Shown: piece after piece, positions 1-64,000 of the stretch
Numbering within the stretch: position 1 is the stretch's first letter
Layout: each line of letters starts with the position of its first letter
Assembly: GCF_001580995.1 (NCBI RefSeq)
Contig: NZ_LHZU01000140.1
Coordinates: 1 to 64,000, forward strand
Source: Acetobacter senegalensis
Lineage (GTDB): Bacteria; Pseudomonadota; Alphaproteobacteria; Acetobacterales; Acetobacteraceae
DNA: 64,000 bases
Direction of reading: 5' to 3'
Made by a program: the position numbers and the translations under genes
The notes under the pieces: generated by a model
Told to the model about the DNA's origin: nothing
Databases searched by the model: none
The model's input: only the letters and a program-made list of their open reading frames with translations

Positions 1-348
1 TCTGGGGCCACCGCCCCAACCGCCGCGCCAGCCCATGCCGCCGCCGTAAAATCTTCCTGGCCCGCCAAAGCCCGGGCCACCGCGAAAGCCGCCACGCCCC
101 GGACCACCAAAGCCAGGACCACCGGGGCGAAAACCGCCGCCCATACCGCCGCCTCTAAAACCGCCACCGGGCCCCATGCCGCCACCGCCACGGAATCCTC
201 CCCCACCGGGGCCGCCACCATGAAAACCGCCGCCTCCCGGCCCACCACCACCGCCCGGACGCGCCAGAGCCTGCGCCACAGGAGCCAATCCGGTTGCCAG
301 AGAAAGGCAAACCGCCAGACCATATTTGAATGATGCTTGTTTTTTCAT
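1..348 (-). CDS. Glycine-rich secreted protein, 3' end outside window
   Basis: No function is recognised. The visible 116 codons begin with MKKQASFKYGLAVCLSL, a typical signal peptide ending near AQALA, followed by a low-complexity region made of GGG, GPGG, GGFRGG and GGFGGPG units with scattered Phe, Arg and Pro. The start is supported by a GAGAGG ribosome binding site 3 nt upstream. The coding DNA is correspondingly repetitive. The reading frame is still open at base 1, so total length is unknown. Glycine-rich exported proteins of this kind may be surface or matrix proteins, or may carry a short C-terminal domain beyond the window; neither can be decided here. Confidence 0.7.
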   Translation of the reverse strand, partial: MKKQASFKYGLAVCLSLATGLAPVAQALARPGGGGGPGGGGFHGGGPGGGGFRGGGGMGPGGGFRGGGMGGGFRPGGPGFGGPGRGGFRGGPGFGGPGRFYGGGMGWRGGWGGGPR

Positions 349-851
349 GATCCTCTCCCCGCAGGGTAGATATCCAATTCCATGGGGCTCCGCTTTCTCA
401 ACCGAAGCCGTTGTGGGTTCTCATTATAAGATGGGGCATCAGATGCCGCGTTTCCATCCCCAATTCGGCTCTGCTGCATGAAATACTAACACGATCTGCA
501 ACAAACATTCACCTTACATGCCTCTATACGGCAATCTCATGGCGTCCAAAGACACGAACATGTAAGAGATGGACAAGATATCAGGCAGAGAAATTGCTAA
601 CCGCAACAGCGTACCATGAGTCTCTAACGGGACATATCAACGCCAAACCCTAAGATTTGATCTGTTGCCAGCGCCTTAACCACATCCTGTCAGATACGCA
701 TTTCCAAGCAGTATCTAAAATTTATGGTACCATTTCAGGAAGGAAACCATGCCACCCACCTGCTTTTATAGCAGCTATGCGATGACATTATTATAGCCCA
801 ACTCTCCGGAAAGGAGTTGAAGGGTTATTTACTATTTTGGTGGGAAAAGTC
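349..851. other. Gene-free interval between glycine-rich gene and tRNA-Pro
   Basis: About 500 bases with no convincing gene. Open frames crossing it on the plus strand have no family resemblance and run into the tRNA. It probably holds the promoter of the leftward glycine-rich gene. A very short frame with a good ribosome binding site lies at 749-796 but leads into no gene. A short inverted repeat (CAACTC/GAGTTG) around 799-820 lies 3' of the leftward tRNA-Pro and might help end its transcript, but there is no clear T-run. Confidence 0.4.
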
Positions 852-928
852 TGGTCGGAGTAAGAGGATTCGAACCTCCGGCCCCTGCGTCCCGAACACA
901 GTGCTCTACCAGGCTGAGCTACACTCCG
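852..928 (-). tRNA. tRNA-Pro(CGG)
   Basis: On the minus strand a 77-nt cloverleaf can be drawn: acceptor arm CGGAGTG paired with TACTCCG, D arm with AGCTCAG, anticodon loop TTCGGGA giving anticodon CGG, T loop GTTCGAATC, and an encoded 3' CCA. The last acceptor pair is G-U. It stands alone, about 90 nt downstream of the leftward LOG gene stop. Confidence 0.95.
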
Positions 929-1017
929 ATGACCTGCACGGGGCTATACCGCTCTCGTGCCGGTTTAGCAAGAGCAGAAACGCACGGAATCGCATTTCTG
1001 CCCCGTTTTATCGTGCT

Positions 1018-1602
1018 TTAAAGCTGCCCGGCAGGCACTTTCTGCTGCGCAATCTGTGGCTGAGAAAAGGCCAGAGCGGTCTCAATATCAGGAACCGTAT
1101 GAATCATGGCGCGGGAGACAGGTTCCGCAAAGCCTTGCGCTACGGCAGCATCCAGCATGGCAATCACATGGTCAGCCCAGTGCTCCACATTGACCAGAAT
1201 GATTGGTTTCCCATGCTGGCCAAGCTGCTTCCATGTCAGGATTTCCATCATTTCATCAAACGTGCCAAATCCACCGGGCAGGATCCAGAACGCATCCGCA
1301 CGTGCAAACATGATCTGCTTCCGCGCATGCATGGAGTCCACAACAATCAGTTCTGCAACGCCTTCATGCATTTTTTCACGCGTTTCCAGAAAATCCGGAA
1401 TAACCCCGGTTACAGCCCCGCCAGCCGTTAAGGCGGCATCTGCCACCACACCCATCAGGCCATGAGCTCCACCGCCATATATCAGCCTGATGCCCTGCTC
1501 TGCCAACACCTGTCCGGTTTTCTGGGCTGCCTGCCGATAAAGCGGATTATTTCCAAAACGGGATCCACAAAACACAGCAACAGCACTCAGCGTCACAGGC
1601 AT
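1018..1602 (-). CDS. LOG family protein (TIGR00730, nucleotide 5'-phosphoribohydrolase-like)
   Basis: Rossmann-fold protein of the LOG (lonely guy) family, whose characterised members remove ribose 5-phosphate from cytokinin nucleotides or other nucleoside 5'-monophosphates (AMP in some bacteria). The 194-residue product shows the family motifs: the glycine-rich YGGGAHGLMG at about 42-51, MHARKQ at 91-96 and the signature PGGFGTFDE at 109-117. A longer frame from a TTG at 1623 exists, but GAGGAG sits 9 nt before the ATG at 1602, so that start is chosen. It lies 49 nt downstream of the MFS gene on the same strand and could be cotranscribed. Substrate specificity cannot be read from the sequence. 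Confidence 0.88.
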   Translation of the reverse strand: MPVTLSAVAVFCGSRFGNNPLYRQAAQKTGQVLAEQGIRLIYGGGAHGLMGVVADAALTAGGAVTGVIPDFLETREKMHEGVAELIVVDSMHARKQIMFARADAFWILPGGFGTFDEMMEILTWKQLGQHGKPIILVNVEHWADHVIAMLDAAVAQGFAEPVSRAMIHTVPDIETALAFSQPQIAQQKVPAGQL

Positions 1603-1651
1603 CAGCTTTTTCTCCTCTGGCAAAAATGATGCATTACTGTCTCATGCCTGT

Positions 1652-2869
1652 TCACGAAACGCCAGCCGTATGATGCCGCTGGTGGCTTTTCACCACCATG
1701 CACAAAACAACCCCCAGCAGGCAGCACAGCGCCGTTATCTGAAACAGCACGCCATACCCCCACAACGGTATGATCAGGCCCAGAAGCGGGCCGGAAATAC
1801 CAATGGCAATATCCAGAAAAACAGAAAACGCACCAATGGCCCCTCCTCTGTTCTCGGGCCCAACCTGTTCCACCGCACCCACCCCAAGAGCAGGAAACAG
1901 AAGCGAGAACCCAGCCCCGGAAAGAGCAGCCCCCACATTCGCCCAGAGCGGAGAATTGCCCCATGCCAGAACACTCAGGCCAAGAGCTTCAACCAGCAGG
2001 GAAAACAGGGCAACGCTCATGCCCCCCCGCTTTGCAATCTGTGATGTGAAGGCAAAGCGGGTCAGCACAAAAACCGAGCCAAACAAAGACAGCCCAATGG
2101 CTGCACCATTCCAATGCTGATCTGCAAAATAAAGCGCCAGCAATGCTGAAATTGCCCCAAACCCGATTGATCCTGCCGCAAGCGCCAGACCATACGGCAT
2201 GACACGAGAGAGAATATTGAAAAAGGAGTGCTGCTTTGTGGCAGGAAGCGGATCAACTGCTGGCTGACGATTCGCCAGAGGCAGACCTATGCCCATCAGC
2301 ATGGCTGAAAGCAGCCCCACCCCAAAAAAACCGCCAAAAGCCGGTAAAGTTGTTGCATGGTAAAGAAGTGTGGCAATCGGAGCGCCTAGCGCAATGCCTC
2401 CATAGGAACAGATTCCATTCCAGGAAATTACCTGAGCAGTATTTGCCACACCTACCCGTCTGATATTCCAGACAATAGCAGCCGTGGCGACCCAACTTTC
2501 TGCAAACCCCAGAACAATACGCCCCACAATCACCAGAAGCAGGGAAAGCATGGGCACACTGGCCAAAACACCTGCCATAGCCAACATGACACCGGAAAGC
2601 ACACCTGCCGCCAACCCGACCAGCACAACTTTCTTGGGGCCTATGGTGTCAATCCTGCGCCCGGCCGAGGCGCGGGTAGCAAAAGTGGCCAGATACTGAA
2701 CAGAAACAGCAAAGCCTGCCATGGCTGAACTGAAGCCCAGCTTTTCACGCACAAACAACGGCACAACAGCCATTTGCAGGCCAATGACCGTGTAACAAAG
2801 CAACGTAAAAAGCACGACCGCCAGAATGGTCATAAGGACGGAGGGCGAACGTACAGCCGTGACAGACAT
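1652..2869 (-). CDS. MFS transporter (YhhS/arabinose-efflux-like)
   Basis: Inner-membrane carrier of the major facilitator superfamily, about 405 residues with 12 predicted hydrophobic helices. The loop between helices 2 and 3 carries the A-like motif around RASAGRRIDTIGPKK, and helix 4 contains GRIVLGFAES. Overall layout resembles the YhhS-type efflux group; substrate unknown. The ATG at 2869 follows AAGG at a suitable distance and is preferred over an upstream TTG at 2887. It is divergent from the Nudix gene, with about 140 nt between them for both promoters, and is followed closely by the LOG gene. Confidence 0.85.
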   Translation of the reverse strand: MSVTAVRSPSVLMTILAVVLFTLLCYTVIGLQMAVVPLFVREKLGFSSAMAGFAVSVQYLATFATRASAGRRIDTIGPKKVVLVGLAAGVLSGVMLAMAGVLASVPMLSLLLVIVGRIVLGFAESWVATAAIVWNIRRVGVANTAQVISWNGICSYGGIALGAPIATLLYHATTLPAFGGFFGVGLLSAMLMGIGLPLANRQPAVDPLPATKQHSFFNILSRVMPYGLALAAGSIGFGAISALLALYFADQHWNGAAIGLSLFGSVFVLTRFAFTSQIAKRGGMSVALFSLLVEALGLSVLAWGNSPLWANVGAALSGAGFSLLFPALGVGAVEQVGPENRGGAIGAFSVFLDIAIGISGPLLGLIIPLWGYGVLFQITALCCLLGVVLCMVVKSHQRHHTAGVS

Positions 2870-3009
2870 GATAAAACCCTTAAACAATCCGCTTTTTCTG
2901 TTTCTTCACACACTCCGTCCGCAGATGCCAGAAAAGCCCGGAAGTGCTTTTTGAGAAAGAGTCCTGTAAAATATGCTCTTCCAGATACCGGAAGATGGAA
3001 CTACGCGTC

Positions 3010-3585
3010 ATGACCACGTCATCCCCCGATGCAGGCGGATACCTCGTCCTCTCATCCCGCATTGCTTATGAAAACCCATGGACCCGCGTAAGGGAAGACA
3101 TTATCCGCCGCCCAAACGGGAAAGACGGGCTATATGGCGTGGTTGAACGTGGTCAATTTGTTGTGATACTGCCCCTTGGCCGTACGGACGATGGAAAACC
3201 CACGGTTACCCTGGTCAACCAGTATCGCTACCCTATTGGCAAACGGTTATGGGAATTACCCATGGGCATGTGGGAGTCCCGCCCTGATGCCTCGCCCGCA
3301 GATGTTGCGGCAGGGGAACTACGCGAAGAAACAGGCCTGATTGCCCGCACCATGCATCACGCTGGAGAAGTGTATCAGGGAGCAGGGTATTCCACCCAGA
3401 AAGGGCACGTCTATCTGGCGACGGATCTGACCCCTGGCCCCACAAACCGGGAAGACACGGAGCAGGACATGACATGCCACACGCTATTGCTGGAAGACGT
3501 TGAAGAGATGATCCGTAAAAACGAGATCACCTGCATGGTCAGCCTTGCCGCCTTTGGCATGCTGCGTGCACAGAACCTGATATAA
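3010..3585 (+). CDS. Nudix hydrolase, ADP-ribose pyrophosphatase type
   Basis: A 191-residue Nudix enzyme likely to split ADP-ribose or another nucleoside diphosphate sugar. The Nudix box runs from about G86 to L110 and ends in GELREETGL, holding the metal-binding glutamates; the preceding ELPMGMWE matches the ELPAG segment of ADP-sugar pyrophosphatases. The ATG at 3010 was chosen because GGAAC lies about 8 nt upstream and the N-terminus then matches the family; an in-frame GTG at 2944 would add 22 residues. It is the only rightward protein gene left of the presumed origin and converges on hemJ. Confidence 0.85.
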   Translation: MTTSSPDAGGYLVLSSRIAYENPWTRVREDIIRRPNGKDGLYGVVERGQFVVILPLGRTDDGKPTVTLVNQYRYPIGKRLWELPMGMWESRPDASPADVAAGELREETGLIARTMHHAGEVYQGAGYSTQKGHVYLATDLTPGPTNREDTEQDMTCHTLLLEDVEEMIRKNEITCMVSLAAFGMLRAQNLI

Positions 3586-3618
3586 TAAGGATTTTTTATA
3601 ATTTTGTATTTCAGAAAA

Positions 3619-3652
3619 CACCTTCCGGACCATAGTTCCGGCCTGGAAGGTG
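3619..3652. terminator. Possible bidirectional terminator between Nudix gene and hemJ
   Basis: CACCTTCC at 3619-3626 pairs with GGAAGGTG at 3645-3652, with further G/C matches inside the loop. It sits in the 110-nt gap between convergent genes with T-rich stretches on both sides, though no uninterrupted T-run follows directly. Confidence 0.45.
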
Positions 3653-3695
3653 CAGAATGTTTCTTATTGAAAAAGGCAGACCATAAAACAGTTTT

Positions 3696-4148
3696 TTAGA
3701 ATGGTCTTACAATGACCATGATCACAATAATCATCATCAGAACTGTCGGCACTTCATTGGCAATACGGTAATATCGTTCAGGGTGACGGTTCTGATCTTT
3801 TTCAAAATCTTTCCGCCACCGTGCACAAAATCCATGAAACGCAAACATGCCCAATAAGGCAGCCATTTTGCAGTGCCACCACCCGGCATGCCAATCAACG
3901 GCCCCTGGCGTAAGCACAAGAAGAATACCAAAAAGCAGGCTGGATATCATGGCAGGATTGATAATGGCCCGCAGAAGCCTGCGTTCCATGATCTTGAACC
4001 GCGCACTTTCTTCCGATCCAATCTGCACCTGACAATGATACACAAACAACCGAGGCAGATAGAACATCCCCGCCATCCACGCCATGACAGACATGACGTG
4101 AAACGCCAGAAACCAGCGTGTCCAGGGCAGGAAGGCTTCAATTGTCAT
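3696..4148 (-). CDS. hemJ: Protoporphyrinogen oxidase HemJ (UPF0093 family)
   Basis: Integral membrane protein of 150 residues that oxidises protoporphyrinogen IX to protoporphyrin IX in bacteria lacking HemY/HemG. Four hydrophobic helices are visible. Conserved family features include the His in helix 1 (AFHVMSVMAWMAGMFYLPRL), the VYH motif near residue 38, and GWWHCKMA with its conserved Lys. It begins inside the stop region of the HAD gene (4-nt ATGA overlap), so it is probably translationally coupled as third gene of hemE-HAD-hemJ. Length matches the family. The pairing with hemE supports the haem assignment. Confidence 0.93.
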   Translation of the reverse strand: MTIEAFLPWTRWFLAFHVMSVMAWMAGMFYLPRLFVYHCQVQIGSEESARFKIMERRLLRAIINPAMISSLLFGILLVLTPGAVDWHAGWWHCKMAALLGMFAFHGFCARWRKDFEKDQNRHPERYYRIANEVPTVLMMIIVIMVIVRPF

Positions 4149-4849
4149 GCCAGACGTCCCTGCGCCTTCAAGGCTTCTTTCAGAAGGGGTGCAAATTCAC
4201 AAAGATGATGAATAACAACCAGATTTGGCCAGTCAGGCACGTCTTCACCTGCCTTGCGCAGTAGAACGCACATCATCCCGGCATCAATTGCCGCCCGTGC
4301 TCCTGTATTACTGTCTTCCAGAACAACACAGTTTGCAGGAGCAACCTGTTCTTCCTTTGCCGCATGCAAGTAAACATCCGGCCGCGGTTTGGGGATTCCC
4401 ATATCCCGTGCAGAATGAATACGACCTTCAAAATACGGTGTCAGGTTGGTTGCAATGAACTTGGCATCCATTTCCTCAACAGAAGAATTGGAACCAACCC
4501 TGACAGGCAGACCAAGTTTTGTAACATCTTCAAGCATGGCATAGACACCGTCTATCGGCTCCACGCCCTGCTTCATGGCGGCGACAAAACGAGCCTGCGT
4601 TCTGGCGGCCCAATCCGCACCAAGAGATTTTCCGGTTTTCTGCTCAATAACATCCTGAATACTGGGCAGCGCCATACCAGAAAATGTATCAACGGCCAGA
4701 TCATCTGGCACGTCCATACCTGCTGCTCGCGCTTCCTGAGCACTGATACGGCAGCAGGTTTCCTCACTGTCCACCAGAACCCCATCACAATCAAAAATGA
4801 CAAGTTTCAGGCTACCATCAGCGGAAAGAGCAAGAGGAGAAGCCATCAT
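4145..4849 (-). CDS. HAD-IA family phosphatase (Gph/beta-PGM-like)
   Basis: A 234-residue haloacid-dehalogenase superfamily hydrolase. Motif I is FDCDGVLVDSEE with the nucleophile Asp20 and Asp22; motif II is GSNSS near residue 118; motif III includes KPRPDVYL; motif IV is LEDSNTGARA. The helical cap insertion between motifs I and II marks subclass IA, which contains phosphoglycolate phosphatases and beta-phosphoglucomutases, so the substrate is an unidentified phosphate ester. It overlaps hemE by 4 nt upstream and hemJ by 4 nt downstream, so the three are almost certainly one transcript. Two adjacent ATGs exist; the first gives the overlap. Confidence 0.88.
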   Translation of the reverse strand: MMASPLALSADGSLKLVIFDCDGVLVDSEETCCRISAQEARAAGMDVPDDLAVDTFSGMALPSIQDVIEQKTGKSLGADWAARTQARFVAAMKQGVEPIDGVYAMLEDVTKLGLPVRVGSNSSVEEMDAKFIATNLTPYFEGRIHSARDMGIPKPRPDVYLHAAKEEQVAPANCVVLEDSNTGARAAIDAGMMCVLLRKAGEDVPDWPNLVVIHHLCEFAPLLKEALKAQGRLA

Positions 4850-5925
4850 GCTGTCTCCCTGACTGTTTTAACCAGATCAGCAACATGTTCCACAGGCGTT
4901 TGCGGCAACACGCCATGGCCAAGGTTGAACACATGAGCCCGGCCTTTACCCGCATTTCTGACTGCCAGCGCTTCCCGTCGCATGGCCTCTCCACCTGACA
5001 GAACGGCAATCGGGTCCAGATTGCCCTGAAGACCAATGGACTCCGGCACCTGCGTGCGCATCAGCGCCAGATCCGCACTGGTATCCAACGCAACAACATC
5101 TACACCTGTTTCCCGTGCATATTCCGGCACCATCATGCCGCCCAGACGCGGGAAACCGATGATTTTCACAGAAGGATGTTTTGCTTTCACAGCCTGAACA
5201 ATCTGCCGGGTCGGCGCAATAACGTGCTTACGGAATTCGGAGGGCGGAAGCAGACCTGCCCAGGAATCAAACAGCATGACGGCTTCAGCCCCAGCTTCAA
5301 TCTGGGCACAGAGGTAATCTGCCGTCGTTTCTGTCAGCAGAGCCATGATACGATCAAACAGCGCGGGTTCGGCAAACGCCATCTGCCGGGTAATGGCAAA
5401 TTCACGCGAACCACCCCCTTCAACCATGTAACAGGCCACGGTAAAGGGAGCTCCAGTGAACCCCATCAGAGTTGTCGCTCCGCCCTTCGCCACACCAATA
5501 TCGTCCGGGCCATCAAGAACTTTGCGCAGGCGGCTTAATGTTTCAAGAACAGGTGCGGTAATCTCCGCAATGCGGTTACGGTCCAGTCTGGCAAAATCTT
5601 GTTCGCTGCGGATAGCGCCCAGAACAGGGCCTTTTCCTTCAACAAACTCTAAAGACTGACCCAATGCCCAAGGCAGGATCAGAATATCGGAAAACAGGAT
5701 GGCACCATCCATTCCAAAACGGCGGATGGGCTGCAATGTCAGTTCCGTGGCGATATCTGGCGTCATGCATCGCGTCAGAAAATCAGCCTGCGCACGCATG
5801 GCCCTGAATTCAGGAAGAAAGCGTCCTGCCTGTCTCATCATCCAAAGCGGTGGTGGCCACATGGCCTCACCATTCAGGGTTCTGAGAAGGCGCTTGGAGG
5901 GGGGGATTTCTGTCTTGCTGCTCAT
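4846..5925 (-). CDS. hemE: Uroporphyrinogen decarboxylase HemE
   Basis: Cytosolic enzyme that removes four acetate carboxyls from uroporphyrinogen III to give coproporphyrinogen III. At 359 residues it has the usual length. Family motifs are clear: MRQAGRFLPEFR near the N-terminus, GFTGAPFTVACYM in the middle, LFDSWAG, and QGNLDP toward the C-terminus. It is the first gene of the hemE-HAD-hemJ operon and its upstream region is the presumed replication origin. hemE flanking the chromosome origin is established for Caulobacter, Rickettsia and Sinorhizobium. Confidence 0.97.
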   Translation of the reverse strand: MSSKTEIPPSKRLLRTLNGEAMWPPPLWMMRQAGRFLPEFRAMRAQADFLTRCMTPDIATELTLQPIRRFGMDGAILFSDILILPWALGQSLEFVEGKGPVLGAIRSEQDFARLDRNRIAEITAPVLETLSRLRKVLDGPDDIGVAKGGATTLMGFTGAPFTVACYMVEGGGSREFAITRQMAFAEPALFDRIMALLTETTADYLCAQIEAGAEAVMLFDSWAGLLPPSEFRKHVIAPTRQIVQAVKAKHPSVKIIGFPRLGGMMVPEYARETGVDVVALDTSADLALMRTQVPESIGLQGNLDPIAVLSGGEAMRREALAVRNAGKGRAHVFNLGHGVLPQTPVEHVADLVKTVRETA

Positions 5926-6390
5926 GCTCAGAAGTCCTGCACGTCTTTTTCCAGCCTGTCCACGCCCTCTTAACTATAAAAAAAGAAGATAGAATTGATT
6001 GTAGGGGTTAAGAGGTACTGTGGATGACGGGGTACCCACCATTCCAAAAATGTACCCCATCTTTCCCACAGTGTGTACAGATTACAGAGCCTTGGAAAAG
6101 CAGGGGTTTTTTGAGTTATCCAGAAAATACCCCAATGAGGCTGTGTACAACTCACCGGTTCATGACTCTTGCAGGTTGTGCACGGTACTCGGTACGGGCT
6201 TGTCATGATCGCCGTACAATCCACATGTACCCCGGTACTCAGGATAGTACTCACACCCCTATTTTTTGCTCAGTACCTGAAAGGGACTCGCTCACGTGAC
6301 AGATTTAGTACTTAAGCCGACTCCATTACAGGACAAACGTCACGAACTAGTACTAGCCAGCGGTTCGGCTATCAGACGAATAGTACTGAC
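5926..6390. other. oriC: Probable chromosomal replication origin (oriC), hemE-maf type
   Basis: The gap between leftward hemE and rightward maf has origin-like features. An AT-rich stretch lies at 5970-6002. Near-matches to the DnaA box TTATCCACA are TTATCCAGA at 6116-6124 (one mismatch), TGTGGATGA at 6019-6027 (one mismatch, minus strand), CAATCCACA at 6217-6225 and TTTCCCACA at 6062-6070 (two mismatches each). Fifteen GTAC tetramers occur between 6015 and 6386, where one or two are expected by chance, including the inverted pair GGGGTAC/GTACCCC at 6029-6058 and the palindrome CTAGTACTAG at 6348-6357. GACTC occurs at 6164, 6285 and 6319. Flanking gene direction switches here from mostly leftward to mostly rightward. 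The assignment rests on alphaproteobacterial precedent plus these motifs. Confidence 0.72.
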
Positions 6391-6928
6391 CAATGCCGGA
6401 CTTGCTTTTTCAGTCATGCCTTCCAGTGTTGATGAAACGGAACTGAAGGAAGCTGGGCAGCGTGAGGGCTGGTCTCCCGCAACGGTGGCCCTCCGGCTGG
6501 CAGAAGCAAAAGCCCTGGCAGTGGATGTGCCTGATGCCTTTATCATTGGCGCGGACCAGATGCTGTCCTGCAACGGCGTTCTGTTTGACAAGCCAAAGGA
6601 CAAGCAGGCTGCCCGGCATCATTTATGCTCGCTGCGCGGGCAGACACATATTCTCCACACGGCAGTTGTGGTGTGCCGGAATGGAGCAGTGCTCTGGCGG
6701 CATGTGTCTGAACCACGTCTGACCATGCGGCTGTTTTCAGATGCGTTTCTTGAAGCCTATCTGGCGGAAGAAGGAGAGCGCTGCCTGGCCTCAGTGGGAG
6801 CTTACCGGATTGAGGGACCGGGCGCGCATCTGTTTGAGAGAATAGAGGGGGATCACACTGCTATTCTGGGTCTGCCCCTCTTGCCGCTTCTGAGTGCGTT
6901 GCGTGAAATAAGTGTGATACTTTCCTGA
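6296..6928 (+). CDS. maf: Maf family nucleotide pyrophosphatase
   Basis: A 210-residue Maf/Ham1-fold house-cleaning enzyme that hydrolyses nucleoside triphosphates (dTTP/UTP or modified pyrimidine nucleotides in studied members) to monophosphates. Motifs seen: LASGSAIRR at about residue 20, DETE near 46, GADQML, FDKPKD and the C-terminal GAYRIEG with LFERIEGDH. The start is a GTG at 6296; an in-frame stop at 6278 allows nothing longer. The first 30 codons contain three GTAC sites with unusual codons (GTA, CTA, ATA, CTT), continuing the origin motif cluster into the gene. maf beside hemE is a common alphaproteobacterial arrangement. Confidence 0.9.
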   Translation: MTDLVLKPTPLQDKRHELVLASGSAIRRIVLTNAGLAFSVMPSSVDETELKEAGQREGWSPATVALRLAEAKALAVDVPDAFIIGADQMLSCNGVLFDKPKDKQAARHHLCSLRGQTHILHTAVVVCRNGAVLWRHVSEPRLTMRLFSDAFLEAYLAEEGERCLASVGAYRIEGPGAHLFERIEGDHTAILGLPLLPLLSALREISVILS

Positions 6929-6978
6929 AAAAAGGGGCTTGCCACCCGGAAAAACGCCTTGTATTAGGCATGCACACA

Positions 6979-7000
6979 CATACCACCCCCAAGTGGTATG
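6979..7000. repeat. Perfect 8-bp inverted repeat before tRNA-Ala
   Basis: CATACCAC at 6979-6986 and GTGGTATG at 6993-7000 flank a 6-nt loop. It lies between the maf stop and the tRNA-Ala 5' end. No T-run follows, so it may be a processing or regulatory stem rather than a terminator. Confidence 0.4.
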
Positions 7001-7013
7001 GTTGGAACAGTGT

Positions 7014-7089
<76 letters not shown>

Positions 7090-7512
7090 GTTCTTCCTTC
7101 CCTGACATTCAGACATTATTTCGTCGGACAGGCTGTGGCAGAAGGTATTTTCCTTTTGTTGCGCTCCCTTGCGTCTGACAGATGTAATCGTTCTTTTGCT
7201 CCCTGATGTCCTGCAAAAAAGCTGGAATGGCGGAATAAGGCGCAAAGCTATTGTGGCGAAAGTCCACTTTCTCCCAAAAAGAATGACACTTCAAAATATT
7301 CTTCGGACCTCTCTCCTGAAGGAGAGTGCCCGTTAGATGCGTGCTGTTCTTCTGTTGAGACACTTGAAAGCTGATCGTATGGCGCGAGAAGCCCTTCTTT
7401 TCTTTCCGGACTGAGCGCCATCACGCCCTGCTCTGCTTCTGATCTGGGTGGACAAAACAGGGCTAAAAGACAAAAGAACAATTTCTTCCTTTTTTCGGGT
7501 CTGGTTTGGTTC
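7090..7512. other. Gene-free interval upstream of Bcr-type transporter
   Basis: About 420 bases in which open frames on either strand show no recognisable protein. A near-perfect palindrome, CTCTCCT-GA-AGGAGAG, is at 7311-7326. The region presumably carries the promoter of the transporter at 7513; nothing else could be identified. Confidence 0.4.
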
Positions 7513-8754
7513 ATGACACGCTTCTCTCCCCCAAAAGCATTGCCCGGTGGTAGTTTTACCCCTTGGCTGATTGTGTTGCTGGGGTTGGTAACGGCCATTG
7601 GTCCGCTTGCAACGGATATGTATCTTCCGGCTTTTCCGGAAGTGGAGCGCGATCTGGCCGGAGGGCCGGGCTCTGCGCAGTTTACATTGGGGGCCTGGTT
7701 TCTGGGGCTGGCGATAGGCCAGTTCTCTCAGGGGCCTTTATCTGATCGGTTTGGCAGGCGTGCGCCGCTGGTGATCGGGCTCGCCATTTTTGTGCTGGCC
7801 TCTGCCGGGTGCGCCCTTGTGCAGGATTACCACCTGTTTTGCCTCTGCCGTTTTATTGGCGCGGTTGGTGGTTCAGCCTCTGCGGTGATTCCGCGCGCGA
7901 TCGTGCGGGATGTAGCGACAGGCAAAAAGGGTGCCCGCATCATGTCGCAACTGACACTGGTGTTTGGGGTCATGCCGGTTCTTGCCCCCAGCCTTGGCAG
8001 TATCGTGCTCAAGTTTGGCAACTGGCGATGGATCTTCTGGGTTGGCGTCTTTTATGGGCTCGCTGGTATTGTCGGTATTCTGCTGTCTCTGCCTGATACA
8101 TTGGTTCCTGAACGGCGGATCGCCTTTTCTCCTGTCAGAATTGCCAGCCGTTATATTCTTATTCTTAAAGAACCGGTTTTTCTTTCCAATGCGCTGCTGG
8201 CTACGTTTTCGACCTTTGTGATGTTTGCCTATCTGGGCAGTGCCCCTGTGCTGTTTGAACAGGTGTTGCACTTTTCCGCAGGGCAATTTGGTCTGTTCTT
8301 TGGCATCAATGCCGCCGCCTTCATTCTGGGAACACAGATTAATGGTCGGCTGGTGCATAAATTCGCCATGCCCGTGCTGCTGGAAAGTGCCCTGCTATGG
8401 GCTCTTGTGGTTGGTGCGCTGTTTGTGGTGCTCGCCCTTACCGGCATTGCGGGTGAACATCATCCTATTCTGACCTGTGCGCTTATCACCAGCATCACCG
8501 GCGCGCTGGGCTTTATCGGGCCTAATGCTACCGTGATGTCCTTTTACCATCACGGGCAGCATGCAGGCAGCGCATCGGCCATGCTGGGAACCATGCAGTT
8601 CAGTATCGGTTCACTGAGTAGTGTATTGGTGGGGCTGCTGCCTGGGGGTAGCGCTATACCAACAGCTATTGGCATGATGACAGGTATCCTTGGCATGGCG
8701 GTTGCTGATCTCATGCGCCGCCGTGCTCCGGCCATAGGGACGGAGGACGACTAG
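7513..8754 (+). CDS. Bcr/CflA family multidrug MFS transporter
   Basis: A 413-residue inner-membrane drug:proton antiporter of the Bcr/CflA group. Helix 1 carries GPLATDMYLPAFPEV, the hallmark segment of this family, and the loop after helix 2 has GPLSDRFGRR (motif A). Helix 4 contains the CRFIGAVGGSA stretch and helix 5 the GVMPVLAPSLG motif typical of 12-helix antiporters. The ATG at 7513 has no strong ribosome binding site. The amidohydrolase gene starts 35 nt downstream and may be cotranscribed. Substrates in relatives include bicyclomycin, sulfonamides and chloramphenicol; the actual one here is unknown. Confidence 0.9.
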   Translation: MTRFSPPKALPGGSFTPWLIVLLGLVTAIGPLATDMYLPAFPEVERDLAGGPGSAQFTLGAWFLGLAIGQFSQGPLSDRFGRRAPLVIGLAIFVLASAGCALVQDYHLFCLCRFIGAVGGSASAVIPRAIVRDVATGKKGARIMSQLTLVFGVMPVLAPSLGSIVLKFGNWRWIFWVGVFYGLAGIVGILLSLPDTLVPERRIAFSPVRIASRYILILKEPVFLSNALLATFSTFVMFAYLGSAPVLFEQVLHFSAGQFGLFFGINAAAFILGTQINGRLVHKFAMPVLLESALLWALVVGALFVVLALTGIAGEHHPILTCALITSITGALGFIGPNATVMSFYHHGQHAGSASAMLGTMQFSIGSLSSVLVGLLPGGSAIPTAIGMMTGILGMAVADLMRRRAPAIGTEDD

Positions 8755-8789
8755 GGCCTCATGATTTTTCTGGAAGAGGGAAGAATGGT

Positions 8790-10238
8790 ATGAACCAGCA
8801 GGCGACCGAACAGACATCCTTGCTTACGCAGGCACGGCAACGCAGATCTCCCTTTCCTCTTCCGGCTCTGTTGTTAGCGGGGGCCTGTTCCCTTGTGGCA
8901 ATAGGCCAGCCTGCGCAGGCGGCAACGGTGTCAGCACCGGTTTTGCTGGAACACGTGCGGTTATTTGACGGTACGGACACGCCCGAGCAGGAGGATATGG
9001 CTGTTCTGGTGGAAGGTCAGTCCGTTGCGGCTGTAGGCCATAATGGTGCGGTCAAAGCGCCTAAAGGCACCAAACGGATCAATCTGTCCGGTAAAACCCT
9101 TATTCCCGGCCTGATTTCCAACCATAGCCATGTTGGGGTGGTGTCGGGCACCAAGGTAGGCGCGGAGAATTTTACCGCTCCGGTTATCAAGACGGCACTG
9201 GACCAGTATGAGCGCTATGGCGTGACGACAGTAACAGCACTTGGCCTGACCAAATCGCCTCTGTTTGATGATCTTCGCAAAGCCCAGCATGCCAACACGG
9301 ATGGCGCTGATCTGTTCGGGGTGGATCAGGGCATTGGTGTGCCGGGCGGCATGCCGCCGGAGGGGATGGTCAAGGTTGGAAAAGACCAGATTTTTCGCCC
9401 TTCAACGGCAGAAGAAGCCCGTCAGGCCGTGGATACCATGGTCAGCGAAGGCACGGACCTGATTAAACTGTGGGTAGATGATTTCCGTAACGGTGTAAAA
9501 TCAGCCAAGCCCCTGCCCGTCATGAAGCCGGAGGTCTGGCAGGCCGTGATGGCGGAAGCGCATGCCAAAAATGTGCGGGTGGCTGTCCATATTCATGATC
9601 TGGCTTATGCCAAAAAGCTGGTTTCTGCGGGCGCGGATATTATTGCCCATGGTGTGCGTGATGAACCCGTGGACGATGAACTCATCTCCCTGATGAAAAG
9701 CCATAACGTATGGTATGTGCCAACAATCAGCCTGGATGAAGCGACCTATCTGTTTGCCGAACAGCCTGCCCTGCTGAATGATCCCGTTCTGAAGGCGGGC
9801 CTAAGTGAAGACCTGACCCGTCAGTTCTCCGATGCAGCATGGCGGGACAAAATTGTTAAGTCACCGTTGGATGCGGCGTCTCATAAAGCTGTCGCCATGA
9901 ATGAGCAGAACTTGCTGGCCCTGTATAAAGCGGGAGTCAAAATCGGGTTTGGCACGGATTCCGGAGCCGCGCCTGTCCGTATTCCGGGCTTTGCCGAACA
10001 TCGGGAACTCAGGCTGCTGGTTGAGGCTGGGCTGACACCGTTGCAGGCCCTCCGGCTGGCAACCAGTCAGGCTGCGGCTTTGCTCAATCTGTCTGATCGT
10101 GGGGTCATTGCCCCCGGCATGCGGGCGGATTTTGTGGTGCTGGAAGCTGACCCTGCCCAGAATATCGCGGCAGTTGATCAGATTAGCGCCGTGTGGCGCG
10201 GCGGCGTGCGGGCTGATGGCCCACTTGTGCCGCGGTAA
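8790..10238 (+). CDS. Exported imidazolonepropionase-like amidohydrolase
   Basis: A 482-residue metal-dependent hydrolase with an N-terminal export signal (hydrophobic 23-38, cleavage near QPAQA-A). The TIM-barrel metal site is complete: His112-x-His114 in SNHSHVG, Lys226 in LIKLWVDD (likely carboxylated), His269 in VHIH, His287 in IAHG and Asp390 in GTDSG. The C-terminal GVIAPGMRADFVVL is the usual beta-sandwich return. Such secreted amidohydrolases cleave cyclic amides or Xaa-Pro-type dipeptides; specificity is not evident. GAGGGAAG precedes the ATG. A strong terminator follows. Confidence 0.88.
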   Translation: MNQQATEQTSLLTQARQRRSPFPLPALLLAGACSLVAIGQPAQAATVSAPVLLEHVRLFDGTDTPEQEDMAVLVEGQSVAAVGHNGAVKAPKGTKRINLSGKTLIPGLISNHSHVGVVSGTKVGAENFTAPVIKTALDQYERYGVTTVTALGLTKSPLFDDLRKAQHANTDGADLFGVDQGIGVPGGMPPEGMVKVGKDQIFRPSTAEEARQAVDTMVSEGTDLIKLWVDDFRNGVKSAKPLPVMKPEVWQAVMAEAHAKNVRVAVHIHDLAYAKKLVSAGADIIAHGVRDEPVDDELISLMKSHNVWYVPTISLDEATYLFAEQPALLNDPVLKAGLSEDLTRQFSDAAWRDKIVKSPLDAASHKAVAMNEQNLLALYKAGVKIGFGTDSGAAPVRIPGFAEHRELRLLVEAGLTPLQALRLATSQAAALLNLSDRGVIAPGMRADFVVLEADPAQNIAAVDQISAVWRGGVRADGPLVPR

Positions 10239-10267
10239 CGCGCAGCGCATTCAAAACTGGAAACAGA

Positions 10268-10303
10268 ACAGGCTTCCGTAATGCTGCGGAAGCCTGTTTT
10301 TTT
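10268..10303 (+). terminator. Rho-independent terminator after amidohydrolase
   Basis: ACAGGCTTCCG at 10268-10278 pairs perfectly with CGGAAGCCTGT at 10287-10297 and runs into seven T residues. Confidence 0.92.
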
Positions 10304-10400
10304 GTCTAATGAAGCGTGCTGCCCTGTTGGCAAAAGAGACACCGCCAAGAGTGCTTCAGGCTGGAAAAGGCTAAGTCGTTTTTCCGGCTTCTGATTGCCT

Positions 10401-10820
10401 TTAACGGGGTTGCTGCGTCTGCTGTGGCGGCTTGCCGTAGATTGCTTCTGTTTCCGGAATAACGGAATGGCCATCGCCCTGATCCAGCGGTCCGTTGGCC
10501 GCGTTGGAAGGTGTAAGGGCCTCATACCGGTCTTCAGGTTTCTGGGGCTTTTCTTCAGGCAACTGGCCGTTGGCGCGGGCTATGTCTTCGCGTTCTTCCT
10601 GTTCCTTGGCACGGCGTGCTTCCGCTGGGGCCGCTTCAGGCATGAAACGACCGGGGCGCTCGTAAGGAAGATCAATATTGTCACCTTCAATTTCTCTGTG
10701 ACAGCCCCCCAGAAACGGGAGGGAAAGGAGTGTAAGGCCTATCCCCACCAGAAAACCGGAAGAATGTGGCCGCATGCCGGTTGTCCGGTTGGGCCGAGCC
10801 AGAGAAAAACGATGTATCAC
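10401..10820 (-). CDS. Hypothetical lipoprotein
   Basis: No family recognised. The N-terminus has a hydrophobic segment and a lipobox LGGC with the acceptor Cys at residue 40 counting from a GTG at 10820. An internal ATG at 10775 would place that Cys at residue 25, a more usual distance; neither start has a clear ribosome binding site, so the start is uncertain. The mature part is about 100 residues, polar, rich in Pro, Glu, Arg and Gln, with no membrane segment. It is the last gene of a leftward block thioredoxin-TPR, Lon-N, Trm112-like, lipoprotein. Confidence 0.65.
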   Translation of the reverse strand: MIHRFSLARPNRTTGMRPHSSGFLVGIGLTLLSLPFLGGCHREIEGDNIDLPYERPGRFMPEAAPAEARRAKEQEEREDIARANGQLPEEKPQKPEDRYEALTPSNAANGPLDQGDGHSVIPETEAIYGKPPQQTQQPR

Positions 10821-10844
10821 GGAAGAATGGTGTCCTGCCGCAGG

Positions 10845-11039
10845 TTAGCCTTCCAGGTGACGCGCTTCCTCAGGCAGCATGACGGGAATGCCATCACGGA
10901 TGGGAAAAGCCAGATGGGCTTTCTGACTGACCAGTTCGTTGGTTTCAGCGTTATAGGTCAGCGGCCCTTTGGTAACGGGGCAGACCAGCAGGGAAAGCAG
11001 GCGCGGATCAAGTGGGGCGTGGGTTTCAGCACCAGACAT
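10845..11039 (-). CDS. Trm112/UPF0434 (YcaR) family small protein
   Basis: A 64-residue protein with the family core [14 protein letters not shown] near residue 15 and the C-terminal [17 protein letters not shown]. Eukaryotic Trm112 activates methyltransferases; the bacterial UPF0434 members are uncharacterised small proteins of the same fold. Here only the first Cys of the zinc-site pattern is present, as is usual for proteobacterial members. It lies 23 nt downstream of the Lon-N domain gene, a pairing found in many alphaproteobacteria. Confidence 0.9.
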
Positions 11040-11062
11040 CAGGTATCATCCATACAAAATCA

Positions 11063-11764
11063 TCATGAAGGCGGCCCCTCTTCTTCCGGGCCAGCCAGAT
11101 CAAGCAGCATCTGTAGCACACGCACACGGTCTGTCAGCGTGCCAGCATCAAGCAATGCCTGTTTTTCAGCCGGAGGGAAAGGACAGATCATGGGCAGGGT
11201 GACCAGCAGCACATCATCTCCCATCTGTTCAATGGCGGACCAGCGTGCGCCCAGCCCCCGTTGCTGGAAATACCGGCGCATGGAATCCAGCAGTTTCTGG
11301 CGATCAAAAGGCGCGGAGGGAAGTTCGCTGAGGTCAGATGCAAAGGAAGACGCATCAACCCGGGCTTGCCGGTAACCGCGATGCAGCCCGGTCTCCCGCA
11401 GAAGCCGGAACCGGGCAATGCCGCTGAGCGTGATGGCGTATGTGCCATCAGAGCGTTCCGTGAAGGAGGTTATCCGGCCAATGCTTCCAATATGGTAAAG
11501 CGGAGGAGCGTCATCCGTTTCTGCATCTTCCTCCTTCCAGACGGGTTGAATCAACCCAATCAGCCTGTGGGAGGCCAGCGCATCTTCCACCAGCGCAATA
11601 TAGCGCGGCTCAAATACGTTCAGAGGCAGCTTTCCCCGCGGCAGCAGCAAGACACCACTGAGCGGAAAAAGCCCGATCTCGGCCGGAATATCGGCCAGTG
11701 TCAGGTCAGACACCCGCGGAATGGCCCGCGGGATGTCCTCGTCCTCAGGGAAATAAGAAGCCAA
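11063..11764 (-). CDS. Lon N-terminal-like (LON substrate-binding) domain protein
   Basis: A 233-residue protein made up essentially of the substrate-binding domain found at the N-terminus of Lon protease, without ATPase or protease parts. The typical opening is seen at about 31-55: IGLFPLSGVLLLPRGKLPLNV followed by FEPRY. Later, GIARFRLL and the helical bundle after residue 150 also fit. Its role is not established in bacteria; proteolysis-related recognition is an inference. It is 11 nt downstream of the thioredoxin-TPR gene and 23 nt upstream of the Trm112-like gene, so it is part of one transcript. Confidence 0.9.
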   Translation of the reverse strand: MASYFPEDEDIPRAIPRVSDLTLADIPAEIGLFPLSGVLLLPRGKLPLNVFEPRYIALVEDALASHRLIGLIQPVWKEEDAETDDAPPLYHIGSIGRITSFTERSDGTYAITLSGIARFRLLRETGLHRGYRQARVDASSFASDLSELPSAPFDRQKLLDSMRRYFQQRGLGARWSAIEQMGDDVLLVTLPMICPFPPAEKQALLDAGTLTDRVRVLQMLLDLAGPEEEGPPS

Positions 11765-11775
11765 CGGTCCGGGTA

Positions 11776-12735
11776 TCAGGAAAAAAGGAGGGAGGAGAGC
11801 TTGCGGCGGGCCGCAAGGGTGGCAGGGTCATCATGTCCCCAGGCTTCAAAGAAGCGCAGCAGTTGCAGGCGGGCAGCCCCTTCTTTCCAGTTCCGGTCAG
11901 CGCGGATCACGGCCAGAAGTTCATCCGCGGCTTCTTCCCGCTTGCCAGCGGCGTTCAGCCCGGTGGCCAGTTCACAGCGCGCATTATAATCGTTGGGGTT
12001 AGCGGCCAGACGTGCCCGCACTTCCTCCATTTCCTCGGCGGCCTTGCGGCCTTCCTTTTTCAGTTCAAGGGCCGCGCGGGCCCCCACAACTTCCGGGGCT
12101 TCCGCAATTTTGGCGGGTACATCCGCCAAGGCGGCTGCGGCTGCTTCTTCATCATCAAGTGCTAGCATGGCTCGGATCAGGCCACCCCACGCCTTGGGGT
12201 TTTCAGGCTCTTCCCCAATCACGGCGGAATAGAGCTCGGCAGCGTGCTCAGGGCGGCTGGTTTCCAGCGCCACATTGGCCTGCTCAAGCAGTTCGGTTGC
12301 GGGCATCGTGCCACCACCAGCGGCTTTCAGCACGTTTTCTACAAATTTCTTGATCTCGCTTTCCGGCAGGGCTCCCTGGAACAGATCCAGAATCTGCCCT
12401 TTCCAGAAGGCGGCAACCAGTGGGATGGACTGAAGCGGCAGACCAACCTGCGCCAGCTGGGCGGTCAGCGCCCGATTGGCTTCAATATCAATTTTGACCA
12501 GACGCAAACGGCCTTTGGCAGCCGTCACCACTTTTTCCAGCACAGGAGCAAGCTGTTTGCACGGCCCACACCAGTCGGCCCAGAAATCCACCAGCACAGG
12601 CACGGTGCGGCTTGCTTCAATCACGTCCTGCATGAAGGTGGCCTGAGAGCCATCAGAAACAAGCGGGGCAGAAGCCTGAGCGCCCGCGCCTTCATTCTGC
12701 GCGCCGGGACGGGACTGGCCGATAATATGGTCCAT
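11776..12735 (-). CDS. cnoX: Thioredoxin-TPR co-chaperone, CnoX/YbbN family
   Basis: A 319-residue cytosolic protein with a thioredoxin domain (about 30-135) followed by a TPR-like helical region and the tail domain of the YbbN/CnoX family. The active site is WCGPC at 55-59, so this version should be redox-active; the E. coli protein has SxxC and acts as a holdase chaperone activated by hypochlorous acid, while the Caulobacter type keeps both Cys and oxidoreductase activity. It heads the leftward block ending in the lipoprotein and is divergent from uvrA. Confidence 0.88.
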   Translation of the reverse strand: MDHIIGQSRPGAQNEGAGAQASAPLVSDGSQATFMQDVIEASRTVPVLVDFWADWCGPCKQLAPVLEKVVTAAKGRLRLVKIDIEANRALTAQLAQVGLPLQSIPLVAAFWKGQILDLFQGALPESEIKKFVENVLKAAGGGTMPATELLEQANVALETSRPEHAAELYSAVIGEEPENPKAWGGLIRAMLALDDEEAAAAALADVPAKIAEAPEVVGARAALELKKEGRKAAEEMEEVRARLAANPNDYNARCELATGLNAAGKREEAADELLAVIRADRNWKEGAARLQLLRFFEAWGHDDPATLAARRKLSSLLFS

Positions 12736-12968
12736 CTGGTGTTATCCTTGCTCAAAACTGCGGTGGAGGCATGCAAAAAGCGCTCCACATTTTGCGGCAT
12801 GCGCCGCGCTTATCGTTCTAGATGGTCAATCAATCGTCCCGGTGCAATGGGAATTCAGGCAATCCATGCCCATATGGGCAGATTAAGTGTGTTGGGCAGC
12901 ATTCCCATACAGCATGGGTAAGGGCTACAACAGCAACAGGACAAAACAGGAACGGCGGCGAACCCAAG

Positions 12969-15863
12969 ATGGAAAATACCCCTCTGCCCGGTCATCAGGC
13001 CATTCGCGTTCGTGGCGCGCGGGTGCATAACCTCAAGAATGTGGATATTGATATCCCGCGGGACAGCCTGACCGTGATGACGGGCCTTTCTGGCTCCGGC
13101 AAATCTTCTCTGGCGTTTGACACCATCTATGCCGAGGGCCAGCGTCGGTATGTGGAAAGTCTCTCCGCCTATGCCCGCCAGTTTCTGGAACTGATGGGCA
13201 AGCCGGATGTAGATTCGATTGAAGGGCTTTCTCCGGCCATTTCCATCGAACAGAAAACCACCTCCAAGAACCCGCGCTCTACCGTAGGCACGGTGACAGA
13301 AATTTATGATTACATGCGTCTGCTGTGGGCCCGTGCCGGAGTGCCGTATTCCCCAGCGACGGGTCTGCCCATTGAGGCGCAGACCGTCAGCCAGATGGTT
13401 GACCGTGTGATGGCTTTGCCAGAAGGCACGCGTCTGCTTCTGCTCTCGCCTGTCATTCGGGACCGTAAAGGAGAATACAGAAAGGAACTGGCCGAACTGC
13501 AACGCAAGGGTTTTACCCGCGTGAAGGTGGACGGCACGCTGTATGAAATTGGTGATGTTCCTTCCCTGAACCGCAAGTTGCGGCATACGGTGGAAGTGGT
13601 GATTGACCGTATTGTGGTCAAACCCGGTCTTGAAACGCGGCTGGCGGACAGTTTTGAAGCTGCGCTGGAACTGTCAGATGGCATTGCCTACACGGAAGAA
13701 GTGCTGCGTGACAGTGATGCCACGCCAGAAAGGCTGGTATTTTCCTCCCGTTTTTCCTGCCCGGAAAGTGGGTTCACGCTGGAAGAAATTGAACCCCGGC
13801 TGTTTTCCTTCAACGCGCCGCAGGGGGCCTGTCCATCCTGTGACGGGATTGGCACGGAAACCTTCTTCAACCCTGCACTGGTTGTGCCCAATCCGTCTCT
13901 TTCCTTGAAAAAAGGCGCCATTGCGCCTTGGAAAGATGCAAAATCGCCTCTGCTGGACCAGACATTGCAAAGTCTGGCCGAGCATTTTGGCGTCAGCATG
14001 GAAACACCGTGGAAAGATCTGCCGGAAAGTGTGCAGAACAGTATTCTGGATGGTAGTCTGGAAGATGTGACATTCACGTATAAGGATGGCAAGAAAAGCT
14101 ATAGCGTAACCAAGCCGTTTGAAGGGGTGCTCGGCAGTCTTTCCAGGCGATTGGCCAATACGGATAGTATGTGGGTGCGTGAAGAACTTTCACGCTATCA
14201 GTCTGAAAAGCCCTGCCATGTCTGCAATGGCGCACGGTTGCGGCCAGAAGCGCTGTGCGTGAAGGTAGCGCAGAAAACCATTGCGGAAGCCAGTGATCTG
14301 CCAATTGGCAAAGCGTTGGACTGGTTTGATACGGTGCTTCCTACCCTGACACCACAAAGAGCAGAAATTGCTCGTCGTATCCTGCGTGAAATTCTGGAAC
14401 GTTTGAAATTTCTGGATGATGTGGGGCTGGAATATCTGACTCTCTCCCGTAGTTCTGCCACCCTTTCTGGTGGCGAAAGCCAACGTATTCGCCTCGCCAG
14501 CCAGATCGGGTCCGGGTTGACCGGGGTTCTGTATGTGTTGGATGAACCCTCCATTGGCCTGCACCAGCGTGATAATGAACGCCTGCTTGGTACATTGGAC
14601 CGTTTGAAAAAACTTGGGAATACTCTGATTGTTGTTGAACATGATGAGGACGCCATTCGCAGTGCCGACTGGCTGATTGACATGGGGCCCGGTGCAGGCG
14701 TCAATGGCGGTACAGTTGTGGCTGCCGGTACGCCTGAACAGGTTGCAAAGTCACCAGAAAGCCTCACTGGTGCGTATCTGTCTGGCCGCAAGAAAATTCC
14801 TGTTCCGGAAACAAGGCGCCCGATTGATAAAAAACGGATTCTGACAGTTGAAGGCGCAAGCGGGCATAATCTTAAAAACGTAACTGCACGCTTCCCATTG
14901 GGAACATTTACCTGCGTGACTGGTGTATCTGGCAGCGGCAAATCCACGCTGGTGATTGATACACTTTACAAAACCCTCTCACGGGAACTGATGGGGTCTT
15001 CAACCACACCGGAACCCTGCAAAGCGATAAAAGGGATAGAACTGCTCGATAAAATTATTGATATCGACCAGTCTCCCATCGGGCGTACACCGCGCTCCAA
15101 CCCGGCAACCTATACGGATCTTTTTACCCCTATTCGTGACTGGTTTGCCGAACTGCCTGAAAGCAAGGCGCGGGGCTACAAGCCGGGCCGTTTCTCCTTC
15201 AACGTCAAGGGCGGTCGTTGTGAAGCCTGCCAGGGCGATGGTGTGCTCAAGATCGAGATGCACTTCCTGCCTGACGTGTTTGTCACATGCGATACCTGCA
15301 AGGGAAAGCGGTATAATCGGGAAACGCTGGATATCAAGTTCCGCGGAAAATCCATCGCGGATGTTCTGGCCATGAGTGTGGATGAAGCCGTACCCTACTT
15401 CTCCGCCCAGACCCGTATTCGGGACCGGTTAAGCATTCTGCAAAAAGTGGGGTTGGGGTATGTAGCCTTGGGCCAACAGGCCACAACCCTTTCGGGTGGT
15501 GAAGCCCAACGCGTTAAACTTTCCAAGGAACTGGCACGTCGGGCGACAGGCCGCACGCTTTATATTCTGGATGAACCAACAACAGGACTGCATACGGAAG
15601 ATGTGCGGAAACTGCTGGAAGTACTGCATGCGCTGGTTGACCAAGGCAACACGGTTGTCGTGATCGAACATAATCTGGAAGTGATCAAGACCGCAGACTG
15701 GATTGTGGATGTCGGACCGGAGGGCGGTGACGGCGGCGGACAGATTGTGGCGGAAGGCACACCGGAAGAGATTGCGGCTTGCCCTGCAAGCCATACAGGG
15801 CACTTTCTGGCACCGCTGCTTGTTCAGAAACCGGCAAAGAAAACAACCAGAAAGAAAAAATAA
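12969..15863 (+). CDS. uvrA: Excinuclease ABC subunit UvrA
   Basis: Damage-recognition ATPase of nucleotide excision repair, 964 residues. Two ABC modules are visible: Walker A GLSGSGKS at 39-46 and GVSGSGKST near 650, signatures LSGGE near 498 and 840. The first zinc module reads CPES at about 264 and CPSC near 288, lacking the second Cys of the CxxC pair; the C-terminal zinc finger has both CxxC pairs (CEAC about 750, CDTC about 773). The ATG at 12969 matches family N-termini; the frame stays open upstream to 12822 but that stretch is unlike UvrA. No complete GTTC-N7-GTTC LexA box was seen before it. Confidence 0.97.
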
Positions 15864-15865
15864 GA

Positions 15866-16702
15866 ATGCAGAGTCAATTCGGGAAAAACACGTTGAGGTC
15901 CATGGCGGCGTGTTTTTTGTGTGGTGCGGGCGTTCTGGCCGCTTCGCATCTTGCCTGTGCTGCTCCCCTTTCTTCCGTGTTGTTCGAACAGAACACATGG
16001 AAGGAAATCCAGGCGGATATTGCTGCCGGTGCCACCACAATTATTGTCCCTGTGGGCGGTACGGAACAGAGTGGTCCCTTCATTGCTGTCGGCAAACATA
16101 ATACGCGGGCATTGTATCTTGCGCAGCAGATTGCTGAAAAAGCAGGAAATACTCTGGTGGCGCCAGTGATAGCTTATGTGCCGGAAGGCGGAACGTCTCC
16201 CCGGTCTTCTCATATGCGGTTTCCGGGAACCATTACTGTTCCACCAGATGTTTTTGAAAAACTTCTGGTTTCAGCGGGAGAAAGTTTTCAGGTTCAGGGA
16301 TTCAAACTGATCGTGTTTCTGGGAGATCATGGTGGCTACCAGAAATATCTGCAAAAAGCGGCAGAAACACTTACGCAAAAATGGAAGGGAACAGGCGCGA
16401 AAGCCCTGTATGCTGCCGGCTACTATACAGTTGTGGCGCACCAATATGCTGACTGGCTGAAACAGAAGGGATATGGGAAGGACGTTGGCATGCATGCTGA
16501 TATCAGCGATACCTCCCTCATGCTGGCGGTTGCTCCCTCCATGGTCAGAGAACAGGCATTACGGGCTTCTGGCACGCCTTCATCAGTAGACGGTATCTAT
16601 GGGGGAGATCCGCGTCGGGCTTCTGCGTCGTTGGGGCAGGCAGGGCTTGCCATGCAAGTGAACGCGGCCGTGCAGGCTATTGAACAGGCCCGTGGGAACT
16701 AG
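15866..16702 (+). CDS. Exported creatininase-family protein
   Basis: A 278-residue member of the creatininase/creatinine amidohydrolase superfamily with a signal peptide ending near HLACAAPLS. The fold signature VPVGGTEQSGP at about residue 55 and LGDHGGYQ near 150 are clear, but of the metal ligands known from Pseudomonas creatininase (Glu34, His36, Asp45, His120, Glu122) the second is Ser here and the third is His (GKHN), suggesting changed metal use or function. The ATG lies 2 nt after the uvrA stop, so it is probably translated from the same message. A second family member is at 35464-36306. Confidence 0.82.
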   Translation: MQSQFGKNTLRSMAACFLCGAGVLAASHLACAAPLSSVLFEQNTWKEIQADIAAGATTIIVPVGGTEQSGPFIAVGKHNTRALYLAQQIAEKAGNTLVAPVIAYVPEGGTSPRSSHMRFPGTITVPPDVFEKLLVSAGESFQVQGFKLIVFLGDHGGYQKYLQKAAETLTQKWKGTGAKALYAAGYYTVVAHQYADWLKQKGYGKDVGMHADISDTSLMLAVAPSMVREQALRASGTPSSVDGIYGGDPRRASASLGQAGLAMQVNAAVQAIEQARGN

Positions 16703-16984
16703 CGGGCAGTAAACAAACGCTGTCTGAACAGCCGGTCCGGTCTGGGCAGGCAGCTATTGGTATCTGAGACAGGCGATAGTGCGGGTCGATATTTTCGTCT
16801 CGCCCTGCCTTGCTTGCTCTTTTCATCCGCAAAAATGTCTTTACAGTCTTTCCCTGTGGCTAATTAAAAACAGCCATTAAGAAAGTTTTTATAAGCTCAG
16901 CTGAAAATAGACGCAAAAAAAAGCCTGTGCTAAATATTTCCATGCTTACTAAAAGAGTACAAAAAAGGTACGGTCTGTAATATT

Positions 16985-18295
16985 ATGGTAGTAAAACGAC
17001 ATCTGGCAGCCGCAACGGCTGTTCTTGTTGCTTTGGGCGCAGGATACGGCGTGGCCACAGCGCAGGAAGCCGCTCAGTCCCCTGTGCAGACACCTCCGTC
17101 TGCTACCAACCCTCAGCAGCCTGTTCCGGGAACAGCTCCATCTGTTCAAACGCCCCCTGCTCCGGCGGTTTCCTCTTCTGCTGAGGGGCCGGTTATTTCA
17201 GGGGCCACGGCGCCTGCTGTGCAGACCATTCCCGGTATGCCGCCGGTTATCAATCCGAACAATCTGTATAGTGAAACAGGTGCAGGCCATATCGCTCCGC
17301 AAATTGCGCAGGACCCGGCCCGTGTCTATGTGCCCAATCTGCGTTCTAATGATGTGTATGTGATTGATCCCGCCACATCCAAGGTGGTTGATCGTTTTCC
17401 TGTTGGTCAAAGCCCGCAGCACGTTGTGCCATCATGGGATCTGCGCACCCTATGGGTGACAAACAATGCAGAAGGTAAAACCAGCGGTAGCCTAACCCCC
17501 ATTGATGCCCACACAGGTAAGCCGGGCCCCAATGTACCAGTGGATGATCCTTACAACATGTATTTTACGCCAGATGGTAAATCCGCCATTGTAGTGGCGG
17601 AAGCGCGTAAACGGCTGGATTTCCGTGATCCCCACACCATGGAGCTTCAGCAGTCAGTTGAAACGCCAGACTGTAAGGGTGTGAACCACGCGGATTTCTC
17701 CATTGACGGGCGTTACGCCATTTTCACCTGTGAATTTGGTGGGCATCTGGTGAAGGTTGATACCGTCAACAAGAAAGTGCTCGGTTATCTGAAGCTTTCC
17801 AGCGGAGGAATGCCGCAGGACATTCTCATCTCTCCCAACGGCAAGACATTCTATATTGCTGACATGATGGCTGATGGTGTGTTTCTTGTGGATGGTGACA
17901 GTTTTCGTGAAATTGGCTTTATTCCAACAGGTATCGGCACCCATGGGCTTTATCCAAGCCGCGATGGTACCAAAATGTATGTGGCCAACCGGGGGTCTCA
18001 TAAAATTCATGGTAAACCGCACAGCAAGGCGGGTGGCGTAACGGTAATTGACTTTGCCACAAACAAGATTGTTGCCAACTGGCCCATTCCTGGTGGTGGT
18101 AGCCCTGATATGGGCAATGTCAGTGCTGATGGAAAAACGCTTTGGCTATCCGGGCGCTTTGATGATGTCGTTTATCAGATCAACACGGAAGATGGCTCCA
18201 TGCAGAAGATCCGTGTTGGTGCGGAACCGCATGGGTTGACGGTCTGGCCGCAGCCGGGTCGCTACTCAATCGGTCATACGGGTATTCTACGCTGA
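16985..18295 (+). CDS. Periplasmic YVTN/YncE-type beta-propeller protein
   Basis: A 436-residue exported protein: signal peptide to about ATAQ (27), a Pro/Thr/Ser-rich linker to about residue 85, then a seven-bladed beta-propeller with YVTN-like repeats (RVYVPNLRSNDVYVID, TLWVTNN, KTFYIADMMADGVFLVD, KMYVANRGSHKI, TLWLSGRFDDVVYQI). Such propellers are usually binding scaffolds; some sit near PQQ or cytochrome systems, but no such neighbour is seen here. Upstream about 280 bases hold no gene. A strong terminator follows the stop. Confidence 0.85.
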   Translation: MVVKRHLAAATAVLVALGAGYGVATAQEAAQSPVQTPPSATNPQQPVPGTAPSVQTPPAPAVSSSAEGPVISGATAPAVQTIPGMPPVINPNNLYSETGAGHIAPQIAQDPARVYVPNLRSNDVYVIDPATSKVVDRFPVGQSPQHVVPSWDLRTLWVTNNAEGKTSGSLTPIDAHTGKPGPNVPVDDPYNMYFTPDGKSAIVVAEARKRLDFRDPHTMELQQSVETPDCKGVNHADFSIDGRYAIFTCEFGGHLVKVDTVNKKVLGYLKLSSGGMPQDILISPNGKTFYIADMMADGVFLVDGDSFREIGFIPTGIGTHGLYPSRDGTKMYVANRGSHKIHGKPHSKAGGVTVIDFATNKIVANWPIPGGGSPDMGNVSADGKTLWLSGRFDDVVYQINTEDGSMQKIRVGAEPHGLTVWPQPGRYSIGHTGILR

Positions 18296-18328
18296 TACAG
18301 TAAAAGATTTTATTAAAAGCGGAAAAGA

Positions 18329-18362
18329 AAAACCCCTTCCTGAACAAGGAAGGGTTTTTTTT
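18329..18362. terminator. Terminator between propeller and aldehyde dehydrogenase genes
   Basis: CCCTTCCT and AGGAAGGG form a stem at 18334-18354 with A-run before and eight T residues after, so it can act in both directions between the convergent genes. Confidence 0.9.
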
Positions 18363-18410
18363 AAGTGAGGGGAGCAGGTTTGAAAAAACCTCTCCCCCGT
18401 CTTTCTATTG

Positions 18411-19868
18411 TCAGGCGTTCAGATAAATGGTTTTGGTCTGCACATAGGCTTCCAAACCATATTTACCGTCTTCCCCACCAAGGCCACTATCCTTGTAACC
18501 ATGGTGGAAACCTTGCGGCGCCTCTCCGCCCTCGCGGTTGACATAGACCTCACCAAAGTTGAGATCAGAACTGATACGCATGATACGTTTCAGATCATTG
18601 GTGAAGACATAAGCAGAAAGACCATAGCGACAATCATTCGCCTGGCGGAGAGCATCATCATAATCAGCGACTTTTGTCAGCAGCATGACGGGGCCGAACA
18701 CTTCGTCTTTCACAATGTCCATGTTCTCCCGCACATTTGTCAGAAGCGTTGGGGCATAGAAAAACCCATTGTTATATTCATTGCCTTTCAAACGATGACC
18801 ACCAGTTTCCAGCTTTGCCCCTTGCGAGACCACTTTTTCAACCATGGCGTGAACTTTTTCCAGTTCCTGCAGGCTGACTTTAGGGCCCATATCAGTTGAT
18901 GGATCAAGCGGGTTACCAACTTTTAGGGCATCAATTTTTTTCCTGACCAGCGTGGAAAATTTATCGTAAATGGCGGCATGAACATAAGTGCGTTCATTGC
19001 TGGTGCACACCTGCCCGGCATTGGTGAAACGGGCAAGAACAGCCGCTTCAGCCGCTTTTTCCAGATCTGCATCTTCCATTACAATGAAGGGTGCCTTACC
19101 CCCCAGTTCCAGACGGACTTCCTTGAGGGTATTGGCAGCAGCAGCCATGATCTTTTTGCCGGTGGCTGTGCTGCCGGTCATGGTGATCAGCTTTATATCC
19201 GGGTTTTCGACCAATGGGGTACCAACGTCTTTACCATCGCCTGTCACCACATTCAGCACCCCTGCCGGAATACCGGCTTCCTCTGCCAGACGTGTGGCTT
19301 CCAGCGCAGCTAGAGGAGCCAGTTCATGGGGTTTGATGACAATGGTGTTGCCTGCTGCCAGAGCAGGAGCCACTTTGCGAATAAACAATGCCAGCGGGAA
19401 GTTCCATGCGGAAATACCGCCAATGACACCGTGTGGAATTTTTTCCAGAAGAATTTTCTCGCCAGGGCGGCTGCCGGGCACAATATCGCCTTCCAGACGG
19501 CGGGTATTTTCCGCAGCAAAGCGCAGAAGGCCCGATGCAAATCCAACTTCGACTTTTGCTTCCTTAAGCGGTTTTCCCATTTCACTTGAAATAATGCGCG
19601 CCAGCCGTTCGGCATCTCTCTCAATCAGCGCCTTGAAAGCATAGAGAGCATCCGCACGTGCTTCAGCCGTTTTACGGCTCCAGGCCGGAAATGCGGCATT
19701 GGCGGCGGCTACGGCGCGCTCTACATCATCTTTAGCTCCGTTAGCCACCTGTGCCAGCACATTTCCGTTTGCCGGGCTCTTTATTTCTGTAAACGTGTTT
19801 GTAGATGCTTTTGTCCATTTACCGTCAATAAACAGGTCATAATGCGTTTTGTGATCTGTATCAGTCAT
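18411..19868 (-). CDS. aldA: NAD-dependent aldehyde dehydrogenase, AldA (lactaldehyde/glycolaldehyde) type
   Basis: Cytosolic 485-residue aldehyde dehydrogenase. Key residues: Asn156 in WNFP, Glu254 in ELGGK and nucleophile Cys288 in GQVCTSNER. The C-terminal part (VNREGGEAPQGFHHGY, SGLGGEDGKYGL, YVQTK) closely follows E. coli AldA, so lactaldehyde or glycolaldehyde oxidation to the acid is the best guess; succinate semialdehyde is a possible alternative. AAGGAG precedes the ATG at 19868 by 7 nt, ruling out the 50-residue longer frame. It is divergent from a LysR-family gene, its likely regulator. Confidence 0.88.
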   Translation of the reverse strand: MTDTDHKTHYDLFIDGKWTKASTNTFTEIKSPANGNVLAQVANGAKDDVERAVAAANAAFPAWSRKTAEARADALYAFKALIERDAERLARIISSEMGKPLKEAKVEVGFASGLLRFAAENTRRLEGDIVPGSRPGEKILLEKIPHGVIGGISAWNFPLALFIRKVAPALAAGNTIVIKPHELAPLAALEATRLAEEAGIPAGVLNVVTGDGKDVGTPLVENPDIKLITMTGSTATGKKIMAAAANTLKEVRLELGGKAPFIVMEDADLEKAAEAAVLARFTNAGQVCTSNERTYVHAAIYDKFSTLVRKKIDALKVGNPLDPSTDMGPKVSLQELEKVHAMVEKVVSQGAKLETGGHRLKGNEYNNGFFYAPTLLTNVRENMDIVKDEVFGPVMLLTKVADYDDALRQANDCRYGLSAYVFTNDLKRIMRISSDLNFGEVYVNREGGEAPQGFHHGYKDSGLGGEDGKYGLEAYVQTKTIYLNA

Positions 19869-20086
19869 CAAAATCTCCTTGTTGCAGAGTATGGAAAAAG
19901 AGAGAGTCGTTTGAAAAAGGCGGCGGATAGATGCAGAACGGGTTTTGTGTGGACGCTTACCGGCATCTTGAACGGGATGTTTCTTCAGTTGTCTTTTTAT
20001 ATTCATCCGATCATACACGAATGATTTTTATCCGGTATGCATTTGCAATTTTCAAATACTCTCCAAAATTTCTCTGATTTCTGTAG

Positions 20087-20107
20087 CATGATTTAACAAC
20101 AATCATG
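20087..20107. promoter_or_regulatory. Candidate LysR operator between aldA and the regulator gene
   Basis: CATGATT and AATCATG form a perfect 7-bp inverted repeat around a 7-nt AT-rich spacer, about 88 nt before the LysR start and 218 nt before aldA. Position and dyad symmetry fit a LysR-type site, although the textbook T-N11-A core is not exact. The whole gap, 19869-20194, contains no gene. Confidence 0.5.
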
Positions 20108-20194
20108 TCTGGCTTGGGTTTCATAGTTTCACAGGGAATGTATAAAGGAAAGTGATTTAAAAAGAGCAAAAACATCATTTAAAGTGAGGATAAG

Positions 20195-21058
20195 ATGTAC
20201 GTTCCCAAACTGTCTCAGCTCCGTTTTTTCTGTGCTATTGTAGAAGGCGGTTCCATTGCCGCGGCAGCCCGGAAGATGAACTGTGTTCCGTCCAACATTA
20301 CAATGCGACTGAAAGAACTGGAGACGGATATTGGACAGGATCTTTTTATAAGGGATCGTAAAAAATTACTGATTACACCGGCAGGCCGGCTGTTTTATCG
20401 GGAAGCGCGGGAAATTGTCAGTCGAGCGGAACGGCTGCCCTCTTTGTGGTCCCAGCCAAAATCACGCGGCATTCTGAACGTAGGGGCGTTGGATGTTGCA
20501 TTTTTAACGTGCCTTCCCAAACATGTGCCGCAATTTATGATGGATCATCCGGATGTGGAGCTGAATGTTTTGCAACATTCCAGTTTTGTACTGGAAAGAA
20601 TGCTGAGTGAAGAGAAAATTGACCTCGCCATTACCGATGGACCAGTTGAAAACACGCTTCTGGAAGGCTCTTTTGCGTTTCATCAATCCCTTTATCTGGT
20701 CATGCCGGAGCATATCAAGAAAATCACACCGGACGTTATAAACCGGTCTGATATTTATCTGTTCAATAAGGACTGTTTTTACCGAAGATGTGCAGAGTTA
20801 TGGATGGAGCAGAAAGGATATCAGCCGCGTTCTGTGCTGACCATGGAATCCTATGATCTGATCCTGTCTTGCCTTGATATGGGAATTGGTCTGGCCTGTA
20901 TGCCGGAAAGTGTTGTTGCCCAGTTTCGGGTGCGGGGTAGAAAGCTCAATATTTTCAAAATGGATGATATAGGGCCAACAGATGTTTACTATGTCTGGAG
21001 GAAACACGGGAAAAATGACATCATCCAGGCGTTTCTTGACTACATGAGAGAAGACTGA
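20195..21058 (+). CDS. LysR family transcriptional regulator
   Basis: A 287-residue regulator with an N-terminal winged helix-turn-helix (LSQLRFFCAIVEGGSIAAAARKM... region, residues 6-65) and a C-terminal periplasmic-binding-like effector domain (about 92-287). GAGG lies just before the ATG. It is transcribed away from aldA with a dyad between them, so it probably controls aldA and itself, responding to an aldehyde, acid or related metabolite. The conserved residues of the HTH (SxxAAARKM, SNITMRLKELE) are intact. It ends at a good terminator. Confidence 0.9.
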   Translation: MYVPKLSQLRFFCAIVEGGSIAAAARKMNCVPSNITMRLKELETDIGQDLFIRDRKKLLITPAGRLFYREAREIVSRAERLPSLWSQPKSRGILNVGALDVAFLTCLPKHVPQFMMDHPDVELNVLQHSSFVLERMLSEEKIDLAITDGPVENTLLEGSFAFHQSLYLVMPEHIKKITPDVINRSDIYLFNKDCFYRRCAELWMEQKGYQPRSVLTMESYDLILSCLDMGIGLACMPESVVAQFRVRGRKLNIFKMDDIGPTDVYYVWRKHGKNDIIQAFLDYMRED

Positions 21059-21100
21059 GCAGCCTTCTCTTCACTGAGAGAAGTAGGCAGAGAAAGAGAG

Positions 21101-21123
21101 AATCCCATTTTAGGGATTTTTTT
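21101..21123 (+). terminator. Terminator after LysR gene
   Basis: AATCCC at 21101-21106 pairs with GGGATT at 21113-21118, followed by seven T residues. Confidence 0.75.
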
Positions 21124-21147
21124 GCCATTTTAAAAGATATTTGAAAA

Positions 21148-21843
21148 TCAGACGTACGTTAAACCAAAATTGCCGACATTTTCACATGCGGCCTTAAGTA
21201 CATCTCCTTTCATAATACGGCTTACGCCTGCCGGTGTTCCCGTCATGATCAGATCTCCTGCTTCAAGCCGGACAGATTGTGAGAGTATGGAAATTATTTC
21301 CGGAATAGACCAGATCATATCGTCAATGTTCCCTGACTGCCTGACCTCGCCGTTAACTGTTAGCGTGATTTTGCTGTGTGCGAGAGATGGTATCTGGGAG
21401 GCAGGTTTGATGGCGGAAATTGGACAGGATGCATCAAACCCTTTTGCAAGGCTCCATGGTCTTCCCGCTTTTTTTGCAACAGCCTGAAGATCTCGCCGGG
21501 TCATATCCAGGCCTACTGCGTATCCGTAAACATGCTTGAGCGCTGTTTCGGAAGAAATATTAGCGCCCCCGGCAGCAATGGCGACAATAAGCTCCACTTC
21601 CGGGTGCAGGTTATCGGTTTTGGGTGGGAACGGCAGAACCGAGGCCTGGGTGACGGCATCAGCGGGTTTGGAGAAGAAAAAAGGTGGGTCCCGGTCAGGG
21701 TTGCCGCCCATCTCGCGGCTGTGTTCGGCATAGTTTTGCCCAACACACCAAATGCGGCGCACAGGAAAACGGCTGTTTTCTCCCTGTACCGGAAGCGTGG
21801 GAACAGAGAGCGGAAAAAGTGTTGGGAGCACGTTTGTTGGCAT
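21148..21843 (-). CDS. Fumarylacetoacetate hydrolase family protein
   Basis: A 231-residue FAH-fold enzyme. The motif RIWCVGQNYAEHSREMG (30-46) and the acidic metal ligands in HPEVELIVAIA (Glu82, Glu84) and GLDMTRRDLQ (Asp113) are present, as are KGFDASCPIS and the C-terminal LEAGDLIMTGTPAGV. Small members of this family act as acylpyruvases, oxaloacetate decarboxylases or 2-hydroxyhepta-2,4-diene-1,7-dioate isomerases. The ATG at 21843 has AGGAA 10 nt upstream; an extra 54 codons in frame upstream do not resemble the family. Divergent from the M61 peptidase gene. Confidence 0.88.
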   Translation of the reverse strand: MPTNVLPTLFPLSVPTLPVQGENSRFPVRRIWCVGQNYAEHSREMGGNPDRDPPFFFSKPADAVTQASVLPFPPKTDNLHPEVELIVAIAAGGANISSETALKHVYGYAVGLDMTRRDLQAVAKKAGRPWSLAKGFDASCPISAIKPASQIPSLAHSKITLTVNGEVRQSGNIDDMIWSIPEIISILSQSVRLEAGDLIMTGTPAGVSRIMKGDVLKAACENVGNFGLTYV

Positions 21844-22117
21844 GACCAGAATTTCCTGAAAATGAGGGACCCAAGACAAACCCGTAACGACATATCTGAG
21901 TGAAACGTGGGCAATCCGGTAAGGTACCGCTTCAGGGCGGCCTGCCAATGCACATTTTCTTGAAATAGGCCCTTCGTTTTGCCTCCGAGATATCTCGACA
22001 GACAACCTGCCGAGTGCTTCAACACTCTTACGTTGAACATGCGGACCATTGGTTCATGAAGCCGTTGCTCATGACCTTGCCAGAATGGGATCGCATCATA
22101 GGGAGACACATTTGAAC

Positions 22118-24139
22118 ATGTCTTTACGAACTCACTTTCTCTCATCCGCCATGCGTGTCTGTGCGGGAATGCTGGTCATGGCCGCAGTGGCGCCGCATGG
22201 TCTGTCAAAAGCCTATGCGGCTGACGCTTTAGCTCAGTCGCAACCAGAACCTCTTCCCCTGCCTCCCTCTGTGCCGACGCCGCAGGATGTACCTTATGGC
22301 GGCACCATTAGCCTGAAGGTGGATGCAACAGACCTGCCACGTCATATCCTGAGCATGCAGGAAACCATTCCGCTTCCTGCGAATGTGGTGGAAAAAGGGG
22401 GGAACTTCACGCTCCTGTATCCCATGTGGCTGCCGGGTAATCATTCCCCTACAGGCACGATTGACCAGCTTGGCGGATTGAAAATACAGGCTGGGGGGAA
22501 ACAGATTCCGTGGGTGCGGGATACTGTTAGTGTCAGCGCGTTCCATGTTCAGGTGCCCAAAGGAACGCATCAGCTTGAAGTATCCTATCAGTTGCTAACC
22601 CCGGTCTCTCCCAAGGAAGGCCGTGTGGTGATGACAGACGTCATGGTGAATGTGCAGTGGTCGGCTGTCTCCTTGTATCCGGCAGGGTATTTCACACGCC
22701 AGATCCAGTTCAAACCGCAGGTTGTGTTCCCTGTGGGCTGGTCTTATGGCACAGCCCTGCGGGCTGATGGCGCACAAAGTGGAAATACGATTACGTTCAA
22801 ACCCGTTTCCTTTAATGTTCTGGAAGATTCTCCCATTTTTTCTGGAAAATATTTCCGGAAATTTGATCTGACACAGGATGACAAGGTGCCTGTGACATTG
22901 AATGTCATGGCGGATCGTCCGGAAGATCTGGCGGCAACAGATGAGCAGATCAAGGCGCATCGGGAACTGGTCCATCAGGCCAACCTGCTGTTTGGGTCAC
23001 ATCACTATGACCACTATGATTTTCTTCTGGCGCTGACGGACAAGCTGGGTGGCATTGGTCTGGAGCATCATCAGTCCAGTGAAAATAGCGGCCCCCGTGG
23101 ATATTTTACCCATTGGGACAAGACATTTGCTGCACGCGACCTGCTAGCGCATGAATTTACTCATTCCTGGAACGGAAAATATCGCCGTCCGGCAGATTTG
23201 TGGGCGGCCAATTTCAACACGCCCCAGCGGGGAAGTGGCCTGTGGGTCTATGAAGGTCAGACCCAGTATTGGGGATATGTACTGGCCGCGCGTGCAGGGT
23301 TGATGACAGCACCGCAAGTGGAAGATGCCCTCGCCGAGGTCGCTGCGGTCTATGATGGCAGACAGGGCCGCACGTGGCGTCCGCTGATTGATACAACCAA
23401 TGATCCAATTATTTCACAGCGTGCACCGCAATCCTGGAGAAGCTGGTCACGAAGCGAAGATTATTATTCTGAAGGCCAATTGATCTGGCTGGATGTAGAT
23501 ACGCTTATTCGCAAACTGTCCGATAACAAAAAATCCCTGAATGATTTTGCGAGTACGTTCTTTGGTACTCATAATGGCAGTTTTGTCACCAGCACCTATC
23601 AGTTTGATGATGTCGTGCAGGCTCTCAACGCCGTGCAACCCTATGACTGGGCAACATTTCTGCACCAGCGTGTGTATGATATTCGGGATCACGCACCGTT
23701 GGACGGTTTTACGCGCACGGGCACGCGTCTTGTCTTTACGGAAAAGCCGTCTGACTACATCACATCCTATTCCACACTGCGGCATGTGACGGATTTCCTG
23801 TTCTCGCTTGGTTTTAGTGTTGGCAAAAAAGGCGTGCTGGCAGAGGTTCTGTGGGGCAGCCCTGCATGGCAGGCAGGGGTTACGCGGGATCAGGAACTTG
23901 TTGCTGTAAACGGGCAAGCTTATGATGCTGATGATCTGAAGGATGTCATTACAGCAGCAAAAAGCAAGGATGGTGCGCCTATCAGCTTGCTTTTGCGGGA
24001 TGGGGATAGCTTCCATACCGTTTCCATCACCTATCATGGTGGTTTGCGCTACCCGCATCTGGACGGAAAAATGGATGGTCTAGCGGCTATCCTTGCTCCT
24101 GTGGGCGGGCAGTCCTCTGCAGCGGACCATAAGGAGTAA
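22118..24139 (+). CDS. Exported M61 family metallopeptidase with PDZ domain
   Basis: A 673-residue secreted peptidase of the glycyl-aminopeptidase (M61) family. Signal peptide ends around KAYAADA (about 35). The zinc site is HEFTHSWNGKYRRP with His345, Glu346 and His349, and the third ligand is likely Glu379 in WVYEGQTQYW. A PDZ domain occupies about 565-650 (GSPAWQAGVTRDQELVAVNG). AGGGAG lies about 12 nt before the ATG at 22118; a longer frame from 22049 lacks a signal sequence at its start. Expected to trim peptides in the periplasm. Confidence 0.9.
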   Translation: MSLRTHFLSSAMRVCAGMLVMAAVAPHGLSKAYAADALAQSQPEPLPLPPSVPTPQDVPYGGTISLKVDATDLPRHILSMQETIPLPANVVEKGGNFTLLYPMWLPGNHSPTGTIDQLGGLKIQAGGKQIPWVRDTVSVSAFHVQVPKGTHQLEVSYQLLTPVSPKEGRVVMTDVMVNVQWSAVSLYPAGYFTRQIQFKPQVVFPVGWSYGTALRADGAQSGNTITFKPVSFNVLEDSPIFSGKYFRKFDLTQDDKVPVTLNVMADRPEDLAATDEQIKAHRELVHQANLLFGSHHYDHYDFLLALTDKLGGIGLEHHQSSENSGPRGYFTHWDKTFAARDLLAHEFTHSWNGKYRRPADLWAANFNTPQRGSGLWVYEGQTQYWGYVLAARAGLMTAPQVEDALAEVAAVYDGRQGRTWRPLIDTTNDPIISQRAPQSWRSWSRSEDYYSEGQLIWLDVDTLIRKLSDNKKSLNDFASTFFGTHNGSFVTSTYQFDDVVQALNAVQPYDWATFLHQRVYDIRDHAPLDGFTRTGTRLVFTEKPSDYITSYSTLRHVTDFLFSLGFSVGKKGVLAEVLWGSPAWQAGVTRDQELVAVNGQAYDADDLKDVITAAKSKDGAPISLLLRDGDSFHTVSITYHGGLRYPHLDGKMDGLAAILAPVGGQSSAADHKE

Positions 24140-24207
24140 AATGCTAGGGGATATAGGTCTTTTTTATGCCCGTATCCCTTCCATAACCGGAGAAGAGAGA
24201 GCACTGC

Positions 24208-25476
24208 ATGGAACAGAGTCTTCATAGCGCGGAAAATGATGCGATAGATAAACTCTCGCCCACCAAGGTGCTCTCTTCCCAGCAGAATGATCTGAAGCAG
24301 GCTATTCGGACGTTCTGCCTGGCGCATCGGCAGGATGAGCATGCTGTCTTCCTGATAGAGGGGGATGCCGGAACAGGAAAAAGCATTGTTCTGAATTCTA
24401 TTTTTAATGAAATACAATCCCTCTCTCGGCAGAAGGAAAAAAACAGCCCCTTTTACGGAATGCAGAATTATCTTGTTGTCAATCATCCTGAAATGATGAA
24501 GCTGTACAAGAATATATCAGAACAGTTTCCGTATCTGAAGAAAAAGGATTTTGAACGCCCAACAACCTTCATCAACAGGATGCAAAAGGCCGGAAAGAGG
24601 GCGGATATCCTGTTTATTGATGAAGCCCATCTTCTGTTGACCCGAAGCGACAAATACAATCATTTTGAACAGAACAATCATCTGGAAGAACTGATCCGGC
24701 TTTCCCGTATTACGGTTGTTGTTTTTGATGAAAAACAGGTTCTGAAATTCAAGAGCTGCTGGAACCGTGACCTTCTGAAAAAACTTGTTGGCCCCTACCC
24801 TGTGCAGACATATTTTTTAACGCAGCAGTTCAGGGTTCAGGCAAATGCGGATGTACAGGAATGGATAAGCGCCTTCTGCCAAAAAATTATTCGGCCGATG
24901 CCCGCAAAGCAGACGTTTGACCTCAGGTTTTTTGATGATGCACAAAGTCTGTATGATGTTCTGTGTCGCAAAAACGCAAAACATGGCCTTTCACGCATGT
25001 TGGCGACATATGATTACCCCTACAGGCTGGATGGGCATGACCATTTCATTCATGAAGGCCGGTTTCACCTCCGATGGGATCGGTCCAAGCCCGATGAAAA
25101 ACTTCCTTGGGCCGAGCGGCCGGACACTATAGAAGAAGTGGGATCAGTCTATACCGTTCAGGGGTTTGACCTGAACTATGTCGGGCTGATTCTGGGGCCC
25201 TCCGTGCTGTATGATGCCTCGACAGATGGCATCCGTATTGACACCAGCAAGTATGAAGATGGGGCCGCTTTTGCCGGGCGGGACGGTCTGACTGACCCGG
25301 AGAGTGTGAAGGAACGGATCATGCTTAATGCCATGAATGTGCTTATGACGCGTGCCGTGCATGGGCTATATATTTATGCGCATGACCCCGCACTGCGGCG
25401 CAAACTGATGGAAATTCAGGCCGAACGGGACTACGCTTCCTCCCGTGTTACAAAAAGTCTGGTGCCTGAGGGGTGA
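24208..25476 (+). CDS. DUF2075 (schlafen-3-like) P-loop ATPase/helicase domain protein
   Basis: A 422-residue superfamily-1-like nucleic-acid ATPase. Walker A GDAGTGKS is at 52-59 and Walker B/motif II DEAH at 138-141 (DILFIDEAH). Motif III-like TQQFRV near 215, a motif V-like VYTVQGFDLNYVG near 310, and the final motif around LNAMNVLMTRAVHGLYIY all fit the DUF2075 group. Members occur alone or near restriction-modification and phage-defence genes; none is seen here. Function unknown; nucleic-acid translocation or unwinding is inferred. Gene composition resembles its neighbours. It follows the M61 gene by 68 nt. Confidence 0.82.
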   Translation: MEQSLHSAENDAIDKLSPTKVLSSQQNDLKQAIRTFCLAHRQDEHAVFLIEGDAGTGKSIVLNSIFNEIQSLSRQKEKNSPFYGMQNYLVVNHPEMMKLYKNISEQFPYLKKKDFERPTTFINRMQKAGKRADILFIDEAHLLLTRSDKYNHFEQNNHLEELIRLSRITVVVFDEKQVLKFKSCWNRDLLKKLVGPYPVQTYFLTQQFRVQANADVQEWISAFCQKIIRPMPAKQTFDLRFFDDAQSLYDVLCRKNAKHGLSRMLATYDYPYRLDGHDHFIHEGRFHLRWDRSKPDEKLPWAERPDTIEEVGSVYTVQGFDLNYVGLILGPSVLYDASTDGIRIDTSKYEDGAAFAGRDGLTDPESVKERIMLNAMNVLMTRAVHGLYIYAHDPALRRKLMEIQAERDYASSRVTKSLVPEG

Positions 25477-25596
25477 GCCTTTGGAGAGGATGCATGGCTG
25501 CGTCCACTCTTTAGCGAAGGCTCTTCTGGTGCTTTTGGGGCATGTGAAGGCCCCGCAGTGTGACACGGTACGCCAGAACACGGTTTTTTCTTTTAT

Positions 25597-25612
25597 ACAG
25601 GACTTGTCCTGT
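25597..25612. promoter_or_regulatory. Perfect inverted repeat upstream of nfuA-like gene
   Basis: ACAGGAC-TT-GTCCTGT, a 7-bp dyad with 2-nt spacer, lies 64 nt before the Nfu start in a 199-nt gap. Size and position suit an operator of a dimeric regulator, perhaps linked to iron or iron-sulfur status; no known consensus was matched with confidence. Confidence 0.4.
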
Positions 25613-25675
25613 CCCCATTCTGGTGCCAACTGATGAGAAGAAACGGACTCAGCAGAGAAATCAGGACCCCTTCCC

Positions 25676-26239
25676 ATGTTTATTGAAACTGAAGACACTC
25701 CTAATCCCGCTACGCTCAAATTTCTTCCAGGTCGCCCCGTGATGGGCGATGCAGGCACCATTGATTTCATTGATGCCGACTCTGTGGCCGGGCGCTCCCC
25801 TCTGGCGGATGCATTGTTCGCTATCCCCGGCGTTTCCCGCGTATTTCTGGGCAATGATTTTGTGTCCATCACCAAGGCCGATAGTGAGGACTGGTCTGAT
25901 GTGCGTGCCAAGGTGCTGGCAGCACTGGTAGACCATTTTGTAGCCGGTTTCCCTGTTGTGGCGGAAGGCGTGGGTATTACGGAAGAACCCATTGCCCCGG
26001 AAGACAAGGAAATTGTCGAACAGATCAAGGAACTGCTTGATACGCGCGTGCGCCCGGCTGTGGCGGGAGATGGTGGTGATATTGTCTTCCGTGGATACCG
26101 GGATGGCGTGGTGCGTCTGACCATGCAGGGGGCCTGTTCCGGGTGTCCGTCTTCCCGTGCAACATTGAAGCACGGCGTGGAAAACATGCTGCGCCATTAT
26201 GTGCCGGAAGTTGTCGGCGTAGAGCAGGTGGAGGGCTGA
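25676..26239 (+). CDS. NifU-like Fe-S scaffold/carrier protein (Nfu_N + NifU C-terminal)
   Basis: A 187-residue protein with an Nfu N-terminal domain (ETEDTPNPATLKFLPGR from residue 4) and the NifU C-terminal scaffold domain, where CSGC (Cys154, Cys157) binds a 4Fe-4S cluster between two monomers. It delivers clusters to target enzymes in the cytosol. Length and layout match the alphaproteobacterial/mitochondrial Nfu1 type. It opens a rightward run with nitroreductase, tsaB and rimI, an order seen in related bacteria, and succinate dehydrogenase in this window would be a typical client. Confidence 0.93.
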   Translation: MFIETEDTPNPATLKFLPGRPVMGDAGTIDFIDADSVAGRSPLADALFAIPGVSRVFLGNDFVSITKADSEDWSDVRAKVLAALVDHFVAGFPVVAEGVGITEEPIAPEDKEIVEQIKELLDTRVRPAVAGDGGDIVFRGYRDGVVRLTMQGACSGCPSSRATLKHGVENMLRHYVPEVVGVEQVEG

Positions 26240-26334
26240 AAAGCGCTTCCATCTTTCCGTCTGCACGCCTCTGACCTAAAAGAGAGCAGAAACTGAAACC
26301 CCTGCATCGGTAGGGATGTGGAGACGGAACAGAG

Positions 26335-26916
26335 ATGCTGGATGAAAGCGGGCTGGATATTCTTTTCCAAAAGGCGCGTACGCCTCGGCGGTGGATGGCC
26401 CGGCCGGTCGAGACGGATGTTTTGCGCCGCCTTTATGATCTGGTGAGTCTGGGGCCAACATCCGGCAACTGTAGCCCAGCCCGCTTTGTGTTCATTACCG
26501 GGTCTGACGGACGGGAAAAGCTGCGGCCCGCGCTTTCCTCCGGGAATGTCAATCGCGTCATGGGTGCGCCCGTTATTACCATTGTGGCGCACGATCCCCT
26601 GTTTTTTGATCAACTTCCCCGCCTTTGCCCCAGTGAGGAACTGCGCTCCTGGTTTGCTGCGGATGTGGGGCTGGCGGAAGAAACAGCCTTCCGGAATGGC
26701 ACCTTGCAAGGTGGCTACATGATTATGGCGGCTCGTGCGCTGGGGCTGGATGTACTGCCGGTTTCCGGTTTTGATGCCTCTTTGGTGGAGGACGCCTTTC
26801 TGGCGGATACCGGATGGCGTGCTAACTTCCTGTTGTGTCTTGGCTATGGGGATACGGAAAATCTGCCTCCCCGCGCGCCGCGTCTGGCGTTTGAAGAAGC
26901 CTGTCGTCTGCTGTGA
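26335..26916 (+). CDS. Nitroreductase-family malonic semialdehyde reductase (RutE/HadB-like)
   Basis: A 193-residue FMN-dependent flavoprotein. The RutE-type segments are visible: ARTPRRWMARPVE at about 14-26, LVSLGPTSGNCSPARFVFI with flavin-contacting Ser/Asn, NVNRVMGAPVITIVAHD, and the C-terminal NFLLCLGYGD. RutE reduces malonic semialdehyde to 3-hydroxypropionate in pyrimidine use, but relatives outside rut operons act on quinones, nitro compounds or other aldehydes; no rut genes are seen here. It is 95 nt downstream of nfu and ends 2 nt before tsaB. Confidence 0.85.
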   Translation: MLDESGLDILFQKARTPRRWMARPVETDVLRRLYDLVSLGPTSGNCSPARFVFITGSDGREKLRPALSSGNVNRVMGAPVITIVAHDPLFFDQLPRLCPSEELRSWFAADVGLAEETAFRNGTLQGGYMIMAARALGLDVLPVSGFDASLVEDAFLADTGWRANFLLCLGYGDTENLPPRAPRLAFEEACRLL

Positions 26917-26918
26917 GC

Positions 26919-27614
26919 ATGATTTCACGTATTCTGGTTCTGGATGGCAGTGCGGCAGGCGATGCTGCATGCGGTCTGGCAGCGTGTGTCTCGGTAGGGA
27001 GTGAGGGCGCGTATGCCCTGATTGCCCAGCAGAAAGCGGCAGGAAAACAGGCGGCGGAAGGTATCGGGCTGCTGGCTGGGCAGGCTCTTGCACAGGCAGG
27101 CTGGCAGGCTGGAGCACCCTTGCAGCCACAACTGGTAGCGGTCGTGGTTGGTCCTGGGTCCTTTACGGGGTTGCGGGCTTCCTGTGCCACAGCGGCGGGA
27201 TATGCGTTGGGGCTTGGTGTGCCCGTTGTCGGCGTTACGCGGGGCGAAGTCCTGCGGTCTGTTCTTGATACAGAAGTAAAGAAGGCTGACGGCTTGCAAG
27301 GCTGGCTGCTGGTGACGGCTGCGCGTAAAGGCCGCGTGTTTGTGGAAACTGTGACAGGCGTGCAGGCCGTGGCGTTGGCGGACTGGCAACCGCCTGAAGA
27401 CCGCTGGCTGGTGGCTGGTGATGCAGCGACGTCCCTCCCTATGCCAGCAGGCACGGTGCTGTCCGAGAGTGCAACTCCCACAGCAGAGCAGATTGCCGCT
27501 GCCGCGTTGGCTCGTCAGAAAGGGGAACTTGGCCCTCGGGAGGCGTTACCCCTCTATGTGGACCCTCCGGAGGCTAAATTGCCTGCTGCGGGTTTACGCT
27601 CGGCTCCGGTCTGA
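26919..27614 (+). CDS. tsaB: tRNA t6A37 biosynthesis protein TsaB
   Basis: ASKHA-fold partner of TsaD in forming N6-threonylcarbamoyladenosine at A37 of ANN-decoding tRNAs. The 231-residue product shows the diagnostic GPGSFTGLR at 78-86 and an N-terminal VLDGSAAG in place of the usual LDTS. Start is either this ATG or a GTG at 26913 that would overlap the preceding stop by 4 nt; both preserve the domain. Its stop overlaps the rimI start (TGATG). tsaB-rimI pairing is widely conserved. Confidence 0.92.
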   Translation: MISRILVLDGSAAGDAACGLAACVSVGSEGAYALIAQQKAAGKQAAEGIGLLAGQALAQAGWQAGAPLQPQLVAVVVGPGSFTGLRASCATAAGYALGLGVPVVGVTRGEVLRSVLDTEVKKADGLQGWLLVTAARKGRVFVETVTGVQAVALADWQPPEDRWLVAGDAATSLPMPAGTVLSESATPTAEQIAAAALARQKGELGPREALPLYVDPPEAKLPAAGLRSAPV

Positions 27615-28096
27615 TGCCTGGCGTCGGCGGGAGTGCGGCCAATGGAACTTCTTTGGAGATCCTGCCGGTTTCAGAGCCCCATGGTGGGCTTTTGGCGGCC
27701 CTGCATGCCGCCAGTTTTCCTCCGGCTGATCAGTGGGATGAAGACGCCATGCAGAGCCTGCTGTCTTCGCCCGGCGTGGCTGCGGCAGTCGGGGTGAAGG
27801 ATGGCACACCTGCTGGCTTCATTATGATCCGGTCTGTTGCGGGAGAAGCTGAAATTCTGACCCTGTGCGTGGTGCCTTTCTTCCGGCGGCAGGGCGTTGC
27901 ACAGGCCTTGCTGGCGTGGGCTTTGCTGACAGCGCAGACAGATCAGGTTGAGCAGATGTTTCTGGAAGTCTCGGTTCTGAATGCAGGCGCAAAAACATTG
28001 TACGAAAATGCGGGTTTCGCAAAAGCAGGGCTGCGCCGGTCTTATTATCCTGACGGATCGGATGCGCTGGTGCTGTCTAAACGCCTAGATGACTGA
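27614..28096 (+). CDS. rimI: Ribosomal protein S18-alanine N-acetyltransferase RimI
   Basis: A 160-residue GNAT-fold enzyme that acetylates the N-terminal Ala of ribosomal protein S18. The acetyl-CoA site motif A reads EILTLCVVPFFRRQGVAQALL near residue 77-97 (R/Q-x-x-G-x-A), and the C-terminal half has NAGAKTLYENAGFAKAGLRRSYY, the RimI-type asparagine and tyrosine region. The ATG overlaps the tsaB stop, implying coupling. The identification relies on fold plus the tsaB neighbour, the usual partner. Confidence 0.9.
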   Translation: MPGVGGSAANGTSLEILPVSEPHGGLLAALHAASFPPADQWDEDAMQSLLSSPGVAAAVGVKDGTPAGFIMIRSVAGEAEILTLCVVPFFRRQGVAQALLAWALLTAQTDQVEQMFLEVSVLNAGAKTLYENAGFAKAGLRRSYYPDGSDALVLSKRLDD

Positions 28097-28202
28097 AGCA
28101 CCGGGGTAGATTCGGGGCAGATCAAAATCGTGTTTTGATGCGAATGCAATGAAGCCTGCGCCGGGGGGACACTTTCTATCGTATGGTTACGACGGCATCG
28201 TG

Positions 28203-28232
28203 CCCGGTGTCATGATGATCGGGATTTTTTTT
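28203..28232 (+). terminator. Probable terminator after rimI
   Basis: CCCGGT at 28203-28208 pairs with ATCGGG at 28218-28223 (one G-U pair) and is followed by A and eight T residues. It is about 107 nt beyond the rimI stop. Confidence 0.55.
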
Positions 28233-28429
28233 GTGTGCGGCCTCTTCTCTTTTCAACAAAGAGGAAGGCGCATTCTGTCATCGTTATTGGTCTGTTGTCT
28301 CTTCTGAACCGTTGTTCATGATTGCTTGCCGGTAAAGCGGCTCAAGTATAACCTCTGATCAGACAGACGGATTCAGCCTCATGTATGCAGACACCAGTTG
28401 TCTCGGTCTGGGAGCAACTGGGTCAGTTT

Positions 28430-28460
28430 TGTAAAACCCGGCGCAGTTTTTGTGCGCCGG
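28430..28460 (-). terminator. Terminator of purD
   Basis: CCGGCGCA at 28438-28445 and TGCGCCGG at 28453-28460 form a perfect 8-bp stem; on the minus strand it is followed by GGTTTTAC, 11 nt after the purD stop. Confidence 0.75.
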
Positions 28461-28470
28461 TCAAAAGGGG

Positions 28471-29739
28471 TCAGAGTGCGCGAGCGCCAATATCTGTGCG
28501 CCATTGTGCGCCGTCCCATGAAATGGCTTTGACTCCTGCATAGGCTTTGTCTCGTGCTTCCTGCACCGTGTTGCCGACAGCACAGACTGACAAAACGCGC
28601 CCACCGGCAACAACCAGTTCTCCTGCCGCATTTTTTGCTGTACCAGCCTGAAAAACCGTTACATCTTTCAGGGCATTGGCATCCGCGATGCCGGAGATAA
28701 CGGCCCCGGTAAGGGCTTTGCCGGGATAGCCTTGCGCTGCCATTACAACGCTGATGGACGCCTGATCGGAAAAAGTGATGGGCGTGGCATCAAGCTGGCC
28801 ATCGGCCAGAGCTTTCAGGGCAGGCAGAAGATCGGAGGTCAGGCGGAGCAACAGGGCCTGAGCTTCGGGGTCTCCAAAACGCACGTTATATTCAATCAGT
28901 TGCGGGCCTGCATCTGTCAGCATCAGCCCGGCAAAAATCACGCCCCGGAAGGGGGTGCCACGGCGTGCCATTTCCTTCAGCATGGGGCGAACCATGACAT
29001 CCAGCGCCTGTTCCTGTGCCGCCCGGTCAAACCCGCGCGGAGGGGAAACGGCCCCCATGCCGCCCGTATTGGGGCCGGTATCTCCATCGCCAATACGCTT
29101 ATGGTCCTGCGCCGCGCCAATGAGTGTTGCGGTTTCTCCCGAGCAGAACGCGAACAGCGAGACTTCTTCTCCCACCAGGCAGTCTTCAATCACCACGCTG
29201 CGTCCGGCATCGCCCATGCTGCCCTGTGTCATCATGTCGCGCACGGCGTCTTCCGCTTCGGCAAGTGTCTGGGCCACAACAACGCCCTTGCCTGCTGCCA
29301 GACCATCCGCTTTGACAACGATGGGCGCACCGCGTTCCTGTATGTAGGTCAGTGCGGCATCCACGCTGGTAAAGCGTTCGCCCTGTGCGGTGGGAATACC
29401 CGCAGCGTAGCAGATTTCCTTGGTGAAGCTCTTGCTGCCTTCCAGCCGGGCGGCGGCGCGGGTGGGACCAGCGCAGGCGATTTCGGCCTTGGCGCAGGCA
29501 TCTGCAAGACCGGCTACAAGCGGGGCTTCCGGGCCCGGTACAATCAGGTCAATGGCCTGTTCCTTGGCAAAGGTGATCAGCGCCGGCACGTTTTCTGCCC
29601 CAATGGCAACATTCACGCCATGTTTGGCCGTACCGGGGTTGCCGGGCGCAATGAACAGGGCTGTCAGGTGCGGTGAGCGGGCCAGTGTTGCGGCCAGTGC
29701 ATGTTCCCGTCCGCCTGATCCAACCAGTAATACCCGCAT
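28471..29739 (-). CDS. purD: Phosphoribosylamine-glycine ligase (GAR synthetase) PurD
   Basis: ATP-grasp enzyme of purine synthesis joining 5-phosphoribosylamine and glycine. The 422-residue product has the N-terminal VGSGGREHALA, the IAPGNPGTAKHG segment, PGPEAPLVAGLAD, the ATP-grasp KADGLAAGKGVVVA, and the metal-binding region EYNVRFGDPEAQ. The ATG at 29739 follows GGGAG; five extra codons upstream in frame begin with another ATG at 29754. It is divergent from xseA with about 60 nt between starts, a common alphaproteobacterial arrangement. Confidence 0.96.
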   Translation of the reverse strand: MRVLLVGSGGREHALAATLARSPHLTALFIAPGNPGTAKHGVNVAIGAENVPALITFAKEQAIDLIVPGPEAPLVAGLADACAKAEIACAGPTRAAARLEGSKSFTKEICYAAGIPTAQGERFTSVDAALTYIQERGAPIVVKADGLAAGKGVVVAQTLAEAEDAVRDMMTQGSMGDAGRSVVIEDCLVGEEVSLFAFCSGETATLIGAAQDHKRIGDGDTGPNTGGMGAVSPPRGFDRAAQEQALDVMVRPMLKEMARRGTPFRGVIFAGLMLTDAGPQLIEYNVRFGDPEAQALLLRLTSDLLPALKALADGQLDATPITFSDQASISVVMAAQGYPGKALTGAVISGIADANALKDVTVFQAGTAKNAAGELVVAGGRVLSVCAVGNTVQEARDKAYAGVKAISWDGAQWRTDIGARAL

Positions 29740-29802
29740 TGTTTTCTCCCGCATGTAAGGTCTGCTCTTTCAGGGCGAGCGTCTGTAGCATAGATTGCGC
29801 TT

Positions 29803-31260
29803 ATGGACGAAGGCTTTGCAGCAGGCGCACCCGCAGGGAATGTGCCGGAATATACCGTTTCAGAAATTTCGGGGGCCATCAGGCGCACGCTTGAGGGCAC
29901 ATTCGGCCGCGTGCGGGTGCGTGGGGAGATAACGGAGTTCAAACGTTATCCTTCCGGCCATGTCTATTTCTCTCTCAAGGATGAACGCGGCAAGATTGCG
30001 GGTGTGGTCTGGCGAGGGTCTGTCTCCCGCCTTGGGCTGGTGCCGGAAAACGGGCTGGAAATTATCGCAACCGGCAAGATTTCCGCCTATGGCGAACGCT
30101 CAAGCTACCAGCTTGTTGTGGAACGCATGGAATATGCGGGTGAAGGCGCGTTGCTGGCCCGTATTGAACGCCTGCGCCTGAAACTGGCGGAAGAAGGGCT
30201 GTTTGATGCTGAGCGCAAACGCCGTTTTCCGCTTCTGCCGCAGGTGATCGGGGTTGTGACCTCCGCGCAGGGCGCGGTGCTGCATGATATCCGGACCACA
30301 TTGGCCCGTCGTTTTCCGCGCCAGTTGCTGGTGTGGCCTGTGGCTGTGCAGGGTGAAGGTGCCGCTGCGCAGGTGACAGCCGCCATAAACGGTTTTTCTC
30401 AGTTGGATGGCACAGGTCCGGTGCCGCGCCCGGATGTGTTGATTGTGGCGCGTGGCGGTGGCTCGCTGGAAGATCTGATGGCCTTCAATGATGAAGGCGT
30501 GGTGCGCGCGGCAGCGGCCTGCACCATTCCGCTTATCTCCGCCGTGGGGCATGAGACGGACACCACCCTGATTGATTTTGCGGCGGACCGGCGGGCCCCC
30601 CCCCCCACCGCCGCTGCCGAAATGGCTGTGCCCGTTCGTACCGAACTACTGGCAGACCTTGAACACCGTGGCGCGCGTGCGTTGGGGGCTCTTTCTCGGC
30701 AAATGCAGACGGCGCGGTTGCGGTTGGACCGCGCGGCGGCGGCGCTGCCCGACCTCCCAGCCCTGCTGCAAACAGCCCGTATGCAGCTTGATGATCGGGG
30801 GCGCAGGCTGGATGTCGCGTTGCCGGGGTTTGTGCAGAAACAGCGGGCCGCGCTTGTAGCGATTGAGCGGCATATGCCTTCGGTAGAGACATTGCTGTCT
30901 GCCCGGCGGACCCAATTGGCCCTGTTGGGAAATGGCCTTCTCAATGGGTTGCGGCACGGTCTGCAGGGTAAGGAAGCGCGGCTGGGCCGGGTAAGGCTTT
31001 CCCCTGCTCCGCTTGCCGCACTGGTGCGGGAGCGGCGGGTGGCGCTGGCAGGCTCAGGAGGGCAGTTGGAAGCAGTTTCCCCCAAGGCGGTTCTGGCGCG
31101 AGGCTATGCGTTGGTTACGGCGGAGGGGCAGCCCGTTACATCGGCTCGGGCCCTGAAAACAGGCGAGCAGGTAATACTTACTTTTGGGGATGGAAGTCAG
31201 GATGCCGTGATTGGCCGCAGGAAAGCCGGTGAACGCGCACAGGGGCTTCTTGACCTGTAA
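29803..31260 (+). CDS. xseA: Exodeoxyribonuclease VII large subunit XseA
   Basis: Catalytic subunit of the single-strand-specific nuclease ExoVII, 485 residues. N-terminal OB domain (YTVSEISGAIRRTLEGTFG, then VRVRGEITEFKRYPSGHVYF), catalytic core with VLIVARGGGSLEDLMAFNDE and SAVGHETDTTLIDFAADRRAP, a long helical middle, and the C-terminal RGYALVTAEG. The codons after RRA form an uninterrupted run of eleven C residues at 30596-30606, encoding PPP where most XseA have PTP, so the gene contains a slippage-prone tract. The frame is intact as given. Confidence 0.94.
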   Translation: MDEGFAAGAPAGNVPEYTVSEISGAIRRTLEGTFGRVRVRGEITEFKRYPSGHVYFSLKDERGKIAGVVWRGSVSRLGLVPENGLEIIATGKISAYGERSSYQLVVERMEYAGEGALLARIERLRLKLAEEGLFDAERKRRFPLLPQVIGVVTSAQGAVLHDIRTTLARRFPRQLLVWPVAVQGEGAAAQVTAAINGFSQLDGTGPVPRPDVLIVARGGGSLEDLMAFNDEGVVRAAAACTIPLISAVGHETDTTLIDFAADRRAPPPTAAAEMAVPVRTELLADLEHRGARALGALSRQMQTARLRLDRAAAALPDLPALLQTARMQLDDRGRRLDVALPGFVQKQRAALVAIERHMPSVETLLSARRTQLALLGNGLLNGLRHGLQGKEARLGRVRLSPAPLAALVRERRVALAGSGGQLEAVSPKAVLARGYALVTAEGQPVTSARALKTGEQVILTFGDGSQDAVIGRRKAGERAQGLLDL

Positions 31261-31359
31261 GGCCACGTGCGGGCCTTGGAGTTTGAGGCGGTTTAAGAGT
31301 ATCACGGCACAAAGAGAAACGGGGCTGCAAGGCCCGACCTGAGTGTAAGGGAAGAGCGC

Positions 31360-31707
31360 ATGTCCATCCGTTTTATGACCCGTGCCACGGGCTGTCTGGT
31401 TCTGGCTTTGCTGGCAGGGTGTGCGGCCCAGCCACAGCATACCGCCTCCCGCATACCATCGCAGAGTTTTGCGCCAGGCATGGTGTCAGATGCCCCCCAC
31501 CCGGATGAAAGCAAGCTGACGAATGATCCCTCCGCCCCGGCCAATACGCCCTTGTGTGGTGTGGCTGCGCGGGAGGCTATTGCCGCGGCAACGCAGAATT
31601 ACCCGCAGCCGCTCGGGTCCGGAAACAGTTGCGTGCAGAATGCGTGCTTCAACCCCCAGACTGGCACTTATATTGCCGCAGATGGCACACCCCGCGTCTG
31701 CCGTTGA
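31360..31707 (+). CDS. Small hypothetical lipoprotein
   Basis: A 115-residue exported protein with a lipobox LLAGC; acceptor Cys is residue 21. The mature part has three more Cys in TPLCGVA, NSCVQNAC and VCR, giving an even set that could form disulfides, and ends NPQTGTYIAADGTPRVCR. No named family was recognised. It sits 99 nt downstream of xseA and just before tRNA-Leu. Confidence 0.75.
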   Translation: MSIRFMTRATGCLVLALLAGCAAQPQHTASRIPSQSFAPGMVSDAPHPDESKLTNDPSAPANTPLCGVAAREAIAAATQNYPQPLGSGNSCVQNACFNPQTGTYIAADGTPRVCR

Positions 31708-31801
31708 TGCAGCCGTAGGAGTTTGGGCTGCGCTGTGAGCGCTTTAATTGCGTGAAGCAGACTTTTCGACGCAGCGTTTTGCTGATAGGAAAGACCCAGC
31801 C

Positions 31802-31885
31802 GCGAGAGTGACGGAATGGTAGACGTAGTCGGCTCAAAATCGACCGCCGCAAGGCATAGGGGTTCGAGTCCCCTCTCTCGCACCA
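31802..31885 (+). tRNA. tRNA-Leu(CAA)
   Basis: An 84-nt class II tRNA: acceptor GCGAGAG with CTCTCGC, anticodon loop CTCAAAA giving CAA, a variable arm, T loop GGTTCGAGTCC and an encoded CCA at 31883-31885. Confidence 0.95.
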
Positions 31886-31919
31886 GAGCTTGTCTCACTT
31901 CCCAAGACCGGACAGGGCG

Positions 31920-33095
31920 ATGACCGTTTTAGATTCCGTAGTTTCCTCTCGTCCGGCTACGCGCCCCGCTAATCCGTGCTTTTCCTCCGGGCCATGTGCA
32001 AAGCGGCCGGGGTGGAGCGTATCTGCTCTTTCTGGCGCGCTGACAGGCCGTTCTCATCGCTCGGCAGAAGGCCGTGCGCGGCTGGGGGATGTGATAGAAC
32101 GCTCCCGCACCATACTGGGCGTACCAGAAGGCTGGCGGATCGGTATTGTTCCCGCTTCTGATACGGGCGCTGTGGAAATGGCGCTGTGGTCTCTGTTGGG
32201 GCCGCGCCCGGTAGATGTGCTGGCGTTTGAGAGTTTCTCTTCCCTTTGGGCGCAGGATATTGTCTCCCAGTTGAAGCTGGAGAATGCGCGTGTGCTCAAG
32301 GCGGATTATGGCGCGCTGCCTGCGCTGTCTGACGTCAATTGGGCGCATGATGTTGTCCTGGCCTGGAACGGCACAACGTCAGGTGTCTGCCTGCCGTCTG
32401 CTGATGTGATTCCGGCGGAGCATGACGGGCTTGTGATCTGTGATGCTACATCTGCCGCTTTCGCCATGGATTTGCCGTGGGACAGGCTGGATGTGGTGAC
32501 GTGGTCCTGGCAGAAAGCGCTTGGCGGTGAGGCTGCCCATGGGATGCTCGCCCTCTCACCCCGTGCTGTGGAACGGCTGGAGCAGTTTCAGACATCACGG
32601 CCTCTGCCCAAGATTTTCCGCCTTATGGCCAAGGGCGCGCTGATTGAAGGGATCTTCAAGGGAGATACCATCAACACACCTTCCATGCTGTGTGTGGAAG
32701 ATGCGCTGGATAGCCTGAAATGGGCAGCTTCTGTTGGCGGGCTTGAAGGACTGAAAGCGCGCAGCCGGGCCAATCTGGCGGAAGTGGCAGCATGGGAAGC
32801 CAGAACGGACTGGGTTTCCTTTCTGGCAGAAAATCCGGCCGAGCGTTCTTCAACCTCCATCTGTCTGCGGATTGTGGCCCCGTGGTTTCTGGCGCTGGAA
32901 CGGGCCGAACAGATGAAGGTGGTCAAGAAAATGACCGCAGTGCTGGAAAAAGAAGGCGTGGCGTTTGACATTGCCAGCTATCGCGATGCACCGCCCGGCT
33001 TACGGATCTGGGGTGGCGCAACGGTGGAAGCCAGTGATGTGCGCGCTCTTCTGCCCTGGCTTGACTGGGCATTTGCAGAGGTGTCTCCGGCCTGA
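31920..33095 (+). CDS. serC: Phosphoserine transaminase SerC (alphaproteobacterial type)
   Basis: PLP-dependent enzyme converting 3-phosphohydroxypyruvate and glutamate to phosphoserine. The 391-residue product follows the TIGR01365 form: [17 protein letters not shown] at the start, [42 protein letters not shown] and the PLP lysine in [14 protein letters not shown]. An upstream in-frame ATG at 31890 overlaps only the tRNA end region and is less likely. serA, often adjacent, is not next to it here. It ends at a strong terminator. Confidence 0.93.
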
Positions 33096-33126
33096 AAAAC
33101 GCCTGAGAGAAAAACATATACTCTTG

Positions 33127-33156
33127 AAAAACCGGTCATTGTGGCCGGTTTTTTTT
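33127..33156 (+). terminator. Terminator after serC
   Basis: AAACCGG pairs with CCGGTTT around a short loop, followed by eight T residues. Confidence 0.88.
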
Positions 33157-33328
33157 ATGGCATACCGCAGAACTCCGATAATGGATGGCATCCTAGAGGC
33201 TCTGTAAGCCGGAACACATATGCGTTTTTGGTTTTGCCCCTGAAACAGGGTGGACGTGCGAAGAAAATCGACGCATCGTTCGGGAACCAGCTTGAAAAAG
33301 CATAGACCCAAAAACAAAGTGCAGACTC

Positions 33329-35344
33329 ATGGTATCGTGTTCCTTACCCCTGAAATCTGGAAAAACTGAACAGCGCACATCGTGGTGCGGACGCCTTGTG
33401 GCATCGGGCTTTCTGGCCGGGCTTCTCTCCGGCACAGCGTTTGCAGCACCGGTGCCAGCTTCTGTGCCGCCATCTGATCCGCTCACGGTGCAGACAGGCA
33501 CGGATATTCCAGCAAAGGTTGCCTTCCCTGTTGCCGAACAGCAGCGCGATTACATCAAGCGTGTTGCCATGGTGCCAATGCGAGATGGCGTGAAGCTTTA
33601 TACGGTTATTGTTATTCCCAAGAATGTGCGGAATGCCCCCATTCTGCTGACCCGTACGCCTTATAACGCCAAAGAGCGGGCAAACCGTACGCCAGATGCA
33701 CTGACCATGCGGGAACTGCTGCCGCAAGGGGATGATGTCTTTGTAGAAGGCGGCTACATCCGCGTGTTTCAGGATATTCGCGGGAAATATGGCTCGGAGG
33801 GTGATTATGTAATGACCCGCCCGCCACGTGGCCCGCTGAACCCCACAAAAACGGATGAAACCACGGATGCGTGGGACACCATAGACTGGCTGGTGCATAA
33901 CGTTTCGGAAAGTAATGGCCGTGTGGGGATGACCGGATCATCCTACGAAGGGTTTACGGTTGTTATGGCGTTGCTGGCCCCGCATCCCGCGCTGAAAGTC
34001 GCGGCACCTGAAAGCCCGATGGTGGACGGCTGGATGGGGGATGACTGGTTCCATTACGGTGCTTTCCGGCAGGGCACGTTTGATTATTTCACCTCGCAGA
34101 TGACCGTCAGAGGAAGCGGGGATTCCATTCCGCGTAAAGATGCTGACGATTATACCAATTTTCTGAAAGCTGGCTCTGCCGGAAACTTTGCGACACAGGC
34201 GGGGCTAGACCAATATCCGTTCTGGCAGCGGATGCATGCCCACCCGGCTTATGATGCCTTCTGGCAGGAGCAGGCGCTGGATAAACTTCTGGCCCAGAAA
34301 AAACCCACCGTGCCCATGTTGTGGGAGCAAGGGCTGTGGGATCAGGAAGATATGTGGGGAGCCATTCACACATGGCAGGCCTTGAAGGATGCAGATGTCA
34401 AAGCCCCCAATACGCTGGTCATGGGGCCGTGGCGGCATAGTGGCGTCAATTACAATGGTTCAGAACTCGGCCCGCTGTCCTTTGAGGGGGATACCGCGCA
34501 CCAGTATCGGAAAGATGTGTTCCGTCCGTTCTTTGATGAATATCTTAAGCCGGGCAGCGCATCCGTGCATTTGCCCGATGCCATCATTTACAATACGGGT
34601 GACCAGAAATGGGATTATTATCGTTCCTGGCCGTCAGTTTGTGAAACTGAATGCACAAATAAACTGACCCCTCTTTTTCTGGCCAGTGGGCATAGCCTGA
34701 GCTTTACGCATCCGGACAAGGATGACGCAGACAGCTATGTCTCTGACCCCGCACACCCTGTTCCCTTTCTGGCTCGGCCATTTGCATTTTCCATGGGGCC
34801 GCGCTGGAAAAGCTGGCTGGTGCAGGATCAGCGGGAAGCGGAATCCCGCCCTGATGTGCTGACTTATGAAACAGAAGAACTTGATGCGCCTGTGCGTGTC
34901 AGTGGTGTGCCGGTAGCCGATCTTTTTGCGGCAACAACGGGCACGGATTCAGATTGGGTGGTCAAGTTGATAGATGTTCAACCAGCCGCTACGCCGGATA
35001 ACCCTAAAATGGGTGGGTATGAACTGCCTGTTTCGATGGACATTTTCCGTGGCCGGTATCGTGCCAGTTTTGAAAAACCGGAAGCCATACAGCCCAATAC
35101 CACGCAGCATTATCATTTCACGTTGCCAGCAGTGAACCATGTGTTTGGCAAGGGCCACCGTATTATGGTGCAGATCCAGTCTTCCTGGTTCCCGTTGTAT
35201 GACCGTAACCCTCAGAAGTTTGTGCCAAACATTTTTGATGCCAAAGCCGAGGATTATACGGTTGCTACTCAGAGCATTCACCATGGAGGAAATGCCTCAA
35301 CGGCCATTCTGCTGCCCGTTGTGAAGGCTGATCAGAACCCGTAA
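33329..35344 (+). CDS. aehA: Alpha-amino-acid ester hydrolase (AEH, peptidase S15/CocE family)
   Basis: Periplasmic serine hydrolase that cleaves and transfers alpha-amino acyl esters and amides, including beta-lactam side chains. The 671-residue product has a signal peptide ending near TAFAA (40). Catalytic residues fall at exactly the positions reported for the Acetobacter turbidans enzyme: Ser205 in GSSYEG, Asp338 in LWDQED and His370 in WRHSG, with Tyr206 for the oxyanion hole and the carboxylate cluster Asp239, Glu340, Asp341 that binds the substrate amino group. Long segments (VPMRDGVKLYTVIVIPKN, LTRTPYNAK) match as remembered. N-terminal numbering supports the start despite a weak ribosome binding site. 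The C-terminal jelly-roll is complete. Confidence 0.95.
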   Translation: MVSCSLPLKSGKTEQRTSWCGRLVASGFLAGLLSGTAFAAPVPASVPPSDPLTVQTGTDIPAKVAFPVAEQQRDYIKRVAMVPMRDGVKLYTVIVIPKNVRNAPILLTRTPYNAKERANRTPDALTMRELLPQGDDVFVEGGYIRVFQDIRGKYGSEGDYVMTRPPRGPLNPTKTDETTDAWDTIDWLVHNVSESNGRVGMTGSSYEGFTVVMALLAPHPALKVAAPESPMVDGWMGDDWFHYGAFRQGTFDYFTSQMTVRGSGDSIPRKDADDYTNFLKAGSAGNFATQAGLDQYPFWQRMHAHPAYDAFWQEQALDKLLAQKKPTVPMLWEQGLWDQEDMWGAIHTWQALKDADVKAPNTLVMGPWRHSGVNYNGSELGPLSFEGDTAHQYRKDVFRPFFDEYLKPGSASVHLPDAIIYNTGDQKWDYYRSWPSVCETECTNKLTPLFLASGHSLSFTHPDKDDADSYVSDPAHPVPFLARPFAFSMGPRWKSWLVQDQREAESRPDVLTYETEELDAPVRVSGVPVADLFAATTGTDSDWVVKLIDVQPAATPDNPKMGGYELPVSMDIFRGRYRASFEKPEAIQPNTTQHYHFTLPAVNHVFGKGHRIMVQIQSSWFPLYDRNPQKFVPNIFDAKAEDYTVATQSIHHGGNASTAILLPVVKADQNP

Positions 35345-35396
35345 GAAGAGTGCTAAATAAAATCATGTGATTTTCAAGAACCAGCTTTTCGGGAAC

Positions 35397-35430
35397 AAGG
35401 CGCATCAGGCTCTGATGCGCCTTGTGTTGT
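35397..35430 (+). terminator. Terminator after ester hydrolase
   Basis: AAGGCGCATCAG and CTGATGCGCCTT form a perfect 12-bp stem with a 3-nt loop at 35397-35423. The following GTGTTGTAT is only moderately T-rich. Confidence 0.7.
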
Positions 35431-35463
35431 ATCTGAGAGACGGTTCTGCACGGAGACGAGAAA

Positions 35464-36306
35464 ATGACCAAAGCGACAGTTCATATGGCCCGGCTGACAG
35501 CGGCAGAAATGCGGGAGGCCGTTGTCCGTAACCCTGTTATTCTTTTGCCGCTCGGCAGTTTTGAAGATCAGGGACCGCATATGCCCATGGGTGACTATCT
35601 TCTGGCGGACGCAGTAGCCGAACGTATTGCCCAGAAAGCGACACAGGCAGGGCATGAAACCTATGTTGCTCCGGTTCTACCCTTTGGTGGTGAAGATTTT
35701 TTTGGATACATGCCCGGTGGCATCGCTCTTTCTCAAACCACACTTCAGGCTGTCCTGTCAGATATGCTTGAAAGTCTGCTACGCCATGGCTTGACGCGTC
35801 TTGTTATTCTGAACGGGCATGGCGGAAATTGCACCATGATCCATGATGTGACGCATAGCGTTATGAAGAAAAGTGGAATGATTATTCCCAGCTTTTACCT
35901 CTGGCGTGTGGCTGCAACAATAATGCCGCATATCATGGGGAAGGAAAAAGCGGCCTTATCTGGCGGCCATGGTGCGAACCCTTTGACCAGTATTGGTATG
36001 CATCTGCTACCAGAGTGCATCAAACCGGAACGTCTTATTGCGCCGGATTCAGAAAAAACAGCGTGGGGTTTAAAAGTTGTTGATTTTGGAACGGTTGATC
36101 TAAACGGGGTTCCGGTTTCCATTCCCCTGGAAGGGGACAGCACGGCAACGCACGGTGTCGGGAAAGGGAATCCTCATTTGTGCTCGGCTGAAGATGGTGA
36201 GAGGTTGACTGCAAAGCTGGTAGAATACGGTGTGCAGCTTGTGGAGCATGTCATTAAGAAAGCTCCTGAAAAAAACGATTTCAAGAACGATATTTTCAAT
36301 ATTTGA
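35464..36306 (+). CDS. Creatininase-family amidohydrolase
   Basis: A 280-residue cytosolic member of the creatininase superfamily (no signal peptide). Visible core: PLGSFEDQGPHMPMGDYLLAD near 30-50 and the NGHGGN motif near 120. Compared with Pseudomonas creatininase the Glu34 and Asp45 equivalents are kept, but the second ligand His36 is Gln. Family members cut cyclic amides (creatinine, formamidopyrimidine intermediates, mycofactocin precursor), so an amidohydrolase role is plausible but substrate unknown. GGAGACGAG precedes the ATG. It follows the ester hydrolase by 119 nt behind a hairpin, so probably has its own promoter. Confidence 0.85.
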   Translation: MTKATVHMARLTAAEMREAVVRNPVILLPLGSFEDQGPHMPMGDYLLADAVAERIAQKATQAGHETYVAPVLPFGGEDFFGYMPGGIALSQTTLQAVLSDMLESLLRHGLTRLVILNGHGGNCTMIHDVTHSVMKKSGMIIPSFYLWRVAATIMPHIMGKEKAALSGGHGANPLTSIGMHLLPECIKPERLIAPDSEKTAWGLKVVDFGTVDLNGVPVSIPLEGDSTATHGVGKGNPHLCSAEDGERLTAKLVEYGVQLVEHVIKKAPEKNDFKNDIFNI

Positions 36307-36314
36307 CGAATGTC

Positions 36315-36343
36315 AAAAGGCGGCAGATAACCTGCCGCCTTTG
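36315..36343. terminator. Terminator between creatininase and aldehyde dehydrogenase genes
   Basis: AAAGGCGGCAG and CTGCCGCCTTT pair perfectly around a 5-nt loop, with A and T tails on both sides, suiting the convergent genes. Confidence 0.85.
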
Positions 36344-36366
36344 CGTTGATAACCTGTTACAGCCAA

Positions 36367-37758
36367 TCAGGCTGGCGCATCAATTGGCACGACATTGATC
36401 AGCTTTTTGTTTACAAATTCTTCAATGCCCATCATGGCCAGTTCCCGCCCATAGCCTGAGCGTTTTATACCCCCAAACGGCAGGTCCGGCCGGGTCCATG
36501 TGGGGTGATTGACATACACCATGCCAGTGCTGATGCGTTTAGCAACATCCACCCCGCGTTCCGTATTTTGCGTGAAGACAGAACCACCCAATCCGTATGG
36601 GTTGTCATTTGCCAGGGCAATGGCTTCGTCTTCATCCTTCACCCGGAAGAACAGGGCAACGGGACCAAAAAATTCCTGATAAAATGCAGGATTATCTTTT
36701 GTGATGTCTGTCAGGATGGTGGTCTGAACAAACGCGCCCTTGTTTGGCGGAGCAGGGCCAACCCTGTGGGCAGTCGCACCGTGTTTAACAGCATCTTCCA
36801 CCTGCTCGTTCAACTGGTCCGCCGCACTCTGAGAGGACATGGGAGGCACGCCTGTGGCATCATCAGATGGATCACCAGGGGAAAGCTTGGCCAGTTCTTC
36901 GCTAAAGCGTTTGAAGAACGTATCGGCAATCTTATCAACTACAATAATGCGTTTTGCAGCCACACAGCATTGGCCACCATTATTCATACGGCCCCACACC
37001 GCCCACTTGACCGATTTTTCAAGGTCAGCATCTTCCAGCACAATAAAGGCATCGCTGCCACCAAGTTCCATGGTGGTTTTTTTCAGGTTCTTGCCTGCCT
37101 GCGCTGCAACTTTGGCTCCTGCACCTTCACTACCCGTCAGGGCAATACCCTGCACGCGTGGGTCATCAATCAGGGCTTCAAGCTGCTCGCGTGTGGCAAA
37201 CAGGTTGGTGTAAAGCCCTGCCGGAGCACCGGCATCATGGAACAGTTTTTCAAATGCGGCCGCTGCCTGAGGAACAATGGAGGCGTGTTTGACCACCACA
37301 ACATTCCCGGCCATCAGATGCGGCCCCGCTACGCGGGCGAGCTGATAGTAAGGGAAGTTCCACGGTTCAATGGCCAGAATAATGCCTAAGGGCTGGCTGA
37401 CCACCATGGCGTCATCACCGCGTTCTGCACCGCCGGGCACTTTTTGCGGAGCCAGAAATTTTTCTGAATTCTGGGCGTAGTAATCAAGAATATCGGCAGA
37501 AAGGTCCACTTCTGCTTCGGCCTCACGCTTGAGTTTTCCCATTTCAAGCGTGAGGAGTTTTGCATAATCCTCCTTCTGCTCACGCAGCAGGGACGCAGCC
37601 CGGGCAATAATTTTGGCTCGGTCTGCAAAGGAGGTCTGAGCCCAGCTTTTGTATGTGGTCTCCGCCTGATCCAGAAGGGTCTGAAGTTCTCCGTCTTTCA
37701 GATCAGGAAAGGTAGCGATCGTCTCATTGGTGTATGGATTAACAGTCTTGTAAGCCAT
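36367..37758 (-). CDS. NAD(P)-dependent aldehyde (succinate-semialdehyde type, Sad/YneI-like) dehydrogenase
   Basis: A 463-residue cytosolic aldehyde dehydrogenase. Catalytic residues: Asn134 in PWNFP, Glu231 in ELGGSD and Cys264 in NNGGQCC. The opening AYKTVNPYTNE and the ending around PFGGIKRSGYGRELAMMGIEEFVN fit the short GabD2/Sad group. It is 32 nt downstream of the zinc alcohol dehydrogenase gene on the same strand, so together they can take ethanol or another primary alcohol through the aldehyde to the acid; acetaldehyde is then as likely a substrate as succinate semialdehyde. Confidence 0.88.
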   Translation of the reverse strand: MAYKTVNPYTNETIATFPDLKDGELQTLLDQAETTYKSWAQTSFADRAKIIARAASLLREQKEDYAKLLTLEMGKLKREAEAEVDLSADILDYYAQNSEKFLAPQKVPGGAERGDDAMVVSQPLGIILAIEPWNFPYYQLARVAGPHLMAGNVVVVKHASIVPQAAAAFEKLFHDAGAPAGLYTNLFATREQLEALIDDPRVQGIALTGSEGAGAKVAAQAGKNLKKTTMELGGSDAFIVLEDADLEKSVKWAVWGRMNNGGQCCVAAKRIIVVDKIADTFFKRFSEELAKLSPGDPSDDATGVPPMSSQSAADQLNEQVEDAVKHGATAHRVGPAPPNKGAFVQTTILTDITKDNPAFYQEFFGPVALFFRVKDEDEAIALANDNPYGLGGSVFTQNTERGVDVAKRISTGMVYVNHPTWTRPDLPFGGIKRSGYGRELAMMGIEEFVNKKLINVVPIDAPA

Positions 37759-37790
37759 TTCCAGAGCCTTTCGGTTCCCCTTGACGGAGA

Positions 37791-38819
37791 TCAGGCGCGA
37801 AAGTCGATCACGATACGGCCTTCGACCTTTCCCTCCTCAAGGCGTGTGAAAATATTGTTTATGTTCTCCAGCCTGTCGGTCTGGGTCACGGAAGTCACTT
37901 TGCCCTCTGCAAAGAAGGAGAGAGCTTCAATCATATCGAGCCGGGTTCCCACAATGGATCCGCGAATGGTGGTGCCTTTCATCACCATATCGAAGATCGA
38001 AATTGGGAAATCTCCCGGCGGCAGTCCGTTCAGAACCAGCGTGCCCCCTGCCCGCACATAACCCATTGCCTGTGAAAAGGCTTTTGTGGAAACAGCGGTA
38101 ATCAGGCCGCCATGCACACCCCCAACCTCTTTCTGGATGAAGGCGGCGGGATCTGTCGTCCTGGCATTAACGGTCAGAGCTGCGCCAAGTTTCCGGGCGG
38201 TAGCCAGTTTTTGATCATCAATATCAACAGCAATCACATTCAGGCCCATGGCCACGCCATATTGCACGGCCATCTGGCCCAGGCCGCCCACACCAGAAAT
38301 GGCAACCCAGTTGCCAGCTTTGGTGTCTGTCATTTTCAGACCTTTATATACCGTCAGCCCAGCGCACAGCACCGGGGCAACTTTCACGGGGTCTATCCCC
38401 TTGGGCAGGCGGGCAACATAGTTGGGGTCTGCCACCACATATTCGGCAAAGCAGCCGTTTACGGAATAGCCGGTTTCCTGCTGTTTGGCGCACAGGGTTT
38501 CCCATCCGCCCAGACAATGTTCGCAATGGCCGCAGGCGGAGTAAAGCCACGGCACGCCAACTTCATCCCCCTCCTTCACCCAGGTTACGTTGCTGCCAAC
38601 CTTGGTGACAACGCCTACGCCTTCATGGCCCGGAATAAAGGGAACGGTAGGCTTCTTGGGCCAGTCGCCGCTCGTGGCATGCAGGTCTGTATGGCAAACA
38701 CCGCAGGCCGTCATTTTTACCAGAATCTGGTCTGGCCGGATGTCGGGAATGTCCAGTTCTTCAATGGTCAGCGGTTTGCCGAATTCATGAACAACAGCGG
38801 CTTTCATTTTTCCTGACAT
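37791..38819 (-). CDS. adhP: Zinc-dependent alcohol dehydrogenase AdhP
   Basis: A 342-residue medium-chain NAD-dependent alcohol dehydrogenase, ethanol-preferring type. Catalytic zinc ligands lie in CGVCHTDLH (Cys42) and GHEGVGVV (His65-Glu66); structural zinc Cys96, Cys99, Cys102 and Cys110 are all present (CGHCEHC...C). The Rossmann motif is GVGGLGQMAVQYG near 178. It is the first gene of a two-gene operon with the aldehyde dehydrogenase. In acetic acid bacteria this is the cytosolic counterpart of the membrane PQQ alcohol dehydrogenase. Confidence 0.93.
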   Translation of the reverse strand: MSGKMKAAVVHEFGKPLTIEELDIPDIRPDQILVKMTACGVCHTDLHATSGDWPKKPTVPFIPGHEGVGVVTKVGSNVTWVKEGDEVGVPWLYSACGHCEHCLGGWETLCAKQQETGYSVNGCFAEYVVADPNYVARLPKGIDPVKVAPVLCAGLTVYKGLKMTDTKAGNWVAISGVGGLGQMAVQYGVAMGLNVIAVDIDDQKLATARKLGAALTVNARTTDPAAFIQKEVGGVHGGLITAVSTKAFSQAMGYVRAGGTLVLNGLPPGDFPISIFDMVMKGTTIRGSIVGTRLDMIEALSFFAEGKVTSVTQTDRLENINNIFTRLEEGKVEGRIVIDFRA

Positions 38820-39425
38820 AGTTCCTTAACTTTCATTCTTTATCTTATTCTTACAGGCCACCTGCGGGGCAGGCAGAGGCCCTCCCTGCCGGTTTTTGGC
38901 TGGAAGAACAAGAGGGGGCTTTCGGGCTAAGAGATTGAAAAGCATGAATTCTACAGCCCTTGTGGTTGAAAGATCGTGTTGCCCCGCCAACTGCCAGGAA
39001 CGGAGCGGAAAGTCAGTTGGCGTGGTCGGTGCCGGGCTTCTGGTGCGTGAAGGTTCTCTGTGGTCGGGCGGATGCTTCAACGTCAGGCTTCCAACTGGTT
39101 TTTTACCCCCAAGAAACCACCACACATCTCTTATCCCGGCAGCGTTTTTTCGCGGTCATTCACTCTGAGCGATACAGATGCTTCTGCGGCTTCTGGTGTT
39201 TTTCACGCTGTTTTTGGAGGCCATGGCTCCTATTCAACTCTATCTCTTTCTGAATTACGCCGGCCCATGCAAAAAGCTGCATTGACCTGTATCAAAAAAA
39301 GCCACGTTTCCTTTCTAGGGCAGACATGACTTATAGAAAGCCTTGTTTTGAAAAGAGATTTCCTGCCCTTGAAACAAAGGTTTCATGGTTGCCATGAACC
39401 GGCAGGAAGAGCAGAGGACAGCTTG
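38820..39425. other. Gene-free interval with a large inverted repeat between adhP and mannitol dehydrogenase genes
   Basis: About 600 bases separate two divergent genes. Open frames on both strands overlap each other and resemble nothing. CGCCAACTG at 38985-38993 and CAGTTGGCG at 39014-39022 form a perfect 9-bp stem with a 20-nt loop, and CCAACTGG with six T residues follows near 39090-39105. This could be a leader or a small RNA on the plus strand as well as the two promoters. Confidence 0.4.
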
Positions 39426-40898
39426 ATGGAACTGAGTGTAAAGACCCTGGGTAATCTGCCCACAACGGTCGTGATGTCTGATTATGACCGCAGCACGGTG
39501 CGGCCGGGCATTGCTCATCTGAGCGTCGGCAATTTTCATCGTGCTCATCAGGCTGTGTATGTGGATCGTGTTCTCGCTCTGCCCGAACAGGGGGGCTGGG
39601 GAATTGTTGGTGTCGGTCTGCTGGATACACCCGCAGAAGCAGCGAAGGCTGCGGCATTGCAGGCGCAGGACGGTCTTTACACTCTTACGGAATGCCCGGC
39701 GGATAAACCGGATGTGGTGCGGGTGATCAAGTCCCTGATGGAGTATGTTCACGCCCCGGCTGATCGGGCTGCGGCCATCCGTCGTCTGGCTGATCCGGCT
39801 ATTCGGGTGGTCACCATGACTATTACGGAAGGCGGCTATTATATGGATGAAGCTGGACAGTTCATGCACAGCCATCCCGATATGGTGGAGGATCTGGCAC
39901 GGCAGGTTCCCCATTCTGCTTTTGGTGTCATGGCGGAAGCCCTGCGGTTGCGACGCGAGGCTGGCATTGTGCCGTTTACCGTATTGTCGTGCGATAATGT
40001 GCCCCATAACGGGCATGTGGCGCGCAAGGCTCTGGTGGGCTGGGCCGAACAGCGGGATAAAGATCTGGCTGGCTGGATCAGCCAGAACGTGGAGTTTCCT
40101 TCCTGCATGGTTGATCGTATCACGCCCGCTGTGCGGGAAGCTGATATTCAGCGTCTGGATGCCGCAAGCGGTATAGAAGACCGCGCTCCGGTTTATTGTG
40201 AAGATTTTATTCAGTGGGTGGTGGAAGATACGTTTCCCTCAGGCCGCCCTGACTGGGAGAAAGTGGGTGTTCTGTTTACACAGGATGTTGCGCCCTATGA
40301 GCAGGTGAAACTGCGTATGCTCAACGCAACCCATTCCATGATGGCGCTGCCCGGTGTGTTGATGGGATACCGGGTTGTGAGTGATGCCATGCAGGACGCC
40401 AGTCTTTACGCTCTGCTGCAGCAGTTTCTGGGGTTTGATGCGGAGCCTCTTTTGCAGGCTCCTCCCGGTATGGCGTTGCAGGAATACGGGGCGCTGCTGC
40501 TCTCCCGTTTTCGCAACAAGGCCATAAGTGACCAGCTTGTGCGCATTGCGTCTGATAGCGCCTCCAAGCTTCCGGTTTTTATAAGGCCTACCGCGTCAGG
40601 TGTTGTTGCGCAGGGGCGTGACGCGCGCCGGATAGCCTTTTTGCTGGCCTGCTTTTGCGCCTATCTGGCAGGGCGGGATGAAAAGGGTGCTGCGTATGAT
40701 GTACTGGAACCGCACCTGACAGAGGAGGATAAAAAGCTGGCATTTGATGCTGACCCAGCCAAGGCATTGGAGATGAGTGTTTTCTCTGGCTGGGATCTGG
40801 AAAAATCAGATGCGTTTGTCACGCAGTTTGTAGAAATGCGGCAGGCCCTTAAAGCACAGGGTGTTCGGAAAACCCTCGAAACCGGCGTTCTGGCCTGA
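39426..40898 (+). CDS. Mannitol 2-dehydrogenase (polyol-specific long-chain dehydrogenase)
   Basis: A 490-residue cytosolic NAD-dependent enzyme interconverting mannitol and fructose, or a related polyol/ketose pair. From the ATG at 39426 the catalytic residues land at the positions known for Pseudomonas fluorescens mannitol dehydrogenase: Lys295, Asn300 and His303 in KLRMLNATH, and Asn191 in SCDNVPHNG. The N-terminal GIAHLSVGNFHRAHQAVYVD matches the nucleotide-binding start of the family. GAGGAC lies 7-12 nt before the ATG, whereas the frame beginning at 39348 lacks such support. Convergent with zwf, 14 nt apart. Confidence 0.92.
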   Translation: MELSVKTLGNLPTTVVMSDYDRSTVRPGIAHLSVGNFHRAHQAVYVDRVLALPEQGGWGIVGVGLLDTPAEAAKAAALQAQDGLYTLTECPADKPDVVRVIKSLMEYVHAPADRAAAIRRLADPAIRVVTMTITEGGYYMDEAGQFMHSHPDMVEDLARQVPHSAFGVMAEALRLRREAGIVPFTVLSCDNVPHNGHVARKALVGWAEQRDKDLAGWISQNVEFPSCMVDRITPAVREADIQRLDAASGIEDRAPVYCEDFIQWVVEDTFPSGRPDWEKVGVLFTQDVAPYEQVKLRMLNATHSMMALPGVLMGYRVVSDAMQDASLYALLQQFLGFDAEPLLQAPPGMALQEYGALLLSRFRNKAISDQLVRIASDSASKLPVFIRPTASGVVAQGRDARRIAFLLACFCAYLAGRDEKGAAYDVLEPHLTEEDKKLAFDADPAKALEMSVFSGWDLEKSDAFVTQFVEMRQALKAQGVRKTLETGVLA

Positions 40899-40912
40899 GG
40901 GTTTCTTTTGGG

Positions 40913-42460
40913 CTATTCTTTTAATTGAGAGAACGGCGCCCAGCAGCGGCCATCTCGTGCCAGCAGGGCGGATGCTGAGGCTGGGCCGTCCGTGCCCGCC
41001 TTGTAAGGTTCGGGCGGCGTAGGGTCTTTGGCCCACGCCTTTAGAACCGGGTCCACTGCCCGCCAGGCGGCTTCTATATTATCGGCACGCTGAAACAGGG
41101 TGGCGTTGCCTTGCAGACAGTCATACAGCAAGGTTTCATACCCAACATTGGGTATGCTGCCGAAGGCTTGTTCATACCGGAACTGGGAAACAACTTCCTT
41201 CACTATGGTTTCCGGGCCTGGCTGCTTGGTATTGAAGTGCAGATCCGCTCCTTTTTCCGGACGAATATTATAGACAAAGCGGTTAGGAGTCTGGGCTGCG
41301 CCCTCCGCCGTATGAAAAAGCGGATGAGCTGTCTGTTTGAACTGCACCACAATTTCCGTCACGCTGGAGTCCAGCGCTTTGCCCGTGCGCAGGTAAAACG
41401 GCACGCCTTTCCAACGCTTACTGTCAATTTCGATCTTCAGCGCAGTATAGGTCTCGGTCCGGCTGTCGGGGGAAACGCCCTTGCTGTCCCGATACGCGGG
41501 AAGGATGCGCCCCTTTATCAGGCCAGCTTCATATTGGCCTCTCACGGCATTTTGGGGAGAAATGGGCCGGATGGCCTCAAAAACCTGCTGCTTGGCGTTT
41601 CGAATGGCTTCTGGTTCCAGCGATGTTGGGGGTTCCATGGCTACCAGCGCCAGAATCTGGAACAGATGGTTGGGCACCATATCCCGCAGGGCTCCCGTGG
41701 CGTCATAGAACACGCCGCGGCCTTCTACTCCCAGTATTTCTGCGGCGGTAATCTGAATATGATCAATATACTCGCACCGCCAGAGTGGATCGAACAGAAG
41801 GTTGCTGAAGCGGAGGGCAAGCAGATTCTGAACGGTTTCTTTCCCCAGAAAATGATCAACCCGGTAGATCTGTGATTCCTGAAGGAAGGAGAGCAGGTGC
41901 GCGTTCAGCGCCTGAGCGGACTGGAGATCCGTTCCAAACGGTTTTTCGATAACCAGTCTGCGGAACCGATTGTCTGTTTCCTTTAAAAGACCGGCCTTGG
42001 CGAGCGTTTCTGCCGCAGGCTCAAAAAAACGCGGTGGCGTGGCCAGATAGAAAACAGCATTCCGATCGCCAATATCCCGAGCAAGGGTGCTAACAGCGTC
42101 AACTGACGTAAAATCCAGTGTCTGATACGTCATGCGCTCGGTAAGCCAGGACCAGGCGGTTTCATCTATTTTGGGTGTATAGAATTCCGCATGGCTGTCC
42201 TGAGTGAACGTCTCCATCTTGGCGCGCAGGGAGGCTTTCCATGAGGCGGATGTCAGGTCTTCCGCGCTGACGCCAATAATCCGGAAGTCATCAGGCAGGA
42301 ATTTGTTACAGGTGAGGTCATACAGGGCCGGAACCAGCAGCCTGTGGGTCAGATCTCCCCCCGCCCCGAGAATGACCAGCGTGCCAGCCGGTGCCGGTTG
42401 CGTGGCGGCCGGGGCAACAGGAGCCCCCGCCGGGATGCATGTGGGTGAAAGCTGAACCAA
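40913..42460 (-). CDS. zwf: Glucose-6-phosphate 1-dehydrogenase Zwf
   Basis: Entry enzyme of the oxidative pentose phosphate pathway, 515 residues, about 25 longer than E. coli Zwf because of an Ala/Pro-rich N-terminal extension. Coenzyme motif LGAGGDLTHR at 31-40 and the active-site RVDHFLGKE at 200-208 are intact; EKPFGTDL near 172 is also typical. Acetic acid bacteria lack a functional 6-phosphofructokinase, so this is a main route of sugar breakdown. Divergent from asd with a gap of about 160 nt. Confidence 0.96.
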   Translation of the reverse strand: MVQLSPTCIPAGAPVAPAATQPAPAGTLVILGAGGDLTHRLLVPALYDLTCNKFLPDDFRIIGVSAEDLTSASWKASLRAKMETFTQDSHAEFYTPKIDETAWSWLTERMTYQTLDFTSVDAVSTLARDIGDRNAVFYLATPPRFFEPAAETLAKAGLLKETDNRFRRLVIEKPFGTDLQSAQALNAHLLSFLQESQIYRVDHFLGKETVQNLLALRFSNLLFDPLWRCEYIDHIQITAAEILGVEGRGVFYDATGALRDMVPNHLFQILALVAMEPPTSLEPEAIRNAKQQVFEAIRPISPQNAVRGQYEAGLIKGRILPAYRDSKGVSPDSRTETYTALKIEIDSKRWKGVPFYLRTGKALDSSVTEIVVQFKQTAHPLFHTAEGAAQTPNRFVYNIRPEKGADLHFNTKQPGPETIVKEVVSQFRYEQAFGSIPNVGYETLLYDCLQGNATLFQRADNIEAAWRAVDPVLKAWAKDPTPPEPYKAGTDGPASASALLARDGRCWAPFSQLKE

Positions 42461-42622
42461 GACCGCTCTCCTTTATGCGTGGGCGACTCCACAAGGGGCG
42501 CCTTTTGAAAAACAGGGCTTTTTATGGTCCTGCCGGGAGAGGAACAATTCCATTTATGTCCAGTTTGGTCTAGGTTCGCCGCCCGGTCAGGCATTCAACA
42601 AGAACAGAAGATAGGGAACGTT

Positions 42623-43645
42623 ATGGGGTATCGGGTTGCAGTTGTCGGAGCCACAGGTGCGGTTGGGCGTGAAATCTTAAAGACACTGGCGGAGCGGGAG
42701 TTCCCGGTTGACAAGATTGTGGCCCTGGCATCTCCCCGCTCTACCGGGCGTGAGGTTTCCTTTGGCGATAAGGTTCTGAAAGTACAGAACCTTGAAACCT
42801 TTGACTTTACGGGGTGGGACGTTGCCCTGTTCTCCCCAGGTGGGGCTGTTTCCGCCAAATATGCGCCGGTTGCCGCCAAGGCAGGGTGCGTGGTGATTGA
42901 TAACACCTCCCACTTCCGTATGGAGCCGGACGTGCCGTTGGTGGTGCCGGAAGTGAACCCGGATGCCCTGAAGCGCATGAAGCGCAATATTATTGCCAAC
43001 CCGAACTGTTCAACCATTCAGATGGTGGTGGCGCTTAAGCCCCTGCATGATCTGTTTACGCTCAAGCGTGTGGTTGTGGCCACGTATCAGGCCGTTGCGG
43101 GCGCGGGCAAGGACGGCATGGATGAGCTGTTTGCCCAGACTCGGGGCAGTTTTGTGAACGATCCGCCCAAGATCGAACAGTTCCAGAAACAGATCGCCTT
43201 TAACTGCATTCCGCAGATTGACCGCTTTATGGATGACGGCGCCACCAAGGAAGAGTGGAAAATGGCCGTGGAAACCAAGAAGATTCTTGATCCCGATATT
43301 TCCGTGATTGCAACCTGTGTGCGGGTTCCGGTGTTTATCGGTCATTCTGAAGCGGTGGTGGCCGAATTTGAAGAACCTGTGGATATCAAGCGTGCGCGTG
43401 AAGTGCTGCGTGAGGCAGATGGCGTGATTCTGCGCGATGAGCGTGAAGACGGCGGGTATGTGACTCCAATTGAATGCGTTGGGGAAGACGCAACCTATGT
43501 TTCACGCCTTCGTGTCGATCCCACTGTTCCTAACGGTCTCGCATTCTGGTGTGTGTCCGATAATCTGCGGAAAGGTGCGGCTTTGAACGCGGTTCAGATT
43601 GCTGAAACCATGATCGCCCTGGACCTCCTTCCCAAACACGGCTGA
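42623..43645 (+). CDS. asd: Aspartate-semialdehyde dehydrogenase
   Basis: Reduces aspartyl phosphate to aspartate semialdehyde for lysine/diaminopimelate, threonine and methionine synthesis. The 340-residue product starts GYRVAVVGATGAVGREIL and contains the catalytic Cys129 in NPNCSTIQM, the Gln in YQAVAGAGKDGMDEL and the later RVPVFIGHSE. GGGAAC sits before the ATG at 42623; 33 upstream in-frame codons from 42524 do not fit the family. It stands 138 nt upstream of the sdh operon. Confidence 0.96.
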   Translation: MGYRVAVVGATGAVGREILKTLAEREFPVDKIVALASPRSTGREVSFGDKVLKVQNLETFDFTGWDVALFSPGGAVSAKYAPVAAKAGCVVIDNTSHFRMEPDVPLVVPEVNPDALKRMKRNIIANPNCSTIQMVVALKPLHDLFTLKRVVVATYQAVAGAGKDGMDELFAQTRGSFVNDPPKIEQFQKQIAFNCIPQIDRFMDDGATKEEWKMAVETKKILDPDISVIATCVRVPVFIGHSEAVVAEFEEPVDIKRAREVLREADGVILRDEREDGGYVTPIECVGEDATYVSRLRVDPTVPNGLAFWCVSDNLRKGAALNAVQIAETMIALDLLPKHG

Positions 43646-43783
43646 GTGAGGCGGCCCCGCCTCTCGGTGTCGTGTTGCCTGGTTGAATTGACCACTCTGC
43701 GGGTGGGGCGTAGGACGAAATCAATGCAGAAACGCTGGCACTAAGCCAGTGTAGGGATAGACGGACGGGATACGAGGCTGACA

Positions 43784-44257
43784 ATGCAGGATATCCGGAA
43801 GGCCCTCTACGTAGGGAGCCGAAGTGACGGCAGACTCATTCAGCGGCCTATGTCGCCGCATCTGCAAATTTACCGCTATCGGCTCTCCATGGTTCTTTCC
43901 ATTTCGAACCGATTGACCGGTGTTGCAGCAACAGCGGGAGCGGCCTTGGGCGTGTTCTGGCTTGCCGCCGCCGCCAAGGGGCCGAAATCTTTTGAAACGG
44001 CACGCAAGGTTACAGGTAATCCGGTTGGCCAGCTTCTGCTGGTGGGATGGCTGGCTTCTGTTGTGTACCACACGGTGGGCGGCATCCGCCATCTGATCTG
44101 GGATAGCGGTTACCGCTATGACAAGACGGAAATCAACAAGGATGGGCCGGTTGCTGTTGGTGTTACCGCTGGGGTGAGCACGGTTCTGGCCGGTGCCCTT
44201 CTGTGTGTGGCGGGTGGCCGGGCACGTTCCCGCGCCAAGGCAAGGAAGGCAGGCTGA
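43784..44257 (+). CDS. sdhC: Succinate dehydrogenase cytochrome b556 subunit SdhC
   Basis: Membrane anchor subunit of complex II, 157 residues with three hydrophobic helices. The RPMSPHLQIYR motif at 21-31 contributes to the quinone site, and YHTVGGIRHLIWD contains His96 at the position of the haem b ligand plus His103. The N-terminal 20 residues and the basic C-terminus (ARSRAKARKAG) extend past the usual core. First gene of sdhCDAB; its stop is 1 nt from the sdhD start. Confidence 0.95.
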   Translation: MQDIRKALYVGSRSDGRLIQRPMSPHLQIYRYRLSMVLSISNRLTGVAATAGAALGVFWLAAAAKGPKSFETARKVTGNPVGQLLLVGWLASVVYHTVGGIRHLIWDSGYRYDKTEINKDGPVAVGVTAGVSTVLAGALLCVAGGRARSRAKARKAG

Positions 44258-44258
44258 C

Positions 44259-44675
44259 ATGAACGCTTCTGTTTCTCATATCGAGGTCATGCGCTCCCAG
44301 CTTGGCCGAGCACGTGGGCTGGGCGCAGGTGGATCAGGCGTAGGGCACTGGTGGGCGGAGCGTGTTTCCGCAGCGGCTCTTCTTCCTCTTTCAACGTGGT
44401 TTGTCGTTCAGATGTTCCGTCTTGGCGGGGCTGATCACGCGGAAGTGGTGAAATGGGGTGGCAAGCCGGTGAACGCCACAATGCTTACCGCACTGATCAT
44501 CACCACATTCTACCATGCCCAGATGGGCCTGCAGGTGATTGTGGATGATTACGTGCATGGCAAGGCGCACCTGCCCACGCGAATTCTGGTGAAAATCGGA
44601 ACGTCTCTGATCGGACTTCTGGGCGTGTTTGCGGTCATCAAGCTGGTGGCGGCGGGCAACAGCCAGAAATCCTGA
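44259..44675 (+). CDS. sdhD: Succinate dehydrogenase membrane anchor subunit SdhD
   Basis: Second membrane anchor of complex II, 138 residues and three helices. His86 in FYHAQMG is the expected second haem ligand, and Asp97-Tyr98 in VDDYVH correspond to the ubiquinone-binding Asp-Tyr pair at the same spacing as in E. coli SdhD (His71, Asp82, Tyr83). The ATG at 44259 directly follows the sdhC stop; a longer frame from 44193 would overlap sdhC. Confidence 0.93.
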   Translation: MNASVSHIEVMRSQLGRARGLGAGGSGVGHWWAERVSAAALLPLSTWFVVQMFRLGGADHAEVVKWGGKPVNATMLTALIITTFYHAQMGLQVIVDDYVHGKAHLPTRILVKIGTSLIGLLGVFAVIKLVAAGNSQKS

Positions 44676-44770
44676 AAAAACTCTGAGCCTTGTGCCGCCT
44701 GCCTGACAGGATATGCGCGGCACGAACCTGAAGACATGACAGGCCGAACGCACATGGGAGCGCCGTCACG

Positions 44771-46582
44771 ATGAATGCCAATACCTCTCCGTCACGGGGA
44801 GCCTACCGGATTATTGACCACGCTTATGATGTTGTGGTTGTGGGTGCAGGTGGATCCGGCCTGCGTGCTACGCTGGGCATGGGGGCTGCTGGCCTCAAAA
44901 CTGCCTGCGTGACCAAAGTTTTTCCCACACGGAGCCATACCGTTGCCGCCCAGGGGGGTATCGGGGCCTCTTTGGGAAATATGGCGGAAGATAACTGGCG
45001 CTGGCACATGTATGACACCGTAAAGGGGTCTGACTGGCTGGGTGATCAGGACGCCATTGAATTCATGTGCCGTGAGGCCGTGCCCGCCGTGCAGGAACTG
45101 GAACATTTCGGTGTGCCGTTCTCCCGCACGGAAGAAGGCAAGATTTACCAGCGCCCGTTTGGCGGCCATATGAGCGATTACGGCAAGGCCCCTGTGCCAC
45201 GTGCCTGCGCCGCCGCCGACCGTACCGGCCATGCCATTCTGCATACGCTGTACCAGCAGTGCCTGAAACATAACGTTGAGTTCTTTGTCGAATACTTCGC
45301 CATTGATCTTATTATGGATGATGAAGGCGCCTGCCGTGGTGTTGTGGCGTGGTGTCAGGATGATGGCACGATCCATCGTTTCAATGCCAAGATGGTTGTT
45401 CTGGCAACCGGTGGATATGGTCGCGCCTATCAGTCTTGCACCTCAGCCCACACCTGCACGGGTGATGGCGGCGGTATGGCCATGCGTGCTGGCCTGCCTA
45501 CGCAGGATATGGAATTTGTGCAGTTCCACCCGACTGGTATCTACCCCGCCGGCTGTCTGCTGACGGAAGGTTGCCGTGGTGAAGGTGGGTATCTGACAAA
45601 TTCTGAAGGCGAGCGCTTCATGGAGCGTTATGCGCCAACGGCCAAGGATCTGGCATCGCGTGACGTTGTTTCCCGCGCCATGACCATCGAGATCAAGGAA
45701 GGCCGTGGTGTTGGTCCGAAGAAAGACCACATCATGATGCATCTGGAGCATCTGGGGTCTGATCTGCTGCACCAGCGTCTGCCGGGCATTATTGAAACCG
45801 CCCGTATCTTTGCTGGTGTGGACGTGACCAAGGAACCTGTGCCGGTTCTGCCGACCGTGCATTACAACATGGGCGGTATTCCTACCAATATTCATGGTGA
45901 AGTTGTCCGCCCAACGGCTGATAATCCTGATGCCGTTGTGCCGGGCCTGATGGCGGTGGGTGAAGCCGCCTGTGTGTCCGTGCATGGGGCTAACCGTCTG
46001 GGCACGAACTCCCTGCTCGATCTGATCGTGTTCGGGCGTGCGGCGTCCAAGCGTGCAGCAGAAGTTGTGAAGCCCACGGACTTTGTAAAACCTCTGCCAG
46101 CAGGGGCAGGTGAAGCCGCACTCGATCGTCTGGACAAGCTGCGTTATGCCAAGGGTGGAACCAAAGTCTCCGCCATGCGTGATCGTCTCCAGCGTGACAT
46201 GCAGACCCATGCCGCCGTGTTCCGTACGCAGGAAAGCCTGCAGGAAGGCGTGGACAAGATTCACGAAATCTGGGGCGGTTTGGGTGATATCTCCGTTTCT
46301 GACTCATCACTGATCTGGAACAGTGATCTGATGGAAGCTCTGGAGTTTGAAAACCTTCTGGCCAACGCGACAGTAACCCTTGAAAGCGGTCTGGCCCGGC
46401 ACGAAAGCCGTGGCGCCCACGCGCGGGATGACTTCCCTGACCGTGATGACAAGGAATGGCTGAAGCATTCCGTTTCCTGGCTGGATGACAAAGGCAGCGT
46501 GTCGCTGACTTACCGTCCGGTTCATATGAAGACACTCACCAATGATGTTGAGGTCTTCCCACCCAAAAAGCGCGTTTACTGA
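44771..46582 (+). CDS. sdhA: Succinate dehydrogenase flavoprotein subunit SdhA
   Basis: Catalytic 603-residue subunit of complex II. The FAD-binding GAGGSG is at 25-30 and His56 in [10 protein letters not shown] is the covalent flavin attachment site. The substrate-binding stretches ([22 protein letters not shown], and the [10 protein letters not shown] loop) are all present, and the C-terminal ends with [11 protein letters not shown] as in mitochondria and other alphaproteobacteria. It is followed by sdhB after 36 nt. Confidence 0.97.
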
Positions 46583-46618
46583 TCTGTCGGCACGAACGGG
46601 CGAATAAGGGAGGTAAAG

Positions 46619-47401
46619 ATGGTCGAACTCAGACTGCCGCGCAACAGCGAGATCGGGAAAGGCAAAACCTTTCCCGCGCCAGCCGGGGCCAAAAACGTTA
46701 GAACATTCAAGGTGTACCGTTGGACACCGGATGATGACAAAAATCCGGTTGTTGATTCCTACGAACTGGATCTTGATACAATCGGGCCGATGGTGCTTGA
46801 CGCCATTATCCATATCAAGAACGAAGTGGACCCTACGCTGACATTCCGGCGTTCCTGCCGTGAAGGAATCTGCGGGTCCTGCGCCATGAACATTGATGGT
46901 GAAAACACGCTGGCGTGTCTGAAGCCCATCAAGGACATCAAGGGCGATGTGCGCATCTATCCGCTGCCGCATATGCCGATTGTCAAGGATCTGGTGTCCA
47001 ACCTTGATGGTGCTTACGCTCAGTTGCGTTCCATTGAACCGTGGATGAAGTCTGACAGCGCGCCGCCGCCGGATTCAGAACGCCGCCAGAGCATTGAAGA
47101 ACGGGAAAAGCTGGATGGGATGTGGGAGTGCATTCTGTGCTTCTGCTGCACAACCTCCTGCCCGTCCTACTGGTGGAACGGTGACCGTTATCTTGGCCCG
47201 GCCGTGCTTCTGGCAGCGTATCGCTGGATTGCGGACAGCCGTGATGAACATACGGGCGACCGCTTGGATTCTCTGGAAGATACGTTCAAGCTGTATGCTT
47301 GCCGTACCATCATGAACTGCACCCAGACCTGCCCCAAAGGCCTGAATCCGGCCAAGGCAATTGGGCGTATCAAAGAACTTCAGATTGAGCGGAAGCTCTG
47401 A
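46619..47401 (+). CDS. sdhB: Succinate dehydrogenase iron-sulfur subunit SdhB
   Basis: Electron-transfer subunit of complex II, 260 residues. Three cluster motifs are complete: 2Fe-2S Cys80, Cys85, Cys88 and Cys100; 4Fe-4S Cys171, Cys174, Cys177 with Cys238; and the 3Fe-4S set Cys181, Cys228, Cys234. [13 protein letters not shown] carries the quinone-site Trp. GGGAGG precedes the ATG. Last gene of the operon, followed by a strong terminator. Confidence 0.97.
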
Positions 47402-47484
47402 CATCAGTCAGAAGTCTTTCTCCTCAACGCTGCTAAAATGATGGTCAGTCTTGTAAGAGAGAGGACCTTCATTCTGAACTGAGC

Positions 47485-47525
47485 AACCCCCACGCAGTTT
47501 GATGACAGCGTGGGGGTTGTTTTTT
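47485..47525 (+). terminator. Terminator of the sdhCDAB operon
   Basis: AACCCCCACGC at 47485-47495 pairs perfectly with GCGTGGGGGTT at 47508-47518, followed by G and six T residues. Confidence 0.93.
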
Positions 47526-47635
47526 GCGTTTCTGAAATGCGTGAGGAAGGGTTGGGTACATACCCTCTCGTGATATGGCGTGCTCAGCTAAAATGCTGAA
47601 CGGCACATGCCATAATGGGAGGATATGCAGGAAGA

Positions 47636-49153
47636 ATGGTTTCTTTTTCCAGAATGAAGCACAGGATGTTGGAGTCTCTGGCTCAGGTCGCAGAGATAAC
47701 AAAAATACCTGTGCTTCTGCTCTGTTCTATCCTTCTTCTGGCGCTCTGTTATTTTGCCAGCTACAGCGTGCTGCCTTTTTCAAATGGAGATATTGCGTAC
47801 TACGTTATAATCGGGCGCGGTATTCTGCGCGATCATCTTCTCCCATACAGCTATGCCTTTGATCATAAACCGTTGGCCGTTTATCTGGTTTATGCGGTGT
47901 GGGACCAGATTATTCCGCTTCCTTATGGAAAATTCGAACTTCTGGCCTGTTTGCTGATGGGCGCCTTTGTCTGGTTCTGCCGTGCCTTCGGGCCTTTTAA
48001 CAAAGAGCTGGCGTGGCTGATCCTGACGGTGGGTGGATCAGTTTTTGGTATTCTGGATGCCAATACGGAAACGGTTCTGGTGGCGGGCGAAGCCCTGTTT
48101 CTCCGGTTGCTTTATCAAGGGAATACTCAGGGAAAACTGCTACAGTTTTTTGGTGCCGGACTGGTTTTTGCGGGCATCGTAAATGTCAATTATCTCTCAG
48201 CCGTCTGCCTGTTTCTGCCGTCCCTTTTTCTGTTTCTGGCTCCCGGCTGGTTTCGCATCAGGCATATCCTGCTTGCAGTATTAGGGCTGGTGACAGGGTT
48301 AGCGCTGCTATTCGCACCTTATTTTGTGGTTGGTCATGGTGCGTTACAGGCATATTTTTCCATGCAAAGCGCCTTTCTGCATCATTATGGGGCTTCCCTT
48401 AAAGCCCGTATGCGGAGTGTGCTCCGGTGCGCCATTTACACAGTCCTCCTCTTTCCCGTGCTTCAAGGTTGGATCAGGGTTTTCCCCCTTACCCTGAAAG
48501 GAGAGGACAGGAAAACACTTGTTCTATTATTGTGGTTTTTGTCATCCCTTCCCGCGGTTATCCTCTCCGGACATCCGTTTGAGCATTATTTTATTTTGTG
48601 CTTTGCGCCTGCTGCCATCATGGCCGCGGTCCTGTTTGAGAAAAACTATGTCTTCCCAGCTTACTGTTTCGTGCCATTCACGTTTTTTTTCGTTGGGGGC
48701 ATGATTCAGGATACCCGGAAGAACATAGATGAAAGACTATATTATAATCGGGTGGATTATGCTTTTCTGTCAAAAGAAATCGGGACGCAAAAAGTTCTGA
48801 ATATTCGTGGCAGTCACGAGACGTTTTACCTCGCTGATTTGCGTCCTTTCGATGTTTATCTGTTTCCCACACACATAGATATTCTGTTTGGGAAAGAGAA
48901 CGCGTGGCAGCGTTATATGCAGGATCTTCTGCGCAGGCCTGCATATGTCATAACGCCTTATGCAGGGTGTGCGCGTAATCTGGTGGAACCAGTTGTGTGT
49001 CAGTGGCTGGCGACGCATTATACGCGTATTTACTCACTGAATACGCGACATGCTCGCCCGGAAAAAGATCAACGATTTTCCTTTGATCTCTACAAGCTGA
49101 CTTTACCCGAGCAACATGACGACCTCGCAAACCAGACACATTCCTTACAGTAG
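47636..49153 (+). CDS. GT-C fold membrane glycosyltransferase-like protein
   Basis: A large integral membrane protein of about 505 residues with roughly ten hydrophobic helices and a soluble C-terminal tail. The first loop contains SNGDIAYYVIIGRGILRD followed by LPYSYAFDHKPLAVY, the arrangement of acidic residue, YY and DxKP seen in ArnT/PMT (GT39) enzymes that move sugars from polyprenyl phosphate. Acceptor and donor are unknown. Start is uncertain among ATGs at 47615, 47636 and 47654; GGGAGG lies before the second. No other glycan gene is adjacent. Confidence 0.7.
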   Translation: MVSFSRMKHRMLESLAQVAEITKIPVLLLCSILLLALCYFASYSVLPFSNGDIAYYVIIGRGILRDHLLPYSYAFDHKPLAVYLVYAVWDQIIPLPYGKFELLACLLMGAFVWFCRAFGPFNKELAWLILTVGGSVFGILDANTETVLVAGEALFLRLLYQGNTQGKLLQFFGAGLVFAGIVNVNYLSAVCLFLPSLFLFLAPGWFRIRHILLAVLGLVTGLALLFAPYFVVGHGALQAYFSMQSAFLHHYGASLKARMRSVLRCAIYTVLLFPVLQGWIRVFPLTLKGEDRKTLVLLLWFLSSLPAVILSGHPFEHYFILCFAPAAIMAAVLFEKNYVFPAYCFVPFTFFFVGGMIQDTRKNIDERLYYNRVDYAFLSKEIGTQKVLNIRGSHETFYLADLRPFDVYLFPTHIDILFGKENAWQRYMQDLLRRPAYVITPYAGCARNLVEPVVCQWLATHYTRIYSLNTRHARPEKDQRFSFDLYKLTLPEQHDDLANQTHSLQ

Positions 49154-49614
49154 GGCGCGTTATCAGGTAATCCTGAGACAATGACGACGAGTTGAAGGGT
49201 AGCAAGCAGGAAGGACCTTCGGTGCTAAGGTGACTGGTTGAAACAGTCATGACTCATCGCATGTGTGGGGCGCAGCCATGCTACGGGAAAAGCAATTTTG
49301 AGGCAGGTAGCATCCCTTTGAAAGCGGCCTTTGGCGGCAGTGTATGTAAAAAAGTGCCGTAGGTTAGACATAAAAAGATCCGTCAGACTGGACAGACAGG
49401 TTTTTTCGCCGCTTCCTTTTAAAGGGAAAATTGGAAAGTCAGCAGTTAAGAGGCTGAGGTGGATTTTCGAGGCGGGGCAGGTAGATTAAAGGGCCATTGC
49501 GTGAGCCCGCGCGGACGAGAGACGAACGCATTCAGACAGATAAAGACCCGCCTGCTGGATGTGACAGGCTTTTCAAACACCCCTCAGTGTTCGGCAAAGG
49601 TAAGAAGGCACGGT
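49154..49614. other. Gene-free interval with several inverted repeats, candidate structured RNA
   Basis: About 460 bases without a convincing gene. Potential stems: TCAGG/CCTGA at 49163-49176, TGACTG/CAGTCA at 49231-49249, ATGCTAC/GTAGCAT at 49278-49313 and CGGCA/TGCCG at 49335-49359, then a TTTTTT run near 49401-49406 and a near-palindrome TTCCTTTTAAAGGGAA around 49414. The series before a T-run suggests a transcript with structure, but no known RNA family was recognised. Confidence 0.35.
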
Positions 49615-50124
49615 ATGCTGGTCAGGAATGCAACAGAACAAGACGCGCCAGCCATAGCGCATATCTATAATCATAATGTGCAGTTCAGTACGGCGATCTG
49701 GAATGAACGGGCTGTGGATGGTCCTGACCGTGAGAGATGGATCAGGGAACGGCAGGTAGCAGGGTATCCGGTGCTGGTTGCGCAGGACAAGGCGGGGAAG
49801 GTGGTAGGATATGCCAGTTTCGGGCCATGGCGTGCGTTTGACGGGTATCGGCACACGGTTGAGCATTCGGTTTATGTTGATCCGGACCATCAGCGGAAAG
49901 GAGTTGGTCGCCTGCTGCTGGAGGCCCTGATCGACCGTGCGAAAGCGGATGGCCTGCACGTTATGGTGGCGGGCATAGAGGCTGGCAATGAGGGTTCAAT
50001 CGCTCTGCATAAGGCGCTGGGGTTTGAAGAAACTGGCGTGATGAAGGAGGTGGGAGCCAAGTTCGGGCGGTGGCTGGACCTTGCGTTTCTGTGCCTCAAA
50101 CTGGACGATCGGCCCATTCCCTGA
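49615..50124 (+). CDS. GNAT N-acetyltransferase, phosphinothricin/methionine-sulfoximine type (MddA/YncA-like)
   Basis: A 169-residue acetyltransferase. The sequence IAHIYNHNVQFSTAIWNE near residue 20, GYASFGPWRAFDGYRHTVEHSVYV, QRKGVGRLLLEALI (acetyl-CoA loop) and EVGAKFGRWLDLAFL at the end match enzymes that acetylate L-methionine sulfoximine, methionine sulfone or phosphinothricin. AAGG precedes the ATG by 7 nt; the frame is open upstream to 49459 but that part is outside the domain. Likely a detoxification enzyme. Confidence 0.88.
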   Translation: MLVRNATEQDAPAIAHIYNHNVQFSTAIWNERAVDGPDRERWIRERQVAGYPVLVAQDKAGKVVGYASFGPWRAFDGYRHTVEHSVYVDPDHQRKGVGRLLLEALIDRAKADGLHVMVAGIEAGNEGSIALHKALGFEETGVMKEVGAKFGRWLDLAFLCLKLDDRPIP

Positions 50125-50211
50125 AGGGCGGGTAACGCAGAATGGATTGACGCCACGCCCCAGAGGGTGGAACACATCATGACCCCTTTATGATCAGGAG
50201 CTTCTGCAGTC

Positions 50212-50874
50212 GTGTTTGACGGCCAACTGACTTCTCTGGCGGGCCGCACACGGGCCTGGACGGATAGCCTGTTTGTTGACCACGCCGTATTTCGGCTGGT
50301 GTGGACCAACTTTCATACCGTGGTGCCTGGCAAGGTCTACCGGTGCAACCACCCTACCCCTGCGCGGCTGAAATGGGCCATGAAGCGGTATCAGCTGCGC
50401 ACGCTTGTCAACTTACGTGGGCACAGAAAATGCGGTTCGGATGCCCTCTCCCGCTCTACAGCGCACAAGCTGGGCCTGGCACATGTGGATATGGCTTTTG
50501 AAAGCCGGGGCGCGCCGCACCGGGATCGTATTTTGCGGTTTGCTTCCCTTTACCAGAGCATTGCCTTTCCCATGTTGATGCATTGCAAATCTGGGGCAGA
50601 CCGCGCGGGGCTGGCATCCGGGCTGGTGGTTCTGTTTGAAGGCGGAAGCGCTGCGCGTGCGCTCAAGGAACTCTCCTGGCGATATGGGCATTTTCGGGGG
50701 TCACGCACAGGGATTCTGGATGCCTTTTTCATGCGCTATCAGGCCGAAGCGGAAGGACGCCTGCCGTTTCTGGACTGGGTGCGGGATGAATATGATGAAG
50801 TGGCGCTCAAGCGCGATTTTGTGGCCGGAAAGCTGGCGTCTTTCATGACCGATCAGGTACTGCGCCGGGAATAG
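50212..50874 (+). CDS. Tyrosine/dual-specificity phosphatase-like protein
   Basis: A 220-residue cytosolic protein with the cysteine phosphatase signature HCKSGADRAG, giving His124, Cys125 and Arg131. Upstream elements typical of the fold are VYRCNHPTPARL and LRTLVNLRGHR. A helical C-terminal extension of about 80 residues follows the P-loop. The start is a GTG with AGGAG about 12 nt upstream. The substrate, protein or small phosphate ester, cannot be inferred. It lies between the acetyltransferase and exporter genes, spaced 87 and 30 nt, possibly as one transcript. Confidence 0.8.
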   Translation: MFDGQLTSLAGRTRAWTDSLFVDHAVFRLVWTNFHTVVPGKVYRCNHPTPARLKWAMKRYQLRTLVNLRGHRKCGSDALSRSTAHKLGLAHVDMAFESRGAPHRDRILRFASLYQSIAFPMLMHCKSGADRAGLASGLVVLFEGGSAARALKELSWRYGHFRGSRTGILDAFFMRYQAEAEGRLPFLDWVRDEYDEVALKRDFVAGKLASFMTDQVLRRE

Positions 50875-50904
50875 GCACTGGCGTGCAAGACAGGGGCAGG
50901 ATGT

Positions 50905-51819
50905 ATGGAGCATAAGCCTGCGGGAGCCCGAAAGACGCATGTCTTCCGGCATGGAACCATGCTGGCCGCAGCGTTGGCGCTGGTGTCCTGGGGGAGCGCT
51001 TATCCCGTTGTGCGCATGGCGCTGCATAGTATGGCGCCCATTCCTCTGGCTGCGGCACGTTATGCGGTTGCGGCCATTGTGGCGTTGGTCTGGGTGGCCT
51101 GGAAACGGCCGTTGTTGCCACGAGTACAGGATCTGCCGCGTTTTGTGCTGTGTGGCGCAGTCGGCATTACGCTTTATAATATTCTGTTCAATGTAGGTGA
51201 GCAGACGGTCTCTTCTGGTGCAGCAAGCCTGCTGATCAGTTTTTCACCCCTCATATCAGCCTTTATTGCGGTTGCGTTTCTGGGGGAACGTCTCTCTTTA
51301 TGGGGCTGGGTGGGGTCTCTGGTCAGCTTTGCCGGTGTGGTGTTGATTGCACGCAGCCAGCCGGGTGGCCTTGCGTTTGGTTCCGGCGCTGCGGATATTG
51401 TGGGGGCAGCGTTTTCTGCGGCCCTCTACAACACGCTCCAGAAAAAACTGGTGGCGTCTTATGGTGCTTTGGCAACCACGGCGTATATCCTGATAGTGGG
51501 TGCTGTATTGCTGGCACCCTGGTGGGCAGAAGCGTGGCACAGCCTGAGTATTGCGGGACCAGGTACATGGGGGCTGGTGCTCCAGTTAGGTCTGTTTCCC
51601 GCAGTGTTGGGCTATGGGGCTTGGGCCTATGTGGTGGGGCATCTGGGCGTGGCGCGGTCTTCGGGGCTGCTTTATCTGCTTTCTCCCACCACGTTGGTGT
51701 TGGCGTTTCTTTTGGCCGGGGAAGTGCCGACATTCAGAATTCTGCTTGGCGGGGCCATCATCTTGAGCGGGGTGGCCTTAATGAATGCTAAAGGCCGGAA
51801 ACCAAAAAGCGCGGGATAG
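50905..51819 (+). CDS. EamA/DMT family exporter
   Basis: A 304-residue inner-membrane protein with ten hydrophobic helices in two EamA repeats (about 14-145 and 160-295). The first repeat begins ALALVSWGSAYPVVRMAL and the second contains FSAALYNTLQKKLVASYG. Members export amino acids, metabolites or drugs; the substrate is unknown. AGGA lies just before the ATG. It follows the phosphatase gene by 30 nt and ends at a bidirectional terminator. Confidence 0.87.
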   Translation: MEHKPAGARKTHVFRHGTMLAAALALVSWGSAYPVVRMALHSMAPIPLAAARYAVAAIVALVWVAWKRPLLPRVQDLPRFVLCGAVGITLYNILFNVGEQTVSSGAASLLISFSPLISAFIAVAFLGERLSLWGWVGSLVSFAGVVLIARSQPGGLAFGSGAADIVGAAFSAALYNTLQKKLVASYGALATTAYILIVGAVLLAPWWAEAWHSLSIAGPGTWGLVLQLGLFPAVLGYGAWAYVVGHLGVARSSGLLYLLSPTTLVLAFLLAGEVPTFRILLGGAIILSGVALMNAKGRKPKSAG

Positions 51820-51840
51820 ACAAAAGAAAGGCACGAAAGA

Positions 51841-51875
51841 AAAAACGCCGGAAGCAGACATGCTCCGGCGTTTTC
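51841..51875. terminator. Terminator between exporter and pgk
   Basis: AAAACGCCGGA and TCCGGCGTTTT pair perfectly at 51842-51874, with A and T tails suitable for both convergent genes. Confidence 0.9.
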
Positions 51876-51936
51876 TGAAGAACTCTTCCTGTTTTTGATC
51901 AAAGTGAGAAACAGGAAGCGCTTTTCTTAAGGTTTT

Positions 51937-53160
51937 TTAGATGGGAATGGTGCGTTCCAGCGTGGTGCTGATGGCGGTCAGACCCGGCAGAACCTTGCCT
52001 TCCAGCCATTCCAGAAACGCACCGCCAGCGGTGGAAACATAGGTCATGTCTTCCAGAACCCCAGCATGGCGCAGGGCGGAAACGGTATCTCCCCCACCGG
52101 CAATGGTTTTCAGAGCACCGGCTTTGGTCAGGCGTGCCGCTTCCTGCGCAACAGCGTTTGTGCCTTCATCAAACGGAGGCATTTCAAACACGCCCAGCGG
52201 ACCGTTCCAGACCAGCGTTTTCAGGCCCGCCAGTTTTTCTTTTAGCAGTTTGACGGTTTCAGGCCCTACGTCCAGCGCCATCCAGCCATCAGGAATATCC
52301 GTAACCGGGGCAACAGCAGTGGGGGCTCCCGCCATGAAGTCTTCTGAAAGCACAACATCAACAGGCAGAATCAGCTCGCACTTCTTGGCTTCAGCCTGCG
52401 CCATGATCTGGCGGGCCGTGTCCAGCATGTCTTCTTCCTTTAAAGACTTGCCAACCTTGTAGCCTTTTGCTGCGAGGAACGTGTTGGCCATGGCACCGCC
52501 AACGGCCAGAACATCCACTTTTTCCAGCATGTTTTCCAAAAGTGCCAGTTTGGTGGAGACCTTGGCCCCCCCAACAATCGCACCAACCGGACGTTCCGGA
52601 TTTTCCAGCGCTGCATCCAGCGCTGCAATTTCCGCTTCCATCAGGCGGCCTGCATAGGCGGGCAGATGCTCGGCCACGCCAGCAGTGGAGGCATGGGCCC
52701 GGTGCGCGGCAGAAAACGCATCGTTCACATACACATCGCCCAGATTAGCCAGGGCTGCGGAAAGATCGGGTGCGTTGGTTTCTTCACCCGGCTGGAACCG
52801 GGTGTTTTCAAGCAGAAGAACTTCGCCATCTTTCAGGGATGCAGCAGCAGCTTCCGCATCTGGGCCGATGCAGTCATGCGCAAAGCTGACAGGCTTGCCC
52901 AGAGCCGTGGCGAGCGCTGTGGCGATGGGCTGGAGTGACATGTCCGGCACCACTTTGCCTTTGGGGCGGTCAAAGTGGCTGAGCACAATCACCCGGCCCC
53001 CCTTGTCGGCCAGTTCCCGAATGGTGGGAACAATGCGCTCGATACGGGTAAAATCAGAAATAACCCCATCTTTCATGGGAACATTCAGATCGACACGCAG
53101 CAGGATACGCTTGCCGCGAGGGTCAAGCTTATCCAGCGTGTTGAAAGGGATCATGGCCAT
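51937..53160 (-). CDS. pgk: Phosphoglycerate kinase
   Basis: Glycolytic enzyme transferring phosphate from 1,3-bisphosphoglycerate to ADP, 407 residues. N-terminal [15 protein letters not shown], substrate-binding LSHFDRPKG, the [10 protein letters not shown] stretch, GGAKVSTKL and the C-terminal GGGDTVSAL are all typical. The ATG overlaps the gap stop (TAATG), implying coupled translation; a second in-frame ATG two codons on is also possible. Third gene of the leftward transketolase-like, gap, pgk operon. Confidence 0.96.
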
Positions 53161-54182
53161 TAGAGAGTTCCAAACAGAGCGGCTGTATCAGCCATGCGGT
53201 TGGAGAAGCCCCATTCGTTATCATACCAGGAGCAGATACGAACCAGCTTGCCGCCATCCACCAGAGAAGTCTGGGTTGCATCAAACGTGGAGGATGCCAG
53301 AGCATGGTTGAAGTCGGAGCTGACCAGTGGCGCATCGGAATACGCCAGAATGCCCTTCAGCGGGCCAGATGAAGCTGCCGTCTTGATGGCGTTGTTGACG
53401 TCTTCAACAGAGCCCGGAATTTTTTTCGGCACGAAATCAAGGGAGACCAGAGACACATTGGCCGTTGGCACGCGAATGGCGGTGCCATCCAGCTTGCCTT
53501 TCAGGTGTGGCAGAACCAGCCCCACAGCACGGGCCGCGCCGGTGGAGGTGGGGATCATGTTCAGGCCAGCGGCACGGGCGCGGCGCAGATCCTTGTGCAG
53601 GGTATCCACAGTGCGCTGGTCACCCGTGTAGGAGTGAATGGTCACCATGTAACCGCGTTCAATGCCGAACGTATCTTCCAGAACCTTGGCAACGGGGGCC
53701 AGACAGTTGGTGGTGCAGGAGGCGTTGGAGATCACCGTCATATCCGGTGTCAGCACGTCCTGGTTCACGCCAAACACGATTGTGGCGTCCACATCTGTTG
53801 CGGGGGCGGAGATCAGCACCTTGCGGGCGCCAGCCTTCAGCAGTGGCTGTGCTTTTTCCTTGGAGGTGAACAGGCCTGTGCATTCCATGGCCACATCCAC
53901 ACCTTCAAACGGTACCTTGGACGGGTCACGCTCTGCGGAAACCGTGATCGGGTCCCAGGTGCGGCCCTGTGTCGTGATGATCAGCTTGTTGCCGTCAACG
54001 CGCACATCCGCGGGCAGGCGTCCATGCACACTGTCATAGCTGAGCAGATGCGCGTTGTCTTCCACACTCCCAAGATCGTTAATCGCTACAGGGACAACAT
54101 CGGTCCGTCCGCTTTCAATCAGCCCGCGCAGGACGAGTCGGCCAATGCGACCGAAGCCGTTGATAGCGATTTTGACTGCCAT
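53160..54182 (-). CDS. gap: Glyceraldehyde-3-phosphate dehydrogenase
   Basis: 340-residue phosphorylating [13 protein letters not shown] at 8-15 binds the cofactor; AINDLG at 33-38 is of the NAD-preferring kind; catalytic Cys156 lies in [13 protein letters not shown], and the His base in the following HSYTGDQR segment. The C-terminal [12 protein letters not shown] is intact. It is 24 nt downstream of the transketolase-like gene and overlaps pgk by one base. The reversible enzyme serves both lower glycolysis and gluconeogenesis. Confidence 0.97.
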
Positions 54183-54206
54183 TTGTCTGTTCTCCGTTTT
54201 TATCTT

Positions 54207-56177
54207 TTATGGTCTTGTCAGTAACGGTCCCCGAGCGCGTGCCCGAGGCTGGTCCGGCGCGAACGAGGAAGCTCCCCGTGCAGCGCCTGAGGCAAAAAGG
54301 TGATGCTCCACCTTTTCACAGATCGCTTCAGCAGTAATGCCGAAACGCTCATACAATGCGTTGGCCGGGGCAGACGTGCCGAAATCATCCATGCCAACAA
54401 AAATTCCTTCCGGGCCAAGCCAGCGTTCCCAGCCAAAGCCGGATGCGGCCTCAATCCCTATCCGTAATCCCGCTCCTCCCAGAACTGCACGGCGGTACGT
54501 GCCGGGCTGGGCGGCAAACAGTTCCCAACATGGGATGGATACCACCGCAGCGCGGATGTTCCGCTGCGCCAGATGGTGCGATGCTTCAAGCGCAATGGCA
54601 ACCTCTGGGCCGGAGGCAATCAGCGTGACCTGCCGTTTTTCCGGACTGCGGATAACGTAACCGCCACGGGTTGCGCCCCCCAAGACTGCGGCCGGAAAAC
54701 GGAGGGGCGTGTTCTGGTGGGGACACAGTACCAGAACAGCCGGGCCACCCTGCCAGTGGAGAGCGGCCTCCCAGCATTTGAAGGTTTCCTCTGCACTGCC
54801 GGGGCGGAAAACGGCCAGATTAGGGGTGGCGCGCAGGCTGGCCAACTGTTCAACCGGCTGCCACGCGCCGCCGCCATCCCCAAGGGCCAGACCGTCTCCG
54901 GTAAGAAGATACAGCACTTTCTGGCGCGTGAAGGCCGCCATGCGTAGCGCGGAACGCATGCGGTCCACGGTCATCATGCTGGCGGCGGCGCAGGCCAGCA
55001 CACCACCATGCAAGGCAAGACCGTTGAGCATACCAGCCATGCCGTGTTCTTGAATGCCGCATTCCCGACCTTTGGCCAGTGCCACGGGCCTTTGCCATCC
55101 GGCAGTATTCTGGTCAGAGGGGGGCGCGTTCTTGGCGGAGGCTGCGGTAAGGCAGGTCAGTTCCGGCAGGATATCCGATAGAGCATCCAGCCCAGCCAGC
55201 CCGGATTCCTGAGTGGAGGTTTCCAAGGCGGTGCGCATCCGCCATTCCCATGCGCGCTGCCAGTCTTCATGGAACAGCGTGGGCGGGCGGGCTGTCTGTT
55301 CGCGTTCAAAGGCGGTGCGCTGGCGGTGCCGGGCAAAGCGGCGCAACCAGGAGCGACGGGTGGAAGCGCCGCGCCTTGCCGTGGGGCTCCACGGGCCAGT
55401 CAGTTCTTCTTCTGGCGGAAGATCTGGGCCAAGGGGAGAGAGTGGAGCGGCGGAGGGCAGGCAGGCAATCAGCGTTGGTTTGCGGGCCCGTAATGTTGCG
55501 GCCAGAGCGGAGGTGATGGCGGGAAGATTGTCGGCCTCCACCTTGCGCACCGTCCAGCCAGAGGCACTGAACCGTGTGAGCGAATCGACAAAATCAGCAG
55601 TATCCGGTTCTGAAGGCGGTGCGACCAGCACGGCCAGACGGTCCAGCCCGAAGCGGCCCGCCAGTTGGGCGGCTTCCATCGCAACACCTGTGGCAAGATC
55701 CGTATCCTGCGCCAGAACCCAAGTTCGGTGATTGACCAGAGAGCGGCCAAACCGGCGGCAAAGAGCCTGTTCAGCCAGAGCCATGCCTGCGGCGGCAGCT
55801 ACCCCCTGCCCTGCCGGGCCGGGAGCCACTTCCACCGCAGGATGACGACCATATTCAAGAGGAACAGCAGCGTGTTTTTTCTCGCCTGTCAGGCGCAACA
55901 TGGCGCGGAGCAAGGGCTGCATGGTGGTGGAGGGCACCACAAAACGGTCCCGGTCCGGCCAGTCTGGTGCTGCGGGGTCAAACCGGAGCACCCGGCACCA
56001 CAGGGCTGTTACGGGCAGGCACATCAGTTCCAGCACTGCGCGAATATGGGCTGGCAGGGTTTCCGTGCGGAGTAACTGGCGCGCAGCGTGGCTCATCCGC
56101 ACAACGCTGATCTGTTGAGCGGAGAGGCCTCCTTCCTCATTGGAAAGGAGATGGTCTGTCGAAAGGGCTGTTGCCAT
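54207..56177 (-). CDS. Transketolase-like protein with altered active site
   Basis: A 656-residue protein aligning along its whole length with transketolase (WPDRDRFV at 73-80, PAGQGVAAAAGMALAE at 121-136, GIQEHGMAGMLNGLALHGG at 374-392, QPVEQLASLRATPNL near 440-454). Yet key residues are missing: SNGH is VPSTTM at 81-86, the thiamine-diphosphate motif GDG is QDT at 157-159, its partner Asn is lost at PPSE 187-190, the loop His near 240-250 is absent, and the His of DGPTHQPVEQ is Trp439. Glu377 is kept. It is probably not a normal transketolase; a regulatory or structural role is inferred. It is first in the operon with gap and pgk. Confidence 0.85.
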   Translation of the reverse strand: MATALSTDHLLSNEEGGLSAQQISVVRMSHAARQLLRTETLPAHIRAVLELMCLPVTALWCRVLRFDPAAPDWPDRDRFVVPSTTMQPLLRAMLRLTGEKKHAAVPLEYGRHPAVEVAPGPAGQGVAAAAGMALAEQALCRRFGRSLVNHRTWVLAQDTDLATGVAMEAAQLAGRFGLDRLAVLVAPPSEPDTADFVDSLTRFSASGWTVRKVEADNLPAITSALAATLRARKPTLIACLPSAAPLSPLGPDLPPEEELTGPWSPTARRGASTRRSWLRRFARHRQRTAFEREQTARPPTLFHEDWQRAWEWRMRTALETSTQESGLAGLDALSDILPELTCLTAASAKNAPPSDQNTAGWQRPVALAKGRECGIQEHGMAGMLNGLALHGGVLACAAASMMTVDRMRSALRMAAFTRQKVLYLLTGDGLALGDGGGAWQPVEQLASLRATPNLAVFRPGSAEETFKCWEAALHWQGGPAVLVLCPHQNTPLRFPAAVLGGATRGGYVIRSPEKRQVTLIASGPEVAIALEASHHLAQRNIRAAVVSIPCWELFAAQPGTYRRAVLGGAGLRIGIEAASGFGWERWLGPEGIFVGMDDFGTSAPANALYERFGITAEAICEKVEHHLFASGAARGASSFAPDQPRARARGPLLTRP

Positions 56178-56446
56178 TCGCCTGCCTCAGGTGACGGGCC
56201 TGTCATGACGACCGGTCTTCTCATCACTGCGTTTTGGTCAATAAAGGGGTGTGGAGATTTGAGCAAGGGCTCATCCACATAACCGAATGTACACAAGCAA
56301 AGGCCAGAAAAACGACAACAAAACGGCAGACGGGCGTGATTTTGGCCTGTCTTTATGAGGGTGTTGCCTTGCGTTGGGCGCAAAGGAGCGCGAAAGAGAG
56401 AGAAAGACCACTCTACTTTTTCAGCCTGCTCGGAGATCTGCCCCTC

Positions 56447-56923
56447 ATGCCCTCTGTTTCCTGTTTTGCAGAAAGGCGGCCTGTTGTGCGGATCATGCTG
56501 CTGGCAGGCGTTGCGCTGTGCCTGAACGGGTGCAAACTGGTGGACCAGAAAACCTTTAATCCGCAGGCGGGCACACCGCCCAAACCCTATATTCCGCCGC
56601 CGCCGCCCGGTCCGCCCCCTGTGCCGCCGCTGGTGGAACTGGTGGGGGGCACACCTTCTGAAGAATGGGCAGCCCCAGTTGACCGGATGGTGCATGAGGC
56701 ACTGGCACGGAAGCCAAACATTCTGTTTGTGGTAAAATGTCTGGTGCCGGCGTCCGGAAAAAGCGAACTTGATCAACTGACACTGGTGCAACTGGTGCAG
56801 GGTGATGGGCAGGCCGTGACAAAAGAAATTGTCAAGGCAGGAGCGGCTCCTGAACAAGTGGAAATAACCGCTATGCCAGATTCGACCGTGACGAAGCCGG
56901 TCATCAGGGTGTATGTGCAGTAA
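56447..56923 (+). CDS. Hypothetical lipoprotein with proline-rich linker
   Basis: A 158-residue exported protein of unknown function. The signal VRIMLLAGVALCLNGC ends in a lipobox with acceptor Cys at about residue 30. A Pro-rich stretch (PPPPPGPPPVPPL) follows, then a folded part of about 90 residues without Cys pairs or known motifs. GGAGA lies 11 nt before the ATG at 56447; a longer frame from 56234 and a shorter start at 56495 are alternatives. Divergent from the transketolase-like gene, upstream of hemA. Confidence 0.65.
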   Translation: MPSVSCFAERRPVVRIMLLAGVALCLNGCKLVDQKTFNPQAGTPPKPYIPPPPPGPPPVPPLVELVGGTPSEEWAAPVDRMVHEALARKPNILFVVKCLVPASGKSELDQLTLVQLVQGDGQAVTKEIVKAGAAPEQVEITAMPDSTVTKPVIRVYVQ

Positions 56924-57031
56924 AGCTTACACCATTATGTGAAGTCATACTGTAAAAAGACACCGGCCAGACGGCCGACGGGCCATGCGCCGTGCCCCGA
57001 CCGTTTCTGACGACGCGAGGAGAGTAGTAGC

Positions 57032-58309
57032 GTGGGATTGATCAAGAACGCCCGGCATCCGTTTTATGAACATTGCCATTCGGCGTTGAACGAGATCAGG
57101 CAGCAAGGACGGTACCGCACATTTACACCGCTGGCGCGACTGGCTGAGCGTTTTCCCCTGTATGAGGAAGAAGTTGCCGCCGTGCCGGAAGGGCGTGAAG
57201 TAGTGGTGTGGTCAACCAATGACTATCTGGGCATGGGCGTGGTGCCGGAAGTGCAGGAAGCAGCCATTGCGGCTATCCGTGAGCACGGCGCTGGCGCAGG
57301 GGGCACCCGCAACATTGCCGGAACCAGCCCGCTACACACGCAGCTTGAGGCGGAACTGGCATCGCTGCATGGCAAGGAAGCGGGCCTGCTGTTTGTTTCC
57401 GGTTATGTGTCCAACCAGGCCAGCCTGCAAACCATCCTGACCTCCATGCCGGGCTGGATCTGCTTTTCAGACCGCATGAACCATGCGTCCATGATCGCCG
57501 GTATCAAAGGGGCCCGCGGCTCTCAGACCGTTATTTTTGAACATAATGATCTGGCTGATCTGGAAGCCAAGCTGGCGGAAGCTCCAGCGGAAGCCCCCAA
57601 GTTGATCGCGTTTGAAAGCGTGTATTCAATGGATGGGGATATGGCGGATATTGCCGGTATCTGTGCGCTGGCGCGCAAATACAATGCCATCACCTATCTG
57701 GATGAAGTACACGCCGTTGGCCTGTATGGTGAAGAAGGCGGTGGTGTCTCCCAGCGTGATGGCGTGGCGGATCAGGTTGATATTATTGAAGGCACGCTGG
57801 CCAAGGGATTTGGCGTGCATGGCGGGTACATCACGGCTTCAGCCGAGATTGTCGATTTCCTGCGCTCCACGGCATCTGGCTTCATTTTCACAACGGCACT
57901 TCCTCCGGCTGTTGTGGGTGCGGCGCTGACCAGTGTGCGCAAGGTCCGTGCTGAAGGCTGGCGGCGTGAGAAGATGTTTGAGCGGGTGAATACCTTCCGC
58001 CAGCGTCTGCGTGCGGCGGGTATTCCCTTCACCATGACGCCCAGCCACATTGTGCCGGTGCCGATCGGGGATGCAGAAACCTGTAAGCGCATCAGCCGCC
58101 GCTTGCTGACGGAATATGGTCAGTATGCCACCCCCATCAATTATCCCACGGTTGCCAAAGGCACGGAACGTCTGCGGCTTACGCCGGGGCCATTCCACAC
58201 TGATGAGATGATGGACGAGATGGTGCGGGCGCTTTCTGTCCTGCTGCGGGAAGAAGGGGTTATTCCCGGCCGTTCAGCAGCGGAACGTCAGACAGAAAAA
58301 GCAGCCTGA
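57032..58309 (+). CDS. hemA: 5-aminolevulinate synthase
   Basis: PLP enzyme joining glycine and succinyl-CoA, the first step of haem synthesis in alphaproteobacteria (Shemin route). The 425-residue product shows the N-terminal [17 protein letters not shown], the [17 protein letters not shown] glycine-rich segment, the [12 protein letters not shown] motif and the PLP lysine Lys258 in [11 protein letters not shown]. The start is GTG at 57032 with AGGAGAG upstream. Pathway partners hemE and hemJ lie at the other end of the window. Confidence 0.96.
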
Positions 58310-58402
58310 GTTTTACGTAAGAAAAAGCCGGAAAACTGGCGGCAAAAGCCGGGTGGAGGAAACACCCCCGGCCCGCTGAAACGGACTTTTCAATCAGCTC
58401 AT

Positions 58403-58440
58403 AAAAAAGGCCTCATCCCACACGGGACGAGGCCTTTTTT
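58403..58440. terminator. Terminator between hemA and the DsbA-like gene
   Basis: AAAAAAGGCCTC at 58403-58414 pairs with GAGGCCTTTTTT at 58429-58440, with extra pairs inside; symmetric tails suit both convergent genes. Confidence 0.93.
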
Positions 58441-58444
58441 GCTA

Positions 58445-59221
58445 TCAGCCGGCTTCGCGCAGGCGGCCAAGGGCTGCTCTCAGTTCATCATAGGAGACAG
58501 CGCCGGGAATGATTTCCTTGTCTCCGATAATGAAGGTGGGGGTGCCTTCAAGATCTATGGAGCGGGCGAGTTCCAGATTATGGCTGGCTGCGGCAATGAC
58601 CTTGGGGTTTTTCATGTCAGAAAGCAGGCGATCCGGGTCTAGCCCGACATGGAGCGCAATGCGGCGAATCCGGTCAGTGGAGGCGCTGGCGGGGTCTGCC
58701 ATCAGAGCTTTCTGGAACGGCACATAGGCGTTCTGTAATCCGGCAGCCAGAATGGCCTGCGTATCCATCACGCTGTTGGGACCCAGCACAGGGATAACCT
58801 TTTCAACTAGCTTCAGGTCAGGCTCGGCGGCCACCAGCTTATCCAGATCGGCCAGAACCTTGCGGCAGTAAGGGCAGCGGGGGTCATAAAATTCCACCAC
58901 CTTCAGCTTGCCGTGTGGGTTGCCCAGCACAACGTCTGTCGTGCTGTCTCCAAACTGGGCAGGATTCTTGTGCACGGCTTCAAGGGCTGACGTGGCTTTC
59001 TGCGCAGAAGCCTTGGCCTGTAATGCCGTGATGGCATCTGACAGGATGGAAGGGTCCGTCTTCAACGCATTGCGCATGATCTCAACAATTTCAGCGCGTT
59101 GCGTGGGAGTGAAGCCACTGTCAGCCGCGCGCGCTGGGGCTGCGGTGCTGCTAAGCAGAAGAAAACAGGCGGCCCCGGCAAGGGCGAGTGGCCTGAAAGA
59201 GGAGGAGATCAGCTTTTTCAT
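58445..59221 (-). CDS. Periplasmic DsbA-family thiol oxidoreductase (ScsC/Com1-like)
   Basis: A 258-residue exported thioredoxin-fold protein. Signal peptide ends near APARAAD (33); an N-terminal helical segment (about 38-95) of the kind that mediates oligomerisation in ScsC precedes the catalytic domain. Active site CPYC is Cys116-Cys119 and the cis-Pro loop is GTPTF. It may act as a disulfide oxidase, isomerase or reductase of periplasmic proteins; which one is not visible. Convergent with hemA. Confidence 0.88.
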   Translation of the reverse strand: MKKLISSSFRPLALAGAACFLLLSSTAAPARAADSGFTPTQRAEIVEIMRNALKTDPSILSDAITALQAKASAQKATSALEAVHKNPAQFGDSTTDVVLGNPHGKLKVVEFYDPRCPYCRKVLADLDKLVAAEPDLKLVEKVIPVLGPNSVMDTQAILAAGLQNAYVPFQKALMADPASASTDRIRRIALHVGLDPDRLLSDMKNPKVIAAASHNLELARSIDLEGTPTFIIGDKEIIPGAVSYDELRAALGRLREAG

Positions 59222-59389
59222 GGTTTTTCACCTGTAAAGCAGAACTGGTGGGATGGGAATGCAGCGTTCGCATGCTAACAGAGAGCAGGAAATGACACGG
59301 ATGTGTTGCTGCCTGTGCGGAACAGGGTTATCGGAAGAGAACCATGCGCCCCTTTGCGGGCAGACCAGATGAAGTGGAGACATCAAGGC

Positions 59390-60835
59390 GTGCCCGAGCG
59401 TTTCAGAAAGACCCGTTCAGCCCGGCTTGCGCCGTTATTTTCAGGTCAGGCCCGCATGGCGGCGCTTATGATGACCTGTTCCCTATCGGCTTGTGGCCTT
59501 ATTGGGGGGCACAAGGATCCAGGCGCCCCTGTGGTCACAGGCTTTGTGGGCGAAGTAGCGGCGGACGAACCCCAAGCCGCCCTTGTTGCCCGTGATGTGT
59601 TAGCCAAAGGGGGCAATGCGGCAGATGCTGCGGCTGCCCTTGGCATGGCGTTGTCTGTCACCCTGCCCTCCCGTGCGTCTCTGGGGGCTGGCGGGGCATG
59701 TCTGGCCTGGAAGCCGGGGCAGGAACAGGGGCAGGCTTTTGTATTCCTGCCAAAAGCCGGACAGGCTGATGCCAAGGCTGATCGCCCTGCCGCAGTGCCC
59801 ATGCTGGCGCGTGGCCTGTATCTGATGCAACTGCGGTACGGCAGTGCGGATTTTGCCGATATTCTGGTGCCAGCGCGTAATCTGGCCACGGATGGTGTGC
59901 CTGTCAGTGGGCTTCTGGCGTCTGATCTTGCGGCTGTGCAGTCTCCCTTGCTGGCGGATGAAAAGGCCCGCGCCATTTTCAGTAATGGCAACGGCAGTGT
60001 GCTGAAGGTGAGTGACCTGATGGTGCAGCCGCGCCTTGCCGGGGCGCTTGAGCGGATGCGGATTGCTGGCGTGGGCGATCTGTATGGAGGCTCACTGGGA
60101 CAGACATTTGTGCAGGCCTCTCAGGCTTCGGGTGGTGGTTTGACCTCGTCTGATCTGCGCGACAGTCTGGCAACGGCTGAACAGCCGCTCATGCTGAGCG
60201 CCGATGGCGTTCAGATCAGTTTCCTGCCGCCGCCGGCAGATGGTGGGTTAGGAACAGCCGCAGCCTTTGCCGGTGGTCAGGGTCATGCCACGGTACGGGG
60301 CGAAACTGTTGTATCCGGCTGGCGTGCACGGCAGGCCGGTAAGGGCGGCAGCGCGAGTGTTGCGGATGCGCAGGCTCTGCTTACTTCCGGCAGCTTGCCC
60401 AGCGGGTCCGCTCTGCCTCCTCTTCCTGCCTCAACCTCCTTTGTGGTGACGGACCGACAGGGAGAAACGGTAAGCTGTGCGCTGACCATGAATAACCTAT
60501 TCGGTACCGGGCGTGTGGCTGGTTCCACCGGCATTGTGCTGGGGGCTTCTCCACTCCGGCGGCCCCAGCCATTGCTGACAGCTGCCATTGCGCATCAGGG
60601 TGCGGCACAATTCCGTGCTGCTGCAACGGCATCCGGGCAGAATGTGGCTGCTGATACCGCTGCGGTTGCCTTGCAGGCTGCATTGGCCGGAGGGCGGCCG
60701 GAAGTGACATCAGGGCCTGGGCGGGCCAATTTTGTATCCTGCCCTGCTGGTTTGCCGGGGGATTCCGGCAAATGCTTTGGCTGGACAGACCCGCGCGGTT
60801 CTGGTCTGGCCATATCGTCTGACCGGCAGAAATAA
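59390..60835 (+). CDS. Gamma-glutamyltransferase-like lipoprotein with altered catalytic residues
   Basis: A 481-residue GGT-family (Ntn-hydrolase fold) protein. GNAADAAAALGMALSV and LGAGGACLAW at the start and FVVTDRQGETVSCALTMNN plus FGTGRVAGSTGI later match GGT. Canonical residues differ: the nucleophile region TTH is STS (348-350), the substrate-binding REMAP is missing, and the PLSSM and GSPGG motifs of the small subunit are absent; only the terminal DPR remains. It is shorter than usual GGTs and probably inactive or changed in specificity. The GTG at 59390 has GGAGA 9 nt upstream and places a lipobox LSAC with Cys at 35. Confidence 0.78.
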   Translation: MPERFRKTRSARLAPLFSGQARMAALMMTCSLSACGLIGGHKDPGAPVVTGFVGEVAADEPQAALVARDVLAKGGNAADAAAALGMALSVTLPSRASLGAGGACLAWKPGQEQGQAFVFLPKAGQADAKADRPAAVPMLARGLYLMQLRYGSADFADILVPARNLATDGVPVSGLLASDLAAVQSPLLADEKARAIFSNGNGSVLKVSDLMVQPRLAGALERMRIAGVGDLYGGSLGQTFVQASQASGGGLTSSDLRDSLATAEQPLMLSADGVQISFLPPPADGGLGTAAAFAGGQGHATVRGETVVSGWRARQAGKGGSASVADAQALLTSGSLPSGSALPPLPASTSFVVTDRQGETVSCALTMNNLFGTGRVAGSTGIVLGASPLRRPQPLLTAAIAHQGAAQFRAAATASGQNVAADTAAVALQAALAGGRPEVTSGPGRANFVSCPAGLPGDSGKCFGWTDPRGSGLAISSDRQK

Positions 60836-60854
60836 TATTTTCTGGCTATGGCGA

Positions 60855-60881
60855 AACAGGCGGCTTCGGCCGCCTGTTTTT
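60855..60881 (+). terminator. Terminator after GGT-like gene
   Basis: AACAGGCGGC-TTCG-GCCGCCTGTT, a perfect 10-bp stem with a UUCG-type tetraloop, followed by T residues. Confidence 0.92.
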
Positions 60882-60884
60882 GGC

Positions 60885-60916
60885 TTGAATTGTTCTTATT
60901 TTGTTCTAAATAAAAT
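60885..60916 (+). promoter_or_regulatory. recA promoter with LexA (SOS) box
   Basis: GTTC at 60892-60895 and GTTC at 60903-60906 are separated by seven bases, the exact GTTC-N7-GTTC operator of alphaproteobacterial LexA. A plausible promoter overlaps it: TTGAAT at 60885-60890 and TAAATA at 60907-60912, so LexA would block RNA polymerase. It lies about 200 nt before recA. Confidence 0.85.
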
Positions 60917-61104
60917 GGAACAGAACCAGAGGTCTGACACTGTGGAGTCTTTCTCGCGTGATGCTCGTCATTGCGGGGGGCGGCGTTTTTATGGCAGGTC
61001 TTGAGAAAAGCGCGTTGGAATAAAAGCTTCAGTCTGAGGCTTCTTGTCCCCAGCGTGAGATGCGCCTTTGGCCGGAGCCGGAGGCAACAGGGAAAAGGTG
61101 AAGC

Positions 61105-62127
<1,023 letters not shown>

Positions 62128-62138
62128 AACCTGCCTGA

Positions 62139-62170
62139 AACCTCAACACGAAACGTGTGAGAGGTTTTTT
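62139..62170 (+). terminator. Terminator after recA
   Basis: AACCTC-AACACG pairs with CGTGT-GAGAGGTT around a short loop and continues into six T residues. A second stem, AGGCTGG/CCAGCCT, lies just after at about 62173-62190 near the end of the convergent acetyltransferase gene. Confidence 0.85.
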
Positions 62171-62191
62171 GGAGGCTGGTAACCCAGCCTC

Positions 62192-62710
62192 TCAGAGGGA
62201 AACCGGGCGGCTGAGAAGGCTGGCTTCCGCATCATAAGAGGCCAGTATTGCCCGCTCTGCTTCTGAAACGGCTTCTGGCGTAAAACCCTGTTTGCGCCAG
62301 AATGTCTGGGCATGCCGAGTAGATGTCAGGCTTAGCAGCGGTACACTGAGCCTGCGGGCCGCATCTTCTGCCAGCGCAATGGCCTTTTGGGCGGCTCCCT
62401 GCCCTCTGGCGCTTTCTGCCAGAACCAGATCATGAATATACCAGCGGTCTGCCGGAACAGGCAGGCTTCCCAGCAGCGTGTTGAGCGGAGGGCTTATGCT
62501 GCCCCGCCACGGATGGCTGAGCATATAGCCCATTACTCCCTCAGAACCGGAAAGCACCCAACATCCCTGAGGTGCAAGTGCCAGTCGCTCTGTGAAAATT
62601 TCGTTATCTTCCGGGTAATCCGTATGCACGGTAGCCGCCAGGGCGACTGTAGCCGCAAGATCGGCTGGCATCATGGGGCACCAGATGGTATTTGCGGAAA
62701 ACAGTGTCAT
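62192..62710 (-). CDS. GNAT family N-acetyltransferase
   Basis: A 172-residue GNAT-fold protein. The acetyl-CoA site is in WYIHDLVLAESARGQGAAQKAI (RGQGAA loop near residue 120), followed by LLSLTSTRHAQTFWRKQGF, the usual beta5-alpha4 region. The acceptor is unknown. The ATG at 62710 is preferred; the frame extends to a TTG at 62773 without support. It is convergent with recA and divergent from the ModE-like gene, about 90 nt apart. Confidence 0.82.
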   Translation of the reverse strand: MTLFSANTIWCPMMPADLAATVALAATVHTDYPEDNEIFTERLALAPQGCWVLSGSEGVMGYMLSHPWRGSISPPLNTLLGSLPVPADRWYIHDLVLAESARGQGAAQKAIALAEDAARRLSVPLLSLTSTRHAQTFWRKQGFTPEAVSEAERAILASYDAEASLLSRPVSL

Positions 62711-62802
62711 GACAGGTTTGCCACAGCTCCGGCCTGAGTAAGAGAGAACATGAGTCCTCACATTATCATGCAAAATACCATCCAGCCAAAGCAGGTCGCC
62801 TG

Positions 62803-63162
62803 ATGCCTGATCGGGTAAGACTGACCTTGCGGGTAGACGCAGATGGCAAGGCCGCTTTAGGGCACGGAAAAATTCGTTTGCTGGAAATGTTGGCGGAAAC
62901 CGGGTCCATTTCTGCGGCGGGCCGGGCCATGGGGATGTCTTATCGGCGCACCTGGTTGTTGGTGGACAGTCTCAATCAGTTATTCAAAGCGCCTCTTGTC
63001 GCCACCCGGCCAGGTGGTGGTGGTGGTGCTTTTCTGACAGAAGAGGGCGAGACCGTTGTCCGGCTTTATCGGGAAATAGAGCAGGAAGCGGCGCAGGCTT
63101 CAGCCCAGAATCTGGCCAGAATCGAGCAGCTTCTTGCGCCGGGGCAGGCCGAATGCCCTTAA
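62803..63162 (+). CDS. ModE N-terminal-type winged helix-turn-helix protein
   Basis: A 119-residue DNA-binding protein matching only the N-terminal domain of the molybdate regulator ModE: GHGKIRLLEMLAETGSISAAGRAMGMSYRR is the HTH region (20-49), and the wing carries TRPGGGGGAFLTEEGE. The molybdate-binding MOP domains are absent, so it may respond to something else, or rely on a partner. No molybdate transport gene is adjacent; the next gene downstream starts about 80 nt away. Confidence 0.85.
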   Translation: MPDRVRLTLRVDADGKAALGHGKIRLLEMLAETGSISAAGRAMGMSYRRTWLLVDSLNQLFKAPLVATRPGGGGGAFLTEEGETVVRLYREIEQEAAQASAQNLARIEQLLAPGQAECP

Positions 63163-63240
63163 AAAGCCGTAACGAAGCAACAAACCTGTCAAAAAAGTAA
63201 AACGGTTATGCCGTCCATTAACGCAATGCGGGAGATTGGT

Positions 63241-64000
63241 GTGTCATCATCCATTCAGCGACGTGACTTGATAAAGGTTGGGGCCGGGGCCACCCTGGCC
63301 TCTCTGGCCAGCGGTGTTGTGAGCAAGGCCAGAGCCGAAGGGCTGAATGGTGCAGTCGGCGCGTTTGATGATGGTACGGTACGTCAGATTGCCAAGCAGC
63401 TTGCCAGTGCGCCTTATAAGGCGCCGGATCAGTCTTTGCCCAAGGCCATTGATAATCTGAATTTTGATCAGTTCCGCAGCATTGCCTACCGTGAGGAAAA
63501 GGCACTGTGGCACGGCGAGAATCTGGCCTTTGATGCTGAATTTTTCCCGCGTGGCTTTCTCTACCGTCCCCGGATTGAAATTTATGAAGTGAAGGATGGT
63601 CAGTCCGCCGTTGTTCCTTACACGCCGGACCTGTTCTCCTACGGTGATCCCTCCCTTGAGGTCACGGATGATCTCGGGTTTGCGGGGCTGCGTCTGCGCA
63701 CGGCCATCAATACGCCGGGTGTGATGGAAGAATTCTGCGTATTTCTGGGGGCCTCCTACTTCCGGGCTGTCGGCAAGGGGCAGAATTACGGTCTTTCCGC
63801 CCGCGGCTTTGCTGATGGCACGGGTGACCCAAAAGGCGAGGAGTTCGCGCTGTTCCGTGCCTTCTGGCTGGAAAAGCCGCAGCCCAATGTGCAGTCCATT
63901 GTGATCCATGCGTTGCTGGACAGTCCTTCCCTGGCCGGAGCGTTCCGTTTCACCATCCGCCCGGGTGACACCACGGTGTTTGATGTGCAGTCCGCCATTT
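63241..64000 (+). CDS. Glucan biosynthesis protein, OpgG/OpgD (MdoG) family, partial
   Basis: The first 253 codons of a periplasmic protein of osmoregulated periplasmic glucan synthesis; the 3' end is outside the window. The N-terminus SSSIQRRDLIKVGAGATLAS is a twin-arginine signal, as in OpgD. Family segments include FDQFRSIAYREEKALW, FFPRGFLYRPRIEIYEV and FCVFLGASYFRAVGKGQNYGLSARG. The GTG at 63241 has GGGAG 6 nt upstream; in-frame ATGs at 63208 and 63226 lie before that site and are less likely. Tat export favours OpgD over OpgG but the two cannot be firmly separated here. Confidence 0.9.
   Translation, partial: MSSSIQRRDLIKVGAGATLASLASGVVSKARAEGLNGAVGAFDDGTVRQIAKQLASAPYKAPDQSLPKAIDNLNFDQFRSIAYREEKALWHGENLAFDAEFFPRGFLYRPRIEIYEVKDGQSAVVPYTPDLFSYGDPSLEVTDDLGFAGLRLRTAINTPGVMEEFCVFLGASYFRAVGKGQNYGLSARGFADGTGDPKGEEFALFRAFWLEKPQPNVQSIVIHALLDSPSLAGAFRFTIRPGDTTVFDVQSAI

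Follow-up and report, generated by a model that had tools for sequence, protein, structure and literature searches.

Human TKTL1 and TKTL2 are transketolase paralogues of unclear enzymatic status, and PMC6334435, on the basis of homology models, argues that both accommodate cofactor and are functional. Pseudoenzymes in general, as treated in a review (PMC10211241), are intact members of an enzyme family without the conserved catalytic motifs, which is also the condition of the protein described here; a word search of the main text of that review returned no occurrence of the word transketolase. For acetic acid bacteria, two published reconstructions give two transketolase genes for Acetobacter pasteurianus 386B (PMC3751514) and four for Gluconacetobacter (Komagataeibacter) xylinus CGMCC 2955 (PMC5908849).

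We analysed a 64,000-nucleotide stretch of a contig from Acetobacter senegalensis (the window), in which positions 54207-56177 hold an open reading frame for a protein related to transketolase (TK). The frame starts with ATG at 56177, ends with a stop at 54207 and is intact over its 656 codons, and the plus strand of the same segment is broken by stops. The two genes after it are ones we take, by sequence and synteny, to be gap and pgk, and this gap is the sole match at E <= 1e-80 in the genome of the window (Table 1). An initial sequence-only reading had described an intact frame at the head of a conserved glycolytic operon; the frame indeed runs without interruption, gap and pgk follow it on the same strand, and gap is likewise placed in 79 of 80 loci compared below. 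That observation stands apart from its strand, the frame lying on the minus strand, and apart from a few residues that are retained. Upstream of the frame lie a small divergent ORF (window 56234-56923) and a gene at 57032-58309 that presumably encodes a 5-aminolevulinate synthase-like protein, and both keep this position relative to the dead TK in most loci of Acetobacter, Gluconacetobacter, Komagataeibacter and Novacetimonas. A promoter scan of 51700-57200 gave 0 promoter-like sites (1.1 in shuffles), and terminator-like sites in the same interval were as frequent as in shuffles.

Table 1. Features of the pseudo-transketolase locus in window coordinates (aa, residue of the 656-aa protein; TktA, E. 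coli transketolase).
Feature	Position	Strand	Basis or remark
Pseudo-transketolase ORF, 656 aa, first gene of tk-gap-pgk cluster	54207..56177	-	ORF, Pfam, TIGR00232 and site alignment
gap (GAPDH)	53160..54182	-	24 bp past TK stop
pgk (phosphoglycerate kinase)	51937..53160	-	overlaps gap by one base
Transketolase_N (PP) domain match, aa 57-239, without cofactor ligands	55461..56009	-	Pfam and site alignment
aa 82-85 PSTT, equivalent to TktA S63-N-G-H66	55923..55934	-	alignment
aa 157-159 QDT, equivalent to TktA G154-D-G156; Asp retained	55701..55709	-	alignment
Basic tract aa 263-296, predicted helix aa 265-283	55290..55391	-	conservation and structure model
Transket_pyr domain match, aa 372-484, substrate residues gone	54726..55064	-	Pfam and alignment
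aa 377 Glu, equivalent to TktA Glu411, retained	55047..55049	-	alignment
aa 439 Trp replacing TktA His473	54861..54863	-	alignment
Transketolase_C_1 domain match, aa 505-615; conserved segments IEAASGFGWERWLG and SIPCWELF	54333..54665	-	Pfam and alignment

The window protein has a complete transketolase fold. The N, pyrimidine-binding and C domains of Pfam are present in order, all over their cut-offs, and AlphaFold2, run on an alignment of 48 sequences, returned a confident TK monomer (pLDDT 84.0, pTM 0.85) that matches PDB transketolases with a TM of about 0.77 and Z up to 36.5 (5vrb: rmsd 3.3, 577 residues), bearing out the earlier statement that the whole fold is recognisable. A sequence search of solved structures returned TKs and split TKs. 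Given these domain scores and Z values, we rejected chance resemblance.

We scored the active site by 23 E. coli TktA cofactor and substrate positions, which, with their functional labels, we take as the contacts of TktA, and this site score is used throughout: copies with 0-8 of the 23 positions are called dead and copies with 20-23 live. The window protein retains three (Gly114, Asp155 and Glu411), and one further alignment gave four, with a His placed at His26. In addition to the SNGH, GDG and His473 replacements listed in Table 1, Asn185 and the loop residue His261 are gone, so that the claim that the motifs were all replaced was nearly right (it holds for SNGH, Asn185, His261 and His473) and went astray at GDG, whose Asp is retained. 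The Glu411 equivalent is also kept in this protein, whereas at that position the named-locus copies of Gluconacetobacter, Komagataeibacter and Novacetimonas carry Val. Against the NCBI transketolase equivalog TIGR00232 the window protein scored 343.5 bits, short of the cut-off of 682.25, as compared to 247-365 for five other dead copies and 800 and 822.5 for two live copies. Acetic acid bacteria share some replacements, most having Arg for Tyr440 and Trp for His473, and across the family the replacement at position 473 varies by lineage (for example Ala, Pro, Gly, Leu or Tyr); by the cut-offs used, the only dead-specific columns are R65, R145 and S579. Judged by its sequence, the window protein belongs to the TK fold family and fails the defining features of the TK enzyme.

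To place this copy among its relatives, we searched for gap in 200 Acetobacteraceae genomes, 191 of which gave a match at E <= 1e-80, and fetched 80 stretches (69 via the gap match and 11 via a TK match), to which 20 earlier stretches, further loci and a set of loci from named genomes were added. The resulting 184 TK ORFs, which count some species twice, comprised 68 dead, 4 intermediate and 112 live, and removal of G065, whose TK is not at gap, from the last group left 183 copies of this locus type with a bimodal distribution of site scores: 111 with 20-23 sites, 68 with 0-8 and 4 between (13-18 sites). One of the four intermediates (G093, score 13) is an assembly artefact in which a stretch of N accompanies a broken frame. 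Dead copies were present in 20 sampled genera. The named-genome loci within this set were the best 80 of 555 confirmed stretches of one scan and comprised 35 dead copies (1-6 of 23 sites) from Acetobacter, Gluconacetobacter, Komagataeibacter and Novacetimonas, and 45 live copies (21-23 of 23) from Roseomonas-like genera, Belnapia, Siccirubricoccus, uncultured Acetobacteraceae and others. Among these best 80 of 555, gap follows the TK on the same strand in 79 loci, live and dead alike, at 1.0-1.6 kb in two of them; the distance between TK and gap is 24 bp in the window, and in 31 dead genomes the ends of the BLAST matches lie a median of 88 bp apart. The copy of A. pasteurianus (L043) retains 6 of 23 sites, the highest score among the named dead copies.

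In the genus Acetobacter, a match at E <= 1e-70 was present in 47 of 49 genomes, and all 34 of these in which sites were read were dead (1-7 of 23). The two genomes without a match at this threshold, G291 and G292, are 1.5 and 1.7 Mb in size. A single one of the 47 matches (G284; L306, 4869-7024) has its frame split in two, which may be an assembly error. Across the wider sample, 18 genomes have no TK beside gap, and a search for remnants at these gap loci returned noise only (best E 1.1). Two of the 18 are ambiguous, since G004 stops at the contig edge and G052 has a TK match elsewhere; the remaining 16, one per genus and 1.9-3.7 Mb in size, have neither TK nor remnant at the gap locus, and most of these genera have dead lineages around or beside them in the gap+pgk tree; a relocated dead copy may exist elsewhere in individual genomes of the 16. 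Because 16 sampled genera lack a TK beside gap, the protein is not indispensable, and it is dispensable in some lineages, namely these genera at the gap locus and the two small Acetobacter genomes. One further arrangement, in G117, combines an intact dead frame (626 aa), the only one of the 68 dead copies noted as no longer beside gap, with gap and pgk on another contig and no TK before them; this may be a misassembly.

The live and dead states are interleaved in a tree of gap+pgk, which we used as a stand-in for the species tree only. With 88 rows, the live/dead state requires 7 changes, and the starred branches alone force 3. In a 53-row version that leaves out rows without TK, G048 and G009, forcing the 27 dead and partial rows into one group lowers the log-likelihood by 190 units (p-AU 1.1e-10), with 7 changes. 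Single genera contain both states: in g97, G097 and G197 are live and G154 is dead (3 of 23), and in g92 the three copies retain 18, 14 and 4 of 23 sites (L116 of G151, L114 of G092 and L133 of G194, respectively). This g92 series is a snapshot of active-site decay in which the linker motif is retained.

In a joint tree of the TKs themselves, all 14 dead copies included fall in one clade (99), and the tree program flagged two rows as long branches. Because joins in one clade are typical of long branches, we placed 14 dead or partial copies singly among live TKs, with G194 and G092 placed together with their congener G151. G154 then groups with its live congeners G097 and G197, plus G045, G125 and G176 (99), and G194 and G092 group with G151 (99), which in turn groups with live rows (with G017 and G064 at 96); the remaining placements are weakly supported or mutually different. 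We read the joint clade as long-branch attraction, since single placements break it up. On the TK itself, these placements make two separate origins of catalytic death firm and more than two likely, and the gap+pgk tree together with the single placements leads us to reject both one ancestral loss and the spread of a single dead paralogue, despite the joint TK tree. The conversion in the window lineage would then be one of several to a pseudo-transketolase at this one locus, apparently independent of each other. Repeated losses across the family, like the features common to live and dead operonic TKs described below, had escaped the sequence-only reading.

That reading had suggested looking for a second canonical tkt in the genome, and one is present (G000:C138; 23 of 23 sites, 700 aa). 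It is directly followed by a 973-aa ORF (L307, 4116-7037), the size of which would presumably suit a transaldolase/glucose-6-phosphate isomerase fusion, and other ORFs of its cluster look, by their first residues, like gnd and pgl. A second TK_N match above 300 bits occurs in all 36 genomes with a dead or partly dead operonic copy, and these companions retain 22-23 of 23 sites in the 30 genomes where they were read, the other six (G039, G041, G056, G071, G181 and G194) being called from the score. In contrast, where the operonic copy is scored as live from its sites, a second strong TK is present in only 9 of 39 genomes (G017, G018, G024, G045, G062, G076, G099, G125 and G137; Fisher p 2.7e-13, shared descent ignored). 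The 39 were picked by hand from the 66 genomes of this kind and exclude G107 and G162, whose operonic sites were not read; their inclusion gives 10 of 41 (Fisher p 3.7e-13). In g97, an extra full-length TK occurs only in the dead species of the three searched. In the TK tree the companions are split over two separate branches, one of which divides deeply into three, so that no one partner appears to be conserved, and the suggestion that the window protein is a partner of canonical transketolase is not favoured.

The dead copies are under purifying selection. By the Nei-Gojobori method, dead TK dN/dS is 0.08-0.28 over 22 pairs, which overlap in species. For these pairs gap gives 0.02-0.11 and pgk 0.02-0.26, the top of the pgk range coming at a dS of 0.02, and nine pairs of live TK give 0.04-0.25. 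At a given dS, the rate of change in dead copies is typically two to three times that of gap and of pgk; the dead TK is relaxed relative to its neighbours and far from neutral. Regional dN/dS (12 dead and 10 live pairs) was 0.123 dead versus 0.087 live in the PP domain, 0.152 versus 0.093 in the Pyr domain and 0.163 versus 0.157 in the C domain. Conservation, compared over 19 rows each after near-copies and G065 were removed, fell from live to dead from 0.625 to 0.461 in PP, from 0.605 to 0.421 in Pyr and from 0.558 to 0.460 in C; the corresponding values were 0.655 and 0.614 for aa 133-153, 0.571 and 0.566 for aa 543-563, and 0.598 and 0.568 for aa 575-595. The dead copy of G117 has a dS of 1.86 to the one relative compared. 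We rejected a pseudogene on the intact frame in the window, dN/dS well under 1 and one split frame among 47 genus matches. The sequence-only reading had proposed a maintained pseudoenzyme, and intact frames, the dN/dS values, the 47 of 49 Acetobacter genomes and the canonical TK elsewhere all argue for it. It had named, as findings that would count against it, measured activity with no canonical TK elsewhere in the genome, or orthologues decaying with frameshifts; a canonical TK exists, and frame-splitting is confined to G284 among the 47 genus copies.

One sequence feature connects dead copies with their live operonic counterparts. The pattern R-x-W-[LI]-[KR]-R, the core of the basic linker tract, occurs in 64 of 68 dead copies (it is missing from four) and 101 of 111 live copies, and in none of 30 outgroup TKs (other alphaproteobacterial TKs) or 30 companions, and the looser RR-x-W-x-x-R occurs in 64 dead, 101 live, 1 outgroup and 1 companion. 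Over aa 263-300, conservation drops from 0.543 live to 0.491 dead (19 rows each), the smallest drop among large regions, and over aa 263-296 dN/dS is 0.096 dead and 0.153 live (12 dead and 10 live pairs). By dN the tract ranks 33 of 92 windows along the gene, so it is not the most constrained part, and apart from these small dN/dS samples there is no sign of strengthened constraint on it in dead copies. An apparent gain of conservation in the tract and other segments of dead copies over live ones was withdrawn, as it came from unequal samples (28 versus 9) and the non-operonic row G065. We also rejected as unsupported a constraint at the RNA level or from an overlapping gene, since dS in the tract (0.57) is no lower than elsewhere.

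R151, W153, R211, R230, H284 and W586 are among the residues that dead and live operonic TKs frequently have and the outgroup rarely has. Median pI is 8.3 for dead copies, 6.8 for live operonic copies, 5.8 for companions and 5.6 for the outgroup, and in the genome of the window the pI is 9.0 for the dead TK, 6.3 for Gap, 5.0 for Pgk and 5.7 for the companion TK. The predicted basic linker helix, several arginines and a less acidic charge are common to the live operonic TK and outlast catalytic death as gauged by the site score.

On balance, we find it somewhat probable that the dead copies are maintained pseudoenzymes that inherited a non-catalytic function from the live enzyme. The operonic TK of Acetobacteraceae would have two jobs, of which dead copies retain the non-catalytic one alone. 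Where a second TK covers the pentose-phosphate reaction, selection on the thiamine diphosphate (ThDP) site would lapse and its residues would be replaced, while a folded, cofactor-free protein would persist and, through a presumed basic face, continue to engage a negatively charged partner. An anionic partner is proposed because of the pI trend and the conserved basic residues; our guess would be nucleic acid, or acidic Pgk or Gap from the same cluster, with binding that regulates or scaffolds the GAPDH-PGK node, and we regard a partner of either kind as possible yet doubtful. A role as regulator or partner of GAPDH/PGK, which the sequence-only reading proposed, would fit the near-constant synteny; in G117, though, the dead copy is intact with gap and pgk on a separate contig. 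In its most complete form, the operonic TK of the Acetobacteraceae ancestor would have gained this function through the basic linker helix and a more basic surface, selection would protect that function and not catalysis, and in the presence of a second TK the active site would be discarded in parallel, leaving a dedicated binding protein (for nucleic acid, or a GAPDH/PGK scaffold); this we put forward tentatively, at less than even confidence.

One rival to an inherited function is that a redundant, well-expressed gene is decaying slowly, its constraint reflecting avoidance of misfolding and its fate being deletion in the end. The 16 sampled genera with no TK beside gap, mostly among or next to dead lineages, are what such decay would leave, and it accommodates the faster evolution of dead copies than of their neighbours, the graded g92 series of 18, 14 and 4 of 23 sites, and the lower conservation of every large region than in live copies. 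However, 47 of 49 Acetobacter genomes still have a match, a single copy being frame-split, whereas a neutral gene should have acquired frameshifts and stops at these dS values, and conservation is nearly maintained in aa 133-153, 543-563, 575-595 and the basic tract, against a large fall in the remainder of their domains. We consider slow decay unlikely. Another possibility is that the frame stays open only for the sake of gap and pgk, an untranslated leader causing polarity or lost translational coupling, with the protein itself inert. The proximity of gap (24 bp; median 88 bp) and its shared strand in 79 of the best 80 of 555 loci would suit this, but it needs an open frame and not a conserved protein, and dN/dS is 0.08-0.28. 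The dead frame of G117, intact with gap and pgk on another contig, also speaks against it, with the caveats that the arrangement may be a misassembly and that, at a dS of 1.86 to one relative, selection on this copy itself is putative. An inert protein kept open for its neighbours is, in our estimate, quite unlikely.

Two further proposals are disfavoured, because the companions are diverse and the replacements lineage-specific. TKs are dimers, and a companion TK in 36 of 36 genomes is what would be expected if the dead copy were a regulatory subunit in a heterodimer with canonical transketolase; redundancy predicts the same co-occurrence, however, and with companions in two separate branches the partner would vary across losses, while both hybrid active sites would presumably contain a broken half. 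We rate the heterodimer as very improbable. The same holds for a new ThDP-independent enzyme in the old pocket, toward which the replacements common within acetic acid bacteria and the retention of Glu411 and Asp155 in the window protein might point, and against which stand the variation of replacements by lineage and the restriction of dead-specific columns to R65, R145 and S579.

If the preferred reading of a pseudoenzyme with an inherited function is true, the locus offers a natural replicated experiment in how a moonlighting enzyme becomes a pseudoenzyme, with replication in the form of several apparently separate losses at one locus, a single genus graded over 18, 14 and 4 of 23 sites, and dependence on a second copy. 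It would also expose a hidden second function of a central-metabolism enzyme to genetics in bacteria that are harmless. A dead copy is likely among the TK genes of the two reconstructions introduced above, and metabolic models that list these genes could be corrected. Among the matches listed from the open-licence literature, we recognised no report of an inactive transketolase in acetic acid bacteria, and earlier reports are possible.

Compared to described systems, the window protein shares with canonical TktA (TIGR00232) the three-domain fold (model against PDB transketolases: TM about 0.77; Z up to 36.5), and shares its gene order with the live tkt-gap-pgk of Roseomonas, Belnapia and Siccirubricoccus. 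It differs from canonical TktA in retaining 3 of 23 sites, in falling under the equivalog cut-off and in being basic (pI 9.0 versus 5.7 for the companion). Unlike TKTL1 and TKTL2, the dead operonic TK has lost nearly all sites, repeatedly, and in bacteria; in our judgement, a single syntenic locus that shows about seven state changes, and half-dead relatives within one genus, makes an unusual record.
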